A stretch of 64,000 nucleotides of DNA, from the NCBI GenBank assembly GCA_913031625.1, contig CAJWGB010000004.1:1-64000 (forward strand), given 5' to 3'. Numbering within the stretch: position 1 is the first letter of the stretch; every line of letters starts with the position of its first letter. Made by a program: the position numbers and the translations under genes. The notes beneath the pieces were generated by a model. It did not search any database and was not told the DNA's origin. It was given only the letters and a program-made list of their open reading frames with translations. The DNA comes from an uncultured Planctomycetaceae bacterium. GTDB lineage: Bacteria; Planctomycetota; Planctomycetia; Planctomycetales; Planctomycetaceae. Shown one piece after another: positions 1 to 64,000 of this stretch.

Positions 1-162
1 CATCTTGATCAGGGTGCTCTTGCCCGCCCCGTTTTCTCCCATCAATGCCAGTACCTGAGCATGCTGGAGTGTGAGCGATACACCATCGAGCGCGCGGACA
101 CCGGGAAATGACTTCTCGATCCCTGCCATGCGAAGCAGTGGTGTTTGGTTGTTCGTCACCAT
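1..162 (-). CDS. Sugar ABC transporter ATP-binding protein, N-terminal fragment (runs off window)
   Basis: Only the first 54 codons lie in the window; the gene continues past base 1. Read on the minus strand it opens [19 protein letters not shown] and reaches a Walker A loop, GENGAGKST, at about residues 42-50. The phrase '[10 protein letters not shown]' before the P-loop is typical of RbsA/MglA-type ATPases that energise import of ribose or other monosaccharides. It lies 68 nt downstream of a sugar-binding lipoprotein gene on the same strand, so the two are very probably one transport operon, with a permease expected beyond the edge. The substrate cannot be told from this fragment. Confidence 0.85.
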
Positions 163-205
163 GCTGCTTTTGATGATTTGGGGTCAGACGGGTCGGCGTT
201 CGTGC

Positions 206-219
206 CGGAGTTTACTCCG
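206..219 (-). other. Intercistronic stem-loop between binding-protein and ATPase genes
   Basis: CGGAGT-TT-ACTCCG is a perfect 6-bp inverted repeat in the 68-nt gap between the two transporter genes. No U-run follows it, so it is not a standard terminator. By analogy with malE-malF it could stabilise the upstream message and give more binding protein than ATPase. This role is inferred. Confidence 0.35.
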
Positions 220-230
220 CTTGGCCCGGC

Positions 231-1232
231 CTACTCTTCCGCCTTCAGAGCAGGGTCTTTGTCAGCATCTTCTTTGTAGTACAGGCTGGACTCAATGAGG
301 ATTTTCTTTTCAAAGTCCTCACCGTTCATGTACTTATGAATGATCTCCACCGTCATTTTGCCCATACGGTCAGGAAACTGAATCGGATCGCAGAGAATCT
401 TGCCGTCTCGAATGGCTTCCTTTCCTGCTTTTTCACCATCAAATCCAATGATGGTGACCTGGTCCTGGCGACCTGCCTCTTCGAGGGCTGTGCGTGCTCC
501 GAGTGCACACGGATCATTGATGGCAAAGATTGCTGACAGGTCCTGGTTGGCGACAATGGCGTCTTTGGCGACGTTGTAACCGATGTCTCTTTTGCCATCC
601 CCATTGCCCTCACCGACGACCTTGATTTGTGCGGCTCCGTCTTTTGCGTTGTGAGCGTCGACGACTTCCCTGAAGCCCTGTACACGAAGGATGCATGATG
701 CCGCGTCAGGCTTGTGGATGATATACACGTTGCCTCCGGATTCGCCCAGAAGCCTGACCATTGCTTCCCCCGCCAGTCTTCCGCCCTGCAGATTGTCGGT
801 GGCGATGTGGCACTTAACTTCTCCCTCTTCGCCGTCGTGCGCTGTGTCATTTGTGAAGACGGGGATGCCGGCTTCATTGGCTTTCTTGATTGCCTGTCCG
901 AGTGACTTTGGGTCAGTCGGCGTCAGCACGATTGCGTCCACGCCCTGCACGATAAAGTCATCAATCTGCTCCGCCTGCTTGGTAGCGTTGTCGCCGGAAA
1001 CGGTGATCACCTTGTAGCCAAGTTTGGCGCCTTCCTCTTTCATGTGATCGGAAATCACATTGAAGAACGGATTGGTGAGATCCATCGTGGAGTACGCGAT
1101 GACCTTCTCGTCGCCGTCTGTTCCGGGCTGCGAAGAATCAGTATCAGAGTTGCCGGACTCTTCAGGTTCAGCACATCCGGCGGCAAATAGAGCGAGCAGG
1201 CAGGTGAGGAAGGCGAATCGTGTGAGTTTCAT
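231..1232 (-). CDS. Sugar-binding lipoprotein of ABC importer (RbsB-like, periplasmic-binding family 1/4)
   Basis: 333 aa. The N-terminus MKLTRFAFLTCLLALFAAGC is a lipoprotein signal with lipobox FAAGC, followed by a Ser/Asp/Gly-rich linker. The body matches the RbsB/LacI-type fold: 'YSTMDLTNPFFNV' early, 'GVDAIVLTPTD' in the first lobe, and 'AIFAINDPCALGA' and 'IIGFDG' in the second. It would capture a sugar in the periplasm and deliver it to the permease of the adjacent importer. GGAG lies 6 nt before the ATG. It is transcribed before the ATPase gene. The family usually binds ribose, xylose or galactose; the actual ligand is unknown. Confidence 0.9.
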   Translation of the reverse strand: MKLTRFAFLTCLLALFAAGCAEPEESGNSDTDSSQPGTDGDEKVIAYSTMDLTNPFFNVISDHMKEEGAKLGYKVITVSGDNATKQAEQIDDFIVQGVDAIVLTPTDPKSLGQAIKKANEAGIPVFTNDTAHDGEEGEVKCHIATDNLQGGRLAGEAMVRLLGESGGNVYIIHKPDAASCILRVQGFREVVDAHNAKDGAAQIKVVGEGNGDGKRDIGYNVAKDAIVANQDLSAIFAINDPCALGARTALEEAGRQDQVTIIGFDGEKAGKEAIRDGKILCDPIQFPDRMGKMTVEIIHKYMNGEDFEKKILIESSLYYKEDADKDPALKAEE

Positions 1233-1496
1233 GCAGGGCTCCGGGCAAATTGACTGCGGGCACTCTATTGAAACAAACCGGTTCGCGTGGCACCAGTGTA
1301 TGGGAAGAATTAGAGACTACGCCCTCGTTGCCCTGGGCTGGTCGCCCAAGGTCGGGCTCCGCGGGAAATCCGGACTGCCAGAGAGATGCCTCAAAACTAC
1401 GGAGTTTGAATTGAACGAACCGGCAGCCCCCTCGTAATCGCGTGCGGCCGTGCTGCCCGCGCCGCTAAGAATTGAAGCACGCTGGATTAACCGGCT

Positions 1497-1802
1497 TCAC
1501 AGCCTGTCGGAATCTGCTGTTCCGTCTGGATTCTCTACGCTACCCGCATCGTGGCGGAAGTACGCAAGCACTCCTGCCGAATATCCTGCGAGTCTTTTGG
1601 TGGCGGGAACAGGGGCGTCATTCTGCATTTCCTCAGCAAATACGCAGGCGAATGTGAGCGAACAGCCCGTCCAGACGGAGACACCCGCAGAGATCACCAT
1701 CAGAATCGCCACGATCCATGTGGGAAGCTTGGCAGCTTTCTGTGAAGCCGGACCATGGTCTCCGCTTCCATTGAGTGAACCCTGACAGCGCCCATGGGAC
1801 AA
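1497..1802 (-). CDS. Small hypothetical membrane protein
   Basis: 101 aa, family not recognised. One clear hydrophobic span, about residues 28-55 (LPTWIVAILMVISAGVSVW and on), is followed by a polar tail. The reading frame is open, and the hydrophobic stretch followed by 'EEMQNDAPVPATKRLAGYSAGV' looks like protein rather than a shadow frame. It is on the same strand as the sugar importer, 264 nt upstream of it. The start is uncertain: the ATG at 1802 gives a polar lead of 27 residues before the membrane segment. Confidence 0.45.
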   Translation of the reverse strand: MSHGRCQGSLNGSGDHGPASQKAAKLPTWIVAILMVISAGVSVWTGCSLTFACVFAEEMQNDAPVPATKRLAGYSAGVLAYFRHDAGSVENPDGTADSDRL

Positions 1803-2299
1803 CAGAGTTCGCGGACGTTCAACTTGAAGAGGGAAGATAAGAAAACGAGGGTAACAGCCCGAAAATCACTTTCTCTGGCCATATTTGAGTGACGAGAAGC
1901 ACTTTGTTGAGCGCAGGCTGACGGAAATTTGGTCATCCGGACGCCTCAGACTCTGAAAAAAGCTCTCAGACCAGCGTTTCGTCAGGTCCACGCCTTGTCA
2001 GCCACTTTTCTGCTCGGTACCATCCCCGGTCCGATTTGTGGGTATCAGAAGCAAATCAGCTCGCCAGACTACAGAGTAGCCTGACCGAACTGACGATAGG
2101 TTCTGATACTCTGTTGGATTTACCGGGGCGCTGGAGCAACCCGCAGTGCGACGGCACTATTGCTCGCGCAGGTAAGTTCAGTCTCAGCAACCATTTACGT
2201 TCTGTGCTCAGATTGCATTGTTCGTAGGGGTTGCCGTTGAGATGGGGCGGAATCGGCCGCTTCATCCGGGATCCAATCCACTTTTACCTGGCTGATTTT
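1803..2299. other. Non-coding stretch upstream of ffh
   Basis: About 500 nt between a minus-strand small gene and ffh. No convincing protein, tRNA, or SRP RNA core was seen. It presumably holds divergent promoters, but no sigma70-like pair stood out by eye. Confidence 0.4.
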
Positions 2300-3781
2300 G
2301 TGTTCGAAGGGATAACAGAAGGTCTATCGAATGCGTTCTCGGCTTTCCGGGGTACCGGAAAGATTACCGAGGCGAACATTCGCGAAGGCATGAAGGGCGT
2401 CCGTAAGGCGCTCCTTGAGGCCGACGTGGCTTTCGATGTTGCGCAGGACTTTGTCAAACGCGTGACAGAACAGGCGATCGGAACAGAAGTTCTAAAATCG
2501 CTGCGTCCCGAAGAGCAAATCGTGCATATCGTGCATCAGGAGCTGATTGCTCTGATGTCCGGCGATCACAACCTGCCCCTTCGCCGGGACGGTGTGACGA
2601 TCATCATGATGTGTGGACTGCAGGGGTCTGGAAAGACAACAACCTGCGGTAAGCTGGCGACAATGCTGAAGGAGCAGGGTTATGCTCCAATGCTGGTCGC
2701 AGCAGACCTGCAGCGTCCTGCGGCGATCGAACAGCTGAAAGTAATCGGGGAGCAGGTTGGCTGTCCGGTCTACCACGAAGATCCTGCCAGGAGCGATCCG
2801 GTGCAGGTTTGTCGCAATGGCGTCAAACAGGCGAAAGCTGGTGATTCAAGGGTTGTCATTCTGGACACCGCCGGCCGACTGGGAATCGACGAAGAACTGA
2901 TGAAGGAGCTGCAGCGGATCGACAATCGCGTCGGCCCGGACATGTGCCTCTTCGTCTGCGACGCAATGACTGGTCAGGATGCCGTTAACAGCGCCAAAGC
3001 CTTCAATGAGGCTCTGGAACTGGATGGTGTGGTCCTGACGAAGCTGGATGGAGACACTCGCGGTGGGGCTGCCTTATCAGTTCGTGCCGTGACAGGTGTT
3101 CCCATCAAGTTTGTTGGTGTCGGCGAACAGCTGGACCGTCTCGAGCAGTTCCATCCGGACCGTATGGCCGGTCGGATTCTCGGCGGCGGTGACATGGCAA
3201 CACTGTTGGAAAAAGCGCAATCCGCCTTCGATGAAGAGGAGATGCTTGCCCAACAGAAGAAGATGGAAGAGGGCAAATTCACGCTGGATGATTTCCGCAA
3301 GCAGATGCGGCAGATCAAAAAGCTGGGTTCCATGCGAGAGATCATGAAGATGATTCCTGGCATGGGGGGAGTCCTTGACCAGATGGGGGACATGAATCCG
3401 GAAGACGACATGCGTCGAATTGAAGGAATCATCGACTCCATGACGCTCGACGAGCGCAACAATCCGGACCGCATTGACCGCAGCCGCCGCAACAGGATTG
3501 CGAGGGGAAGCGGGGTTGAACCTTCAGAAGTCAATAAGCTGCTGAAGGAATTCAACACGATGGGCAAGACCATGCAAAACATGGCCTCCATGAGTCTGCG
3601 GGAACGGATGGCAGCGGTGAAGCAGATGGCTGATGGTGGGATGATGGATCCCAACGCAGACATCAAAGAGAAGAAGATTCGCAGCAAACGCGGACCCGCG
3701 AATTCCGCATTGGTGCGAGATAAAAAGAAAAAACAACGGAAAGACGCCAAAAAGGCGAAGAAAAGAAACCGAAGAAAGTAG
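2300..3781 (+). CDS. ffh: Signal recognition particle protein Ffh
   Basis: GTPase subunit of the signal recognition particle. It binds signal peptides and SRP RNA and docks with FtsY to deliver membrane proteins. I start it at the GTG at 2300, giving [16 protein letters not shown], which lines up with the usual Ffh N-terminus; the track ORF begins 23 codons earlier at a TTG. Order: four-helix N domain, G domain with P-loop [14 protein letters not shown] and TKLDGD (G4), then the methionine-rich M domain ([16 protein letters not shown]). The tail is very Lys-rich. About 493 aa, somewhat longer than E. coli Ffh because of the basic tail. It leads a translation block with rpsP, trmD and rplS. 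Confidence 0.95.
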
Positions 3782-3910
3782 GATCTGTCGCCGGTTGCGG
3801 ACTGCTCGCTTGAGTCTCTGTCTGCCTCCGGGATTCAACAAATAACCCACGATTTGGGTCAAGATACAACTACCGAGACACGGGTCTTGGTTCTCATTCT
3901 GGAGTGTAAA

Positions 3911-4324
3911 ATGTCAGTTCGAATTCGAATGAAGCGGATGGGGCGAAAACATCGTCCATTTTACCGCATCTGCATCATGGACCGTCAGCGAGCTCGTGAT
4001 GGCAAAGCCATCGAAGAAGTCGGGTTTTACGACACGTCCGTAAAGGATAAAGCAAAGCGTGTCAGTCTGAATATGGAGCGGATTGACTACTGGCTGTCTG
4101 TCGGCGCTCAGCCTTCAGAAAAGGTCAACGCGCTGATTCAGAAGGTTCGCAAAGGCAAGTTTGGTGTTGCTGCTGAACCTCCGCCGATGCAGGCACCAAA
4201 GGCTCCAGAGCCTGAGCCGACTCCGGAACCTGCAGCGGAAGAATCAGCTGAAGCGACTGGGTCAGCCGAAGGTGAAACCGCCGAAGCTGAAGCAGATGCT
4301 GCAGCTGAAGAAGGTGGCGAATAG
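3911..4324 (+). CDS. rpsP: 30S ribosomal protein S16
   Basis: The S16 core is clear: MSVRIRMKRMGRKHRPFYRI, then 'EEVGFYDT' and 'YWLSVGAQPSEKV'. The ATG at 3911 follows GGAGTG; the track ORF starts 19 codons too early. 137 aa, against about 80 for E. coli S16. The extra C-terminus is a low-complexity Pro/Glu/Ala tail (PEPEPTPEPAAEESAEA), strongly acidic and probably disordered. Position between ffh and trmD is conserved in many bacteria, but rimM, which often sits here, is missing. Confidence 0.95.
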   Translation: MSVRIRMKRMGRKHRPFYRICIMDRQRARDGKAIEEVGFYDTSVKDKAKRVSLNMERIDYWLSVGAQPSEKVNALIQKVRKGKFGVAAEPPPMQAPKAPEPEPTPEPAAEESAEATGSAEGETAEAEADAAAEEGGE

Positions 4325-4348
4325 CAGCGGTAACGCTGTGTTTCTGTC

Positions 4349-5047
4349 ATGCGGTTCGATGTTCTGACACTGTTTCCTCAGATCTTTGACAGTTATCTGG
4401 GGCAGAGCATTCTGAAGCTGGCAATACAGCGGGATCTTGTGAGCGTTCATACTCACGACTTTCGCGATTTTGCCAAAGGAAAACATAACCAGGTCGACGA
4501 CAAACCTTTTGGCGGCGGACCTGGGATGCTGTTGATGTGTGAGCCGATTTTCGATTGTGTCGAATCGGTTCAGGCGTCAGCGAATTCACCCGGTCGACTG
4601 ATCATGATGACCCCGCAGGGGCGAAAACTTGACCAGAGACTGGTGGAAGAACTTGCTCAGGAAGAGCGACTGGTCATCATGTGTGGCCGATATGAAGGAT
4701 TTGACGACAGAATTCTCCAGGGGCTACAGCCAACGGAGGTTTCGGCAGGCGACTTCATCTGTAACGGCGGTGAAGTCCCGGCCATGTTGCTGATCGATAC
4801 CGTGATTCGCCTCATACCGGAGGTGCTCGGTGACGAAACCAGCAGCAAATACGATTCATTCAACGAATCGGGATTACTCGAGTATCCGCAGTACACGCGT
4901 CCTCGCGAGTTCCGCGGAATGAAGGTACCCGACATTTTGTTAAGCGGAAACCACGAAGCGATTGCTGAGTGGCGACATCAACAGAGTCTTAAACGTACAG
5001 CTGAACGCAGGTCTGATCTTACAGCGGAGAACCCGCCAGACAGGTAG
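4349..5047 (+). CDS. trmD: tRNA (guanine-N1)-methyltransferase TrmD
   Basis: 232 aa SPOUT-family enzyme that methylates G37 next to the anticodon of tRNAs reading CNN codons, preventing +1 frameshifting. It begins MRFDVLTLFPQIF, has 'DDKPFGGGPGML' near residue 50-60, 'CGRYEGFD', and the trefoil-knot SAM site 'GDFICNGGEVPAMLLID'. 'SGLLEYPQYTRP' is diagnostic. It starts 24 nt after rpsP and is followed 24 nt later by rplS, so one operon is likely. Confidence 0.97.
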   Translation: MRFDVLTLFPQIFDSYLGQSILKLAIQRDLVSVHTHDFRDFAKGKHNQVDDKPFGGGPGMLLMCEPIFDCVESVQASANSPGRLIMMTPQGRKLDQRLVEELAQEERLVIMCGRYEGFDDRILQGLQPTEVSAGDFICNGGEVPAMLLIDTVIRLIPEVLGDETSSKYDSFNESGLLEYPQYTRPREFRGMKVPDILLSGNHEAIAEWRHQQSLKRTAERRSDLTAENPPDR

Positions 5048-5071
5048 TGCAGTCATCACAGGAATTTGATC

Positions 5072-5461
5072 ATGCGTAACAAACTTCTGGACATTGCAGA
5101 GCAGTCAAGTCTGCGGGAAGAGCCGCTGAACTTTACGGTCGGTGACACGATCGATGTTCACACACGGATCCTTGAAGGTAACAAAGAACGCGTTCAGGTC
5201 TTCAGCGGCGTCGTGATCGCTCGCCGCGGACACGGAACCAGCGAAATGTTCACCGTACGTCGCATCGTCCAGGGCGAAGGCGTTGAACGAACATTCCCGG
5301 TTCACTCACCCAAGATCGCAAAAATCGAAGTGAAGCGACACGGTCGCGTTCGTCGTGCCAAGCTGTTCTATCTTCGTGAGCGAACTGGTAAGGCCACTCG
5401 TTTGCGTGAACGAAAGGCCAAGCCCTGGGAAGTGGATCCAGGTGCCAAGAAGAAGAGCTGA
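5072..5461 (+). CDS. rplS: 50S ribosomal protein L19
   Basis: 129 aa. The ATG at 5072 is preceded by AGGAA at 7 nt; the track's TTG at 5066 is less likely. Family signatures are '[13 protein letters not shown]', '[15 protein letters not shown]', '[16 protein letters not shown]' and '[19 protein letters not shown]'. L19 sits at the 30S-50S interface. It is the last gene of the ffh-rpsP-trmD-rplS block; a strong terminator follows 27 nt after the stop. Confidence 0.97.
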
Positions 5462-5487
5462 TTCAAACTCTTCCGGAATGAACAATC

Positions 5488-5517
5488 AAAGGGCGGTGGG
5501 TTTCCACCGCCCTTTTT
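5488..5517 (+). terminator. Rho-independent terminator after rplS
   Basis: AAAGGGCGGTGG-GTTT-CCACCGCCCTTT is a perfect 12-bp stem with a 4-nt loop and a T-run. It closes the translation operon. Its A-rich 5' side also gives a T-run on the other strand, so it may work for the convergent helicase operon too. Confidence 0.9.
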
Positions 5518-5701
5518 CGTTGGACGTTTCAGTCTCTGAAGACCTCGCTGAGCGTTCCCTGATGAGGCGACTGTCAGTTGCACTCGAGGCCGTACGGAGC
5601 GCAGCGAGCTACGACCTGGTTCCAGCTCAAATCTTTCCCGGCGTCCCGATGCGATCGCGCCGGAGCATCGTCGCTCCGCTCTTTGATCCGGCGTGCGACC
5701 T

Positions 5702-7054
5702 TCAATCATCCTTCGATCGGCCACGGCGGCGACGGTTTCTGGCCGCTTTTCTCTGGGCTGCGGTTGGTCGGGCGTTCTCCTGCGTTTCTTCCGTCGACTG
5801 TTCACCCTCCGGTCGATCTGTCGCCCGACGTCCTCCCCGACGATTGCGTCGTCGTCGCCGATTGCCGCTCGGTCGGCGTTCTCCGGGGGAAGGATTCAGA
5901 GTCGTGCTTTCAGGAGCCGGCAGCGGATCCGGCTCTCGTGCGTCCGGCAGAATCTCAAACCCCAGCATGCGTTCGATTTCACGCAGGAACTCACGCTCAG
6001 GAGGTGTGCAGAAAGAGATGGCGATTCCCTGAGCCCCTGCACGGCCGGTCCGTCCGATTCGATGGACATACTGTTCCGGTTCAGACGGCAACTCGAAGTT
6101 GAATACATGACTCACATTGTCGACATCGATTCCGCGAGCGGCCAGATCCGTGGCGACCAGCACCTGAGCCTTTTCGGAACGGAATGCTTCCATAGCCTGG
6201 TTGCGTGCATTCTGAGACTTGTTGCCGTGTACGACTGTGCAGTCGATGTCATTCCTTTTCAGAAAGTCGGCCACTGAGCCGGCGCCGCGCCGAGTTCTCG
6301 TGAACACGATCGCCTGTCCGACGTCTCCGGCCTTGATCAGCTGAGCAAGAAATGGTTTGCGCTGAGCAAAGTCCAGGAATACGACGCGTTGATCAATGAG
6401 CTCAACGTTGACGTGTGTCGGTGAGACGTCAACGTGTACCGGATCGTAGAGCAGTTGTTCTGCCAACTGCACGATCTTCTTCGGCATCGTGGCCGAAAAG
6501 AACATCGACTGTCGTCGAAGTGGAAGAACCTTAATGATCTTTCTGATGTCAGGCAGGAATCCCATGTCCATCATGCGATCTGCTTCATCAAGGACGAAGA
6601 CCTGCATCCTGTTCAGGTAGATGTAATTCTGCCCCATCAGGTCGAGCAAACGCCCGGGAGTCGCGACCAGCACATGGACACCTTCTTCCAGTGCCTGGAC
6701 CTGTCGCCCCTGGCCAACACCTCCATAGATCAGGACGTGTTTGATATCGAGGTGTTTGCCATAGACTTCGAATTGCTCTCCAATCTGCATCGCCAGCTCT
6801 CTTGTTGGTGCCACAACAAGTGCCAGTGGGCGTCTGGCGACGGTACCAAAGCCTCCTGACGCCAAACGCTGCAGGATGGGCAGGGCGAACGCAGCCGTCT
6901 TGCCGGTACCAGTCTGTGCACACCCAAGGACGTCGCGTTCTTCGAGAGCAGCTGGGATTGCGGCCGCCTGGACGTCAGTTGGCGTTTCGTAACCAGCATC
7001 TCTGATGGCTTCCAGGATTTCCGGCATCAGCTGGAGTGATTCAAAATCATTCAT
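5702..7054 (-). CDS. DEAD-box RNA helicase (RhlE-like)
   Basis: ATP-dependent RNA helicase. The start is ATG 7054 (MNDFESLQLMPEILEAI), preceded by AGGAGG on the minus strand; the longer track ORF starts inside the upstream gene. Motifs in order: Q-motif region 'YETPTDVQAAAIP', motif I AQTGTGKT, 'PTRELA', motif II VLDEADRM, motif III 'FSATMP', then in lobe 2 'VATDLAARGIDVDNV' and 'HRIGRTGRAG'. About 450 aa; the last 90 residues are Arg-rich (RRRRRNRRGGRR), typical of RNA-binding tails in RhlE-type helicases. The 8-nt overlap with the RND transporter gene implies translational coupling. Confidence 0.93.
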   Translation of the reverse strand: MNDFESLQLMPEILEAIRDAGYETPTDVQAAAIPAALEERDVLGCAQTGTGKTAAFALPILQRLASGGFGTVARRPLALVVAPTRELAMQIGEQFEVYGKHLDIKHVLIYGGVGQGRQVQALEEGVHVLVATPGRLLDLMGQNYIYLNRMQVFVLDEADRMMDMGFLPDIRKIIKVLPLRRQSMFFSATMPKKIVQLAEQLLYDPVHVDVSPTHVNVELIDQRVVFLDFAQRKPFLAQLIKAGDVGQAIVFTRTRRGAGSVADFLKRNDIDCTVVHGNKSQNARNQAMEAFRSEKAQVLVATDLAARGIDVDNVSHVFNFELPSEPEQYVHRIGRTGRAGAQGIAISFCTPPEREFLREIERMLGFEILPDAREPDPLPAPESTTLNPSPGERRPSGNRRRRRNRRGGRRATDRPEGEQSTEETQENARPTAAQRKAARNRRRRGRSKDD

Positions 7055-9401
7055 CCGTCTGACCCTCCTGTGTGTCTGACTCGCAATCAGGGTGAGTGTC
7101 CTGTGCGGATGCTGGAGAAGTCCATCGCAGCAAGAGTGGCAGCAGCACGAGGTCTCCGAAAATGCCACCCAGCAGTGACAGCGTCAGCAGACCTCCAAAG
7201 TACACCAAAGGAACAAACCTTGAGGCAGTGAGCACCAGGAATCCTGCGATTAACGCGAGATGGGCAAACACGACTGCGCGACCAGCCCCCGCGTGCGCCA
7301 CGTGCAGCGCCTGTGACACCGACATTGTACGCCGAGCTCGCTCAAATGCAGTGATATAGTGAATCGTTGAATCGACCGTCAGTCCCATGCTGACGCTGGT
7401 GATCATGGCAGTTCCTATGTTGACGCGCGTTCCGAGCCACCCGAGGGATCCCATCACCAGGGCGACGGGAAATACGTTCGGTAACAGTGAGATCAGTCCG
7501 ATACGCAGACTGCGGAAGGCGATCGTCATGCACAGAAAGATGCCGCCGGTTGCGACCAGAAAGCTATTGAGCTGATCGCTGAGTAGACTCTGGATGACGG
7601 CGGCCAGCAGGACAAACATTCCGGAGGCTGAGGGAGGTGACTTCTGAATTTCCTCGATCTCATCGGGATTGAGGTCGTCCGCAATCGCGTCGTTACGCCG
7701 TCTCTCAGTGTCTGCAGCAAAGAACTTCTCGACAGTCGCGCGAATTGACCGAATCTGCTCCTCTTTGGAATCTGCCGGCTGCTGTTCTGCGGACCGCAGC
7801 ACGATTCGCATCCGCTGTTTTTCTATGTTGTAGAAGCTGGCGACCAATTCAGGATGACGTTGCTGGATGCGATCGAGGTTTCGTTTTGGACCGAAGAATC
7901 GCGGAGGCAGGCTTGTCATGTCTGTCAGCGAAAGAACAGTCAGGTTCTGATCTTCCGTGGTCTGTTCACGAAGCTGCGTGGTCAGATCGTGGACTCCATT
8001 CAGGAATTCGTTGTCCAGGGTCTCAGGAGTGTCGAATGCTACTTCCCAGCTGCCTGCACCTCCCAGACGTGACTCGACAAAGCGGAGGGACCTTACGATC
8101 TCAGAGGAGTCCTTGAAGTTGCGGCTGAAGTCCGTTTCCAGAGTTAGCTGAAATACGCCTGGTGTGGTTGCTCCGAGCAGCAGCAGGCAGACAATTGCCG
8201 TTGCAACCGGGCGTTGTTCCAGTACTCGACAGTTGATCTGGAGCGCGCGATCCAGCCAGTGCTCAAGAGGAACAGTTGCCGGCGAGCGCAGCCGGGACCC
8301 GGAAGCCAGCGTTGCCGGCAGCAGAACGAAACAGCCCGCCAGCACGACAAACGTTGCCAGGCACATCATGACTGAAAAGCTGCGAACCGGAGTGATCTGA
8401 CTGACAAGCAGAGATCCGAAACCCACGGCAGTTGTGGCACACGTCCAGAATACGGGCGACGCCATGTCTCTCAGTGTCTGGCGAGCCGCCTGATGCGGAT
8501 CAGTTTCGGAACTCGGGGCAGTTGCCGCCGCATTCCTCAGGTCGCGATAGTGAACAATCACATGCATGAAGGTGGCGATACCGATCACGGTCACCAGTGA
8601 ATTCAGCATTGAGCTGACCATGCTGAGTTCTGCTCCCTGCAACTGGAGGGTGGCTCGGGTTACGAGCACAGCACCCAGCACGAGACCAGTGGGTGCCAGC
8701 AGCCAGCGGAGGCCATGAAACATCACCAGCAGAACGACGGATAAAATAGCGAGAGAAACAAGAAACAGGCTTCGTGAGTCCTGTTCCACCAGCTGAAACA
8801 TGTCGTAAACCTGGACCGGTTCTCCGGCGACAGCCACTTCGGCATTCAAAGTTGCCGCGACTTCCCGAATCGCATCGATGGTATTACCTCGAGGCACGCC
8901 AGACGCCTCTTCCGGCAGTAGCTCCACGATAATTCCCGTGGTTCGTGCATCGCGTCCGATCAGCGTGCCTTCAAACAGCAGCACCATCGCCCGCTTCATA
9001 TTTTTGAAACGAATTGTCTTCTCGAGCATGCCGGGGAGGTGCTGTGTCTTCTCGGCATTGATCCCTTTGATCCCATTCAGCTTCTCGGCGGTGCTGCGAA
9101 TTCGTTTCTCTGCGGCAGGCGCGATTGGGACCCAGTCATCGACCAGTGCTGTCTTCAGGTCCGCTGGATAGTCTCCCTCTACATCCAGCAGTCGATCCTC
9201 AGTCCATGCAACCAGCACAAACTCATCACCGCCAAACTCGGATCTGCTACGGTTGAGCAGAATGAGATCCGGATTATCTTCTGCGAAGAAGGACTCAATT
9301 CGCTGATCAAAGACCAGTTGTTCCGACAACGGAATTGCGCACAGCACACCGATGGCGGCGAGGAAGAGGAGCAGGTTGCGATATTGGATCAGGATGCCCA
9401 T
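7047..9401 (-). CDS. RND/MMPL-family membrane transporter
   Basis: 784 aa. One N-terminal membrane segment, a large periplasmic domain (about 40-215), a five-helix bundle (about 215-380), one further helix, a second periplasmic domain, and a second five-helix bundle near 600-770. This twofold repeat is the RND fold in its MMPL/HAE3-like form. 'IGIATFMHVIVHYRDLR' and 'MGLTVDSTIHYITAFERAR' are the matching TM-end motifs in each half. Cargo is probably a lipid or hydrophobic compound, powered by the proton gradient; this is family knowledge, not seen. It follows a small secreted-protein gene and overlaps the helicase start. Confidence 0.85.
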   Translation of the reverse strand: MGILIQYRNLLLFLAAIGVLCAIPLSEQLVFDQRIESFFAEDNPDLILLNRSRSEFGGDEFVLVAWTEDRLLDVEGDYPADLKTALVDDWVPIAPAAEKRIRSTAEKLNGIKGINAEKTQHLPGMLEKTIRFKNMKRAMVLLFEGTLIGRDARTTGIIVELLPEEASGVPRGNTIDAIREVAATLNAEVAVAGEPVQVYDMFQLVEQDSRSLFLVSLAILSVVLLVMFHGLRWLLAPTGLVLGAVLVTRATLQLQGAELSMVSSMLNSLVTVIGIATFMHVIVHYRDLRNAAATAPSSETDPHQAARQTLRDMASPVFWTCATTAVGFGSLLVSQITPVRSFSVMMCLATFVVLAGCFVLLPATLASGSRLRSPATVPLEHWLDRALQINCRVLEQRPVATAIVCLLLLGATTPGVFQLTLETDFSRNFKDSSEIVRSLRFVESRLGGAGSWEVAFDTPETLDNEFLNGVHDLTTQLREQTTEDQNLTVLSLTDMTSLPPRFFGPKRNLDRIQQRHPELVASFYNIEKQRMRIVLRSAEQQPADSKEEQIRSIRATVEKFFAADTERRRNDAIADDLNPDEIEEIQKSPPSASGMFVLLAAVIQSLLSDQLNSFLVATGGIFLCMTIAFRSLRIGLISLLPNVFPVALVMGSLGWLGTRVNIGTAMITSVSMGLTVDSTIHYITAFERARRTMSVSQALHVAHAGAGRAVVFAHLALIAGFLVLTASRFVPLVYFGGLLTLSLLGGIFGDLVLLPLLLRWTSPASAQDTHPDCESDTQEGQTDE

Positions 9402-9550
9402 ATGGACAGGGTATCAGAATGCCGACGGTTGGTCCGTGCCTCGGCCGGAACCTTGGGCACCTGTTGTCTCTGGCATCCTGCCACACAGGAGTGTCCTCAA
9501 CGGAGTGGCTCCTGTTTTGCGATGGGCGATTTCCCGCGAACGCGTGCAGT

Positions 9551-9958
9551 TTACTTCCGCAGACTGGGGTCAACACGCACCAGAAACCAGCGGTGTCCCT
9601 GCTCATCGTCCACCGTATAGAACTCTCGGACTGCATCCGAGGTTGAGTCATCTGAGGTGACGACGACTTCCTGAGTGAGGCCGGATGGACTGACGGCCTG
9701 GTAGTGGCCAGCGGCAATTCTTGCCGGAAGCGGAACTTCGATTTCCTGCTTCTCTAACGTTTGCACCACGACCGGTGCCGACTCGGTGGCACAGGCAAGA
9801 ACGGGGTTGGCAGCAGGCTCAAGCTGAGCAACAGCCATGCGTTCCTGCTTTGCCCGATTTCGCTGAGCAAGGGCAGCTTCCATTGCAGCCTGATCGCCAT
9901 CCCATGCAGCCATGAATGTGGCAGTCACAAGGACGAGTAGAAACAAACGGGGATTCAT
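9551..9958 (-). CDS. Hypothetical secreted protein
   Basis: 135 aa, not recognised. MNPRLFLLVLVTATFMAAWDGD is a signal-peptide-like start, followed by a Gln/Ala-rich helix, a variable linker, and a small beta-rich end ('GHYQAVSPSGLTQEVVVTSDD', 'REFYTVDDEQGHRWFLVRV'). It is on the same strand as and 149 nt upstream of the RND transporter, so it may be its periplasmic partner, but nothing in the sequence proves that. Confidence 0.65.
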   Translation of the reverse strand: MNPRLFLLVLVTATFMAAWDGDQAAMEAALAQRNRAKQERMAVAQLEPAANPVLACATESAPVVVQTLEKQEIEVPLPARIAAGHYQAVSPSGLTQEVVVTSDDSTSDAVREFYTVDDEQGHRWFLVRVDPSLRK

Positions 9959-10379
9959 GAATCAGATCCTGGATCGCCTTATCAAAGTAACGGCCCGCGT
10001 TCATGGGCAATGGGGTCTGTTGAACCAGCCAGGTGGCGCAGGAAGGAGGACCCTGGAGGGGTTTATCGTCTGAGGGGATGGTCCGGCTCTGGCAGATTCT
10101 GCCTCAATCATGTGCTGCACCCGGAAAGGGTGCACGCCTGCGGGCGGTGCCGACGATAGGGATTGTGTGGAGATTGACGTTTCAGGTTGCGTCTGGGATG
10201 TGGCCACAGGGTTTACGCAACCCCTTCGATCGATTCCTTCGACAAAATCGGAATATTTTCACAAGTTGTACGGCAGGTCCGATCGATACACAGAAGGTCC
10301 AGCATCGTAAGGACTGGTCACAGTTCGACGGATACTCAATCACTGACCTTCGGGTCTGGTCCAGGCAGGGAAGAAGACA
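9959..10379. other. Divergent intergenic region with one hairpin
   Basis: About 420 nt between divergent genes. The only structure noticed is TGCACCC-GGAAA-GGGTGCA at 10116-10134. No protein-like ORF was found. Confidence 0.4.
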
Positions 10380-10955
10380 ATGAAGACGTTTGGCAGGCAT
10401 CTTCGCCGATGGGGCATCATTACCACCATCTGCCTGATGACCTTCGTCAACAGTGGATGCACACTGACGAACGGCTTCATCGGTGTGGTCTATGAGTACA
10501 TGATATTCTGGGAAACACTTCCAGTGATGCCCATCACTCCATATCAGATGGGGCGTCTGGAAAATGAACTCTGGGAACGCGAGCGTTACCAGACTGTTCC
10601 GGTCCTGGAACCCATCGAAGGCGATCACATCCCTTACTGTATTGACCCCCCCAGTGACGATCAGATCATTCGTGCACTGCCGGAGGACGTAGCCGGAGGA
10701 ATTGCATTCCTGCAGGAGACACAACGAAACAATGTTCGCATTGTTGTTGAGCGACTGGTTGATCGACTCGATGAGGTGAAGGTTTATCCTCTGGTCGGTC
10801 CCGCGAGGCTCCACCACTGTCACTGGAAATGTACGGTTTACTACGACAAGACAATTCGTTCCTACTGGCCGATTCCGTTCGTGCATGTCGACCAGACTCA
10901 GGAAGTCGTCTACATCGACAAGGACCACCTGATTCGAGTCGGTCCGACCGAGTAG
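10380..10955 (+). CDS. Hypothetical lipoprotein
   Basis: 191 aa, family not recognised. The N-terminus carries basic residues, a hydrophobic stretch IITTICLMTFVNSGC and a lipobox-like VNSGC, so it is probably anchored in a membrane. The rest is mixed alpha/beta with 'HHCHWKCTVYYDKTI' near the end, a His/Cys cluster that could bind metal. It is a single transcription unit with its own terminator. A lineage-specific planctomycete protein is likely. Confidence 0.75.
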   Translation: MKTFGRHLRRWGIITTICLMTFVNSGCTLTNGFIGVVYEYMIFWETLPVMPITPYQMGRLENELWERERYQTVPVLEPIEGDHIPYCIDPPSDDQIIRALPEDVAGGIAFLQETQRNNVRIVVERLVDRLDEVKVYPLVGPARLHHCHWKCTVYYDKTIRSYWPIPFVHVDQTQEVVYIDKDHLIRVGPTE

Positions 10956-10975
10956 GCGAAATCGAACTGAATGCA

Positions 10976-11005
10976 AAGGCGACCTCTTTGAGTCGCCTTT
11001 TTTTA
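10976..11005 (+). terminator. Rho-independent terminator after hypothetical lipoprotein
   Basis: AAAGGCGAC-CTCTTTGA-GTCGCCTTT is a 9-bp stem followed by TTTTATT, 20 nt past the stop codon. Confidence 0.88.
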
Positions 11006-11176
11006 TTAGCTACGGCCTGTCGACTCTATGTTCAGAGATGAACGTCGCTCGTGGCAAAATTTGAAGCAGACGGGTGTTTCAGTGGGCCAGGTTGGTTAAA
11101 ACATTCGATCATTCTTAACCGGATTTAAATACTCCGTTGCAGTTCGCTGCCAGATTCAAATACCGCGAGCAGTCAG

Positions 11177-11797
11177 ATGTCTCCTGAAAATCGCTATTCG
11201 TGTGTGCTGCTGTTTGGGCCACCGGGTGTCGGAAAGGGCACTCAGGGAAAGATCCTTGCGAACATTCCCGGGTTCTTTCACCTGTCAGTCGGAGACGTTT
11301 TCCGATCCGTTGACATTGGTTCCGAGGACGGGAAGGAAGTCTACGACTACATTTCCGAGGGGCAGTTGGTTCCGGATCCCCTGACAATGAAGATCTGGAA
11401 GAAGGCCGTTGACGCCTACGTTGCACTGTCATGGTATAAGCCGCACGAAGACCTGCTGGTCCTCGATGGCATGCCTCGTAACGTCGAACAGGTGTCTCTT
11501 GTTGAGAAGTATCTGAACGTGCACCAGATCATCTATCTTGAGTGCAGTGATGAAGAGGACATGATTCATCGCATTCGGAGGCGTGCAATTCGCGAAAATC
11601 GCACAGATGACGCCAATGAGGATGTGATCCGGCATCGATTCAGTGTTTATCATCAGGTAACGGCACCTGTGATTGATCGGTACCCGGCTGACATGATTTC
11701 GCGAGTGGACTGTAACGGTTCGCCGGCGGAAGTATTAAAGCTGATTCTTGATCAGGTGATTCCTGTTCAGAACGCTCACTTCCGTGACAACAACTGA
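11177..11797 (+). CDS. Adenylate kinase family protein
   Basis: 206 aa P-loop nucleotide kinase. G-loop GPPGVGKGTQ at about residues 14-23, NMP-binding 'HLSVGDVFRS', 'EGQLVPDPLTMKI', 'LVLDGMPRNVEQ' (the usual form is LDGFPRT) and a short lid, 'RENRTDDANEDVIRHRF'. It interconverts adenine nucleotides if it is a true Adk, but the altered DGMPRN element leaves room for another NMP or a non-canonical role. The DUF58 gene starts 5 nt after its stop, so the two are in one operon. Absence of the usual ribosomal neighbours (secY, map) suggests this may be a second copy. Confidence 0.82.
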   Translation: MSPENRYSCVLLFGPPGVGKGTQGKILANIPGFFHLSVGDVFRSVDIGSEDGKEVYDYISEGQLVPDPLTMKIWKKAVDAYVALSWYKPHEDLLVLDGMPRNVEQVSLVEKYLNVHQIIYLECSDEEDMIHRIRRRAIRENRTDDANEDVIRHRFSVYHQVTAPVIDRYPADMISRVDCNGSPAEVLKLILDQVIPVQNAHFRDNN

Positions 11798-11802
11798 CGC
11801 AC

Positions 11803-12711
11803 ATGGCTCAGGTGCCCCTCCCTTCTGACCCTTCCGCTTTGCTGAGCTTTGGCAGGCTGGAACTGGTGGCGCGTCAACTGGTGGAAGGCCTTATGATGGG
11901 CCGCCACCGAAGTCCATTTAAGGGGTCCAGCGTCGAGTTCGTGGAGCATCGCGAATACTATCCCGGCGATGACATGCGCCATATCGACTGGCGGGCGTAC
12001 GGCAAGACTGGGCACTACTACATCAAAGAGTTCGAGGACGAAACGAATCTCCGCGCCTATCTGATGCTGGACGCAAGTGGCAGCATGGCATACGAAGGCA
12101 AATCTGCCCGCAAATACGATTATGCACGGCTGCTTACCGGGGCTCTCACGTGGTTGCTGCTGAGCCAGCGGGACTCAGTGGGACTCTTCACATTCGATAA
12201 CCAGATCCGGGGTCAGCTGAAACCATCCAGCAGTCGGGATACCTACCGTCGAATTATTCAGGTCCTTGAAGAAACGACGCCGGGAGAAGATACGGGGCTG
12301 GCCTCAGTGGCAGACGAGATTCTTCCGACTCTGCGTCGGCGCAGCATGGTCATTCTGATCAGTGACTGTTTCGATACCGTGGAGCGGCTGGATTCAGTTT
12401 TACAGAGACTCCGGCACGCTCGACATGAGATCGTGGTGTTTCGGATTGCAGCTCCCGAGGAAATCGAATTTCCGTTTGACCGCCCGACGCAATTTCGAAA
12501 TCTGGAAGTTGCCGACCACAGGCTGCTGGTTGATCCGGCGCGACTGCGTAAGGAGTACCTTCGCCAGTATCACGAGTTCTCTGAGGGGCTTGAAAAGGTT
12601 TGCGGAGACCTTGCCGTTGATTACCGGGTGGTGCTGACCTCTGACCCTGTTCAGGACGTGCTGGGCACATGGCTCGCTGAGCGGATGGCTATGTCTGGGC
12701 CTCGCCGGTAG
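11803..12711 (+). CDS. DUF58 domain protein (VWA-like, MoxR-associated type)
   Basis: 302 aa. The DUF58 core 'VEFVEHREYYPGDDMRHIDW' lies at about residues 44-65, and a von Willebrand A-like metal site, LDASGSM, follows near 90. 'LISDCFD' is the later VWA strand. Such proteins normally sit beside MoxR AAA ATPases and membrane VWA proteins; here no MoxR is adjacent, only the adenylate-kinase-like gene 5 nt upstream. It is predicted cytosolic, without membrane segments. Confidence 0.88.
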   Translation: MAQVPLPSDPSALLSFGRLELVARQLVEGLMMGRHRSPFKGSSVEFVEHREYYPGDDMRHIDWRAYGKTGHYYIKEFEDETNLRAYLMLDASGSMAYEGKSARKYDYARLLTGALTWLLLSQRDSVGLFTFDNQIRGQLKPSSSRDTYRRIIQVLEETTPGEDTGLASVADEILPTLRRRSMVILISDCFDTVERLDSVLQRLRHARHEIVVFRIAAPEEIEFPFDRPTQFRNLEVADHRLLVDPARLRKEYLRQYHEFSEGLEKVCGDLAVDYRVVLTSDPVQDVLGTWLAERMAMSGPRR

Positions 12712-12862
12712 TGAGGCCGGCTTCTATGGAATTCTCGGGTTGGAGGCCCCTGGCTGCAGGGCAATGTATGCTGTGCGGCGAGCGGACCGCAGCCTGACTC
12801 CCAACCCGATGACGCAGCACCGGTCGTGATCCGGAGTCTGCAGGGGCACTGAACGGCTGGAA

Positions 12863-13165
12863 TTAGCAGCTGACGGTATTGGGAATGCGTACGCGTGAAA
12901 ATCGTCGCCCCAGTGCGTCATAGAACAGCACTTCGTTCTGCTTTCGGTCCCAGACAGCACTCAGCTTAACGCTTCGCGGGCCATGAAGGATAAACTGAGA
13001 GCCACAGTGCTCACCGTTCTGTTTTAGTTCCAGCTCGGTCATCGGGAAGTGATGTTCGAGAAGGTTTTCCTTCCGACAGAGTTCCAGATGAATGTAGTCG
13101 CGAAGTTCATCGAGAGTCTGAATGACGGTGGAAGCGGCAGGTGTGGCAACGGCGGTTTGACACAT
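12863..13165 (-). CDS. Small conserved hypothetical protein
   Basis: 100 aa, not recognised. It has a regular helical N-terminus ('TVIQTLDELRDYIHLELCRKENL') then 'GSQFILHGPRSVKLSAVWD' and 'VLFYDALGRRFSRVRI', a pattern of a small alpha/beta protein. The frame reads like protein and the flanking frames do not. The start ATG at 13165 is plausible. No operon partner: the nearest minus gene begins 425 nt upstream. Confidence 0.65.
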   Translation of the reverse strand: MCQTAVATPAASTVIQTLDELRDYIHLELCRKENLLEHHFPMTELELKQNGEHCGSQFILHGPRSVKLSAVWDRKQNEVLFYDALGRRFSRVRIPNTVSC

Positions 13166-13589
13166 ATGAGCAGCTGGCTAGCGAGTTTTGTGAAGCAATT
13201 CGGGACAGGGGATACCTCGCGGTTGGTACCGTTTTCCCGGTGTGGAAAAGTGTATCGTCGCACCGGAACAGAAAACTTCCCGAAGTTTACCAGGCCACAT
13301 ACAGGCCGTACTGCCACGCAGAATAACACGATTCACCGAACCGGACCCACTCGTGACGAGAAACAGAAAATCGTCACATGATTGCAACTCTCCAGTAAAG
13401 TTGGCGTCGTCACTGCGATTTAGTGCACCTCGTTGGCCGTCGCCAGCTGCATACCTGAAAGTGAATGAGATCCCGTATGCCGAACTCCTGGATGTGCGTT
13501 AAACAGGCACTGCGAGTGCACGGGCCGAACGTGGACTCTTACTGACGGACTGGTGTTTGAGTAGACGCGAGGATTTTCCGGAACGCGAT
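13166..13589. other. Non-coding stretch
   Basis: Several short overlapping ORFs on both strands, none with protein-like composition or a family motif. It should hold the promoter of the small minus-strand protein. Confidence 0.35.
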
Positions 13590-14132
13590 TTAACTGTGGT
13601 TTGTCAGGAGGACCTCAAGGCTGAATTCGATGACCTCCTCCACGGCAAGGGTTTGCCTGAATCCGCGAATGTCTTCAGAAGCGGTACCTCCCGGAACATC
13701 CAATTGAAGCTGTCGTGACCGAAGAACCGGCTTTTCTTCGGTTCGGATCGCAATGGTCGTCCATGCCACACCATCGAGTTCCGGTGGCGCGTCTGGGCCA
13801 AGGTGTCCTGTGACAGCTGCTGCCACATCAGCGTGATCAGTGACAGCAAGTGCTCCGGAAGCCATTTGCTCACTGACGACTCGACTGACTGGCCCGGGAT
13901 CTTCGAGGTCCCTGTCCTTAACTTTTAACCATCCCGACTTTGTTTCCAGTTGATAGACCACAGCTGAGCCGGCAAGGTATTGGGAGATGCCGGGGAATCG
14001 GCCCATGGACGCGGCGATCAGGCCTGCTGTGCAGCTTTCAGCAAACACGATTCGTTTTCCGGATTTCACGAGCCAGTCGCGCAGTTGACCACAAACATCA
14101 GAGCTAAACGGGTCCATTTCTGTGATATCCAA
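13590..14132 (-). CDS. pncC: CinA C-terminal / PncC-type amidohydrolase
   Basis: 180 aa, the size of a stand-alone CinA C-terminal domain. It hydrolyses nicotinamide mononucleotide to nicotinate mononucleotide and ammonia in the NAD salvage cycle. Signatures: 'RIVFAESCTAGLIAASMG' with the catalytic Ser, 'GISQYLAGSAVVYQ', 'ALAVTDHADVAAAVTGHLGPD'. The N-terminal molybdopterin-like domain of full CinA is absent. It is divergent from bpt, 93 nt apart. Confidence 0.88.
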   Translation of the reverse strand: MDITEMDPFSSDVCGQLRDWLVKSGKRIVFAESCTAGLIAASMGRFPGISQYLAGSAVVYQLETKSGWLKVKDRDLEDPGPVSRVVSEQMASGALAVTDHADVAAAVTGHLGPDAPPELDGVAWTTIAIRTEEKPVLRSRQLQLDVPGGTASEDIRGFRQTLAVEEVIEFSLEVLLTNHS

Positions 14133-14225
14133 TTGAGATTCTGGAGACGTCCTTTTGAGTCGAGCACCAGGAATGTAACCTCACGTTCTGCCTGCCGGAA
14201 TTCACAACATTCTGATCCGCAACTT

Positions 14226-14996
14226 ATGCACCTGACTTCCGATGAACTCCAGATCACCGGGTCTGAATCCGAATGCAGCTATCTGCCGGGTCAGCAATCA
14301 AGGATGAACTATCGCCTCGCAATGTCTCTGTCGCCGCGGCGGTATGAGGGTCTGCTCGAGCGAGGCTGGCGGCGTTTCGGAAGAACTTTGTTTCGCCCGA
14401 CCTGTCGTCGTTGTTCCGAATGTCGAAGCATTCGAATCGATCTCCGAAATTTCCAGCCAACAAAGAGCCAGAGACGACTGCAACGGCGTATGAGGCAATT
14501 CGACCTGTCGATTGTCAGGCCGCAGCTCACACAACAGCACATTGATCTGTACAACCTGTACCACGAAGACATGCATGAACGGCGCGGCTGGCCGTTTCGT
14601 GAAACCACTCCTGAGGATTACTACGACTCCTTTGTTGACGGTGACTTTCCGTTCTCACGCGAGTTTCAATATCGACTGGATGGTGAGCTGGTCGCCATCG
14701 GTATGGTCGATGTGACAGATCGGCTCATGTCGAGCATCTACTTCATTTACGATCCGGCAATTCGGAAATACTCACCGGGTACACTCTCCGCGCTGTTCGA
14801 GATTGAGACCGGTCGAAATTCCGGACAGGATTTCCTGCACCTCGGCTACTTCATCCGCGACTGTGATTCGATGAATTACAAAAACCGATTTGCGCCGCAT
14901 GAGTTTCTTGAACACTATGTTGGCGATAAGGAACCTGCTGTCTGGCTTCCTGCCGAAAATGGAGACACGTCACCGAATGGGCTGCAGCAGGCGTGA
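14226..14996 (+). CDS. bpt: Aspartate/glutamate leucyltransferase (Bpt, bacterial ATE family)
   Basis: 256 aa. It transfers Leu from Leu-tRNA to proteins with N-terminal Asp or Glu, marking them for ClpS/ClpAP. Start chosen at ATG 14226, as the upstream 82 codons of the track ORF lie in the divergent promoter region. Family features: 'CSYLPGQQSRMNYRL', 'FRPTCRRCSECRSIRI' with paired Cys, 'LYHEDMHERRGWP' and 'HLGYFIRDCDSMNYKNRF' at the acyltransferase C-terminus. The next gene begins 3 nt after the stop. Confidence 0.9.
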   Translation: MHLTSDELQITGSESECSYLPGQQSRMNYRLAMSLSPRRYEGLLERGWRRFGRTLFRPTCRRCSECRSIRIDLRNFQPTKSQRRLQRRMRQFDLSIVRPQLTQQHIDLYNLYHEDMHERRGWPFRETTPEDYYDSFVDGDFPFSREFQYRLDGELVAIGMVDVTDRLMSSIYFIYDPAIRKYSPGTLSALFEIETGRNSGQDFLHLGYFIRDCDSMNYKNRFAPHEFLEHYVGDKEPAVWLPAENGDTSPNGLQQA

Positions 14997-14999
14997 TAA

Positions 15000-16109
15000 A
15001 TGCATGATCTGATTGTAATCGGTACCGGAGGAGTCGGGAGTGCTGTCATGGCACAGGCGGCCCGTCGTGGACTGAGAGTTTTGGGCTTTGATCGACACCG
15101 GCCACCGCATTCGTTCGGGAGTTCGCATGGCGAATCTCGCGTCATTCGCCGCTCTTACTTTGAGCATCCTGACTATGTGCCATTGTTGAGTCGTGCCTAC
15201 GAACTTTGGGATCAGCTCAATCGTGAAACCGGGCAACAGCTTTTTGTTCGGTCCGGACTGGTGTACTACCTCACGCCGGATGGACGGGTGTCCGCTGGAG
15301 TGAGGGGCAGTGCTGCAGAATACGGCCTTGAACTCAATTCAGCTTCGGCCGATGAAGCTGCCAGACGCTGGCCGCAGTTTGTCGTACCTCACGGCCGTGA
15401 AGTGTTGTACGAACCGGATGCGGGCTATCTTCGTGTTGAAGACTGCGTCGCCGCTCAACATGAGATGGCAATTCAGGCGGGAGGAGAGTGTGCGACCGAA
15501 GAGGTCATTTCGTGGGCTGCGACTGAGTCCGGAGTTGCGGTTCGTTCTGCCGGTGGAACATGGTCGGCGGAACGACTGATCATTGCGGCTGGCAGCTGGA
15601 GTCACTCAATGCTTCATGCACCTGGTCTGCCGTTGAGGGTTGTGCACAAACAGCTGCATTGGTTTCCGTCCAGTCCTTCTGCGGCTGCTGCAGGTGAGTC
15701 TGCCTGTTTCTTTTACGAGGTAAACGATGGTTACTTTTACGGATTTCCGGATCTGGGTAATGGCATCAAAGTAGCCGAACACAGTGGCGGAATACGGCTG
15801 AATCGACCGGAAGACGGGTATGATTTTGCTGATCCTCAGGACAATGAAAGAGTCACCGCATTCGTGAACGAATATCTGAATGGGGCACAGGCTGTGTCAG
15901 CACAGACTGCCTCCTGTCGATACACGATGACTCCCGATGAGCACTTCGTCATTGATCGCCATCCGCAGCATGATTGCGTGACATTCGCTGCCGGGTTGTC
16001 GGGACACGGTTTCAAGTTTGCTCCGGCTTTGGCAGAGTTACTTCTCGATCTCAGCCTTGAAGGATCGACTTCGCACAACATCGACTTTCTCTCATGGGAT
16101 CGGTTTTGA
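15000..16109 (+). CDS. Monomeric sarcosine oxidase / N-methyl amino acid oxidase family flavoenzyme
   Basis: 369 aa. N-terminal Rossmann site VIGTGGVGSAVMAQAA, then 'SSHGESRVIRRSY', typical of monomeric sarcosine oxidase and SolA. Near the C-terminus 'CRYTMTPDEHFVIDRHP' holds the Cys that carries covalent FAD in this family. The reaction would be oxidative demethylation of a secondary amino acid giving formaldehyde and H2O2. The substrate could be sarcosine, N-methyltryptophan or pipecolate. It lies 3 nt after bpt and 1 nt before cmoB, so the three form a tight operon. Confidence 0.88.
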   Translation: MHDLIVIGTGGVGSAVMAQAARRGLRVLGFDRHRPPHSFGSSHGESRVIRRSYFEHPDYVPLLSRAYELWDQLNRETGQQLFVRSGLVYYLTPDGRVSAGVRGSAAEYGLELNSASADEAARRWPQFVVPHGREVLYEPDAGYLRVEDCVAAQHEMAIQAGGECATEEVISWAATESGVAVRSAGGTWSAERLIIAAGSWSHSMLHAPGLPLRVVHKQLHWFPSSPSAAAAGESACFFYEVNDGYFYGFPDLGNGIKVAEHSGGIRLNRPEDGYDFADPQDNERVTAFVNEYLNGAQAVSAQTASCRYTMTPDEHFVIDRHPQHDCVTFAAGLSGHGFKFAPALAELLLDLSLEGSTSHNIDFLSWDRF

Positions 16110-16110
16110 A

Positions 16111-17091
16111 ATGCAGGCGGACGATCTGTTTTGCTTTCAGCCAGTCTATGAGCATCTGGCGGCAGCCGGACATCAGGACTGGGCGGACGAAATTCGCGGG
16201 GCGATCGAATCGGCAATTGCGTTGGATCAGCACGGAAACCTGAGTCAGTGGATGGAGGCCCGAAGACAGCTACCGTCCGGACCGAAATCTCTGCATGTCG
16301 ATGACGGACGAATCGTTGTGGGCAGCGCGGTAATGGCCGACACGGATGTGCTCCGTGAACAGCTTATGGGATTTCATCCGTGGCGCAAGGGGCCATTCCG
16401 TGTCGGCGGTATCGACATTGATACGGAATGGCGATCGGACTGGAAGTGGAATCGAATCGCCGACCATGTTGAGTTTCGTGATCGTGTGATTCTGGATGTA
16501 GGCTGCGGTAATGGTTACTTCGGGTGGCGCATGCTGGAGTCCGGTGCTCGAATGGTGGTCGGACTCGATCCGTTTCTGCTTTACGTGATGCAGCACGAGG
16601 CGATTCGAAAACTTGCTCCGGCCGGAGCAGCCAACTACGTTTTGCCGGTGGGAGACCAGCTCCTTAATCGTGAAGCGCGCGTCTTCGATGTCGTACTGTC
16701 AATGGGAGTCCTGTATCACCGAACCAGCCCAGTCGATCACCTTCAGTCTCTTTTGAAGGTGCTGCAGCGTGGAGGACAACTGGTCATTGAAACGCTGATC
16801 ATCGATGAGCCTGGCCAGCAGGTCTTAATGCCGGAGGGACGTTACGCAAAGATGCGCAACGTCTGGTTCATTCCAACGCTGGAGATGCTTACTCTGTGGC
16901 TGCAAAGAACCGGATTTAGCCGGATTGAAGTGTGTGACGTTACACCAACGACGACCGACGAACAGAGGTCAACGGACTGGATGACGTTCGAGTCACTGCC
17001 GAACTTCCTCGATCCGGATCAGTCTTCAAGAACGATTGAGGGGTACCCTCGCCCCGTGCGAGCTGTTCTGACGGCTCGTGCGGCTCGATAG
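16111..17091 (+). CDS. cmoB: tRNA U34 carboxymethyltransferase CmoB
   Basis: 326 aa (E. coli 323). It uses carboxy-SAM to convert 5-hydroxyuridine at the wobble position into 5-oxyacetyluridine. The match is strong: 'GFHPWRKGPF', 'IDTEWRSDWKWNRI', SAM motif 'ILDVGCGNGYFGWRM', 'FDVVLSMGVLYHRTSP', 'MRNVWFIPTLEML', 'EGYPRPVRAVL'. Start ATG 16111, one base after the previous stop; the track ORF starts 31 codons too early. CmoA, which makes carboxy-SAM, is not in the window. Confidence 0.93.
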   Translation: MQADDLFCFQPVYEHLAAAGHQDWADEIRGAIESAIALDQHGNLSQWMEARRQLPSGPKSLHVDDGRIVVGSAVMADTDVLREQLMGFHPWRKGPFRVGGIDIDTEWRSDWKWNRIADHVEFRDRVILDVGCGNGYFGWRMLESGARMVVGLDPFLLYVMQHEAIRKLAPAGAANYVLPVGDQLLNREARVFDVVLSMGVLYHRTSPVDHLQSLLKVLQRGGQLVIETLIIDEPGQQVLMPEGRYAKMRNVWFIPTLEMLTLWLQRTGFSRIEVCDVTPTTTDEQRSTDWMTFESLPNFLDPDQSSRTIEGYPRPVRAVLTARAAR

Positions 17092-17105
17092 GTTCAACAG
17101 GCGCA

Positions 17106-17138
17106 CAAAAAAAGTCGTCGCGAAAGTCCGCGACGACT
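17106..17138 (-). terminator. Terminator after ahcY (possibly bidirectional)
   Basis: AGTCGTCGCG-AAAGTC-CGCGACGACT, a perfect 10-bp stem. On the minus strand it is followed by seven Ts, the right form for ending ahcY. It sits between the convergent cmoB and ahcY and may also stop cmoB transcripts. Confidence 0.88.
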
Positions 17139-17159
17139 CGTCTGCTTAGTCTGCGTCTC

Positions 17160-18491
17160 TTAGTAGCGGTAGTGTTCCGGTTTGTAAGGTCCGGCCACAG
17201 GCACGTTGATGTATTCCGCCTGATCTTCTGTCAATACTTCCAGCTGCACGCCCAGTTTTTCGAGGTGCAGTCGGGCGACTTCTTCGTCCAGAATCTTCGG
17301 CAGCATGTGAACGCCGATTTCGTACTTGTCGGATTCCTGCCACAGAGCAAGCTGAGCCATGACCTGATTGGTGAAGCTGTTACTCATGACGAATGACGGA
17401 TGTCCGGTGGCACAGCCAAGGTTCACGAGGCGTCCTTCCGCCAGCACGATGATTGCTCGACCGTCTGGATAAACATACTTATCTACAGGACCGCCTTCGT
17501 CCCCTGGAGTCTTGATGTTGATCTTTTCGATGTCACTGCGATCGTTCAGGTAAGCGATCTGAACTTCGCTGTCGAAGTGTCCAATGTTGCACACAATGGC
17601 CTGGTGCTTCATGGCGTCCATGTGCTCACCGCGAATGACGTCTTTGTTTCCGGTGGTGGTTACAAAAATGTCACCGAATGCAGCGGCTTCGGCCATGGTG
17701 GTGACCTGATAGCCTTCCATTGTAGCCTGCAGTGCACAAATGGGGTCGATTTCTGTGACGACCACTCGAGCACCCAAACCCTTCATGGCGTCTGCACAGC
17801 CTTTGCCCACGTCACCGTAACCGCAGACGACGACGACTTTACCGGCAACCATGACATCTGTTGCTCGCTTGATGCCGTCGGCCAGTGATTCACGGCAACC
17901 ATAGAGGTTGTCAAACTTGCTCTTGGTCACTGAGTCATTGACGTTGATGGCAGGCACAGCCAGCATGCCCTGCTCCATCATCTGATGCAAACGATGAACG
18001 CCGGTTGTCGTTTCTTCAGACAGCCCTTTGATGTCCTTGAGCAGTTCCGGGAACTTCTCGTGAACCATCAGAGTCAGGTCGCCACCGTCGTCGAGGATCA
18101 TGTTCAGAGGCTGACCGTCCGGGAAGTGCAGAGTCTGCTCGATACACCAGTCAAACTCTTCTTCTGACATTCCCTTCCATGCGTAGACGGGGATACCAGC
18201 GGCAGCGATTGCAGCAGCAGCGTGGTCCTGAGTCGAAAAGATGTTACAGCTGGACCATGTCACTTCGGCGCCAAGTTCGATAAGCGTTTCGATCAGAACG
18301 GCGGTCTGAATTGTCATGTGCAGACATCCAGCGATACGCGCACCCTGCAGGGGCTTTGACTCGCCGTATTTTTCTCGCAGTGCCATCAGGCCGGGCATCT
18401 CGATCTCGGCCATTTCGATTTCCTTGCGACCAAGGTCAGCAAGGCTGATATCTTTCACTTTGTACGGGAGCTTTTCGGTGGATGCACTCAT
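17160..18491 (-). CDS. ahcY: Adenosylhomocysteinase
   Basis: 443 aa. It hydrolyses S-adenosylhomocysteine to adenosine and homocysteine, relieving inhibition of methyltransferases; several occur nearby. Motifs: '[19 protein letters not shown]' at the start, '[16 protein letters not shown]', NAD site '[14 protein letters not shown]', '[11 protein letters not shown]', and the C-terminal 'KPEHYRY'. Full length and intact. It has its own terminator and a promoter-like pair upstream, so it is probably monocistronic. Confidence 0.97.
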
Positions 18492-18543
18492 GGTTTAATC
18501 TGCCAGAAAGAGGGTGAGACGACCGGAAATCGGACGTTGCGGG

Positions 18544-18572
18544 ACTGTAGAGCATGCCCCCAGGGTTCTCAA
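18544..18572 (-). promoter_or_regulatory. Sigma70-like promoter of ahcY
   Basis: On the minus strand TTGAGA, 17 nt, TACAGT, about 50 nt before the ahcY ATG. Spacing is ideal and each box has at most two mismatches to consensus. No SAH riboswitch core was recognised in the leader. Confidence 0.5.
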
Positions 18573-19044
18573 GACGATACTCTCGAATGCGCTCGGTGAT
18601 TCCCTATTTTACCGCAGGAATTCCCGGGGCTGAAGACTGAGCTAGGCCAGGATCTCTCAGCCATGATGACGCCCGGGTGACTCAGGGAGTGATTGGGGAT
18701 GCTTCCCTGAGTTGTCGCCGGTACAGCGTTTGAGATCCGGTTATATGGACTATGCGGCACACCGCAGATTGTCACAAGTATTAACCGTCCATCCTGCTTC
18801 GTTTGCTGGATCTGGCGCTTCAGGACTCGTCGATAACTCTCAACAGGCCAATAGCCTCCTTCCGCTCCTCCTCAGATTAAAGCACCCTGAGTTCACGCGG
18901 CATGGGGCGGATGGAAACGAATTCTGAGTATTCAGAGTCGTCCACGGGCGACCTGTAGGTCGCCGTCTCCGTTCAACCCCCTCTGAACGGTGACGGCGAT
19001 TTCATTTGCGGTTCGCAAGCCCGTTCCCTGAGGATAAGTGGTCC
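18573..19044. other. Intergenic region ahcY / xerD with inverted repeats
   Basis: No protein gene seen. It contains ACTCAGGGA-15 nt-TCCCTGAGT (18680-18712), a 9-bp inverted repeat, and two overlapping hairpins just before xerD, listed separately. Confidence 0.45.
18947..18998 (+). repeat. Two mutually exclusive hairpins in the xerD leader
   Basis: GGCGACC-TGTA-GGTCGCC (18947-18964) is perfect. A second stem of 15 bp with one mismatch, CGCCGTCTCCGTTCA pairing with TGAACGGTGACGGCG (18961-18998, loop of 8), shares CGCC with the first, so both cannot form in full. This could be an attenuation-like switch or simply a palindromic protein site. It lies 47 nt before the ATG. Confidence 0.5.
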
Positions 19045-20001
19045 ATGCCCAGACGAAGAAAACCTCCTGCCGGCAGCCGATTTGCCAGGGGAGAGTTTCA
19101 GGATCCCACAGCATGGCTGAGCGGATTCGTCGCCTACCTCGAGGCTGAGTGTGGGATGTCGCCCAACACGGTTGCCGCCTATCGGCGAGATCTGCAGAAG
19201 TTCTTTGACTGGAACCGCGATACTGATCGCCGCACAGTCCACCAGGTTGACATTGCCACGCTGACCGGCTTTCTTGAGTTCCTTCAGGGAAGTGGCCTCG
19301 CCGACAGTAGCGTCGCACGACATCTTGCTTCGATCCGGATGTTCTTTCGGTACCTCGTGTTGGAGTCAATCCTGACCGAAAGTGCGGTCGATCTCATCAC
19401 TTCGCCGAAGCTCTGGCAACGCCTTCCAAAAGTTCTCAGCCCGGATATGGTGAATGAACTGCTGGCCGCGCCTGTCGGAAGTCTGGATCGATATGCCCGT
19501 CGAGACCGAGCGATCCTTGCCGTTCTCTACGCGACCGGTTGTCGTGTTTCAGAAATCACCGGACTGCGACTGACCGATCTCAATCTGGACGAACGCTATG
19601 CACGTGTGACCGGCAAGGGCAACAAGCAGCGAATGGTCTCGCTGACTCCAATGGCTGTAGATGCAATCACCGAGTATCTGAATCTGGAACGCAGCGACAT
19701 GGTGCGCAGCCGGACAGTCGATGAGGAGTGGCTGTTCGTGTCACGCAGTGGGCGCAGAATGGGGCGTGATACCGTTTGGCAGCTGATTCAGAGGTACGCT
19801 GCCCGGGTTGGCTGTGGAGGCGACGTTTCGCCCCACACACTTCGTCACAGCTTTGCCACTCATTTGCTGGCAGGAGGGGCCGACATCCGAGCACTTCAGG
19901 AAATGCTGGGTCACGCCAGCATTAGAACCACGCAGATCTATACTCACGTAGATCACACGCGGCTGAAGAACGTGCATCAGAGCTGCCACCCTCGTGGTTA
20001 A
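19045..20001 (+). CDS. xerD: Tyrosine recombinase XerC/XerD family (XerD-like)
   Basis: 318 aa, a normal Xer length. N-terminal SAM-like core-binding domain ('GFVAYLEAECGMSPNTVAAYRRDL'), then the catalytic domain with Arg in 'LYATGCRVSEITGLRL', Lys in 'GKGNKQR', HTLRHSFATHLL, His in 'MLGHASIRTTQIYTHV', and the Tyr in the same segment. The C-terminal 'LKNVHQSCHPRG' is nearer XerD than XerC. Its role would be resolution of chromosome dimers at dif. Start ATG 19045, 13 codons inside the track ORF, with GAGGATAAG before it. No integrated element borders it. Confidence 0.88.
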   Translation: MPRRRKPPAGSRFARGEFQDPTAWLSGFVAYLEAECGMSPNTVAAYRRDLQKFFDWNRDTDRRTVHQVDIATLTGFLEFLQGSGLADSSVARHLASIRMFFRYLVLESILTESAVDLITSPKLWQRLPKVLSPDMVNELLAAPVGSLDRYARRDRAILAVLYATGCRVSEITGLRLTDLNLDERYARVTGKGNKQRMVSLTPMAVDAITEYLNLERSDMVRSRTVDEEWLFVSRSGRRMGRDTVWQLIQRYAARVGCGGDVSPHTLRHSFATHLLAGGADIRALQEMLGHASIRTTQIYTHVDHTRLKNVHQSCHPRG

Positions 20002-20056
20002 ACGGCGCATGTGGGTCAGGTTTCCGTGGTTGAAACCTTCCTGCGAGTGAGTCTGT

Positions 20057-20839
20057 CTACTGCTTGCCTTCGGCGCGATTGGACCACCAGGGAAGTCCGA
20101 CGCCTCCGTCCATCGTCATGGTGCTGCCGGTCATATATGCTGCGTCGTCACTGAGAGTGAAACAGACGCCGCGTGCCATTTCTTCTGGCGTTCCCATGCG
20201 TTTCATCGGCAGCGACTCAGCACCAGCCTGCAGTTGCTCTTCGGTGAAGAATTTGCGTTCCCCGGGCGTGTCAATCCAGCCTGGATGAAACACGTTGACA
20301 CGGATGCCGTGCTGCACGAGTTCGATCGCAGCGGTTCGAGCCATGTGATCAATGGCCGCCTTCGACATGTTGTATGCCATCGCAGTCGGGATCGCCATGT
20401 TGGCGTGAGGTGAGCTGATGACGGTGATTGCTCCACCGTTGCCCTGTGTTACCATCTGTTGAGACGCAGCACGCACACCGTGAAATGCACCCCACATGCT
20501 GACGTTGACTGTCCTGCGGAATCCATCCATGTCAGCGTCAATCATGAGTTCCCGGTCACTGTAGACTGCGTTGCTGACAAACATATCCAGACTGCCGAAT
20601 TCGTTTACGGTCTTCTCGACCATCTCTTCGACGGCGTTCTGGTCAGAAACGTCGGCTGCAATAACCAGTGCTCTGCGACCGAGCGCGCGAATCTGATCTG
20701 CAACTTCTTCTGCTCGATCTTTGCTGGCATGGCAGTTGACCGTGACATTGGCCCCCTGTTTTGCGAGTTCCAGCGCGACTGCTGCGCCGATCCCTTTGGA
20801 TGAACCTGTTACCAGCGCGTTTCTGCCATCAAAACTCAT
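20057..20839 (-). CDS. Short-chain dehydrogenase/reductase (FabG / glucose dehydrogenase type)
   Basis: 260 aa classical SDR. Cofactor site TGSSKGIGAA, 'NAVYSD' in place of the usual NNAG, the catalytic Ser in 'ITVISSPHANM', Tyr and Lys in 'AYNMSKAA', and the end 'GSTMTMDGGVGLPWW'. NADPH or NAD use cannot be settled: the Ser-Ser-Lys after the first Gly and 'NCHASKD' near residue 35 favour NADP. Substrate unknown. No closely coupled neighbour. Confidence 0.88.
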   Translation of the reverse strand: MSFDGRNALVTGSSKGIGAAVALELAKQGANVTVNCHASKDRAEEVADQIRALGRRALVIAADVSDQNAVEEMVEKTVNEFGSLDMFVSNAVYSDRELMIDADMDGFRRTVNVSMWGAFHGVRAASQQMVTQGNGGAITVISSPHANMAIPTAMAYNMSKAAIDHMARTAAIELVQHGIRVNVFHPGWIDTPGERKFFTEEQLQAGAESLPMKRMGTPEEMARGVCFTLSDDAAYMTGSTMTMDGGVGLPWWSNRAEGKQ

Positions 20840-20944
20840 CGTTGTCCCGTATCCTGTTGAGGGGCGTCAGTGTTGGAGGGGAGTTTAAGGTCTTTTTGTC
20901 GGAATTCCTGCCAGCGCTGCCCGTCTTTTTCTGAGGATTGCAGG

Positions 20945-22312
20945 CTAGTCCCCCTGCTTCGTCGGGTCCGGGATGTCCTGAAGTGTGATAAGGAACTCAG
21001 TCCCACTCGTATCGGAGCGTACCAGTTCGATAGAGCCCTGAAGCTCATTCCTCGCGAGCTGCCGGCAGACGAACAGACCCAGTCCGGTGCCCGACGATTT
21101 GGTCGTATAGTAGGGTTCGAAGATCTGTTTCTGGTCTTCGGGCGAGATGCCGTGACCCTGATCAGCAATGTGTATTGCGACGTTGGCGGAGCCTGTTTCC
21201 GGCTTGTTGTAATGGGTTGTCACTGTGATTGACGCACCCTCTTCCGTCGCATCGAGCGCGTTCAGAACGAGGTTCAGCACGACCTGCACGAGCTGGTCGT
21301 AAATCGTGCGGATGGCTTTCATGCCGGAATCAAATTCCGAATTGACCTTTTTCCCCTTCCAGCGTTTGTAGTACTTGGCAATGTTCAGCGCGTTGTTGAT
21401 GGCTGAATGCACATCAACCGGGGCCACCTGCTGGCTGGTCGGACGACTGAACCCAACGAGTTCACGCAGGATTCTTTGAATGCGATTGAGCTGTCCATCG
21501 ACCATTTCCAGTCGATTACGCGTATGTTCGTCCTCGTTCCGCCGATGCAGCATCTGCACGATGGAGCTGATGGAAGCCAGAGGGTTCCCAACCTCATGTG
21601 CAATGCCAGCGGCGAGCAGTCCAAAAGCTGCCTGCTTTTCCTGTTGAACAAGTAATGCCTGTGAGTTCTGCAGCTCCTTGGTCCGGTCCGAAATCCTGCG
21701 TTCGAGGTCTGACTGATTGGCGAGCAGTTCGCCGTTGAGTTTCCCAAGCAGTTCCCCGGCGTTCTTCAACAACCCCGTCAATGCAATGATGGCCCATGCT
21801 GCCCAGCCCAGAAAGACAAGAGTCAGCAGCATCTGCATTGCTCCGCCGGGTGTCTTGTTGTCAGCCATCAGACCGAGCAGGCTGTAGCTGAAGGCATGAA
21901 TTCCGAACGTCGCGGAAGTAAGCAGAGGGGTGTGCCGAATTGCACAGACCAGAATGGAAAGAAAGTAGTAGAACCGGAAAGGGCTCCCGATGCCGTCGTC
22001 AAAATAGCACAGCATTCCGATGAACAGGGCCTCCATCAGGCTGACGAGGATCCGGAACTCTGCCAGCAGCACGTGCCCCTTCCAGCTGCGGACCGTGTCG
22101 ATAAACGCATAGACGGCGCCGACAGTGAGGATTGCGTTCAATTCCAGCCGCGACTCGGTCGGTCCTGAGTTGGTGACAAAGAAGTCCAAATTGACGAGCA
22201 GATAGCCAAGTGCCACACCGAACCATCGAATTCGGACAGTGATCGACTCAGCCTGAAGTTCACGCTCGCCCGGAGACACGGCCGTTGTCGTTTCCGGAAG
22301 TGGGGTGCTCAT
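20945..22312 (-). CDS. Membrane sensor histidine kinase (orphan)
   Basis: 455 aa. About six hydrophobic segments between residues 28 and 182 with short loops, so sensing is likely within the membrane; then a coiled linker and the transmitter: H-box 'AGIAHEVGNPLASISS' with His239, N-box 'LVLNALDATEEG', G boxes 'HIADQGHGISPED' and 'TGLGLFVCRQLA'. The form is NtrB/ZraS-like. No response regulator is next to it. The divergent gene begins about 200 nt away. Confidence 0.88.
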   Translation of the reverse strand: MSTPLPETTTAVSPGERELQAESITVRIRWFGVALGYLLVNLDFFVTNSGPTESRLELNAILTVGAVYAFIDTVRSWKGHVLLAEFRILVSLMEALFIGMLCYFDDGIGSPFRFYYFLSILVCAIRHTPLLTSATFGIHAFSYSLLGLMADNKTPGGAMQMLLTLVFLGWAAWAIIALTGLLKNAGELLGKLNGELLANQSDLERRISDRTKELQNSQALLVQQEKQAAFGLLAAGIAHEVGNPLASISSIVQMLHRRNEDEHTRNRLEMVDGQLNRIQRILRELVGFSRPTSQQVAPVDVHSAINNALNIAKYYKRWKGKKVNSEFDSGMKAIRTIYDQLVQVVLNLVLNALDATEEGASITVTTHYNKPETGSANVAIHIADQGHGISPEDQKQIFEPYYTTKSSGTGLGLFVCRQLARNELQGSIELVRSDTSGTEFLITLQDIPDPTKQGD

Positions 22313-22521
22313 GTTGCATATCCCGAAAAGGTCGCAGAATCCACAGGGTTGTGACGAAATCGGGCGGCCTCGTTAAGCGATTCGCCCCGCAGATCTGCAG
22401 CTTTACCGGAATTCGGCTCCAAACGGGAGAATGCGCCGTCAGCGATGTGTCGGCCCGCGTAGCACGAGCAGCGGAGACGCTCTGCGCAGACTCAGGCTAC
22501 CCATTCTTACAGGCCGTTGAC

Positions 22522-24741
22522 TTGCTGTTTCGACTGCTCACATTCCTGACACTTTCCACTACTCTGGCGGCGGCAGACTTTGAATCTGTGACCATCGGTT
22601 TTGACGGACAGGGTTGTGTGGGCGAGTGGTTGCCAATTACCGCGCGTGCCACCAGTCTTCCAGCCGGAAAGACGGCAATTCTGCAGACAGAATTTACGGA
22701 TCCCGCGGGCAACCTCTGCGTCGATCGAACAATTGCCCAGGTCATTCCTGATGACGGTCAAGCCACCCTGCAGGGATTGGTTCGGATCGGCCGGCTGGCA
22801 GGTACGGGAACGGTCAAACTTGTCATTGATGACGAAGTCGTGTCTGAGTACAGCGTGACTTACTCCGAGTCGGCTGATGAAGAACAGACCCTCCGACTCG
22901 CGACACGAAGTCAGACCTCTTTCCTGACCGTCGGGGAGGTCACTGGATTCGAACGATTCATTGACTCTGTCCGGTCTCGTTCCGGTGAGAGCGCAGTCGG
23001 ATGGTATCAGCTGACTGAAGCTGCGGAGTTACCTGTCTCATTGCAGGCTTACGACGCGGTCGACTACGTATTGCTCGCCGATGACTTTTCCCTGAGCGAG
23101 CAGCAACAACGGGTTTTACGCGGCTGGGTCCGAAATGGAGGGCGACTGATCGTGTCGTCTGGAAACTCCATCCCGGAGTTACTTCGAACTCCTCTTGGGG
23201 CATGGATGGCATCCCGATTCGAACTTGCCGCGAAGCCTCAGGGGATGAGGCTGTTTACTTCGCTCGTCTCCTTTGTTCCGGGGGCTGCACAGATCTCGAC
23301 GAACCAGGTATGGAGTGTTGCGGCCGTAAAGAATCGGGCTGTGACTGCTCTGGTGGACTCGTCGAATGGCCCAATAATTTCTCGTGTAAGCGAGGGTGCC
23401 GGCTGGATTACCCTGATTGGGATGGACGTCAATGAGCGTCCGATCAGTGTCTGGAAGTCACTTCACAAGCTCTACGAGGTTTTGTTTTTTGGGGACAGTC
23501 TCAGTGGGCAGAAGCAGGAACGGCACACGTCTCGGCGAATTTCCGGGTCAGGGATGTCTGACATTGGGACACAGATGCTTGCGGCAGTCGATGCAGTTCC
23601 TGACGGCGGCAGTCGTTCCGCATGGTCGGTGATGTCCGTTCTATTCGCGTGGCTGCTGCTGATCGGGCCTCTGGATTATTTTCTTGTGACACGCGTGCTG
23701 AAGAAGCCACATCTGACATGGGTCACATTTCCGATCCTGATCATTGTGGCTATCGCGTTGATCTACCCCTCGACTCAGGGCTCAGGTTCATACAACACAA
23801 AACAGCTTCATCTGATCGACGTTTCTGCTGACGGTGCCGACAACTATGTGCGAACACGCAGTTGGAGCAGTATTTCATCGCCGGAAACCCGGAAGGCTGA
23901 GATTAGTTCGACGCCCTCTCTGTTGACGGGCCTGTCCGCAGAAAATGTGCATTCCACACTGACGTGGCAGGGGCGTGCCGAGGATGCCTACGGTGCGATG
24001 TATCGCCCGGAGGGAATCAGTCTCGGGAAACAGCAGTTTGTCCGCGCAGCCAGCGAAGAACTGGCAGAAGTGCCGCTATTCACTGACGGCTCTCTTTGTC
24101 TGGTTGGCGAGTCCCATGCATCAGTCTCCGAGCCAGTCATCAAATCAGACCTGTTGGCAGCCGGATATGGTGCTCTGACAGGAACTTTTTCACATGAACT
24201 TCCGGGTGAGATTTCGGACTGGGTGATCGCTTTCCACAACCGCATCTATCAGGTCCGCGCCGGTGGCATGGGAGAGCTCGGAGTACTCAGTGCTGGTGAG
24301 GTTTGGTCATCCAGTGACAAGAGTCTCGGAGCATCGGACCTGAAGTCATGGCTCACAGGAGCAAGGATGGTTGTTGCTGATGAAGGGAAACATGCCGATC
24401 TGAACAAGTCCACACTGGTACTGAAACCGTATGATCGAAAGTCGCAGGACCTGCTGGATATTGTCCGCATGATGTCCTTCTACGATGTCGTCACCAGCAC
24501 CTACGTCAATCTTGATCACCACCAGTTTCGCCAGTTGAAACTCACCGATGCCATCGAACTGAATCGTGCTGTTCTGATTGGCCGTTTTCGAAAGACGGGT
24601 GACAGTAGTGATTTCGCGGCGTCTGATCTGCAGATTGACGGATCATCTGTCGACGCTGAAAGGACAACGATTGTGCGGCTGATCCTGCCAGTTCAAACAC
24701 AGCAGAACAACGGTGACGAGCCAAAGGAAAGCGACGAGTAA
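22522..24741 (+). CDS. Membrane protein with GATase1-like domain, partner of ABC ATPase
   Basis: About 739 aa from a TTG at 22522, chosen because LLFRLLTFLTLSTTLAAAD then forms a signal peptide; the track ORF from 22285 adds 79 residues that overlap the kinase start. Beta-rich N-terminus, then 'AYDAVDYVLLADDFSLSEQQQ' and 'LRGWVRNGGRLIVSSG', which look like a class I glutamine-amidotransferase-like fold without catalytic Cys. Two membrane helices follow near residues 370-420 (VMSVLFAWLLLIGPLDYFL; FPILIIVAIALIYP), then a soluble tail. The stop overlaps the ATPase start (TAATG), so they are translated together. Such pairs occur with ABC-2 exporters and gliding-type systems; function unknown. Confidence 0.7.
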   Translation: MLFRLLTFLTLSTTLAAADFESVTIGFDGQGCVGEWLPITARATSLPAGKTAILQTEFTDPAGNLCVDRTIAQVIPDDGQATLQGLVRIGRLAGTGTVKLVIDDEVVSEYSVTYSESADEEQTLRLATRSQTSFLTVGEVTGFERFIDSVRSRSGESAVGWYQLTEAAELPVSLQAYDAVDYVLLADDFSLSEQQQRVLRGWVRNGGRLIVSSGNSIPELLRTPLGAWMASRFELAAKPQGMRLFTSLVSFVPGAAQISTNQVWSVAAVKNRAVTALVDSSNGPIISRVSEGAGWITLIGMDVNERPISVWKSLHKLYEVLFFGDSLSGQKQERHTSRRISGSGMSDIGTQMLAAVDAVPDGGSRSAWSVMSVLFAWLLLIGPLDYFLVTRVLKKPHLTWVTFPILIIVAIALIYPSTQGSGSYNTKQLHLIDVSADGADNYVRTRSWSSISSPETRKAEISSTPSLLTGLSAENVHSTLTWQGRAEDAYGAMYRPEGISLGKQQFVRAASEELAEVPLFTDGSLCLVGESHASVSEPVIKSDLLAAGYGALTGTFSHELPGEISDWVIAFHNRIYQVRAGGMGELGVLSAGEVWSSSDKSLGASDLKSWLTGARMVVADEGKHADLNKSTLVLKPYDRKSQDLLDIVRMMSFYDVVTSTYVNLDHHQFRQLKLTDAIELNRAVLIGRFRKTGDSSDFAASDLQIDGSSVDAERTTIVRLILPVQTQQNNGDEPKESDE

Positions 24742-25670
24742 TGATCGAGACCAGAAACCTCACCAAACGCTATGGTAATCTGATTGCCGTCAACAACATC
24801 AACCTCAAACTGGATGAGGGTGACGTCTTTGGTTTCATCGGTCCCAACGGTTCCGGTAAGACGACCACGATGCGGATGATCGCGACGCTGTTGAATCCGG
24901 ATCACGGAGAAGCCTACGTGTGTGGCAAGTCGATCTACACGAATCAGGAGGACATTCGGCGACTGGTGGGATTCATGCCGGACTTCTTTGGCGTTTATGA
25001 TGACATGACAGTCATCGAGTATCTGGAGTTCTTCTGCGCTGCGTACCGCATTCCGGCTGACAAACGACGCGCGATCTGCGAAGAGAAACTTGAGCTCGTT
25101 GATATGTCATTCAAACGTGACGCGATGGTCAATGAGCTGTCGCGCGGTCAGACGCAGCGAATTGGACTTGCTCGCACACTTCTCCATGAACCACAGGTGC
25201 TGCTCCTTGATGAGCCTGCCAGTGGCCTGGACCCTCGAGCGCGAATTGAAATCCGAAACCTGCTTCGACGGCTTGGCGAACTTCGTAAGACTGTGATCGT
25301 CTCGAGCCACATTCTGCCGGAACTGGCAGACGTTTGTACGCGGGTCGGGATGATCGAGAAGGGCAACCTGATCGTTGACGGCAACGTAGCGGAAGTCATG
25401 CAGAAAGCGCGTCAGAGAATCGTGTTGAACATTCGCGTTCGCGAACGCACGGAAGAAGCCGCAGCATTGCTCGAACAGTGTGATTCCGTGGAGAGCGTAA
25501 ACAGCATTGAAGATGGCCTCATTGTCATCACGCTCGCACCTGAGACCGACGACTACAGTGACATTCCATCAGCGCTTGTTGAAAGTGGATTCGCCATGAC
25601 GCTGTTCCGTGAAGAAGAGGTCAATCTGGAGACAGCCTTCATGGAACTGACCAAAGGGCTCGTCCAGTAG
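24741..25670 (+). CDS. ABC transporter ATP-binding protein (ABC-2 type)
   Basis: 309 aa. Walker A GPNGSGKTTT, Q-loop region 'VGFMPDFFGVYDDMTV', signature LSRGQTQRIGLART (LSGGQ variant with Arg at position 3), Walker B VLLLDEPASGLDP and the H-loop 'VIVSSHILPEL'. A C-terminal extension from about 215 matches CcmA/DrrA-type exporter ATPases. Translationally coupled to the membrane protein before it. No permease gene follows; the next gene is on the other strand. Confidence 0.9.
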   Translation: MIETRNLTKRYGNLIAVNNINLKLDEGDVFGFIGPNGSGKTTTMRMIATLLNPDHGEAYVCGKSIYTNQEDIRRLVGFMPDFFGVYDDMTVIEYLEFFCAAYRIPADKRRAICEEKLELVDMSFKRDAMVNELSRGQTQRIGLARTLLHEPQVLLLDEPASGLDPRARIEIRNLLRRLGELRKTVIVSSHILPELADVCTRVGMIEKGNLIVDGNVAEVMQKARQRIVLNIRVRERTEEAAALLEQCDSVESVNSIEDGLIVITLAPETDDYSDIPSALVESGFAMTLFREEEVNLETAFMELTKGLVQ

Positions 25671-26023
25671 TCGCCAGAACGCTTTCCAGATAGATCGCAG
25701 CGTTTGCTGGCGCTGCGGGCCCAGGCGAATACGAGATATCTGTAGCGTCGTGGAGAGACAATGATTTGCCAGGCTGGTAACTCGAAGAGAAAAGTTGCAT
25801 TTGCAGACAGATCTCTCGCTCACCAGGAAATTGCATGCATCGCTGTAACTGGTTGCAAAGATCAGCTTTGCTGCAAATCGACTTACGTCGACGGATGCAG
25901 TCTCCTGTCACGCTTCGGGTTTTCTTCAGGCAGACGCCAGGATTAAGTCAAATGCAGGCTGGTGAAACGCTGCGGCCTCATAATATCCGGTCCAGAAGCA
26001 GAGCGCATTAAAAAGAGCGCATG
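25671..26023. other. Intergenic region after the ABC ATPase
   Basis: No gene seen. CGCAGCG-8 nt-CGCTGCG (25696-25717) is a 7-bp stem 26 nt past the ATPase stop, but it lacks a T-run, so it is only a weak terminator candidate. Confidence 0.4.
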
Positions 26024-26052
26024 AAAAACGCGGACACCAGAGTGTCCGCGTT
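26024..26052 (-). terminator. Terminator after coiled-coil protein
   Basis: AACGCGGACAC-CAGA-GTGTCCGCGTT, a perfect 11-bp stem. On the minus strand the stem ends in GTTTTTC, 30 nt past the stop of the gene at 26082. Confidence 0.88.
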
Positions 26053-26081
26053 CATTGAATTCGACGGTCGCAAATCGACTG

Positions 26082-26855
26082 TTATTCGGTCTCAGGAGCT
26101 TCAGATTCTTCTTCAGCAACCTCAGTCGTCTCTTCAGTGATGGCAGCCTTTTCGGTCGCTTCACCTGGATCACTGTCGTCGCCGGGAGTCTCCTCTTCCT
26201 CTTCGATGATGGTCGCTTTCTTTGTTTCCAGAGCGTCCTTCTGCAACTGAGCAATCTGAGCACGTGCACCCACAAGTGCATCTTCTGACTTCTGAACTTC
26301 CGTTCGCATGGTCGCAATCGACTCCTTGAGCTGATCGTTTGCCTTCTGCAGTTCAGTTGCGTCATCTTTGAGTTGCTTATTGACAGCCTCAGACTTCGCC
26401 AGAGCCTGCTGTGCATTCTTTGCACTGGCTTCGGACTTCTTCGCTCGGTCGCTTTGTTCCTGCACTGCTACTGTTGTCTTCTTGACCTGCTGGCGAAGCT
26501 GAGCAATTTCCTGCATCAGCTGATCTCGTTCAGCAGCAGCACTGGCCTTCGCTTCGGCGAGTTGCTGCTTTGTTTTGCTGACTTCAGCCTTCGCAGACGT
26601 CAGCTCTGTTCGTACTTCAGCAACTTCTTTTTCAAGGTGTTCGGCTTCAACAGAGCGATGGAGTGCTTCCCAGTGCGTGATCGTTTCGCGGATTTCTCCA
26701 TCCTTGCCCTTCCAGTACTTTGTGGTTGGGCCATAGCTGGAATTGCGGCAGCACATCTGCTGGACGTAGCAGAGTTTGGCAGCACGTCGAGCTTTGCCGG
26801 CTTCGCCGGGAGCACAGGCGAGTAACATCATAAATGGAATCAGAATGCGTTTCAT
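26082..26855 (-). CDS. Secreted coiled-coil protein
   Basis: 257 aa from ATG 26855, with AGGAT 6 nt upstream; the track ORF starts 23 codons too early. MKRILIPFMMLLACAPGEAG is a signal peptide, followed by a short Cys-containing domain ('LCYVQQMCCRNSSYG'), then a continuous coiled coil at about 70-210 (rich in KAEVSKTKQQLAEAK-type heptads), and an acidic tail of Glu, Asp and Thr. The shape suggests a structural spacer in the periplasm or cell wall. Not recognised as a named family. It has its own terminator. Confidence 0.75.
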   Translation of the reverse strand: MKRILIPFMMLLACAPGEAGKARRAAKLCYVQQMCCRNSSYGPTTKYWKGKDGEIRETITHWEALHRSVEAEHLEKEVAEVRTELTSAKAEVSKTKQQLAEAKASAAAERDQLMQEIAQLRQQVKKTTVAVQEQSDRAKKSEASAKNAQQALAKSEAVNKQLKDDATELQKANDQLKESIATMRTEVQKSEDALVGARAQIAQLQKDALETKKATIIEEEEETPGDDSDPGEATEKAAITEETTEVAEEESEAPETE

Positions 26856-27259
26856 GTCTATCCTGCCGTATGAATGCAATGCGGGAATCGTCGTTGGTGC
26901 CTTGTGAGGCAACGAAGAGGTCAAAGGCGACCTGCAGACCGGAGTGTCTGTGAGTCAAGGGTAATCAGGTGGGGCTGCAGATGTTATCGTGAAGTATTGA
27001 AAGTTTGCCGAGTGCAGAAACTGGTTTCATCAGGAAATCTGCAAAGCTGAGGCATTGTGGCCAATCTGAATCGGTTTTGCCAGATTTTTCAGGTGGCGCC
27101 TCCAACAGATTCTCGCGGGACTCCCTACGTCTTTGGCATCGAGAATTGCTGTCGCGGACCGTTGACTCTGCCAGACGGCTCGCTCCTTCGAATCGGCGCA
27201 GAGAGAAACCCTGGCCAACAGTGGACCAGGGTCTCTTGAATCAGTCTCAGGGATGATGG
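26856..27259. other. Intergenic region with a hairpin downstream of the zinc-ribbon gene
   Basis: No protein gene seen. ACCCTGG-11 nt-CCAGGGT (27208-27232) lies just past the stop of the minus-strand gene at 27260 and reads into GTTTCTCTC, a possible weak terminator. Confidence 0.4.
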
Positions 27260-28451
27260 CTATTCGGCTGGTTCCTTCAACTTTGTCGTTTGCTTGAAGT
27301 CGGGCAAGCCTTCGGACAGGACACTCGCTTCGAATTTCGGATTCTTCAGTTCACCGTTGTCATCCAGTCCGTTGAATGCCACTCGGCATGACACCACAGG
27401 TTTCACCCAGATTGCCTTTCGGCTGGTGGACAGAATTGGATCTCTCACGACTGCTTTCTGCAGTTTGAGTCCCATGTACTGGAAGTCTCTGTGAGGAATG
27501 TCTTTTCGCTCGATCCGGCCAACATGCTGCAGCTTTCCGGTCGTGCGGGCAGCGATTAGCAGGGCGACCGGGATGCGTTTCGCATCCACTTCGACTCCGT
27601 AGACCACACACTGTGTTGTGTAAACCGGGAGTATTTCTTCTGCGTTTTTGGCTTGCTCCTCCGCTCCGTTGCCGATTTCCTGGAGAGATTCTTCTGTTCC
27701 TCCCAGCTCATTCAGTGCCTGTTTCATGCTGCCAGCACCTTCTGCCACCGTGTCTTCTGTCCCTTCGGCAAGGTTGTTCCCTGCTTCCTCCATGCTCTGT
27801 GAAATGTCGCCAGCGTTCTGCTGTTTGGCAGCGTTCCCGACAGCTCCGATAAGGTTCCCGGGCTTGACGTCAGGCTGCTGGTGAACGCGGAGGGGTGCCG
27901 AATAATCGATCCCACCGATGATGGTGACAGCCGTCAGGAAAGCTGTTGCTCCCCATGCTACGGCGAGGATTCGTTTTGCTGTTTTGGGCAGCTGAGTAAT
28001 AGTTGGTTGCCAGATGCTGAACCATGAGAGCATTACGTCATTCAGGTTCAGGCGGCGGTTGTCTTTGAGAGCGTGATAGCTGGCGATTCCGTGAGCGGTC
28101 AGGGCACTGATTAGTCCCGCGCCCGCCTGAATCAAGGCAATCATCCCTCGCAGACCTTCGTCTTCGGAGAATGACAGTCGAATTGCGACACTGCCGGCAG
28201 CCAGTCTGACGATGCCTGTCAGCATCACCCAGAACCACATTGAGATTGATTCGATGGCTCCACGGTTATCCGCGGTCTCTTCGACGACATCAGGCAGATC
28301 GTCTGCCCACGAAGGGCTGTCCTCAGAGACTTTCCCATCGGCGAGCGGGTAGTAGCTGCAGCTGGGGCACCATGATGCACCGCCCCAGGACTTCGTGGTA
28401 TGACAACGTGGACACGTTTTGCCCGGACGGTGGCAGTTCGACGATCGACAT
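27260..28451 (-). CDS. Zinc-ribbon membrane protein with apparent 1-nt frameshift
   Basis: The track lists only the part from ATG 28240 (326 aa), but the frame stays open upstream and encodes a zinc ribbon, CPRC-x11-CPSC, with no start codon in that frame before a TAG. In the next frame an ATG at 28451 gives MSIVELPPSG and meets the ribbon frame at a GGG run (28422-28424). Removing one G yields MSIVELPPSGKTCPRC and a 396-aa protein. After the ribbon come three membrane helices (about 70-170 of the restored protein), a Gln/Glu/Gly-rich helical linker and a beta-rich C-terminal domain. Function unknown. Either an assembly error or a genuine frameshift. Confidence 0.7.
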
Positions 28452-28815
28452 TTCTATTCCCGCTTTGCGTTCTGGCGGTGATGTTCATCCGCACCAGTCA
28501 GGGTGTCGTGTATGGTAAACATAGGTTCAGAATGACTCACCTGAGGCGTCAGGGAGGCAAGAAAGCGTCGCTCGGGGAGTCACCTGTTCAACAAAGGCTG
28601 CGCAACCGGAACTGCAGCTTTAACCCATGCACTCGGCGAAGCTGTTTCAGGCCCTACAACCCGCAGGCCTGCCCTCGCTTTCCTTGCTCCGCACGTCTTA
28701 CCGTGCCGACATTGAAGTATGCGGCCGAATCTGCCGTTCCAGAATTGGGGCCTTCCTGACAGCAGGCTCTTCGCACGCTCACAACCGGGCTCGTGAGAGA
28801 CCGCTCAAACTGCAA
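28452..28815. other. Divergent region before glgA
   Basis: Open in the glgA frame from 28627, but the extra residues are Arg/Cys-rich and unlike any glycogen synthase. No other structure was noted. Confidence 0.35.
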
Positions 28816-30342
28816 ATGATCATGCTCTCTTCAGACAGACTGCGAATCGTACTCACCGCCTCAGAAGCAGTACCGTTCTCCAAGACCGGTGGATTGGCAG
28901 ACGTGACCACCGCGCTGGCCAAAGCGCTCGATGTGATGGGGCATGACGTCACCATCATCATTCCTGACTATCGTGAGTTGCGGCAGGGCAAAGCTCACAT
29001 TTTCAATGTCACGGATACCGGAATGCGGTTTTCATTGTCCATGAACGGACGATACGTCAACGGCGGGGTGAACTGGACAATGCTGCCGGAGACTTCGGTC
29101 AAGGTGCTGCTGATCAGCCAGCCATATTACTTTGACCGCCCTCAACTCTATATGGAGAACGGTGAGGGATATCGAGACAACTGCGAACGCTTTTGTTTCT
29201 TCAGTCGCGCGTGTCTCGAGATCTGTCAGCAGATGGTTCTTCGCCCGGACATCATTCACGCCAACGACTGGCAGACCGGCCTGATTCCGGCCATGCTGAA
29301 CACTCAGTACGCCAACCGGCCGGGATTCGAAAACGCGGCCTCTGTAATGACGCTCCATAACATGGCATATCAGGGGAGGTTCTGGCACCTTGATATGCAT
29401 CTGACCGGGATGGACTGGAAGTACTACAACATGCGGCAGATGGAAATGTGGGGCGACCTGAATCTGCTGAAAACCGGAATCGCATTCGCTGACCAGATTA
29501 CGACAGTCAGTCCCACATATGCGTCCGAAGTCTGCACGCCGGAAGGCGGCGAAGGCCTTGACCCGATTCTCAGCTACCGCAGCAGAGACCTCGTTGGAAT
29601 TCTGAACGGCATTGATGACACGGTCTGGAATCCGGAGACCGACCCGCATCTGCCTGCCAACTACACTTCTGAAACACTGGCGGACGGCAAGACCGCGTGT
29701 AAGCTCAAACTGCAGGAGCGAATGGGGCTTCCGTGTCGGAAGAACGTCCTGCTGTTTGGCATGGTCTCCCGGATGTCGGATCAGAAGGGCTTTGATCTCC
29801 TCAAAGACTGTATGGAGCGACTTCTGAGACAGGATCTTCAGTTTGTCTTCCTCGGGACCGGGGACCCCGGCTACGAGCAGTTTCTGCGATTGCTTGGTGA
29901 GCAAAACCCGTCAAAAGTCGGCACCTACATCGGATTTGACGATTCGCTGGCCCATCAAATCGAGGCCGGCTCTGATGCATTTTTGATGCCCAGCCGATTT
30001 GAACCCTGCGGACTCAACCAGATGTACAGCCTGCGTTATGGCACGCTGCCTGTTGTGAGACGAGTTGGTGGTCTCGCGGATTCCGTTGTCGATCTGACTC
30101 CGAAAACTACTGCCGACAAGTCGGCTACTGGATTTGTGTTTGATGAGTACCTGTCGCACTGCCTTGCTGACTGTATTGAGCGCGCTGTCGACACGTGGCA
30201 GGACGAATCAGTCTGGCAACAGATGGTTCGGACCGGGATGTCTGTCGATTGGTCCTGGCGCAAGAGCGGCCAGCGGTATCTTCAGGTGTACCACCGAGCA
30301 CACCAGCGTCGAAACGATCGCGCCCGGGACGAACGTGAGTAG
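28816..30342 (+). CDS. glgA: Glycogen synthase (ADP-glucose type, GT5)
   Basis: About 508 aa from ATG 28816 (MIMLSSDRLRIVLTASEAVPF); the track start adds 63 residues not part of the family. GT5 signatures: 'SEAVPFSKTGGLADV' with the Lys-Thr-Gly-Gly that binds ADP-glucose, 'DIIHANDWQTGLIP', 'VMTLHNMAYQG', 'TVSPTYASEV', 'GILNGIDDTVWNPETD', and 'SRFEPCGLNQMYSLRYGTLPVVR'. It elongates alpha-1,4-glucan. No other glg genes adjoin it; a methyltransferase begins 12 nt later, so they are probably cotranscribed. Confidence 0.93.
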   Translation: MIMLSSDRLRIVLTASEAVPFSKTGGLADVTTALAKALDVMGHDVTIIIPDYRELRQGKAHIFNVTDTGMRFSLSMNGRYVNGGVNWTMLPETSVKVLLISQPYYFDRPQLYMENGEGYRDNCERFCFFSRACLEICQQMVLRPDIIHANDWQTGLIPAMLNTQYANRPGFENAASVMTLHNMAYQGRFWHLDMHLTGMDWKYYNMRQMEMWGDLNLLKTGIAFADQITTVSPTYASEVCTPEGGEGLDPILSYRSRDLVGILNGIDDTVWNPETDPHLPANYTSETLADGKTACKLKLQERMGLPCRKNVLLFGMVSRMSDQKGFDLLKDCMERLLRQDLQFVFLGTGDPGYEQFLRLLGEQNPSKVGTYIGFDDSLAHQIEAGSDAFLMPSRFEPCGLNQMYSLRYGTLPVVRRVGGLADSVVDLTPKTTADKSATGFVFDEYLSHCLADCIERAVDTWQDESVWQQMVRTGMSVDWSWRKSGQRYLQVYHRAHQRRNDRARDERE

Positions 30343-30354
30343 ATAAGGCCGCAG

Positions 30355-31317
30355 ATGGATGCTGTCCCCGACAATGTGAATCGCCTCCTGCCTGGTCTGA
30401 GATGCCCTCAGACCGGCGGCCTGCTCACGCGGGACGGGGAGCAGTTGCGCTCTGGCGATTTGTCATGGCCGGTTGTCGATCAGATACCACGATTTGTAGA
30501 TGACCGTCACCTCAGCAGTTTCGGCGATCAGTGGACGACATGGGAAGTTGCTCATCGCGATGAGGATCAGAAGACATTCACTGCCAAGACAGGCGTTGAG
30601 ATCAGCGATCTGTCGGGCCTGAGAATTCTCGATGCCGGATGTGGAGGAGGACGCTACGCGCGTGTCTGTGGAGAAGCCGGTGCGAAGGTTGTAGGAGCCG
30701 ATCACACTCGTGCTGTTGATAAGGCCATACAACTGTGTCGGGACCTCGATGAAGTCTCTTTTCTGCAGGCTGACTTGAAGCATCTGCCGCTGGAGCCTGC
30801 TTCCTTCGACTTTGTGTTCTCAATTGGTGTCATGCATCACGATGCCGACACTCGAAAAGTTTTTGATGCCGTGGCCAGGCTGGTCAAGCCGGGAGGAAGG
30901 TATTCCGTCTGGCTGTACCGCCGCAATCAGTGGTGGCAGGAACTGATTAACAGTGGACTTCGAGGTATTACCACCCGTCTGCCGGCACCCGTATTGCGGC
31001 CGTTCTGCCATCTGGGAGCGATTGCGGGTGGGATCCCCGTCATTAATCGAACGCTCAACAAGATCGTGAACTTCTCGGCCCACCCCAGTTACGAAAATCG
31101 AGTGTGTGATACGTTCGACTGGTGGGCCCCTAAGTATCAGTTTCACCACACTGTGAGTGAGTTGAGCGACTGGTTTGTCGCCGCTGGATTCGAAGATCTC
31201 CGAGTGCTGCCTCCGGAAAAGACAGGCAGCCTGTACCGCTGGACGTATGATAAGAGTCTGCTTATCGGCAGCGGCGTGAACATGACGGCCGTGCGAATCC
31301 GCGACAGCGAAGACTAA
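30355..31317 (+). CDS. SAM-dependent methyltransferase with N-terminal Trm112-like segment
   Basis: 320 aa. The first 60 residues ('LRCPQTGGLLTRDGEQLRS', 'WPVVDQIPRFV') look like the Trm112/YcaR zinc-ribbon-derived segment often fused to surface-sugar methyltransferases, though only one Cys is left. A class I Rossmann core follows: 'RILDAGCGGGRYARV', 'GADHTRA', 'LPLEPASFDFVFSIGVMHHDAD'. It lies 12 nt after glgA. Substrate unknown; a lipid- or polysaccharide-linked sugar is plausible. Confidence 0.85.
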   Translation: MDAVPDNVNRLLPGLRCPQTGGLLTRDGEQLRSGDLSWPVVDQIPRFVDDRHLSSFGDQWTTWEVAHRDEDQKTFTAKTGVEISDLSGLRILDAGCGGGRYARVCGEAGAKVVGADHTRAVDKAIQLCRDLDEVSFLQADLKHLPLEPASFDFVFSIGVMHHDADTRKVFDAVARLVKPGGRYSVWLYRRNQWWQELINSGLRGITTRLPAPVLRPFCHLGAIAGGIPVINRTLNKIVNFSAHPSYENRVCDTFDWWAPKYQFHHTVSELSDWFVAAGFEDLRVLPPEKTGSLYRWTYDKSLLIGSGVNMTAVRIRDSED

Positions 31318-31346
31318 ACGTGGCAGCAGAGTTTTTACTCTGACGG

Positions 31347-32903
31347 TTACTCTCCATGTTGAATTTGCCCTTCGTGTTCGGCAACCGCTGTCCGCATTTC
31401 GTGGACGCGATACGATCCGGAACGAAACACAACTGGCAGATCCCATGGGAATCCTTCAGGAAGCGTATCAGAATTGTGCTTTGATTCTCGTTCTTCAGTG
31501 ACGACGAACCGCGTTCCGCTGTCACGCACTTCACCTGCGATTGAGTCTGCTCGACGAGGGAAGAGTTCCTGAAGAATTCCGACAGCCCAATATCTTGTCG
31601 CCGGCTGCACACCCAGTTCTCGGAACAGGTGCACGCTGTGGATATTGAAACATGTGAGCTGTCTGTCAGACACGTTCTGTGCTGCCAGCCAGTCCTCAAC
31701 GTTTTGCAGATGCTTCCAATCCGGGAAATTTCCGTGTGCCAGTTGAGCCCGGACCTCAGCCGTGCTGCCATTCCGAACACACTCACTCCATTGAGTGATG
31801 TGCGAGACCCGAATGAATGGACTTGAGATGACCACAAGGAAAACTGTTGCGCAGACCAGTGGGGGCATGAGGTTCATTTGAGTGGTTGCGCGTTCTGCCG
31901 CCGGAGTCGGCCAGCTTTGACGAATCCGAAACAGAGTCAGCAAACCAAGCAGTAATGCAGGAGCATGGATGTAATCCATTGCATGCTGCAGACTCAGAGA
32001 CTGAATCAGCCTGCCGACGTAAAACGCGATCAGCAAACAGGTCTGTCTGTGACAGCACATTCTGTTTGATAGACGCTTCATCCATAGACAGACTCCCGGA
32101 ATTGCAGTCAGATGAATGAACCACCATGGGAAGAACCGTCGAAACATGAGTTGCCAGCGGGAAAAACTTTGTCGTGCCCTGCCGGCAGCAAGATATTCAG
32201 GATTCCATTCCAGCATCATCTCGAGGAAATGTGGCCACGCTCCGGAATGGATCAGCCATATCACTCCCGGTATTCCGGCAAGAACACCGCCAGTCAGGAC
32301 AAGCAAAGTTTCCTTCAGCGCTGCCCGCCATGACGAACGGAGAAACGCATGCATTCCAAGGACGCTCACAGCAGGGATTGCGATGTGTGGTTTGATCCAG
32401 AATGCAATTCCCCACAAAGTGCCCTCTACAACTGCCAGCCCTCCTGACGACCGTTTCAGTCGCAAAACATTCACGAGGACTGCTCCCGCCGCTGGAAGCA
32501 GCATCCATATGTCGCGCTGGCAATGCACCCATTCGTTGCATGACAAATAAAACAATCCGGCGAGGAACGCGAACAGCAGTCGCTGTTGTTCAAGCAGTCG
32601 ACTCAACAGGTACACGCTGGCAGCGAAGAGGCACAGATCTATGGCCTGCATGGCTTCCGAAGATCAGCCGGCCACGCTGCGAATCAGCAGATGAATCCAG
32701 ACGACACCAGGGAGATTTGGCTCCACGATGTCGCGATACATCACACCGCCCTTAAGAACCTCGGCGGCCTGAACGTCAAACAATGCGGTGTCTGAATTCA
32801 GGGGCATGCAGAGTGCGAGCGGGGCTGCTGCAAGGACGGCCGCGAATAGCGCGCAGGCTGGCAGCGAGGCTCGAATATTCCGGGTTGAAGGTGACTCTGT
32901 CAT
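31347..32903 (-). pseudogene. GT39-like membrane glycosyltransferase interrupted by an in-frame TGA
   Basis: Two track ORFs join into one protein: MTESPSTRNIRASLP from ATG 32903 to residue 79 (ending 'LLIRSVAG'), a TGA at 32664-32666, then four codons (SSEA) and the ORF beginning MQAIDL at 32651, all in the same frame. A single A-to-G change would give TGG (Trp). The restored protein of 518 aa has an N-terminal helix, 'PLNSDTALFDVQAAEVLKGG', 'YRDIVEPNLPGVVWIH' and about nine helices, as in GT39/ArnT-like enzymes using lipid-linked sugars; the Asp-Glu pair near residues 40-70 is the expected acidic site. It may be a pseudogene, sequencing error, or recoded Trp. Confidence 0.7.
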
Positions 32904-33252
32904 GCGAGCATTCGAAAATGGTTCACAGAGAATCTGGCACGCTGTTCGTCGTTCCGCGCATGTTTCCGAGACTTCCCCCGTCGCTGACGATACCGGCTGG
33001 TAAACCTCAATGGGCGTGCGGGTTGTATGGTGTGTCAGGCATCTGCGTGCGGGAGTGATTCTCGTGACTCTTTCGGATGCAGGGGTCGGTTGCTTATTGG
33101 CAACAGGACTCGCACGACCCACAAGGTCTGGGATGAACCCCGAGAATACCACGGCATTCAGGACGGTTTTTCCGGGCTGCAGAATCTGTGTGGTACGTTT
33201 TCGAACCTGCCCGGATGCACCAGCTCAGTTTCCTTCTCAGCACTGCACAGAA
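32904..33252. other. Divergent intergenic region of the glycosyltransferase and methyltransferase
   Basis: About 350 nt. The ORF of the interrupted gene stays open upstream to 33152 but the residues are unlike the family. No repeats or clear promoter pair were noticed. Confidence 0.35.
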
Positions 33253-33976
33253 ATGCAAGCCAGTCACCTGCAACAACTTGTGGACCTCGAAGACAGCTAC
33301 TGGTGGCACGTGGCCAAGCGAGAGCTCGTGCAAACTGCTTCAAAAACACTGTCCGGCACCAGGCCGACTGGTGGAAGGTGGAATCGGATCCGGTCGTAAC
33401 CTGATTGAATTCGAGAAGCTCGGCTACGACGTCGCCGGTTATGACCTCATGCCGGAATCTGTGGCACACGTTCAGGAACGCGGAATCCCCGATGCTCGGG
33501 TCCATGACCTTGGCGAACCATGGCCAGTCGCAGATAACAGCCTGACGGCCGTTGTTCTGCTGGACGTGCTTGAGCATGTTGAGTTCCCGGTTACTGTGCT
33601 TGAACATGTGCATCGTGCCCTGAAGCCCGATGGCGCTGTCATCATTACTGTCCCGGCTTATCCATGGCTGTATAGTCGTTGGGATGAACAATTGGGACAC
33701 TTCAGACGCTATACGGTGCGCGAACTCAGAAGCCAGGCGGCGGACGCGAACTTCCGTGTGCAGTGGCTGAATCACTGGAACAGTTTCACACTGCCGGCGG
33801 CGATGGCGGTTCGTGGCTGGGAGAAGCTGTTCCCCAAACGTGACTCGCCGGATTTCCCCGAAGTCTCTTCGCTGACTAACAGAGCTCTGTTGACGGCCGC
33901 GGCCGCAGAACGATGGTGCATGAACCGCCTTCCTGTGCCTGCGGGCCTGTCGCTGGCTGGAGTGCTCAAGAAATGA
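33253..33976 (+). CDS. Class I methyltransferase with apparent 1-nt frameshift
   Basis: ATG 33253 opens MQASHLQQLVDLEDSYWW, a start typical of sugar/lipid methyltransferases, but this frame ends at 33401. The conserved core 'LVEGGIGSGRNLIEF', 'YDVAGYDLMPESV', 'VVLLDVLEHVEFP', 'HFRRYTVRELR' lies one frame later. Dropping one A from the AAAAA run at 33341-33345 gives QTASKHCPAPGRLVEGG and a 240-aa protein; 724 nt is exactly 241 codons plus one base. The stop overlaps the GT2 start (ATGA). The track ORF from 33188 has the wrong first 60 residues. Confidence 0.72.
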
Positions 33977-35046
33977 TTGCCCCTGCTGCATACATTTCCG
34001 AACAGAGAGATCGGCACAGTGCTCACCTGAGTATTGTGATGCCGGTGTACAATGAATGCGCCGTGCTGGACCGGCTCACGGAGGAAGTGGTGGCCGCTAC
34101 GGAGAAACAGTGCAGGTCGCTGGAGATTGTCTACGTCAACGACGGTTCGATGGACGGCTCTGCGGAAAAGCTGGATCAACTGGCGGCTCAGGATGAACGC
34201 ATTGTCATTGTTCACCTTGCCCGGAATTTTGGTCATCAGGCGGCCGTGCATGCCGGGCTCGAACATGCAACGGGTGATGCCATTGTTCTGATGGATTCAG
34301 ATCTGCAGGACGATCCCGTAGCCATCTCAGACTTTCTCACCCAGTGGGAACGCGGCATGGATGTCGTGTTTGCCGAACGGAAAAACCGCAAGGAGTCACT
34401 GCCCAAGCGAATCCTCTTTCATTCGTTCTATCGTGTTGTGAATGCAATCGCTGATCAGCCGATGCCGGAAGATGCAGGCAACTTCAGTCTGATGGATCGT
34501 TGCGTTGTGGATGCCGTCCTGCAGATGCCGGAATTCGATCGCTATCTGCCGGGCCTGAGGAACTGGGTGGGATTTCAGCAATGCGGGGTTTCGGTTGAGC
34601 GACTCGCGCGTCATGACGATAATCCACGCGTTTCGCTGACAGGGTTGTTTCGTCTTGCCATGACAGCCATCTTTTCGTTCTCATCTGTGCCACTGCGATT
34701 GTTTTACGCAATCGCCAGTATTTCGGCCGTTGTTTGTGTGGCGGCAAGTACGTTTGTTCTCTACCACAAGGCGTTGACCGGGCTGGCAATTCCGGGTTGG
34801 GCATCGACCATCATCACTGCTTCATTTTTTGGAGCACTCAATGCATTTGGGATTAGTGTTCTTGGTGAATATGTCATCAGGATTTATGATCAGGTTCGCT
34901 CTCGTCCGGTGTATCTGGTCAGTAACGTTCGACGTCGTCCGGTGTCAAAACGTCCGGCGAACGAAGCCTCCGAGCAACAACATGGTCTGCTGGCAGAACT
35001 TGACCAGCAGTACAATTCTCCGAACAAGACTGAGGCAGCTCGTTGA
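33973..35046 (+). CDS. Family 2 glycosyltransferase, polyprenyl-phosphate type (GtrB/DPM-like)
   Basis: 357 aa from ATG 33973, overlapping the methyltransferase stop by 4 nt. Nucleotide-sugar fold: 'LSIVMPVYNECAVL', 'IVYVNDGSMDGS', DxD region 'VLMDSDLQDDP', 'NFSLMDRCVVDAV'. The C-terminus has two helices (about 250-275 and 285-310) and ends 'GEYVIRIYDQVRSRPVYLV', standard for GtrB/ArnC proteins that load a sugar onto undecaprenyl phosphate. It could feed the GT39-like enzyme nearby, as those take their sugar from such lipids. Confidence 0.92.
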   Translation: MIAPAAYISEQRDRHSAHLSIVMPVYNECAVLDRLTEEVVAATEKQCRSLEIVYVNDGSMDGSAEKLDQLAAQDERIVIVHLARNFGHQAAVHAGLEHATGDAIVLMDSDLQDDPVAISDFLTQWERGMDVVFAERKNRKESLPKRILFHSFYRVVNAIADQPMPEDAGNFSLMDRCVVDAVLQMPEFDRYLPGLRNWVGFQQCGVSVERLARHDDNPRVSLTGLFRLAMTAIFSFSSVPLRLFYAIASISAVVCVAASTFVLYHKALTGLAIPGWASTIITASFFGALNAFGISVLGEYVIRIYDQVRSRPVYLVSNVRRRPVSKRPANEASEQQHGLLAELDQQYNSPNKTEAAR

Positions 35047-35075
35047 GCGCCGCACACTGACCACGAGGAAGTCGA

Positions 35076-36395
35076 ATGAAAGTTACGATGATCGGTACCG
35101 GCTATGTCGGCCTGGTGACTGGAACCTGTTTCGCGGAGAGCGGCAATGACGTCTATTGCCTGGACGTTGATCAGTCAAAAGTAGACCTGCTGAACGGTGG
35201 CGGTATCCCCATCTACGAACCGGGACTCACGGAACTCGTTCGCAGAAATGCAGATGCAGGCCGCCTGAAGTTCACGACAGACTATGCAGAAGCCATCAGC
35301 GACGCGAAGTGCGTCTTCATCTGTGTCGGTACGCCTCAGGATGAAAATGGCGCAGCTGATTTGAAGTATGTGCAAAGTGCTGCAGAGCAAATGGCTCCAC
35401 ACCTGACACCCGGTACAATTGTCATCTGCAAGAGTACAGTTCCGGTCGGCACGAACCGTCGTGTACGTGGATGGGTCGAAGGAGTCTCAGATACGCAGTT
35501 CTATTCAGCCTCCAACCCGGAGTTCCTGAAGGAAGGGGCTGCCATCGACGACTTTACGAAACCGGACCGAGTGGTCGTTGGTGTCGATGAAGAAGAAGCG
35601 TCTGATGCTCTGCACGAGTTGTATAAGCCGTTTCTGCGAACAGAAAAGCCATTCATCTCGATGGGCATTGAGAGTGCTGAGATGGTCAAGTATGCGGCCA
35701 ACTGCATGCTGGCCACCAAGATCAGCTTCATTAACGAGATGGCGAACATCTGCGAAGAGGTGGGAGCGGATATCAATGACGTCCGTAAAGGAATGGGGCA
35801 CGACGCACGGATCGGCTTTTCGTTCCTGTTTCCGGGGGCTGGTTACGGCGGCTCCTGTTTTCCGAAGGATGTGCGGGCACTTGCATCTCTGGCAGAGGAT
35901 AACAAGGTAAATCCTCGTATCCTGAGGACGGTTGATGAGACCAATAATGAACAGAAGAACGTTCTGTTCCGCAAACTGAGTGATTACTTCGATGGTGATC
36001 TCAACGGCCGTACCGTCGCGGTCTGGGGCCTGTCCTTTAAGCCGCGAACCGACGATATTCGCGAGGCACCGTCACTGGTGCTCATTCGCAGCCTGCTGGA
36101 AGCCGGCGCGTCTGTTAAGGCATCAGACCCGGTGGCTGTTGAGAATGTACAGAAGGAGCTTGGAGACAGCATTGAGTACTGTGAACACCATTACGACGCC
36201 TGTCAGGACGTAGACGCCCTGGCAATTCTGACTGAGTGGAGTGAGTTTCGGAATCCGGACTTCGACTACGTGAAGCTTAAGATGAAAGCTCCTGTGATCT
36301 TTGACGGTCGCAACCTGTACGACCCGAAGAAGATGACAGAACGCGGTTTTTATTATTCGGGTATCGGCCTGAAGCCGAACGAAAACAACGGCTAA
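35076..36395 (+). CDS. ugd: UDP-glucose 6-dehydrogenase
   Basis: 439 aa. It oxidises UDP-glucose to UDP-glucuronate with two NAD. Rossmann start [16 protein letters not shown], '[13 protein letters not shown]', '[16 protein letters not shown]', '[13 protein letters not shown]', '[15 protein letters not shown]', catalytic Cys in '[11 protein letters not shown]', and the C-terminal '[17 protein letters not shown]'. GAGGAAG lies before the ATG. It supplies acidic sugar for a surface polymer, in line with the GT2 gene 30 nt upstream. Confidence 0.95.
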
Positions 36396-36412
36396 GTCGT
36401 TGACAGACTTGA

Positions 36413-36622
36413 GCACTTAATGTTCAGAGTCGTCGTAAGATTGCCGTAGTCGAATTTGCAACCCGCAGTGGGAGCAGGGTGAACGAATCCCTGCTGGCGC
36501 TGCTGGCTGCTGCGATTCTCGAGCATGATGTTGCGGAGATCCTGCCCCTTGCCCCAACGTCTCATTGGCCGGGACTTCTGGCGAATTCCACTACGGCTAT
36601 CTCAGGAGCTTTGCTGGAATGA
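36413..36622 (+). pseudogene. Possible gene remnant between ugd and the epimerase
   Basis: A 69-codon open frame without ATG reads RRKIAVVEFATRSGSR and 'NESLLALLAAAILEHDVAEI' to a TGA at 36622. The composition is protein-like (one beta strand then a long helix), resembling the first strand-helix unit of a GT-B glycosyltransferase, but it stops there. A GTG at 36479 could start a 47-aa peptide. It may be a truncated glycosyltransferase or chance. Confidence 0.25.
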
Positions 36623-36649
36623 ACTCCTGACGCCGTCCGCAAACCTCAA

Positions 36650-37678
36650 TCAATACCTTCCATCACGTACCTGGAACTTCGTCGGCCTGTTAAGAACCTC
36701 GCCGCCAGCATCGAGCCATTCCGCTGTCCACTGAATCATCTGGTTCACGGAGATCTTCGGTGCCCCAAACAATTGATGCGATCGCGCAGCGTTGCTGAGC
36801 CATGCGGTTTCTGATTCAGTCGACTCGAATACGGGTTCGAGTCCCCAGTGTGATGCAAACATCTGTGCCAGGTCACGTACACGGAGTGTGGCAGGTCCTG
36901 TGATGTTGAACACGGCTGGAGGTGACGTGCAGTGAGCCAGCGCCTGAATAATGTGCGAGATGGCGTCTCCCTGCCAGATGATGTTGACGTAACCGGTGGT
37001 CAGATCGAGCGGCTGCCGATCACGAACTTTCTGCGCGATGTCCAGCAGCACGCCGTACCGAAGGTCGATGCTGTAGTTAAGTCTAATCAGGCATGAATGC
37101 AGGCCAAAAGCATCCGAAGCGTCGCTGAACGCAGACTCGCGTCCAAGGCAGGACTGGGCATACTCGCCAGGAGGAGCAGTTTCCGATTTCTCATCGGATC
37201 CACCTGACTCGGGTGTGGTGAAGGAATAGACACAACCGGAGGAGAGAGCGACGATGGCAGCCCTGCGAAATCGATTGGCAATTAGACGAGGCATGCTTAC
37301 GTTCATTCGGTCCAGCAGGTCTGCATTCGAGTCTGTTCCGAATTTCACACCTGCCAGAAAGAACACATTTTCAAAATCCGGTAGTCCACTCACCGCATCT
37401 GCATTGGACAGGTCTGCACAAATCGTCTTAATTCCCGCGTCGACAAAACGCTGTCTCACCTGGGAATTGCCAAACCGCGACACTGCAATGACTTTTCCTC
37501 GAGTGGTCGCCTGTTCCATGGCACGCTGCAGCGTCAGGCACAGGTGAAACCCCATCTTTCCGCCAGCTCCGAGGACGGCCACATCCCCCTGGACTGCCTG
37601 CACCGTATTGACAACCTCTTCACAAGGGCGACTGATGATTTCGTCCAATGCGTGCGTATTAGGTGGGCAGATCGACAT
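36650..37678 (-). CDS. NAD-dependent epimerase/dehydratase family protein (extended SDR)
   Basis: 342 aa. Cofactor site 'VAVLGAGGKMGFHLCL' near residue 33, 'NVFFLAGVKFGTDS', the Ser strand 'IVALSSGCVYSF', and 'YAQSCLGRE' where YxxxK is expected. Lys is replaced by Cys, so catalysis of the ordinary kind is doubtful. 'PAVFNITGPATLRVRDL' is the sugar-binding end. It is divergent in position from the P450 and convergent with ugd. Likely role: nucleotide-sugar change or a sensor built on that fold. Confidence 0.82.
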   Translation of the reverse strand: MSICPPNTHALDEIISRPCEEVVNTVQAVQGDVAVLGAGGKMGFHLCLTLQRAMEQATTRGKVIAVSRFGNSQVRQRFVDAGIKTICADLSNADAVSGLPDFENVFFLAGVKFGTDSNADLLDRMNVSMPRLIANRFRRAAIVALSSGCVYSFTTPESGGSDEKSETAPPGEYAQSCLGRESAFSDASDAFGLHSCLIRLNYSIDLRYGVLLDIAQKVRDRQPLDLTTGYVNIIWQGDAISHIIQALAHCTSPPAVFNITGPATLRVRDLAQMFASHWGLEPVFESTESETAWLSNAARSHQLFGAPKISVNQMIQWTAEWLDAGGEVLNRPTKFQVRDGRY

Positions 37679-38112
37679 GCGGAGAGTTCATGGACTGAGG
37701 AGTGGGGCGGGTTGCTGCAGAATGTCAATCACCGCTGAAAAAGTCTATACAGCGTCCAGGATGTTAAGTTTTGACGGTCAGGCAAACTCTCCATTCAGGA
37801 ACGGTTAGCTTCCCACCGATCAGGCAGGGGCTGAGGATTGGCCTGCCACGGCCAGCGCCCAGGCGTCGATTTCAGATGAAAGGGTGTCCGAAAACCTATC
37901 TGAGTTGCTTCGCAGGCACGGCATTAACTGCATCTGCGATGCTCAACATTGATTCTCGGACTGGATGTCCGGAGATTGCTCCAGTGTGCGCAAAATGAGG
38001 ACTTTAGGTCAGCTGGGGTGCCAGTCGATCTTTTTTCCTTCCCGGCCATCCGCTAAAACTGACGATTCGAATCTGCCGATTGCCTCAGGAGTTCGGCAAT
38101 TTCTGCAGATTC
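37679..38112. other. Intergenic region epimerase / P450
   Basis: About 430 nt without a convincing gene, repeat or terminator. It presumably carries the divergent promoters. Confidence 0.35.
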
Positions 38113-39570
38113 ATGGCATCTCATGCGGTCATGGAGGACGCGGTGAGCCCGTTGCGGAACATAACTCTCTCTCCGGCGAGTCGGCATATCGTTCAAGGCG
38201 ATCTGCTTGAGTTCACCCGAGACCCGATCATCTGTATGCGCCAGCTTCACAAGGCGTGTGGTGATCTTGCCGTTCTGGAAGAGGACGGGCAGCGGTTGGC
38301 GTTTGTGTTTTCGCCGGAATACAACCGTCAGGTGCTTTCCAATCCCAATACATTTCACTGCCAGTTCTTTGCCCTGCGCGGCAGCCGTCGGTCAGCTCAA
38401 AGACGCGTCACATCCGGTCTGCTCAGTATGAATGGAGCTGAGCACCGTGAGAATCGTCGCATCATGATGGATGTATTCACACGACGATTCCTGCCGCAGT
38501 ATCACGAGACAATCACAGCCCTCACCAATAAGTTCACAAGTGCCTGGGAAACCGGGCAGACGAGGGATCTTAATCAGGAGATGGTGCGACTGATGCAGCG
38601 AATGAGTAACTCGCTGTTGTTTGGCATTGACGATGATCGTTACTCGGACGAGCTGGGTGACAAGATCGATCGCTGGGTTCGGCAGAACCATGAAGTGGGT
38701 CTGGGAGCATTTGTGGCACGTCCTGAGTTTCGCGAACAGTACGACGAACTGTTGCTGCTTGCAGAAGACCTGGAACGCAGTGTTGGTGAAATGTTGGTCC
38801 GTCATCGTCAGACACCTCACGACCGCCTGGATGTACTGAGCCTGATGATGAAGGCTCAGCAGTCCGAACAGCAACTCAGCGATGAACGACTGATTGGTCA
38901 CGCTACCCTGACATTTGCCGCCGCCCATCTGACGACTGCTCATACGCTTAGCTGGACATTGTTCCTGTTGTCACAGCATCCGCAGGCAATGCAGCGACTT
39001 GCCGCTGAGCTGGAGTCGGTTGGTGACAAACCCGACTGGACGGAATTGCAGTCCCTGAAATGGCTGGACTGCGTTATTCGAGAGAGCATGCGACTGTTGC
39101 CGGCGTCTTCTTACTCTCACAGAATCACGTCTGAGCCTGTGTCAGTGGGACCCCTGAATCTGCCCAAAGGGGCGGCTGTTGTTTTCAGTCAGTTTATTAC
39201 ACATCACCGGCCTGATCTGTTTGAGGAACCGGAAGAGTTTCGTCCGGAACGCTGGCTGACGATCAATCCGGGGGCTTACGAGTACCTTCCGTTTGGAGCC
39301 GGTGCCCGCCGTTGCATTGGCGCTGATCTTGCCATGATGGAGATTCGCACGGCTCTGTCGTTGATTCTGAAGGAACACCATTTTCAGTTGCAGTCTGGCA
39401 GCCAGGTGGATGGACGAGTGGTCTCTACGATGCTGGGACCAACAAGTTCCGTAAACGCAAAATTGCTGCCGGTGGAAGAGATTCCGGTCACCGTCCCTGT
39501 TTGTGGAGCGATCCATCAGCTCATGCAGCTACCGGAAGCAGCCACCACACCTCTGCACCGTGCTGCCTAG
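38113..39570 (+). CDS. Cytochrome P450
   Basis: About 485 aa from ATG 38113 (ATG 38131 also possible; the track starts at TTG 38080). Heme loop FGAGARRCIG with the Cys ligand, K-helix ExxR in 'VIRESMRLLP', 'FRPERW' and I-helix 'TFAAAHLTTAHTLSW'. In the I helix the usual acidic residue before Thr (A-G-x-D/E-T) is Leu, seen in P450s that do not follow ordinary hydroxylation. Soluble, no membrane anchor. No redox partner adjoins it. Substrate unknown. Confidence 0.92.
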   Translation: MASHAVMEDAVSPLRNITLSPASRHIVQGDLLEFTRDPIICMRQLHKACGDLAVLEEDGQRLAFVFSPEYNRQVLSNPNTFHCQFFALRGSRRSAQRRVTSGLLSMNGAEHRENRRIMMDVFTRRFLPQYHETITALTNKFTSAWETGQTRDLNQEMVRLMQRMSNSLLFGIDDDRYSDELGDKIDRWVRQNHEVGLGAFVARPEFREQYDELLLLAEDLERSVGEMLVRHRQTPHDRLDVLSLMMKAQQSEQQLSDERLIGHATLTFAAAHLTTAHTLSWTLFLLSQHPQAMQRLAAELESVGDKPDWTELQSLKWLDCVIRESMRLLPASSYSHRITSEPVSVGPLNLPKGAAVVFSQFITHHRPDLFEEPEEFRPERWLTINPGAYEYLPFGAGARRCIGADLAMMEIRTALSLILKEHHFQLQSGSQVDGRVVSTMLGPTSSVNAKLLPVEEIPVTVPVCGAIHQLMQLPEAATTPLHRAA

Positions 39571-39964
39571 AATGGTTCTCAGGTAGACCGTGACACATAA
39601 GCATTGCCTTAGGATCGAGGACTCGTTCTGACGAAAAGTCGTGCCCGGAAGTCGTTGCGAACCTGAGACCTCCGGACTCTCCCACTTCCCACGGGTCATC
39701 GATCATGGAGAGGTTCTCAAACGCCTGCGGGTAGAGTGCGTCTACGTCATCAGAGTTGTCCGTCGTCACGAACTGATAGTTGCCGCCAGCGTCAAACCCA
39801 AACGCAATGATCGGCGCTGAATCGTGCAGGGTGACATGAGCGACGAGATCTCTATGTTCCCAGTGGCGTGGTTTGAGCAGAGGATAGATCGTAGCGGCTG
39901 AGAGTTCGGCACGGGACGCCGGTTCCTCACCATCCGGATTGAGGTCAAAGAACTGGGGGATCAA
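39521..39964 (-). CDS. Hypothetical protein overlapping the P450 tail to tail
   Basis: 147 aa, family not recognised. It is protein-like throughout: 'PQFFDLNPDGEEPASRAEL', 'DLVAHVTLHDSAPIIAFGFD', 'GLRFATTSGHDFSSERVL'. No signal peptide or membrane span, so probably cytosolic. Its last 16 codons lie inside the P450 end on the other strand, a 50-nt convergent overlap with no terminator seen. Confidence 0.65.
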   Translation of the reverse strand: MIPQFFDLNPDGEEPASRAELSAATIYPLLKPRHWEHRDLVAHVTLHDSAPIIAFGFDAGGNYQFVTTDNSDDVDALYPQAFENLSMIDDPWEVGESGGLRFATTSGHDFSSERVLDPKAMLMCHGLPENHSRQHGAEVWWLLPVAA

Positions 39965-40368
39965 TCAGCGGTAGCCGGGCATGCGAACGTGGCTGTGAAT
40001 CCAGGGGCGGGGCCTGTACGGGCCCGCGACGTATTGACACGGTTGCGTTCCGTGCTGCTCATGAGCTTGAGTGAATTGTCACTGAGGCCCGCTCGCCCGG
40101 AGGCTGATGTAAAGGGACGGTGTTTTGTGTTCTCGCCACGGGGACCAGGTGTCTGTTATGGCATTGTCCGGGTGACGGGCTCGATTGATCGTTAAAGTCT
40201 GCCCGGTCTGCCAGAGACGGTGTTTGCCTGATCCCTACGACCTGCCACGTCGGACAGAGCACGTTAAGCGGGCAGAATCAATGTGCTGGAATAGGCAGCG
40301 GCGTGCCGTCTGTAGTCGATAATTAAGGGTCGCTCGAGACAGTTTTGATTGAAGTGGAGAAGCTTGTT
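39965..40368. other. Intergenic region before the AsmA-like gene
   Basis: About 400 nt. A 68-codon plus-strand ORF (39989-40195) is present but Arg/Pro-rich with no motif, and I do not call it. Confidence 0.35.
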
Positions 40369-43300
40369 GTGGCTGCTCAGAAATCCGACATCACAGAAGC
40401 TTCCTCAACGACTCCCCGTCGACGTTGGTTGCGTCGGCTGGTTGTGCTTTTATTGATTCTGGCAGCGCTGCCATCGCTGGTCACTGTCAGTGGGACACAG
40501 CGAACACTGCTTGGGCTCGTGAGTCCTCGGCTGGCTGACGCTGTGAGTTTCGATTCTGCCATGCTGCACTGGTGGGCACCAATCGAAATCAGTGGGTTGC
40601 AGGTTGCCGATCTGTCGGTCGAAGAATCCGATCGCACGCTGCTGACCGCAGAGAGACTGGTGTCGCGTCAAACCCTGTTGAGCGTCCTCTGGTTGCAGGG
40701 AGAGGATTGTCATTTTGCGATTGAGAAACCGGTTGTTGATGTGATTGCCTCAGAGACGACGACCAACGTTCAGGCCACTCTTAATCAGCTGTTTGAGTCA
40801 TCGGACGACACTGACGATTCGTTTCCAATCAGTGTTGCGATCACAAACGGCCGGGTGCAGCTTCACACCGGTTCTTTGGAAAATCCGCAGCAGGCGGGCT
40901 CGCTGGATAATCTGAACCTCTCAATGGAGACCTCCGTCAATGGATTGGAGCAGCTGTCGCTGTCGACCGGAGTTTTGTCTCAGGTGGACGCAGTTGCAGA
41001 TTCTGACTCTCCGTCTGGTCCGCAATTGACTCATGGGGTCAATCCGAGGATTGCTCAGGTTCTGGATCGCCTGTCCTCAGATCAGCCGCTGTTGCCGGAT
41101 ACCGGGCCGAGTCACACAAGCTCCGTCGACAATCCTGCGGGAAGTCTTCGCGTCGATCTGCAGGCTGTTGACAGGGGACGCGTGTTCGTGGCAGAAGCAA
41201 CGCAGCTGGATTTGCAGGATATGGGTGTTCTGCTCAACGGACTCGTTCCGGGGCTGCAGATTTCAGGAATGATCGATGGACGCGTCGAAGCTGTGCAGGC
41301 AGCCGACCATGGTGGCTTTGCGGGGCGGATTCATTTGCTGGGAACCGACCTTGGTCTCCGGCATGCATCTTGGTCAGAGTCTGAACGACTGATTCCTGGC
41401 GCGACAGAGATTCATGGAACGCTGCTGATGACGTCTGACGCGTTGTTGCTTGAAGACCTTCGGCTGACTTCAGATGTGATGACAGCGGCCGGAAATGGAA
41501 AGGTCCGGTTACAGCCTCGCGATCCTGTCGAAACCCTCCGAGCTGCCAGCCAGACGGACATGTCAGTGGAGCAAAAGGCAGCGGTTGAGGATGCAGCCTC
41601 TGCAATGTCTGGAGTTGTTCAGATTCATGCTGAGGTCGATCTTGCAGGACTTTCGAGGATGATGCCTCAGACGCTCGGGCTGGCAGAAGGGATTGTTGTC
41701 GAGTCCGGCACGGTGGCAGTTGATCTGCGGCTCGACACGCAGTTGCCGGGTCAGTCTGACGCCGCCACGCTCAGATTTGATCGCCAGCCGCATTCGTTTC
41801 GCTGGCAGCTTGCCACACGGATTTCTCCGTTGACTGCAGTGGTTCCTCAGGATGGAGGGCAACTCAGACGTGTTCAGGTTCCATCAGTGGTCGAAGGTGC
41901 CGCAGATGGCATCTGTGACCAGGATTCAGTGGACCTTCGGAGTGCTGTTGTCAGCGGCGAATTCGGCCAGCTTACTCTGAAGCCCGAAGACGAATGGTGG
42001 ATTGTCGACGGCCGGGTAGATCCTTCGCTGATCTGGAATCAGTTGCAGCCGCTGCTTCAGCTGGATGCCCCGGGGTTCACGGGGCCTGTGACCGTCAGTA
42101 CACGGTTTCGGACGGTTGATGGTGTACACCAGTTGATGGAGACCTCGATTGATTCTTCCACATTGAATCTGTCGAGCCCTCGGCTGACTGTTGATCCCGG
42201 TCGTAACCCGCTGCGAATGGTCCAGGGACAGGCTCGTCTGCAGGGTCGCGCTGCGGCTTTGGAAACTCTCATTCAGCCATGGCATGACCTGTCATGGGTG
42301 GCTCCTGATTCTGAAGTCATTGTGCAACTCACTGGCACCGACAGGAAAAGCTTTGGGCTGCATGCTCTCATCAGGCCCTCCCCGGGACGAGCGGCAGCTA
42401 TTGATCCTGAGGCTGGTGTCCTTCGAGCGGCGAGGGCAGATCTTGAACTGACTCCGATCGCCAATGGCCGATTCCGAGTGGAAGAAGGTAAGCTGCAGAT
42501 ACCAGGTGTGACGGTTGTCGCTGAAGGGACACTCGATGCCAGCGGGCGATATGTGTTCACCGAGATGACGGCGGACGTGCAGTACGACCTAAGTCAGTTG
42601 AGCCGGCAGTTTCTGTCTTCGGTCGGGCTCCGGTTGAACGGCAGACATCAGCATCGGTTTCAGATTTCAGGGAGCCCGGAGCTGCTCATTGCTCCTGCCG
42701 GACCGAGAATTGAAGACGTTGCCCCCAGCCTTGCAGTTTCCGGTACTGTTCGTTGGGATAACGGCTGGTTCGATGGAATGTCGATTGGGCCCGGTGAGGC
42801 AGAACTGCGACTGCAGGATGGCGTGGTCAGCAGTAACCCCATTCAGACTTCTCTGGCGGGCGGATCTGTTTCAGCGCTGCCTCGGTTTGACCTGAACCGC
42901 AACATCTTCGCGCTGGCTTCCGGAAGTCGCGTTGAGAAAGTCAGTCTGACGAAAGAACTGTGTGAACACTGGCTCGGGTACGTGAGTCCCTTCCTTGCGG
43001 AATCGTCTGCGGTTGAGGGGCAGCTGTCAGCGCGGCTGAAGGGACTGGAGTATCACCTTGATCGACCGGAAGAGAGTCGGTTTCAGGGAGCCATTACAAT
43101 TCACTCGGGCAGTGCTCTGCCTGGAGGAAGCCTGCAGAAGGTGATGCAGGCCATTCAGCTGGCAACTCAGAAACAGGTTGCTGGACGTGGCGTGACACTG
43201 CCGCCGCAGCGTGTGGACGTGCAGATGTCGGGCGGAGCCATTCACCATAATGTCTTTGAAATGGACCTTGCGGGCTGGCGACTGGCGACGTCCGGCCTGG

Positions 43301-43524
43301 TTGGGCTGAATCAGCAGGTGCAGCTGACGGTCGACGTTCCTTTGGAACGGTCAACAGTCACCAGCCGCGGGAGCAGTCTTCAGATCCCGGTTCGCGGGTC
43401 AGTCAGGCAGCCTCAGGTTGATCTGCAGACGCTGTTGAGGAATGCCGGGCAACGGCAGATTCAGGACCGCATTGACCGTGAAATCGATCGAGGCCTGAAT
43501 CGGCTGCTGGACCAGTTGAGGTAG
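40369..43524 (+). CDS. AsmA/TamB-like large envelope protein
   Basis: About 1051 aa from GTG 40369, chosen because GGAG lies 9 nt before it (track start TTG 40345). One N-terminal anchor (RRLVVLLLILAALPSLVTVSG, residues 22-42), then a very long beta-rich periplasmic body with many 'DLSVEESDRTLLTAERLVSR'-like strands, and C-terminal 'TVDVPLERSTVTSRG', 'IPVRGSVRQPQVDL' as in the AsmA C-terminal domain. This build matches AsmA/TamB/YhdP lipid-transport bridges between inner and outer membrane. Ends in an Arg/Asp helix 'IQDRIDREIDRGLNRLLDQL'. No enzymatic motif is visible. Confidence 0.78.
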   Translation: MAAQKSDITEASSTTPRRRWLRRLVVLLLILAALPSLVTVSGTQRTLLGLVSPRLADAVSFDSAMLHWWAPIEISGLQVADLSVEESDRTLLTAERLVSRQTLLSVLWLQGEDCHFAIEKPVVDVIASETTTNVQATLNQLFESSDDTDDSFPISVAITNGRVQLHTGSLENPQQAGSLDNLNLSMETSVNGLEQLSLSTGVLSQVDAVADSDSPSGPQLTHGVNPRIAQVLDRLSSDQPLLPDTGPSHTSSVDNPAGSLRVDLQAVDRGRVFVAEATQLDLQDMGVLLNGLVPGLQISGMIDGRVEAVQAADHGGFAGRIHLLGTDLGLRHASWSESERLIPGATEIHGTLLMTSDALLLEDLRLTSDVMTAAGNGKVRLQPRDPVETLRAASQTDMSVEQKAAVEDAASAMSGVVQIHAEVDLAGLSRMMPQTLGLAEGIVVESGTVAVDLRLDTQLPGQSDAATLRFDRQPHSFRWQLATRISPLTAVVPQDGGQLRRVQVPSVVEGAADGICDQDSVDLRSAVVSGEFGQLTLKPEDEWWIVDGRVDPSLIWNQLQPLLQLDAPGFTGPVTVSTRFRTVDGVHQLMETSIDSSTLNLSSPRLTVDPGRNPLRMVQGQARLQGRAAALETLIQPWHDLSWVAPDSEVIVQLTGTDRKSFGLHALIRPSPGRAAAIDPEAGVLRAARADLELTPIANGRFRVEEGKLQIPGVTVVAEGTLDASGRYVFTEMTADVQYDLSQLSRQFLSSVGLRLNGRHQHRFQISGSPELLIAPAGPRIEDVAPSLAVSGTVRWDNGWFDGMSIGPGEAELRLQDGVVSSNPIQTSLAGGSVSALPRFDLNRNIFALASGSRVEKVSLTKELCEHWLGYVSPFLAESSAVEGQLSARLKGLEYHLDRPEESRFQGAITIHSGSALPGGSLQKVMQAIQLATQKQVAGRGVTLPPQRVDVQMSGGAIHHNVFEMDLAGWRLATSGLVGLNQQVQLTVDVPLERSTVTSRGSSLQIPVRGSVRQPQVDLQTLLRNAGQRQIQDRIDREIDRGLNRLLDQLR

Positions 43525-43926
43525 TGTGTGGGCGAATCAGCGTGTGCGCGTGTGCGCATCAGCGTCTGATTGCTGCATGGGTCATGCGACTGAATCGGAA
43601 TTCGCCTAAGATACGCAGCCGCGCTGCGTATTGGTTGTTGCAGCGACTACAAGGGTCACGTGAACTCTTCTTTCGTAGACGATGCCTGTGGCAGTCATGA
43701 CATGCGTCGCGATTTCGAGTCTGTTACCAGCTGTACGCTGGTCATTGTGGCCACACTGGCGGCCATCGTGCCGACGTTAATTGGGACTGATAGCGGAGAC
43801 AGCAATCTGGTGGCATTCAATCTGAACGGACCGAGCCCGAGTTCATGGCGTTGTGTCTGGAAGTGGTGAATGTCTACCTGACTGCTACGATGCTGGTTTG
43901 AATAAGTTCTGGAAGAGAGATAAGAG
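43525..43926. other. Intergenic region after the AsmA-like gene
   Basis: Contains a small direct repeat, GTGTGCGC twice (43542-43557), and a 69-codon ORF from GTG 43660 with one hydrophobic stretch, too weak to call. Confidence 0.35.
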
Positions 43927-44247
43927 ATGATCATCACGAATACGGAAACGATTGCCGGGTATGAGATTTCGGAAGTCCTCGGCATCGTTCAGGGGAACAC
44001 TGTACGTGCGAAGCATGCCGGTAGAGATATTGCAGCCGGCCTGAAGAACCTTGTCGGCGGGGAGCTGAAGGGATACACCGAACTGCTGACCGAATCTCGA
44101 CGGGAAGCGTTGGAGCGAATGATGGCTCAGGCACAGCAGCTGGGAGCGAACGCCGTCGTGAACATCCGATTTACGACCAGTGCTGTGACTTCAGGGGCCG
44201 CGGAAATGTATGCCTATGGCACTGCAGTTGTTGCAGACCCGGTTTGA
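43927..44247 (+). CDS. YbjQ family protein (UPF0145)
   Basis: 106 aa, matching the YbjQ family in length and motifs: 'TETIAGYEISEVLGIVQGNTV', 'GGELKGYTELLTESRREAL', 'MMAQAQQLGANAVVNIRF'. YbjQ forms homopentamers and is listed as a putative heavy-metal-binding domain, but its role is not known. No signal peptide. A second, membrane-anchored protein of the same family follows 48 nt later, then a PrsW protease. Confidence 0.92.
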   Translation: MIITNTETIAGYEISEVLGIVQGNTVRAKHAGRDIAAGLKNLVGGELKGYTELLTESRREALERMMAQAQQLGANAVVNIRFTTSAVTSGAAEMYAYGTAVVADPV

Positions 44248-44295
44248 GTCTGAACCTGAATCCTCTCACTGGTCTCTTTACTCAGGACTGTCACA

Positions 44296-44781
44296 ATGGG
44301 TAATTTGTTAATAGTCGGGCTTCAGTTGCTCATGTTCGCTGGGCCATTGTTCATTTTTGGTGTGATCATTGGCCGGACAGTGGAGAAGCGGCATTTTCGA
44401 AGAATCGAAGAGCGTGAACGAGAAACATCAGACGTTCTGATCACACAGCTAAAGTCATTTCCGATGGCCGACCGAGCAGATCCATCAGCCACCGTCGTGA
44501 TGGCAGAAGTCGTGATTGGCAGCGACTATTTGAAGTCGTTCTTCGCCAAATGGCGCAACATTTTCGGGGGCGAAATCAAGTCGTTTCAGACGCTGCAGGA
44601 ACGGGCAAAGCGAGAAGTTATTCTGCGCTTGGTTGATCAGACGCTGGATCATGGGTTGAACGCCATCTGCAACGTTCGCATCAATGCGGCAGACATCGGC
44701 GGCAATACCATGGGGGGCAAGAACAAAATTCCGATGGCTGCAGTGATCGCAACCGGCACTGCTTATCGGGCGGCCAGATGA
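44296..44781 (+). CDS. Membrane-anchored YbjQ-like protein
   Basis: 161 aa. An N-terminal helix, IVGLQLLMFAGPLFIFGVIIG (residues 5-25), then a basic linker and a YbjQ-like domain: 'VVMAEVVIGSDYLKSFFAKW', 'GGEIKSFQTLQERAKREVIL', 'LDHGLNAICNVRINAADIG'. The helix would place the domain on the cytosolic face, or outside if it acts as a signal anchor. The stop overlaps the start of the PrsW gene by 4 nt (ATGA), so the pair is coupled. Confidence 0.8.
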   Translation: MGNLLIVGLQLLMFAGPLFIFGVIIGRTVEKRHFRRIEERERETSDVLITQLKSFPMADRADPSATVVMAEVVIGSDYLKSFFAKWRNIFGGEIKSFQTLQERAKREVILRLVDQTLDHGLNAICNVRINAADIGGNTMGGKNKIPMAAVIATGTAYRAAR

Positions 44782-45614
44782 GCGGCTCGGATTCTGCTGC
44801 AGAAGATGAGTGGTTTGATGGTTCATCTGATGAGTCGTCTCCGTTTGACGCTCCGGAATCCAGTGCTCCTCCGCCGCAACGGATCACGAATGATCCGTCC
44901 GTCTTTGAAGAGCCGTGGATGCGCACTGGAAACTCGGTCATGCACGGCCGTCCTGAGTCTCCTGAGGTTCCGGGGGAAGCTGACCCTGAATCTTCCGTCT
45001 GGGACGAGCCCGGACTTTCGCTGCAGTTGTCTGGCGACATTCCAGCTGACGGACTGACATGGCATCGCTGGGCTGAGCAGAACCAGGCCCGCACATCGCT
45101 TACGACTTCGCTCGGAGTCACGCTGCTGGTCGCGATTTGTTCCGGTCTGTTGGCGATCCTCGGCACACTGATTATTCAGGCGGGGGGAGGTAATGCGTTT
45201 GTGTTGCTGGCGATTGGCGCGCCAATCGTGGAGGAGACGATGAAGATCGGGCTTACGATCTGGGTGGTCGAGAAACGGCCATGGCTGTTCCGTTGGCGTG
45301 GGCAGATTCTTTTGTGCGGCATGTGCTCCGGAATGGTGTTTGCAGCAATTGAAAATGTCATCTACCTCACGATCCTGATTCCCAATCCGTCTGCCGCAAT
45401 TGTGACCTGGAGATGGACGGTCTGTGTCTTGCTGCACACCGGATGCAGCAGTCTTGCGGCGCTTGGAGCGACTCGCGTTTGGTCGGAGTCTCGGCGGCTG
45501 CAACGGCAGCCACAGTTGTCTGATGGAGCCGCATGGATCGTGGCAGCGATGCTGTGTCACGGGATTTACAACACGGCTGCACTCGTTCTTGCATGGGCCG
45601 GTCACACTTTTTAG
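44778..45614 (+). CDS. PrsW family intramembrane metalloprotease
   Basis: 278 aa. An acidic, Ser/Pro-rich cytosolic tail (1-110) precedes about five membrane helices. PrsW motifs: EExxK in 'GAPIVEETMKIGL', 'FAAIENVIYLTI' (ENxxY), the His in 'VLLHTGCSSLAALG' and in 'MLCHGIYNTAA'. In Bacillus PrsW cleaves the anti-sigma factor RsiW. Family knowledge suggests a site-1 protease; its target here is unknown, but the membrane-anchored YbjQ protein overlapping its start is the obvious candidate. Confidence 0.88.
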   Translation: MSGSDSAAEDEWFDGSSDESSPFDAPESSAPPPQRITNDPSVFEEPWMRTGNSVMHGRPESPEVPGEADPESSVWDEPGLSLQLSGDIPADGLTWHRWAEQNQARTSLTTSLGVTLLVAICSGLLAILGTLIIQAGGGNAFVLLAIGAPIVEETMKIGLTIWVVEKRPWLFRWRGQILLCGMCSGMVFAAIENVIYLTILIPNPSAAIVTWRWTVCVLLHTGCSSLAALGATRVWSESRRLQRQPQLSDGAAWIVAAMLCHGIYNTAALVLAWAGHTF

Positions 45615-45829
45615 TTCACAATCCGCAGCAGCGGGTTGATGCAGTGGCATCGTGTTGCCCCGGTCTGGTCGCCCGGTGACAGCGAAATGGCGGCAAATTC
45701 CATCGCGGGACGCGTGGGGCGGCCGCTCTGAACTCCCCAAATGTGGGGGTTCAGCCTTGAGCGGAACAATCACGTTCCCATAAATTGCGGGCTGATGAGA
45801 TTCGGATCCAACCTGGCACGGACGCTGGC

Positions 45830-46555
45830 ATGAAGATTAGAAATCGATTTCTGAACTGGTGCATTGCCAGTGCAGCCACATTGATTTTCCGAACCCTGTT
45901 TCTGACAGTCCGTGCGGAGTATCCGCGACTCGCTGACAGTGCGAGCCCCTACATCCCGCCAAAGGGTGACAGGCGATTCTGTTTTTGCCTCTGGCATGAC
46001 GCAATCGTGGCCTGTCTTTTCTCATCCCGGACCTACAACCTTGCGGCGCTAATCAGTCGTCATCAGGACGGCTCGTATCTGACCTACGCCATTCGCAAAC
46101 TGGGACTGTTTCCCGTTCGAGGATCGGCCAGCCGAGGCGGCGCTCAGGCAACGAAACAGCTCATTGAGCAACCCGACCTCCACGTGTGTATTACGCCGGA
46201 TGGTCCTCGGGGGCCGCGTCGCGAAATGAAGGATGGAATCGTATTCCTTGCGTCGCGCACCGGGCGCTCCATTGTGCCTGGCGCCGTTACGGCCACCCGC
46301 TACTGGGCTGCGCCTGCCGGATGGTCAGACCTGTTGATTCCCAAACCGTTTTCCACGGTGATCATGCTGGCAGGAGACCCCATTGAGGTTCCTCCTGATC
46401 TGACCCGGGAAGAGATCTCAGAGGTAACGACTCAGGTTCAGCGCGAAATGGACCGCCTTGAGGCCATCGTTCAGCGGTATGTCGACGGTGATGTGGCCGC
46501 GATTAACGATGTTTCTCGCGATTCCGGAGAGACGACGTCAGCGGCTGCTGCATAG
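45830..46555 (+). CDS. DUF374 lysophospholipid acyltransferase family protein
   Basis: 241 aa from ATG 45830; the track ORF is 15 codons longer. Acyltransferase-like: HxxxxD-like 'FCLWHDAIVACLF', 'ALISRHQDGSYLTYAI', 'LGLFPVRGSASRGGAQA', 'VCITPDGPRGPRREMKDGIVFLA' (typical DUF374). It is likely an inner-membrane peripheral enzyme that acylates a lipid A or phospholipid precursor. Start lies 216 nt past the PrsW stop. The last residues are Ser/Ala-rich. Confidence 0.9.
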   Translation: MKIRNRFLNWCIASAATLIFRTLFLTVRAEYPRLADSASPYIPPKGDRRFCFCLWHDAIVACLFSSRTYNLAALISRHQDGSYLTYAIRKLGLFPVRGSASRGGAQATKQLIEQPDLHVCITPDGPRGPRREMKDGIVFLASRTGRSIVPGAVTATRYWAAPAGWSDLLIPKPFSTVIMLAGDPIEVPPDLTREEISEVTTQVQREMDRLEAIVQRYVDGDVAAINDVSRDSGETTSAAAA

Positions 46556-46646
46556 TGGCAGTTCGACGAACGGCCCAAATTGTTTCCCACGCACGGCATT
46601 TGCCGTACCCGGAAACCGCAGCATTCTTTGGGGTGGCGTAATGCAG

Positions 46647-48422
46647 CTATTGGCGAGTCCGAGATTGCCAGCCATCGGCGGATGTCTGGCGAATCACTGA
46701 ACGACGCTCGGACGAAGGCCTTGCCTGTACTGGTGGAAGCAATCCACGCTGTTGCACCGCCCCCGCCTTGCCACTGCCGGTGGTCGCCAGCCGCGCGGCT
46801 GGAAGTGTGGGAAGCGCGCCTGATCGAGTTCCGACTACAACAGGGTTGTACGGCGAATAGGCTGTGGGCGGAGTTGGGAAACAGTTCACGCTCTTCCCAC
46901 GCGTTTCATAAAACTCACTGGCACTGGGCAGTTCCGCTTCGACCTGTCGGCGATCGACAGGTGTCAGAGGTCCATAGACAATGGGCGATAATGCCCGCTG
47001 CACCTCCATCTGGTGACGGTATTGTGCGGTTTCGCCGTACGGAACAACCCTGGGTACGAGCGCGATGATAATCTCGGTTCGATCACGCAGGTATGTTCGA
47101 CGCTGGAACAGTTTGCCAACTCCAGGTACGTCACCCAGCCATGGCAGCTTCGACTGCTGATCCGACTTCTCTTCTGTGATAAGTCCTCCGATCACCATAG
47201 CATGACCGGATGGCATGAGGACGGTACTCTCGACTTCTGTCGTATCTGAGTCCGGCAGATTTGTTGTTGGGTTAATCCGACCGCTCGATACTTCGGGCTT
47301 TACCTTCATCAGGACCTTGCCGTCCCCGCTGATCGTCGGCGTCACGGTGAGGACAACACCAAGGTCCAGGAAGTTCACCTGCTGCAACGTACTGGTTTGA
47401 GTGGTCGTTGTGGTGAGGTAGCCGAGACTCTCACCGATTTGAATTCGAGCCTGTTGGCCATTGACCGCCAGTACTTTGGGAGATGCCAGGGTCTTCGCAT
47501 CTGTGGACTGCTTAATCAACTCCACAATTGCGTCCAGGCGACGTCCGTTGAGATTCAGGACAAACGCAGGGCTGGCAGTTGCACTGGCCAGCCCGTTGGC
47601 CTGCAGGGCGAGCGTCCCGTTGTTGATCCCAATGATGTCCGTCAGATTTACACCGTGCCGATCGTCGTCCCGGAGGTTGACCTGCAGGACATAGGCTTCG
47701 ATCAGCACCTGTGCGGGTGGAACGTCTGCTGTGCGAATGTACTTTTTGACGCGTGCAATATATTCAGGCAGGTCTTCGACAACGAGTTCTTCGCGAGTCC
47801 GGCGATTGTCTTCCAGATCGATTTCTGTGATCGAGGTCTGGCCAACAGGAGACAGCAGCGCAGAGACAGTCTTGTCAATGTCCGACGCGGATGCGTAGTT
47901 GAGGCGAAAGACTTCTACCTCTCGTCCCTGGACAATCGGCGGCAGCTTAGTCTCGGCGGTAACGGGCGAAACGAGGATGATCCCCCGCCGTTCCACCCAG
48001 CGGTATCCGTTGATGTGGAGAAGAGCATCGAGTGCGTCACTCAACGGGATATTGTTCAGGGTGATCGATACCTGTCCTGAAACTCCACCAGATGCGACGA
48101 CGTTCTTCTCCATTTCCTGTGCGAGCGTATTGAGGACCACCTCCAGCGGCGCACTGCGAATAAACATGGAAACTCGATCGTCTCCGGATCGCGTGATGAC
48201 ATTACCTTCCGCAAGCGTATTTGCGAGGGCCATTTTGATGCGGGTCGGTCCTGCGGCCTCACCTTCTCGAAAGCCCATCGTTCGCACGGGTTGTGGACGC
48301 TGTAACCCATCCTGACCCGGCAGCGGCGTGATGTTGATCAGCAGAAAACAGACCAGTGAGAACGCTGACGGAAGCGTCCTGAAGGGTGTTGGGGACAGGT
48401 TGGGCTTTGAGTGTTGCGTCAC
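46647..48422 (-). CDS. Secretin (type II/III secretion, GspD/PilQ family)
   Basis: 591 aa. Signal segment about residues 20-36; N0/STN-like region 'APLEVVLNTLAQEMEKNVV', 'IPLSDALDALLHINGYRWVERRGIILV', a secretin_N repeat ('EVFRLNYASASDIDKTV'), then the secretin core: 'VLIEAYVLQVNL', 'LASPKVLAVNGQQARIQIGE', 'VLTVTPTISGDGKV', 'LPWLGDVPGVGKLFQRRT', 'EIIIALVPRVV'. It forms an outer-membrane channel. The C-terminal tail is Pro/Arg-rich. No other T2SS or pilus genes adjoin it; the DUF1559 pseudopilin-type protein 4.6 kb away may be a partner type. Confidence 0.92.
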   Translation of the reverse strand: MTQHSKPNLSPTPFRTLPSAFSLVCFLLINITPLPGQDGLQRPQPVRTMGFREGEAAGPTRIKMALANTLAEGNVITRSGDDRVSMFIRSAPLEVVLNTLAQEMEKNVVASGGVSGQVSITLNNIPLSDALDALLHINGYRWVERRGIILVSPVTAETKLPPIVQGREVEVFRLNYASASDIDKTVSALLSPVGQTSITEIDLEDNRRTREELVVEDLPEYIARVKKYIRTADVPPAQVLIEAYVLQVNLRDDDRHGVNLTDIIGINNGTLALQANGLASATASPAFVLNLNGRRLDAIVELIKQSTDAKTLASPKVLAVNGQQARIQIGESLGYLTTTTTQTSTLQQVNFLDLGVVLTVTPTISGDGKVLMKVKPEVSSGRINPTTNLPDSDTTEVESTVLMPSGHAMVIGGLITEEKSDQQSKLPWLGDVPGVGKLFQRRTYLRDRTEIIIALVPRVVPYGETAQYRHQMEVQRALSPIVYGPLTPVDRRQVEAELPSASEFYETRGKSVNCFPTPPTAYSPYNPVVVGTRSGALPTLPAARLATTGSGKAGAVQQRGLLPPVQARPSSERRSVIRQTSADGWQSRTRQ

Positions 48423-48674
48423 GATGGAGCCTCAGGCTGTGGGCGCGGATTGAGAGCGACCACACTCCTGTTCATCGGCCTGCAGACTCGACAGATTCGG
48501 AATTTCCGATAAAACCGATCCACCCATCATCGGTTGCCTGGTCTTCCACCTGTCACATGGGGACGATGGGGGAAAACACTTCTGTGCTCGGCAGTTTCTG
48601 CCGATTCCAGACCGTATTGTGTCTGGATTTGATGTGCCTTTCGCCTGCACGGCGATCATTTCAATGGATGATTC

Positions 48675-50990
48675 ATGACTTCACTTACTCGACGACTGGC
48701 GCTCAAACTGTTTGGCGCAGGATCAGCCGCCACTGCACTCCCGGTTTCCGGCGCAACTGTTGAGCCGATCAGCCCTCAGACGCAGAATTACTTTCATTCA
48801 GACTGGAACGTCAGCAATGACCGTGTCTGGCTGGGAGAGGATTATTGGGCAAACCCGATGGAGGGCTGGCGAATTGTCGACGGAGCAGCGGAATGCCAGA
48901 CAGGGGGAGGCGACCGAAATATTCACCTCATCACTCACCAGGTCACACGTCCCGGTGAATTCGTGATGTCGGTCAGAGTTCAACGCGTAGAGGTTCTGAA
49001 AAAGGACGGTGGCGCAGGCTTCAGGATTGGAATCAAGTCAGAACTTGATGAGTACCGGAGCAACCTGTTTGCGAAGTCCGGAATCGTGGCTGGAGTAATC
49101 GATGGTAATCTGCAGATTGGCAGAAAGCAGACGCCACTTAAAGACGGCGACTCCGGTCAACTCCTGCGTTTACATGGGAAACCTTCCGGCGAATCAATTG
49201 AGCTGACTCTTTCGTCTGTGACCGACGACGGTAAGGTCCGGACCACCGCGACCACCAAAGTTCCTCAGCAGGCAGTCATGGGGAATGTCGCCCTGGTGAA
49301 TAATTTTGATTCGTCCCTCAAACCGGCTCAGGGTGGACGCTACCGCTTCAGCAACTGGACTGTGGGGGGCAGTGCATTTACGGTCGATCACACTCGACGA
49401 TTCGGCGCCATCCTCTGGTCAATGTACACGCTTAGTGACTCTCGATCTGATGAGGGCTTCGTCATGAAGATCTCTGCTCTGTTGCCACCACTCGGTGCAC
49501 GTGACAACGACTCCGTGGAGTTGCAGGTCGATCGTGAAGGGAACTGGAAGTCCCTTGGTCACGCGAGACTGGACCGTGATGCATGGACAGCAACATTCCG
49601 CGTCAGTAACTGGGATGAAACACGCGAGCACCGTTACCGTCTCGTGTACCAGGAACAAAAGACAAACAAGACAGTTCGCACGAGCGAGTGGACAGGAGTC
49701 ATCAAAGCCAATCCCTCCGGTCGTCCGTTGCGTCTTGGTGCCTTAACGTGTCAGAACCACTACGGATTTCCGTACGCACCTGTGGCCGACAATGTCGTGA
49801 AGCTCGACCCGGATATGTTGTACTTCTCCGGAGATCAGCTTTATGAGAGCCATGGGGGCTATGGCTTGATCCGTGATCCTGCCGGGCCGGCTATCCTTAA
49901 TTATCTGCGTAAGTTTTACATGTTTGGACTGGCGTTTCGCGAAGCGCTCAGGGATCGACCAACCGTATGCATTCCCGATGACCACGATGTCTTCCAGGGC
50001 AATATCTGGGGAGAAGGTGGCGCTGCGATGAAGGGGATCGATAAAGGGGCTTCATCCAAAGGCGGCTATCGCGAACCTGCGCGAATGGTGAACGTCGTCC
50101 ACCGGACCTGTGCCGCTCACCATCCGGACTATTTTGATCCGACTCCGTGCGAGCAGGATATCAGTGTCTATTACGGAGACATGGTCTACGGGGATGTCAG
50201 CTTCGCGATTCTGGGCGACCGACAATTCAAGAGTGGTCCGGAACGAGTCGAAACCGGGAGTGGACGCGCCGATCATGTGCGTGACCGAGACGTTGACACG
50301 CTGCATCTGGACAAACCAGGCCTCATTCTGCTTGGCGAGCGGCAGGAAGAATTCCTCGAGCACTGGGTCGATGACTGGCGGGGGCACTCCATGAAGGTGC
50401 TTCTCAGTCAGACTGTATTCTCCGGGGTCGCAACACATCACGGCGGATTCAACGGCTATCTCAAAGCAGACCTCGACTCAGGTGGCTGGCCTCAGACCCC
50501 AAGGAATAACACGGTCCGTCTGCTTGCAAAGGGGATGCCTCTGCATATCAACGGCGACCAGCACCTGACGACTCTGTCACAGTATGGCGCTGACGAACAG
50601 CGGGACAGTTGCTGGAGTTTCTGTACTCCCGCGATTGCTGCCGGATATCCGCGCTGGTGGCGACCCGACGAAATTGATATGCCGCATGAGAATCGTCCCA
50701 AACATGGACTGCCCAACACAGGAGAGTTTCTGGACGGATTTGGTAACAAGGTGTACGTCTATGCTGTTGGCAACCCGGTCGTGGGTAAGGCAAAGAACCG
50801 CTATGAACGAGCCCACGAGAAAGGGAGTGGTTTTGGCCTTGTCACAATCGACACCGAGAAGAAGACCTACACTCTGGACTCCTTTCGATTTCTGATTGAC
50901 CCCACCGACGGCAATCCAGAGAACCAGTTCCCTGGCTGGCCTGTCACCATTCATCAGGAAGAGAATGGCGGCAGGAACCGACTGGGGTAA
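48675..50990 (+). CDS. PhoD-like alkaline phosphatase with N-terminal beta-sandwich
   Basis: 771 aa. [20 protein letters not shown] is a Tat-type signal (twin Arg). The first 240 residues are beta-rich, LamG/DUF1080-like ('[22 protein letters not shown]', '[10 protein letters not shown]'). The PhoD metallophosphatase part has 'YFSGDQLYE', '[18 protein letters not shown]', '[13 protein letters not shown]', '[16 protein letters not shown]', which carry the expected Asp/His ligands. It would be an exported phosphodiesterase or phosphatase. trpF follows 12 nt later. Confidence 0.9.
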
Positions 50991-51002
50991 CGGAACCAAC
51001 GC

Positions 51003-51644
51003 ATGTGGGTCAAAATCTGTGGGATCACTGTTCCCCAAGATATGCAGGCGGCAGCCAGCGCGGACGCGATTGGACTGAACTTTTACGCTCCGTCCAAACG
51101 TTACGTTTCTCCATCACGAGCTGCAGAGTTGGTCGCCGTTGCGTCACCGGATCAGCAGATTGTTGGTGTATTCGTGAATTCACCGGTCGCAGAAGTTGTC
51201 GAGATTGTTGATCTGGCTGGTCTGACGACAGTCCAGTTTCATGGTGACGAATCAGCGGAAACCGTCGCCAGCTTTCACAGGCTGCGTCCAGAGATCGACC
51301 TGATTCGCGCCTTTCGGATTGGGACTGACGGGCTGCTGCCTGTGACCAGTTGGTTGCAGGACCTGGCAAGGCACAATGTTTCGCTCAAAGCCATCCTTGT
51401 GGACGCATTCGTGCCGGGAGAATTCGGTGGCACCGGACACCGGATCAATCCTGAATTGCTTGAGGCGCGGGACGAGTCATGGCCGCCCCTCATCCTCGCA
51501 GGTGGACTGACTCCTGACACCGTTGCTCAATCCATTGCTGCAGTTGCTCCGTGGGGCGTTGATACGGCCAGCGGAGTCGAAGACAAACCAGGCCGCAAGA
51601 ATCATGACCTCGTTGAGCGGTTCATTTCCATTGCACATCAATAG
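51003..51644 (+). CDS. trpF: Phosphoribosylanthranilate isomerase
   Basis: 213 aa (beta/alpha)8 enzyme of tryptophan biosynthesis, converting PRA to CdRP. Catalytic Cys in MWVKICGIT and Asp in 'AILVDAFVPGEFGGTG', phosphate site 'ILAGGLTPDTVAQS', 'WGVDTASGVEDKPGRKNH'. Full length. Not in a trp operon; it lies between the PhoD-like gene (12 nt before) and an aminotransferase (43 nt after). Confidence 0.95.
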   Translation: MWVKICGITVPQDMQAAASADAIGLNFYAPSKRYVSPSRAAELVAVASPDQQIVGVFVNSPVAEVVEIVDLAGLTTVQFHGDESAETVASFHRLRPEIDLIRAFRIGTDGLLPVTSWLQDLARHNVSLKAILVDAFVPGEFGGTGHRINPELLEARDESWPPLILAGGLTPDTVAQSIAAVAPWGVDTASGVEDKPGRKNHDLVERFISIAHQ

Positions 51645-51687
51645 TAGACCGCGCAAATCAATTGTTCAGAATCAGAAATGAAGACTC

Positions 51688-52800
51688 ATGAGTGAAGAGT
51701 GGATTGCAGATCGGATGCATCAGATTGATGCATCCGGCATCCGACGTGTTTTTGACCTCGCCGCTACAATGACGGACCCCGTCAATCTAAGTATCGGTCA
51801 GCCGCATTTTGACACACCGCAACCGGTCAAGGACGCGCTTTGTCAGGCAGTTCAGGAGGGACGCAATTCCTACAGTCAGACTCAGGGGATTGCTCCATTG
51901 CTGAAACTGCTGCAGGACGACGTGGATGAGCGATTCGGTCATTCGGATCGACAGGCGTTTGTCACGTCGGGAACCAGTGGTGGTCTGATGCTGGCGCTCT
52001 GCACTTTGCTGAACCCGGGTGACGAAGTCATTGTGTTTGACCCGTGGTTTGTGATGTACCGCCATCTCGCCACACTTGCCGGGGCAAACGTCGTGCAGAT
52101 TTCGACTTATCCTGATTTTCGAATCTGCGCCGAATCCGTGGAGGCGGCCATCACGGATCGGACCAAAGTAATTCTGTTCAACAGCCCTGGGAACCCAACA
52201 GGGGCCGTGGCTTCAAAGGAAGAAGTCCAGGCACTCGCAGAGCTGGCTGCCAAACATAACATCGCGTTGATCAGCGACGAGATCTACCGGTCATTTTGTT
52301 ACGACGGAGATTTTCACAGTCCGGCTGAATTCAACGACAGGACCATCGTGATAGACGGGTTCAGCAAGTCGCATTCGATGACAGGGCACCGGCTCGGGTA
52401 TATCCACGGTCCGTCGACCGTCATTCAACAGATGCTGAAGCTCCAGCAGTTCACGTTCGTTTGTGCTCCGCAACCCGTTCAATGGGCAGGGCTTACAGCA
52501 TGGGAGCTTGATCTCTCTGAGCACTTTTCGTCCTACGGTTCGAAACGCGATCTGATCGTTTCAGAACTTCAGGAGGACTTCCAGATTCACGGGGGGCAGG
52601 GGGCGTTCTATCTGTTTCTCAAGGCTCCCTGGGGCACTGGAACCGAGTTTGTGACCGAAGCCATTCAGAACAACCTGCTGATTATTCCTGGAAATGTGTT
52701 TAGTCCTCAGGACACCCATTTCCGCGTCTCATTCGCGGCGGAAGACGAGACACTGAGACGTGGGGCCGAGATTCTGCGAAAGGTTGCTAAACAGGGGTGA
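51688..52800 (+). CDS. Class I/II PLP aminotransferase
   Basis: 370 aa, fold type I. 'LSIGQPHFDTPQPVKDAL', 'YSQTQGIAPLLKLL', 'FVTSGTSGGLMLAL', 'ILFNSPGNPTGAV', 'ISDEIYRSFCY', and the PLP-binding Lys in 'VIDGFSKSHSMTGHRLGY', followed by Arg in 'FRVSFAAED'. Aspartate/aromatic transaminase-like; a role with trpF in aromatic amino acid metabolism is possible but not shown. Confidence 0.93.
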   Translation: MSEEWIADRMHQIDASGIRRVFDLAATMTDPVNLSIGQPHFDTPQPVKDALCQAVQEGRNSYSQTQGIAPLLKLLQDDVDERFGHSDRQAFVTSGTSGGLMLALCTLLNPGDEVIVFDPWFVMYRHLATLAGANVVQISTYPDFRICAESVEAAITDRTKVILFNSPGNPTGAVASKEEVQALAELAAKHNIALISDEIYRSFCYDGDFHSPAEFNDRTIVIDGFSKSHSMTGHRLGYIHGPSTVIQQMLKLQQFTFVCAPQPVQWAGLTAWELDLSEHFSSYGSKRDLIVSELQEDFQIHGGQGAFYLFLKAPWGTGTEFVTEAIQNNLLIIPGNVFSPQDTHFRVSFAAEDETLRRGAEILRKVAKQG

Positions 52801-53029
52801 CCTGTGATTCCGACGGTAAGACAGGCTGACTTTTCGCAGGAATGCCGGCACAAATCGGATTTGGCCTAAAAAAAGCACATTCCAGCCGACTTCGCGGCTC
52901 TCAAAGGAAATAGTGTGACTTTGTGAAGGGTTGGTTTAGAATGCCTTTTCGGCAAGGTGGTAGTATTGTGACCCGATTGCCCCTGTCCTGATATTCTTTT
53001 TTCCCGTCTGTTCTTCAAAAGGATCTGCC

Positions 53030-54166
53030 ATGCGAAAAACGCCACTCCGCTCGCGAGGGTTCACTCTCATCGAGCTACTCGTCGTCATCGCGATCATTGC
53101 TATCCTTGTGGCGCTCATTCTTCCAGCCGTCCAGAAAGCTCGCGAAGCCGCTCGACGAACTGAGTGTAAGAACAATCTCAAACAGATTGCTCTGGCTCTG
53201 CACAACTACCATGACGCTCACATGGTCTTCCCGCCGGGAATGATCACGAACTGGAATCGACGTCTTGTTCAGCTGAATAATGTCAATGTCGGCAACGCCG
53301 GTGTCAGTGTTGTTGACCCGGACGAACCCCGGATCCAAACCTTCAACTCTGCTTTGCCGCCTCACGGACAGAGTTGGATGTTGCACATTCTTCCTCAGCT
53401 GGACCAGCAGACCGTCTACAAACAGTGGGACTTCAGCCTGAATGTCTGGGGTAACACCAACTACGACTTCTGGAAGCGAACTCGGAACGTGATGAACACT
53501 CAGGCCATTGCGACAACTGTTGCTCCGGGAGCCACTGAGATCAAAGCGTTCTACTGCCCGTCCCGACGTGCAGGTATGGAAGTCGGTCGATTCTCATACG
53601 CTCGACGTGTGGAGACAATCCAGACCTCTGGCGGAAATGACTACGTTGGTTGCGCTGGTTCCGGAGTACTGTTTGACCTGAATCTCAGCGACGGTCCGAC
53701 GACTTACTACCTGACTCCGGCTCAGTTGAAGAACCTTGCAGCCAACACGAACAGTGTGACTCAATGGCCCGTTTATCAGGTGAACAACCGAGTGGGGATT
53801 TTCGGTCCTAACAGCGCCACCACCATGGCGGCGGTTAACGTGGACGGAACCTCGCAGACACTGATGGTTGCCGAAGCAGAGCGATTCGAAAGCCTGCGAC
53901 CCGAGCAGCGAAATGCTGCCACGCCGCAGGGACGAGCTGTCCCAAGTGACGGCTGGGCATGGGGTGGACCTGCGACAATGTTCTCGACGTTCCGACCTCC
54001 CAACAAGAAGGAGTGGTTCGAAGCTGCCGGTTCATCGCACTCAAGTAACATCGTTCAGTGTGCACTTGCCGATGGCAGTGTTCGAGCATTCGGAGAGTCT
54101 GTTTCTCTGGAAGTCTGGCGACGTCTTGGCTCAATGGCCGAAGGTGTGTCTGCCGGCAAATTCTGA
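53030..54166 (+). CDS. DUF1559 protein with prepilin-type N-terminus
   Basis: 378 aa. [43 protein letters not shown] is a type IV prepilin-like N-terminus, with cleavage before Phe of GFTLIE, followed by the DUF1559 body ('[10 protein letters not shown]', '[11 protein letters not shown]', '[20 protein letters not shown]'). This family is greatly expanded in planctomycetes and is presumed to form pseudopili or surface filaments. AAGGAT precedes the ATG; a strong terminator follows. Probably monocistronic. Confidence 0.96.
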
Positions 54167-54190
54167 TCTCACAGATCAGACCTGTTAAAC

Positions 54191-54226
54191 AAACACCTCG
54201 ACGAACTCTTCGTCGAGGTGTTTTCC
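54191..54226 (+). terminator. Rho-independent terminator after DUF1559 gene
   Basis: AAACACCTCGACGAA-CTC-TTCGTCGAGGTGTTT, a perfect 15-bp stem with 3-nt loop, then TTCC. It lies 25 nt past the stop. Confidence 0.92.
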
Positions 54227-54295
54227 TGCGCCCCGGAGAATCGCCGGACCGCGATCACCTCCCTGCATCGTCTCTGACCATTCACTTTTAAGTCC

Positions 54296-54841
54296 ATGAT
54301 GGATCGTCTGATCGCGCGCACACTCTTCGTGCCAACTCTCGTGTGGAATCTGCTCCTTGTGCGTCTGATTCCGGCCCGACGCTGGTGGGACCACGTCGAT
54401 CCTCAGGTCATCCTGGGAGCATTGCCGTTTACTGCTCATGTCAGCAGGTTGCATAAGTCGGGTGTTCGTGCTGTCGTCAACACTTGCGACGAATATGCTG
54501 GCCCGATTGCTGAATACACTCAGGTTGGGATAGAGCAGTTTCACATGCCCACGCCCGATTTTACCCATCCCGATCTTGCGGACGTGGAACGAGCGGTCGA
54601 GTTCGTTCAGTCTCACGCAGAGCAGGGACATACTGTTTACATTCACTGCAAGGCGGGGAGAGCGCGCAGCGCGACCGTGGCACTGTGCTGGCTGGTTCGT
54701 CATCGTGGACTGTCTCCGGAGGAGGCCCAGGAGAAGCTCCTGCAGGAGCGTCCCCATGTCAAAAGAACCGTCTGGCAGCGGCCTGTGGTCACCGCCTTCG
54801 CAGACCGCTGCCGACAGGAGACTTCGGCAGCGACTGACTGA
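54296..54841 (+). CDS. Dual-specificity protein phosphatase (PTPMT1-like)
   Basis: 181 aa. Active site HCKAGRARS (HCxxGxxRS) at about residues 117-125, with general-acid Asp in 'MPTPDFTHPDL'. 'DPQVILGALPF' and 'GVRAVVNTCDEYAGP' are usual in PTPMT1/PTEN-like phosphatases, which dephosphorylate proteins or phosphatidylglycerophosphate. The hydrophobic first 27 residues may hold it at the membrane. It ends 58 nt before the DUF1501 start. Confidence 0.9.
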   Translation: MMDRLIARTLFVPTLVWNLLLVRLIPARRWWDHVDPQVILGALPFTAHVSRLHKSGVRAVVNTCDEYAGPIAEYTQVGIEQFHMPTPDFTHPDLADVERAVEFVQSHAEQGHTVYIHCKAGRARSATVALCWLVRHRGLSPEEAQEKLLQERPHVKRTVWQRPVVTAFADRCRQETSAATD

Positions 54842-54899
54842 AGAGCTTGGCGCATGGTCATTGTCCGCCTACGCTGAGAGGTCTCAATGGTGGGGACTT

Positions 54900-56327
54900 A
54901 TGCGATACAACCATGAATCAGGCTCGTGTCCAGGCAGGCGACGGATTCCAGTCAGCCGTAGACACATGCTGTCGACTGCGTCTGTCGGATTCGGTTTGAC
55001 TGCGTTTTCCACGCTGGCGGCTGAAGAGACCGGAGCCCGTGGTTTTCACTTCGCGCCGAAATGCAGGAATGTCATCTTCTGCTTTATGCCCGGAGGAGTG
55101 TCGCACGTGGACTCCTTCGATCCGAAACCTGTTCTGACCCGGCATGACGGACAGCAGATGGGTGACTGGGCAGCCCGCGCCGGAAAGAAGTCACCAGCCA
55201 CTCCCGGACGTACATGGAAGAAGTGTCCATGGACTTTTGACAACTACGGCGAGTCCGGCATTCCGGTGAGCAGTCTGTTTCCGCACATTTCGAAACACGT
55301 AGATGATCTGGCTCTGATTCGTTCGATGGTTGCAGAGTTGCCCCTGCACGCAGCCGGCAATCTGTTTCTGCATTCCGGTCGACTCCGCGCCGGCTCACCA
55401 AGCCTTGGATCATGGATCACATACGGACTTGGAAGTGAGAGCAACAACCTTCCCGGATATGTGCTGCTCAACAGTGGCTCGGTCCCGCCCGGGGGAAAAG
55501 AGAACTTTGCCAACGGTTACCTTCCCGCAAGCTATCAGGCGACTTCCATTCGGGCTGAAGGTGAACCGCTGAGAAATATTGCTCCGGCGCGCGACAGACA
55601 ACAGAGGTCCAAGCTGGAGTGGCTGCTGCTGCAGGATCGTCAGTTTGCAGAGACTCTTGGCGCGAACGCTGACATCGATTCGGCCATTCGGAATTATGAG
55701 ATGGCATTCCGAATGCAGTCGGCTGTCCCCGATACGCTCGACCTGGGTCAGGAAACCGCTCAAACGCATAAAATGTATGGGCTCGATGCAGAAGACAGGG
55801 ATCTGCGACTTTACGGAATGCAGTGCCTGCGAGCACGCAGGTTGATTGAATCCGGCGTTCGCTTCGTGGAGATCACAGCGAATCCAATCGGACTGGATAA
55901 TGGCAGTTGGGATCAGCACGCAAACCTGAAGCCGCATCACGAAAAGAATGCACTCGTCACGGACCAACCCATCGCTGCTCTGATCAGTGATCTGAAACAG
56001 CGAGGGCTCTTTGACGAGACGCTGATTCTGTGGGCAGGAGAAATGGGGCGTACTCCACACACCGGCAACGGGCACGGCCGGGATCACCATACATCAGGAT
56101 TCAGTGTCTGGCTCGCCGGTGGAGGAGTACGTGGCGGCACGATCTATGGAGCGACTGATGAACTGGGGATGCATGCCGTTGAGGCCCCGGTCTCCATGCA
56201 CGATCTGCATGCAACGATCCTGCACCTCATGGGGCTGGATCATGAACGACTGACCGTCCGCTATGGTGGTCGTGACATGCGACTGACGGACGTCCACGGA
56301 CACGTCGTCCACGGCATCCTGTCGTAA
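54900..56327 (+). CDS. DUF1501 protein (sulfatase-like, Tat-exported)
   Basis: 475 aa from ATG 54900; the track ORF (54576) runs through the phosphatase gene in another frame. A Tat-type signal SRRHMLSTASVGFGLTAF follows a basic lead. 'VIFCFMPGGVSHVDSFDPKP', 'LGSWITYGLGSESNNLPGYVLL', 'GSWDQHANLKPHHEKNA', 'LILWAGEMGRTPHTGNGHGRDHHTSGFSVWLAGGGVRGG' are DUF1501 hallmarks, with alkaline-phosphatase-superfamily metal residues. In planctomycetes it is normally paired with DUF1553 proteins; here that partner is the minus-strand gene at 58269. Confidence 0.94.
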   Translation: MRYNHESGSCPGRRRIPVSRRHMLSTASVGFGLTAFSTLAAEETGARGFHFAPKCRNVIFCFMPGGVSHVDSFDPKPVLTRHDGQQMGDWAARAGKKSPATPGRTWKKCPWTFDNYGESGIPVSSLFPHISKHVDDLALIRSMVAELPLHAAGNLFLHSGRLRAGSPSLGSWITYGLGSESNNLPGYVLLNSGSVPPGGKENFANGYLPASYQATSIRAEGEPLRNIAPARDRQQRSKLEWLLLQDRQFAETLGANADIDSAIRNYEMAFRMQSAVPDTLDLGQETAQTHKMYGLDAEDRDLRLYGMQCLRARRLIESGVRFVEITANPIGLDNGSWDQHANLKPHHEKNALVTDQPIAALISDLKQRGLFDETLILWAGEMGRTPHTGNGHGRDHHTSGFSVWLAGGGVRGGTIYGATDELGMHAVEAPVSMHDLHATILHLMGLDHERLTVRYGGRDMRLTDVHGHVVHGILS

Positions 56328-56392
56328 CCCGCTTCCAGTTATCAGGCAGTCGCCCAGTCAGGGCGGACCACCACTCAACAGTCGAGAATAAA

Positions 56393-58267
56393 ATGAGAAC
56401 CAACGTCCTTCTGCTCCTGTTCTGTATCGCGAGTGCCACTGCCGAGGACACGCTGCCACGTTTGTCGGGGCCGGCTCCATCGACCTTTGAGCAGATGTGG
56501 GAAGGTTTTGACCCTCGGGCGGAACCACTCGAAACAGAAATTCTGAAGGAGTGGGAAGAAGACGGAACAATCCTGAAAGTGGTTCGTTTTCGAATCGGAG
56601 TTTTTAAAGGCCGTAAGAGTCTGCTCGCTGCCGTCTATGGATTCCCCCAGGGCACAAAGCGTCACTCTCTGCCGGGCCTCGTCCAGATTCACGGTGGAGG
56701 GCAATATGCTGATCACCGGGCGTGTGTTGCCAACGCAAAGCGAGGGTATGCCACTGTTTCATTGGCATGGGCCGGTCGGATCAGCGCGCCGGACTATCAG
56801 GTTTCTCCGAGCGAAGTCCAGCTGTTCTGGGACGGGAAGAAGGGCGATCCCCGCTATCGAGTCACAACAGACTGGGGGGCAGTGGATGGTTACCATGCAC
56901 CGGGACGCAACGCAGGCAATCATTTCCCGAGTGCAAAATCTGCGGCATGGACGCTGGATGATGTCGAGTCACCTCGGAACAGCGGCTGGTTCCTCTGTGC
57001 TCTGGCGGCGCGTCGAGCTCTTACGTTTCTGGAACGACAGCCGGAAGTCGACCCGGACCGACTTGGTGTCTATGGACACTCAATGGGCGGCAAACTGACT
57101 GTGATGGCGGCCGTCGATAAACGCGTGAAGGCCGCCGCTCCTTCGTGTGGCGGCATCAGTGACCGGGACAATAAGAGTGCGCTGTTCCGGTCCACGATTG
57201 GTGATGAGGTCAGTCTGAAGCAGATTGACTGTCCGATTATGTTTCAGAGTCCGTCCAACGATTTTCACGGTCGGATCGGCGATCTGCCCACAGCTCTCAG
57301 CGAAATCAGAAGTGATGAGTGGCGGGTGACCTGTTCGCCGCACCACAACCATCAGGATACGCCTGAGTATGAGGCTGCTTCCATCCTGTGGTTCGATCAG
57401 CATCTGCGTCACGATTTTAAATGGCCCACAACGCCTGACACGTCGCTGCTGCTCAAGACGGAGGACGGCATTCCTGTGCTTACGATCCGCCCTGATGATT
57501 CACGCCGCATTGTCACTGTAGACGTCTACTACAGCACTCAGGGGGCCTTCTACGATCAACCTGGTCAGCAACTGAATTCTCGCTACCGTTTCTGGCACCA
57601 CGCAGGAGGCACCAGAACCGAGGACTCATGGACGGCCGCTTTACCTCTTGAAACAACCGACGCGCCACTCTGGATCTTCGCCAATGTGCGCTATGCCCTG
57701 GACCATCCGGTTGCAGGTGCTGGCTACTACTATGGCCATTATGAAACCGATGTGGTGAACCTGACGAGCCGTTTGATGAAAGTGTCTGCGGAAGATCTGA
57801 ATGCAGCGAACGTCCGGGCAACGCTGACTCCGACACAACTGATTGAAGAATTTGACGGCGACTGGGAGAAAGAATGGTTCACCTATCGCCCCAAAGAGTG
57901 GGCTCGAACAACGAATAAACTGAATGCCGGCCGATGGGACCCACGGGAAGGATCTGTACTGTCACTCAGGCTGGTGGCAAGCCAGAGCAATACACTGGTC
58001 ATCCGACTGGATGACTACGTTGCTGAGGTGCAGTTGTCGGGTGGCAGACGCGAACAGGCAGTTGTTCTGAAACCGGCAGATTTTCACGACTTCAATGATC
58101 AGTCTTTGAAGGACTTTGGTGGCGTCAGACAGCTGTCGATCTCCGCGCTTGAGCGAGTCCGTCCGCCGCGCGGCCAACAGGGACAAGTACGCACATTTGG
58201 TGCCGCATGGAAAGGGCCGGCACCGGAATTTCACCGACTCGAATGGAAGTCCGCTGACTCTGAGTGA
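56393..58267 (+). CDS. Secreted alpha/beta hydrolase (acetyl xylan esterase type)
   Basis: 624 aa. Signal peptide MRTNVLLLLFCIASATAE. Oxyanion region 'LVQIHGGGQYADHRACV', nucleophile GHSMGG at about residue 226, acid 'MFQSPSNDFHGR', and His 'SPHHNHQDTPEY', so the Ser-Asp-His triad is complete. The last 220 residues form a beta-rich domain, perhaps carbohydrate binding. It lies 65 nt after the DUF1501 gene and stops 1 nt before the end of the convergent PSCyt gene. Likely deacetylates an external polysaccharide. Confidence 0.86.
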   Translation: MRTNVLLLLFCIASATAEDTLPRLSGPAPSTFEQMWEGFDPRAEPLETEILKEWEEDGTILKVVRFRIGVFKGRKSLLAAVYGFPQGTKRHSLPGLVQIHGGGQYADHRACVANAKRGYATVSLAWAGRISAPDYQVSPSEVQLFWDGKKGDPRYRVTTDWGAVDGYHAPGRNAGNHFPSAKSAAWTLDDVESPRNSGWFLCALAARRALTFLERQPEVDPDRLGVYGHSMGGKLTVMAAVDKRVKAAAPSCGGISDRDNKSALFRSTIGDEVSLKQIDCPIMFQSPSNDFHGRIGDLPTALSEIRSDEWRVTCSPHHNHQDTPEYEAASILWFDQHLRHDFKWPTTPDTSLLLKTEDGIPVLTIRPDDSRRIVTVDVYYSTQGAFYDQPGQQLNSRYRFWHHAGGTRTEDSWTAALPLETTDAPLWIFANVRYALDHPVAGAGYYYGHYETDVVNLTSRLMKVSAEDLNAANVRATLTPTQLIEEFDGDWEKEWFTYRPKEWARTTNKLNAGRWDPREGSVLSLRLVASQSNTLVIRLDDYVAEVQLSGGRREQAVVLKPADFHDFNDQSLKDFGGVRQLSISALERVRPPRGQQGQVRTFGAAWKGPAPEFHRLEWKSADSE

Positions 58268-58268
58268 G

Positions 58269-60950
58269 TCAGTGATTCAACAGGAACTCGCGTGTGTTGA
58301 TCATGGCCCACACGAGGTCCCGCAGACCTTCCGGCAGGCTATCGACGGAGTCCAGGTGCCTGAAGGCACGTTCTCGATCAGACTCAGAGGGCAGCCGGCC
58401 AACGGTTCTCAGCCAGACCTGGTTGATGAGGTCTTCGCGGTCCTGCTTGACTCCGTCTGCAATAGCGTCCTCGATATCAAACAGCCAGTCGCTTTCCTCA
58501 AGCCGCATCCGGATAAGCGGATCGTTTTGCAGAAATACGGCCTGCAGAAGAGTTGGCTGATTGACCCGTTCACAGTCACAGTTGATCGCTCGAGCCGGCT
58601 TCCCGAAGACCTTCATCGCGTGGGTCCCCGCCATCCGCATTGACAGATGACCGGACGCACGACGCTCAAGGTTGGTGCGGACTGACTCAAGACCCTGTGT
58701 CGATGCTGTCACCTGCTTCAGGCCATCGTACAGAACTTCGGCGGGAATTCGTCGAGGAATTGCTCGGCTGAAGTTTCGCCGATCATTGGTGTTGGTTTTG
58801 TTGGGGCGCCAGCTGCGCTGATAGGTTTGGCTGGTAACGATCTGGCGATGCAGCCATCTCATGTCATACTTCTGATCAATGAACGCCTGAGTGAGCCACT
58901 GAAGGAGTGGGCCATTTGATGGTGGATTTGCCGGTGTAAACTGGTCCGGTGGTTCAACGATGCCGGTGTGGAAATAGCCAGCCCAGACTCGATTCACAAA
59001 CGCACGGGCAAACCACGGATTCGAAGGTTCTCGGATCCAGTCCATCAACGGCTGACGCGGGTCAGACCCGGACTCAACGGTCACAACGCCGCTTCGAAGC
59101 AGCGAGATATCTCCGGCGAGGTCTCCAATCGCGAGTTGAGGCCAGTTCACGATACTTCCTCGCTGGGCGGCCGCAAATCCAGGGAAACTGATGTTGCCCT
59201 GTGTTCGGAGCGGAGCAAAGAAACGCGAGAACTCGTTGAAGTCGTGCTGCGTCCACTGATCAAACGGATGCTTGTGGCACTGAGCACATTGAAGCTGAAT
59301 GCCAAGGAAACTGTGCGCAAACGCCAGAGCCTTTTCACTGTCTTCCTGAATCGTTGTACGTGTCCAGTAGTGCGGCATGCTGTGTCGCTTTGAAAAGTCT
59401 GCGGGTTCAGCGTTGCGAACGTATGCCGACATCTCTCTTGCGAAGTCCTGTTGAGACTGCCCGTCGGTACGACTGCGCGCCAGTACGATGCCTTCGACCA
59501 GTCGGTCATACGGAACATTGTCTGCGACTCGCCGGTAGATCCAGTCGTACCATTGCGTCGCGAACGAGTGTCCGACTTCAAGAACCTGCTGCTCGCCGAA
59601 TGCAGTGGGGCTGCAGCCCGTGTAATCACAGAGTCGATTGGCCCACCATGCGGCATAGGCAGGTCGTTTCAATAGCTCTTCAATCAGACGCTCGCGTTTG
59701 TCTGCCCGTATGTCATTCCGGAAGTCACGGACTTCGTCCGGAGCCGGCAATGTCCCGGTCAGGTCAATGCTGACGCGTCTAAGAAACTCGGTGTCAGTAC
59801 AAGGTGCTGAGGGAGTGAGTCCCAAACGCTGGAGTTTGTGGTCGACAAGAGTGTCAATTGGATTGCTGTATTTCGGACGCTCTGGTGACTGCTCGGTGAA
59901 AGGGCGAATCACAGGGATCGCCGCCACACCGTTGTCGTAGAATGCAATCACGTGCGTGTCGCCCGGCTCGCCCGCAACGATATCAGAGCCGTCGACGACA
60001 GCCACCACATCATTATTGGTACGGAAGCGAACAAGCCCCGTCACGTCCTCCTGCTCACCGGTTACCCACTTCGCAATGACGTGAACTGTCTGTCGCTGCC
60101 CTGCTTCGGAAAACAGAATTTCTTCCCTGTCGAATTGCAGGCTGGCGAGCTGTGCTGCATCCGCGCCAGCCCCCTTAAGCTTCGTATTCTTTGGCCAGTG
60201 AGCTCCTTCTTTGATCCACTGTTCAAGCAGAGCAATACTCTCTTTCGGCAGCCTGCCCGATGGAGGCATCTCCAGACCGTCATAATGTACGGCCTGAATG
60301 ATCAGACTGTCGTCCGGCTTGCCTGGCACCGCAGCACTACCCGAGTCACCTCCGTCCAGCAGGTTGTCTCGTGAGGTGAGTTGCAGACCTCCCTTGCGAT
60401 TGCCAAATCCGTGACATTCAAAGCAGTGCGTTTCAAGGATGGGTTGAATCTGTTCCCTGAAGAACAGGTCCGCCGGACTTGCTTCCGTTGGTTCAGGCGG
60501 TTTTGCCTGAGCAGTGCCTGCTGCTCCCGACTTTACCCAGCGAGTCAACAGGTTGTGTTCCCATGATCCAGTCAGCAATCGCTGACCACCCTCATGAGGC
60601 ACTTCGTTGGTTGCCTTGCGAAGCAGCAGACTTTGCTCTGGTGCCCCCGGTTTAATTCTGAATGCATCGCTCGAGGACGACTTTGCGGTAAGGGCGGCGT
60701 GATCGGCGGAGAAGTCAAACCCAAACAGCGAAAGGCGGAATCCAGCCTGCCCCTGAAATGAGCCATGACACTTCGCGGAACTGCATCCCAGTCGCCCCAG
60801 CAGCGGGACAACATGCTTCTGGAAATCAGGGACAGTGTCTGATGATGCCGCAAACTGCTGATCTACACCGGGCAGCTTGTCCTGGGCATCTACGGACTCA
60901 GCAACCGAGGCCAGCAACAACGCAGCTATGGTGATTGGGAACCATCTCAT
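58269..60950 (-). CDS. PSCyt1/PSCyt2-DUF1549-DUF1553 protein (PSD1)
   Basis: 893 aa from ATG 60950 (the track begins 33 codons earlier). Signal peptide MRWFPITIAALLLASVAESVDA. Heme-type motifs: CSSAKCH near residue 60, CFECH in 'CFECHGFGNRKGGLQL' (planctomycete cytochrome domain), then CAQCH in 'CAQCHKHPFDQWTQ'. A bacterial Ig-like region ('FDREEILFSEAGQRQTVHVIAKW') divides them from DUF1549 ('FLRRVSIDLTGTLPAPDEV') and DUF1553 ('WFARAFVNRVWAGYFHTGIVEP'). Function unproven; the family is held to take part in outer-compartment redox or polymer use. Its head is 401 nt from the FAD oxidoreductase's end. Confidence 0.94.
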   Translation of the reverse strand: MRWFPITIAALLLASVAESVDAQDKLPGVDQQFAASSDTVPDFQKHVVPLLGRLGCSSAKCHGSFQGQAGFRLSLFGFDFSADHAALTAKSSSSDAFRIKPGAPEQSLLLRKATNEVPHEGGQRLLTGSWEHNLLTRWVKSGAAGTAQAKPPEPTEASPADLFFREQIQPILETHCFECHGFGNRKGGLQLTSRDNLLDGGDSGSAAVPGKPDDSLIIQAVHYDGLEMPPSGRLPKESIALLEQWIKEGAHWPKNTKLKGAGADAAQLASLQFDREEILFSEAGQRQTVHVIAKWVTGEQEDVTGLVRFRTNNDVVAVVDGSDIVAGEPGDTHVIAFYDNGVAAIPVIRPFTEQSPERPKYSNPIDTLVDHKLQRLGLTPSAPCTDTEFLRRVSIDLTGTLPAPDEVRDFRNDIRADKRERLIEELLKRPAYAAWWANRLCDYTGCSPTAFGEQQVLEVGHSFATQWYDWIYRRVADNVPYDRLVEGIVLARSRTDGQSQQDFAREMSAYVRNAEPADFSKRHSMPHYWTRTTIQEDSEKALAFAHSFLGIQLQCAQCHKHPFDQWTQHDFNEFSRFFAPLRTQGNISFPGFAAAQRGSIVNWPQLAIGDLAGDISLLRSGVVTVESGSDPRQPLMDWIREPSNPWFARAFVNRVWAGYFHTGIVEPPDQFTPANPPSNGPLLQWLTQAFIDQKYDMRWLHRQIVTSQTYQRSWRPNKTNTNDRRNFSRAIPRRIPAEVLYDGLKQVTASTQGLESVRTNLERRASGHLSMRMAGTHAMKVFGKPARAINCDCERVNQPTLLQAVFLQNDPLIRMRLEESDWLFDIEDAIADGVKQDREDLINQVWLRTVGRLPSESDRERAFRHLDSVDSLPEGLRDLVWAMINTREFLLNH

Positions 60951-61351
60951 GAGAGACTCCAGACAGTCAGAATTGATGCTGGGAATGTTACGGCAGCCAA
61001 CAATCAGCGACAAACTGGAATCACCTGCATTCGTGATCGCAGCGATCATTTGTTGAGTGTTGCATACGCTTTGTTACCTTAACAATACCTGGTGCTACGC
61101 ATTCGGCCCCGGAGACCAATGGTCGTGAGCAGGTCGCGCCGGCTTAACATGACACCTGTGGCTGAATACGTGTATCGATCATGCCACCTCGCTGTCAGAA
61201 TATGGGTTGGCCAAATTCAATCAGTTTGGCACATCGACTCGCCGCCCGTGTGTGTCAGAAATTGAGCAGCTCTCATAAGCGTTTCCGAATTCGAAGTGGA
61301 ACACCTCACTGGCCGAGTCGTTGCTGGTTGTTTGCCTGCTCAGGCCGATCG
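60951..61351. other. Intergenic region upstream of the PSCyt gene
   Basis: About 400 nt between two minus-strand genes. No gene or clean terminator was noticed; it should carry the PSCyt promoter. Confidence 0.35.
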
Positions 61352-63865
61352 TTACCGGAACTGCTCAATTACAATCCAGTTCAATGTCGTGTTGCTCCCT
61401 CCCCTGGGTGTTCCAATCGTCACAGTGAGTCGACCATCAGTCACTTCAACTTCGGTTGTCGTTTCAAAGTAAGAACCGGCGGCAGTGTCCTGATTTTCAA
61501 GGACCGTCGCGCCTTCAATCGTCAGATTCTGACCAGGCTGAGGGTAGCCGGCATCACCCACACATGCGCATACGCGATACCGGCCATTTGGAACCGTGCA
61601 TTCCCAGACGTCCTGCTTCCGGGTAAACACAAAACCGTCCAGAAGTGATTCTGTCAGTCTTCTGAGACGCGTGTTCGCCCTGAGGTCGTTCTTCCAGCCG
61701 TATCCCGGTTCACGACTGAACTTTGCGCCAAAGTCTTTCTGAAACCCATCAACGGCTGCACCAGACTCAGATGTGAAGTCGAATGCCTGGATTGCGGCAT
61801 TGCCCTTTAATTCCACGTCAGGACGTCCATCTCGATGTTGCTCGAGTGTCCATGAAGCAGTTCCCGGAGTGAATGGCAGCGGGTCCTGCGTGTCCGGAAT
61901 TTCATCACCGTCTGCATCATTCCGCGTCTGCCTGTTTGGTGTGGGAATGGGCTGATCTTTGATGTGCCGCCAGACCATGTTGGCGATGTTCCTCCGCTTT
62001 TCAGTTCGCGTCACAAAGATGACAGGGGGGGCGTATCCAGCGTCTCGTACTTTGCTGGCCAGTTTCCCGATCCATTCCGACGTCGCTGGCTCGTCAGGCT
62101 CAAACTGCGTACGGGAGGCCTCCATGGGAAACAGTCGCCGCAGGGCGAGTTGTTGAATGGCAGCGAAGTCCTCGTCAGATGGTTCCACATCTGCGAACGG
62201 CCAGATTACCAATGGCGTCCCTTCTGACGGCTCCAGCAGTGCGGTGCGAATCTCGTTCAGACGATTCGGATGAAGGTAGAACTCAGCGGGGTCCTCATCG
62301 TGTCTCAGATTGACTGCTGCAACGGCACCGCACGCCTGGCCAGCGTGCATCGACTGATCGTGCAGTCGACAGGAGGAACTCACGATACTTGTATAACCGA
62401 GGTTCTTTTGTGCTCCGAGAAGTCCTTTCACCTCAGCGGGTACAAAGCTTCGAACAGGGAAGACACAGCGCCCGGTTCCTCCGCGGCCGAACCGGCGATT
62501 GTCTCGAAATGAGGCCTCCCACGGTCCGAAAGCGCCATCGTCTGTCGTCCAGTTTCGACGCGTGGGATGAAAATCGAGTTCAAACTGCCATGAAAAGACA
62601 GCGTCCGGAAACATTGCTGTGGCATAGCTGGATCGACTGCTGAACCCCAGCACATCCTGCTCACGAACAATGTATTGTGAAACCAGTCGCAGGCTCTCAC
62701 GAATATACGGTTTTGGGGGCAGCCGATCAGGTGTGCCGAACTCATTGCTGAGTGCCATTCGCCGGAATCGTGGGTACTTTGTCTGGAGGTAATACAGATA
62801 CTTTAAAGAGTGCCGACGGGCGTCCTGAAAGACAATCTCGCGTTGCTGTGCGGTCAGTGCGACGAAGTTCTTCTTTGATGCTCCAATCTCAGTAGCCTCA
62901 AGTCGGGCAGCCACGTCAGCCGGATAAACGTCCAGCGGATAATCGACAGGCGGCGAATTGATCAGCAGCACGTCATTCGATTTGAATGAATCAAAGCCGG
63001 AACCATGCACCAGTCGACGGGCCGTGGAAATAAACGCCTCGTCGATCCAGCCCCATTGCCCCGTAAAATATCGGGGGTCGTAGCCGGCAGGTTTTGGAAT
63101 CAATGCTTCTTCAGTCTGCTCCTCCACAATCATACACCATGTGATTGGATTCAGATCCCCGGAGAATTCGACTGATTCTGGCGCGCTCGGTTCATCAAAA
63201 TCCGACTTCGCGTCGACTCCGGCGTCCCATTCGGCTCCTGCCCCCTTGATCACGTCTCCCCAGTCGCTGGCATCGATCGTCATCCTCGCACGAACAGTCA
63301 ATCGATGCGGGCTGACGGAAGACTGAAATGTGACAGCTGTCACACGGCGGCCCATAAGTGTGACAGACTCGACGTGGTAGTTTGAGAATCGTCTCAGCTG
63401 GCGAGTGCGTTCGTATGGTGCGAGTAATTCCTGAAAGACCTGCTGCGAATGAACAGGACGACTTGTAGTGATGACTCTTGTGTTGCCGGGGCGTCTGACG
63501 CCACCAAACCTGGCTGCATTATTCTGTTCAATTCCTTCAATGACTTCCCGAAAGATGCCGGAACGAGGAATCGGGACAGTGCCGTCGTAACCATGCGCCC
63601 GGTTCTCGTCGATTGCCCCCAATGCTTCGGCAGAAAACTGTCCGCCCAGCCATTCGATATCGTTGACGAGCACAATTCGCTTCACACCCATTCTGGCAGC
63701 CTGCACGGCCGCCGCGCAACCGGATTCCGTTCCGCCAACGACCAGAAGGTCTGCATCAATGACTGTGGTTTCCATGCCTGCTGCGGCGTGCGTCGCCAAC
63801 AGGCTCGAGGTGCATGCCATGCACGCGAGAGTTTGAAAAAGAGGCGCAATTATTTTGGCGGTCAC
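61352..63865 (-). CDS. Secreted FAD-dependent oxidoreductase with C-terminal binding modules
   Basis: 837 aa starting GTG 63865, whose GTGA overlaps the previous stop. Signal peptide, then 'ADLLVVGGTESGCAAAVQAARMG', an FAD_oxidored-type Rossmann site (GGTESG in place of GxGxxG), and 'VNDIEWLGGQFSAEALGAIDENR'. A linker with 'NDADGDEIPDTQDPLPF', a thrombospondin type-3/calcium-loop-like motif, precedes a beta-sandwich ('YRVCACVGDAGYPQPGQNLTI', 'TLNWIVIEQF') like malectin-type carbohydrate-binding modules. It would oxidise an external substrate; the reaction is not known. Confidence 0.88.
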   Translation of the reverse strand: MTAKIIAPLFQTLACMACTSSLLATHAAAGMETTVIDADLLVVGGTESGCAAAVQAARMGVKRIVLVNDIEWLGGQFSAEALGAIDENRAHGYDGTVPIPRSGIFREVIEGIEQNNAARFGGVRRPGNTRVITTSRPVHSQQVFQELLAPYERTRQLRRFSNYHVESVTLMGRRVTAVTFQSSVSPHRLTVRARMTIDASDWGDVIKGAGAEWDAGVDAKSDFDEPSAPESVEFSGDLNPITWCMIVEEQTEEALIPKPAGYDPRYFTGQWGWIDEAFISTARRLVHGSGFDSFKSNDVLLINSPPVDYPLDVYPADVAARLEATEIGASKKNFVALTAQQREIVFQDARRHSLKYLYYLQTKYPRFRRMALSNEFGTPDRLPPKPYIRESLRLVSQYIVREQDVLGFSSRSSYATAMFPDAVFSWQFELDFHPTRRNWTTDDGAFGPWEASFRDNRRFGRGGTGRCVFPVRSFVPAEVKGLLGAQKNLGYTSIVSSSCRLHDQSMHAGQACGAVAAVNLRHDEDPAEFYLHPNRLNEIRTALLEPSEGTPLVIWPFADVEPSDEDFAAIQQLALRRLFPMEASRTQFEPDEPATSEWIGKLASKVRDAGYAPPVIFVTRTEKRRNIANMVWRHIKDQPIPTPNRQTRNDADGDEIPDTQDPLPFTPGTASWTLEQHRDGRPDVELKGNAAIQAFDFTSESGAAVDGFQKDFGAKFSREPGYGWKNDLRANTRLRRLTESLLDGFVFTRKQDVWECTVPNGRYRVCACVGDAGYPQPGQNLTIEGATVLENQDTAAGSYFETTTEVEVTDGRLTVTIGTPRGGSNTTLNWIVIEQFR

Positions 63866-64000
63866 TCCGGAGGCAGATCTTTGGTGATGGTGTCGCTTGT
63901 TTCGTCGACAGCAGTGTCCGCCCCAGCTTCAGCCGCTTTTCTCGCAGCTTCTTCGGATGCTTTCACATCCTTTGCCAGAATCACCTCGGGGAGCTTCTCT
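63862..64000 (-). CDS. C-terminal fragment of an upstream gene (runs off window)
   Basis: Last 45 codons of a minus-strand gene that begins beyond 64000: LPEVILAKDVKASEEAAR and on to 'TSDTITKDLPPE', then TGA. The segment is helical with an Ala/Glu-rich tail and has no recognisable motif. Its stop overlaps the FAD oxidoreductase GTG by 4 nt, so the two are one operon. Confidence 0.6.
   Translation of the reverse strand, partial: EKLPEVILAKDVKASEEAARKAAEAGADTAVDETSDTITKDLPPE

Follow-up and report, generated by a model that had tools for sequence, protein, structure and literature searches.

The window, a stretch of 64,000 nucleotides, carries a cassette in which a soluble YbjQ protein (SOL), a YbjQ protein with a membrane helix (ANC) and an intramembrane protease of the PrsW family are encoded side by side. 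This cassette recurs in other Planctomycetota. Its protease subfamilies depend on the YbjQ pair, PrsW is replaced by an unrelated M48 protease in some genomes, and the PrsW proteins share a pair of tail motifs that is restricted to them. Taken together, the cassette suggests that YbjQ proteins organize or control membrane proteases.

The Cassette and Its Surroundings

An earlier note on this DNA had described a soluble YbjQ, an anchored YbjQ and a PrsW protease in a row. Open reading frames, Pfam matches, the hydrophobic helix and AlphaFold models confirm this arrangement (Table 1), and the ATGA overlap it reported for the last two frames is present in the sequence (AGATGAGC). SOL matches PF01906 (YbjQ_1) over residues 1-102 (E=8e-39, 132.8 bits) and ANC over residues 64-156 (E=3e-15, 57.2 bits), both at a Pfam cut-off of 23, while the protease matches PF13367 over residues 110-270 (E=8e-15, 55.3 bits; cut-off 23.5). 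Neither family is matched elsewhere in the 6.7-Mb genome, the triad genes being its sole members.

Table 1. Features of the YbjQ-PrsW cassette and their positions in the window.
Feature	Position	Strand	Basis and remarks
SOL, soluble YbjQ, 106 aa	43927-44247	+	PF01906; ORF call; no hydrophobic helix
ANC, membrane-anchored YbjQ, 161 aa	44296-44781	+	One helix (residues 2-43, hydrophobic part ~6-24), then full YbjQ domain
Predicted transmembrane helix of ANC (residues 6-24), coding part	44311-44367	+	Hydropathy; K/R-rich C side
PrsW-family intramembrane protease, 278 aa	44778-45614	+	ORF call, PF13367, catalytic motifs, AlphaFold
PrsW N-terminal tail (residues 1 to ~107), predicted cytosolic, mostly disordered	44778-45098	+	AlphaFold
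PrsW tail motif 1, SVFEEPWMR (residues 41-49)	44898-44924	+	Comparison of triad PrsW
PrsW tail motif 2, SVWDEPGLS (residues 73-81)	44994-45020	+	Comparison of triad PrsW

The cassette is flanked by a large AsmA/GspN-like envelope protein with a weak NCBIfam match (40345-43524, +) and by a DUF374 acyltransferase (45785-46555, +); no sigma or anti-sigma gene was recognized beside it, its immediate neighbors being these two genes. A scan for promoters and terminators gave nothing above shuffled sequences. Antisense to the PrsW gene runs an open frame of 316 aa (44823-45773, -), which probably just shadows the coding strand.

Conservation within the Order

In a sample of 150 genomes of the order, 13 matched ANC strongly, at E values of roughly 1e-30 or below; matches elsewhere were weak and confined to the YbjQ domain. 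Strong full-length matches to a profile of the triad PrsW fall in the same 13 genomes; drawn independently, such an overlap would have a probability of about 5e-19, a figure that is not a formal p-value since the genomes are related. The gene order is SOL-ANC-PrsW in all 13, and always adjacent. The earlier note had taken the three genes for one unit and had made their neighboring in related genomes its test. They adjoin in every genome of the order with a strong ANC match, and the unit is borne out by this conserved adjacency and by co-occurrence. Moreover, ANC and PrsW retain 35-60% identity, whereas the AsmA-like and DUF374 flanking genes have no match in 12 relative loci; the arrangement is thus conserved far beyond chance. 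SOL is 77-83% identical among the 13 triads. A larger operon including the two flanking genes was considered and rejected, as neither is matched in those loci.

The sample includes seven further genomes of the genus to which the window belongs, and none of the seven has ANC or PrsW; acquisition and loss thus seem to affect the unit as a whole. The remaining matches to the PrsW profile in the order comprise G137, where a contig end cuts the gene, G092, G133 and three marginal ones. G092 encodes a divergent orphan PrsW with no adjoining YbjQ. In G133, a C-terminal remnant of a triad-type PrsW (L169:3574-3714, -) persists without YbjQ genes, while other members of that genus keep an intact triad.

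Distribution across the Phylum and Beyond

Full-length ANC was found in 39 of 392 Planctomycetota genomes, a gene-content comparison in which relatedness is uncorrected apart from the tree, and SOL lies immediately 5' of it in all 39. The partner is a PrsW in 23 of these genomes and an M48 protease in 10; five have no adjacent protease and one locus meets a contig end, so that 33 of 38 evaluable genomes carry an adjacent protease. The five without one belong to three families, f27 with three genomes and f36 and f7 with one each. Conversely, triad-type PrsW (E < 1e-20) occurs in 24 of the 392 genomes; ANC accompanies it in 23, the remaining one (G189) being truncated at a contig end. Chance neighborhood, or an accident of one genome, is rejected by the adjacency and co-occurrence in both the order and the phylum sample.

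A scan with one genome per GTDB species yielded 29 loci. SOL is present in every one of them and PrsW in 26; two have no PrsW, and one (L095) has the start of the PrsW tail only. The distribution outside Planctomycetota rests on three of these 29 loci, labeled Verrucomicrobia, Kiritimatiellae and Actinomycetes, the last being a metagenome-assembled genome (MAG) that may be misbinned. L095, from the Verrucomicrobia MAG, has the YbjQ pair followed by the beginning of a PrsW tail (SIEHEPHLR; L095:4458-4900, +) without a membrane part, which points to decay or an assembly error. Among named strains, Adhaeretor mobilis HG15A2 (L092) carries a PrsW-type cassette in its complete genome. In L139 the PrsW gene stands upstream of the YbjQ pair, not downstream.

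Three loci of one family (L150, L151 and L152 in G375, G195 and G249) hold the pair without PrsW or M48. Just upstream of the pair, all three have a divergent gene whose product starts with ISADMEGVTG and looks like a peptidase M55 (D-aminopeptidase). An origin from plasmids or other mobile elements was rejected: a plasmid search returned ordinary YbjQ domains only, none covering 80% of ANC.

Replacement of the Protease

In the 10 phylum genomes mentioned above, the pair is followed by a protein unrelated to PrsW, with HExxH and a match to PF01435 (Peptidase_M48). A profile of these pair-linked M48 proteins scores 332-400 bits in those 10 genomes only, the next best match among the 392 genomes reaching 137 bits. 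Since this M48 subfamily occurs only with the pair, and triad-type PrsW accompanies ANC in 23 of 24 genomes with the last at a contig end, both protease subfamilies are dependent on the pair. On a tree of ANC the PrsW and M48 partner states need one change, with the M48 rows sitting among PrsW rows; this tree is unrooted with weak deep forks, so that the direction of replacement is inferred. Distances of ANC and PrsW correlate with each other (r=0.66).

The pair-linked M48 proteins possess a conserved cytosolic N-terminal tail of their own, in which F3, L8, D13 and G17 are invariant and which differs from that of PrsW but is conserved to the same degree. They are true M48 proteases with HExxH and resemble in this the M48 membrane proteases related to HtpX, LoiP and Oma1 (PF01435), but are distinguished from them by this tail and by being found solely beside the YbjQ pair.

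Fold and Topology of the Anchored YbjQ

The AlphaFold model of ANC (pLDDT 90.5) shows a helix over residues 2-43, followed by a complete YbjQ fold. A Foldseek search with this model returned 1vr4 (E=1.4e-4, prob 1.00) and also 1y2i and 3qkb. The membrane anchor that had been proposed for the second YbjQ holds as one hydrophobic helix at residues 6-24. Further anchored YbjQ proteins outside the triads were considered and rejected, as the other YbjQ genes of the order lack a hydrophobic helix.

In 55 ANC sequences H33, just past the helix, as well as D77, G91, G92, R103, T155 and A156 are invariant, whichever protease adjoins. The cytosolic end of the helix carries the glycines G22 and G26, and the juxtamembrane residues G26 and H33 are equally conserved in the classes with PrsW, with M48 and with no protease.

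Lysine and arginine are more frequent after than before the helix in 63 of 63 ANC sequences. Consequently, the YbjQ domain is predicted to be cytosolic, with the protein oriented N-out/C-in and almost no extracytoplasmic part. The M48 partners show the reverse bias in eight of eight cases, and thus their catalytic domain is predicted to be extracytoplasmic and their tail inside. In PrsW, no hydrophobic segment precedes the first membrane helix, and from the loops, under the positive-inside rule, we assign its tail to the inner side. PrsW and M48 would accordingly have in common a conserved tail in the cytosol, on the side of the YbjQ domains, all these topologies being predictions from a hydropathy window and the distribution of charges.

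YbjQ proteins of solved structure form pentamers (PMC4092069), and 1y2i, 2gtc and 1vr4, which are profile matches to the YbjQ proteins, contain five chains each. By analogy with these structures, a pentamer mixed from SOL and ANC is plausible.

Catalytic Motifs and Tail of PrsW

The PrsW of the window has complete catalytic motifs: EETMK (152), FAAIEN (188), WRWTVCVLLH (211) and HGIYN (261). The corresponding motifs EExxK, FxxxEN, H and HxxxN lie in membrane helices, L161 being the exception among the triad PrsW proteins, and PF13367 is matched by all 33 triad PrsW examined with it. A Foldseek search of the PrsW model against the PDB gave no hit with E < 0.001. The model has pLDDT <50 over much of residues 1-81, and its first membrane helix spans residues 108-135.

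Within the tail, triad PrsW proteins share two similarly spaced copies of a motif with the general form [SG][VI]xxEP, while the rest of the tail is variable. Of 47 triad PrsW, 45 carry one copy or more, that of L139 among them, and the motif is missing from 20 other PrsW in the order. All loci compared supply 2062 frames with a length of 150 aa or above, and among these the motif pair occurs in no frame other than PrsW: two frames with the pair and without the catalytic pattern turned out to be the degenerate PrsW of L161 and L127, which is one gene present twice. Linear motifs that recur within disordered tails are commonly a sign of multivalent docking. The tail motifs of PrsW may dock on YbjQ; alternatively, they could bind another cytosolic protein.

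The degenerate PrsW of L161 (G466; L161:3890-4792, -) has lost all four catalytic motifs, with AEVAK for EExxK, EG for EN, VQ for LH and HAVIR for HxxxN. It keeps both tail motifs and the YbjQ pair. This single case indicates that docking can outlive catalysis. The same protein has a zinc ribbon between the tail and the membrane helices, which is also found in L146, L148, L163 and L103 with intact catalytic motifs. PrsW has been noted in polymorphic toxins, as have its fusions to signaling domains and zinc ribbons (PMC3482391). In contrast to the PrsW-dependent polymorphic toxins, the PrsW of the window has no toxin domain fused at its C-terminus and ends 8 residues past the Pfam match.

Proposed Role of the YbjQ Pair

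We lean, by a slight balance of confidence, toward a YbjQ assembly that is tethered to the membrane, to which membrane proteases dock by their cytosolic tails and which controls these enzymes. SOL and ANC would assemble into a mixed ring, probably based on a pentamer, which the anchored subunits would hold at the cytosolic face of the inner membrane. This ring would dock the cytosolic N-terminal tail of a dedicated protease (PrsW here, M48 in a sister lineage), in the case of PrsW through the repeated [SG][VI]xxEP motifs. It might then gather, position or gate the protease on a cytosolic or membrane signal and thereby control its activity on other substrates of the membrane or envelope, the main substrate probably lying elsewhere. 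We favor docking and control because the YbjQ domain of ANC is predicted to be cytosolic and the catalytic domain of M48 extracytoplasmic, because the tail motif is restricted to triad PrsW, and because a dead PrsW keeps its tail. Given the five genomes in which no protease adjoins the pair, the pair can act without one. More generally, and tentatively, as the case is nearly balanced but falls short of even, YbjQ rings might be membrane-anchored cytosolic adaptors dedicated to membrane proteases, in which the catalytic subunit (PrsW or M48) can be exchanged and is recruited via short repeated tail motifs.

The earlier note had offered a different function, in which PrsW cuts ANC and the freed protein mixes with the soluble YbjQ; the cut would fall in or near the membrane helix, and the domain set free in the cytosol would serve as a signal. 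Such a role fits the strict adjacency and co-occurrence with the protease, the full set of PrsW catalytic motifs and the known part of PrsW as site-1 protease in regulated proteolysis (PMC3498285); as an intramembrane enzyme PrsW could cut the ANC helix, and G22 and G26 at its cytosolic end would be usable by a protease. However, ANC is predicted N-out with almost nothing outside, which is the reverse of RsiW, and the catalytic domain of the replacing M48 is predicted on the opposite side of the membrane. The stem residues G26 and H33 are no better conserved beside PrsW than beside M48 or no protease, a dead PrsW has been retained, and the long conserved tail would be left unexplained. Orientation, M48 swap, stem conservation and dead PrsW thus speak against cleavage and release as originally worded. 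It is possible, yet less supported than docking and control, and we consider it unlikely.

Two further explanations deserve consideration. The pair might sense a metal or stress and switch the protease on, with the real substrate a membrane regulator encoded elsewhere. Pfam annotates YbjQ as putative heavy-metal-binding, ANC has the invariant juxtamembrane H33, and in Bacillus subtilis the target of PrsW is an anti-sigma factor (PMC3498285); yet metal binding by YbjQ is only predicted (PMC4092069), and no sigma or anti-sigma gene was recognized beside the cassette. This idea overlaps with docking and control and differs mainly in that YbjQ would be a sensor and not a scaffold; in its distinct form it appears improbable to us. 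Still more doubtful is an operon that merely serves a common purpose, for example envelope stress, with YbjQ and the protease never in direct contact. While the five pair loci without an adjacent protease and the upstream PrsW of L139 agree with it, neither protease subfamily occurs without the pair, their tails are subfamily-specific, and the genes often overlap or nearly do so.

Comparison with Known Systems

The earlier note knew of no described system of this kind, and our literature search likewise found no description of YbjQ joined with PrsW or M48, and no established role of YbjQ, least of all one tied to a protease. SOL and ANC belong by sequence and profile, and ANC also by predicted fold, to the YbjQ/UPF0145/DUF74 family (PF01906; 1vr4, 2gtc, 1y2i, 3qkb). 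ANC differs from it in its membrane anchor with an invariant juxtamembrane motif, as the other YbjQ proteins of the order that were checked have no hydrophobic helix. Thiamin phosphate synthase activity belongs to YjbQ, which is a different family from YbjQ. This activity has been credited to YbjQ (PMC7084401), which calls for care when annotations are transferred between the two names.

The triad PrsW is of the same protease family as that of the PrsW-RsiW-RasP system of Bacillus subtilis, where PrsW is the site-1 protease for RsiW (PMC3498285), and the catalytic motifs are conserved. In contrast to that system, the cassette has no anti-sigma partner among its immediate neighbors, and its anchored partner has the opposite predicted orientation. 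An adjacent RsiW-type substrate with an extracytoplasmic part is not seen in the cassette, ANC being predicted N-out with few residues outside. Furthermore, the triad PrsW has a long cytosolic tail whose repeated motifs the 20 other PrsW lack, and it is replaceable by M48.

The nearest working analogy is the SPFH scaffold HflK/HflC with FtsH (PMC12048511), in which two subunits likewise form an anchored assembly linked to a single membrane protease. There is no homology: YbjQ has a different fold, Pfam assigns SOL and ANC to PF01906 and finds no SPFH domain in them, and PrsW and M48 are not AAA proteases. In addition, HflK/HflC-FtsH extends into the periplasm, whereas YbjQ is here predicted to be cytosolic.

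At the level of gene systems, SOL-ANC-protease appears to be new, judged from the literature search. YbjQ (UPF0145) is a widespread and structurally solved family without an established function. The cassette, with two YbjQ proteins tied to a membrane protease whose class was exchanged while the pair was kept, links this family to membrane proteolysis, offers definite partners, motifs and residues for experiments, and extends PrsW beyond anti-sigma cleavage. Should ANC be cut and released after all, the cassette would represent a previously undescribed form of regulated intramembrane proteolysis. If YbjQ adaptor rings exist, they would constitute a protease-organizing system unrelated to SPFH proteins and the first function for the UPF0145 family.
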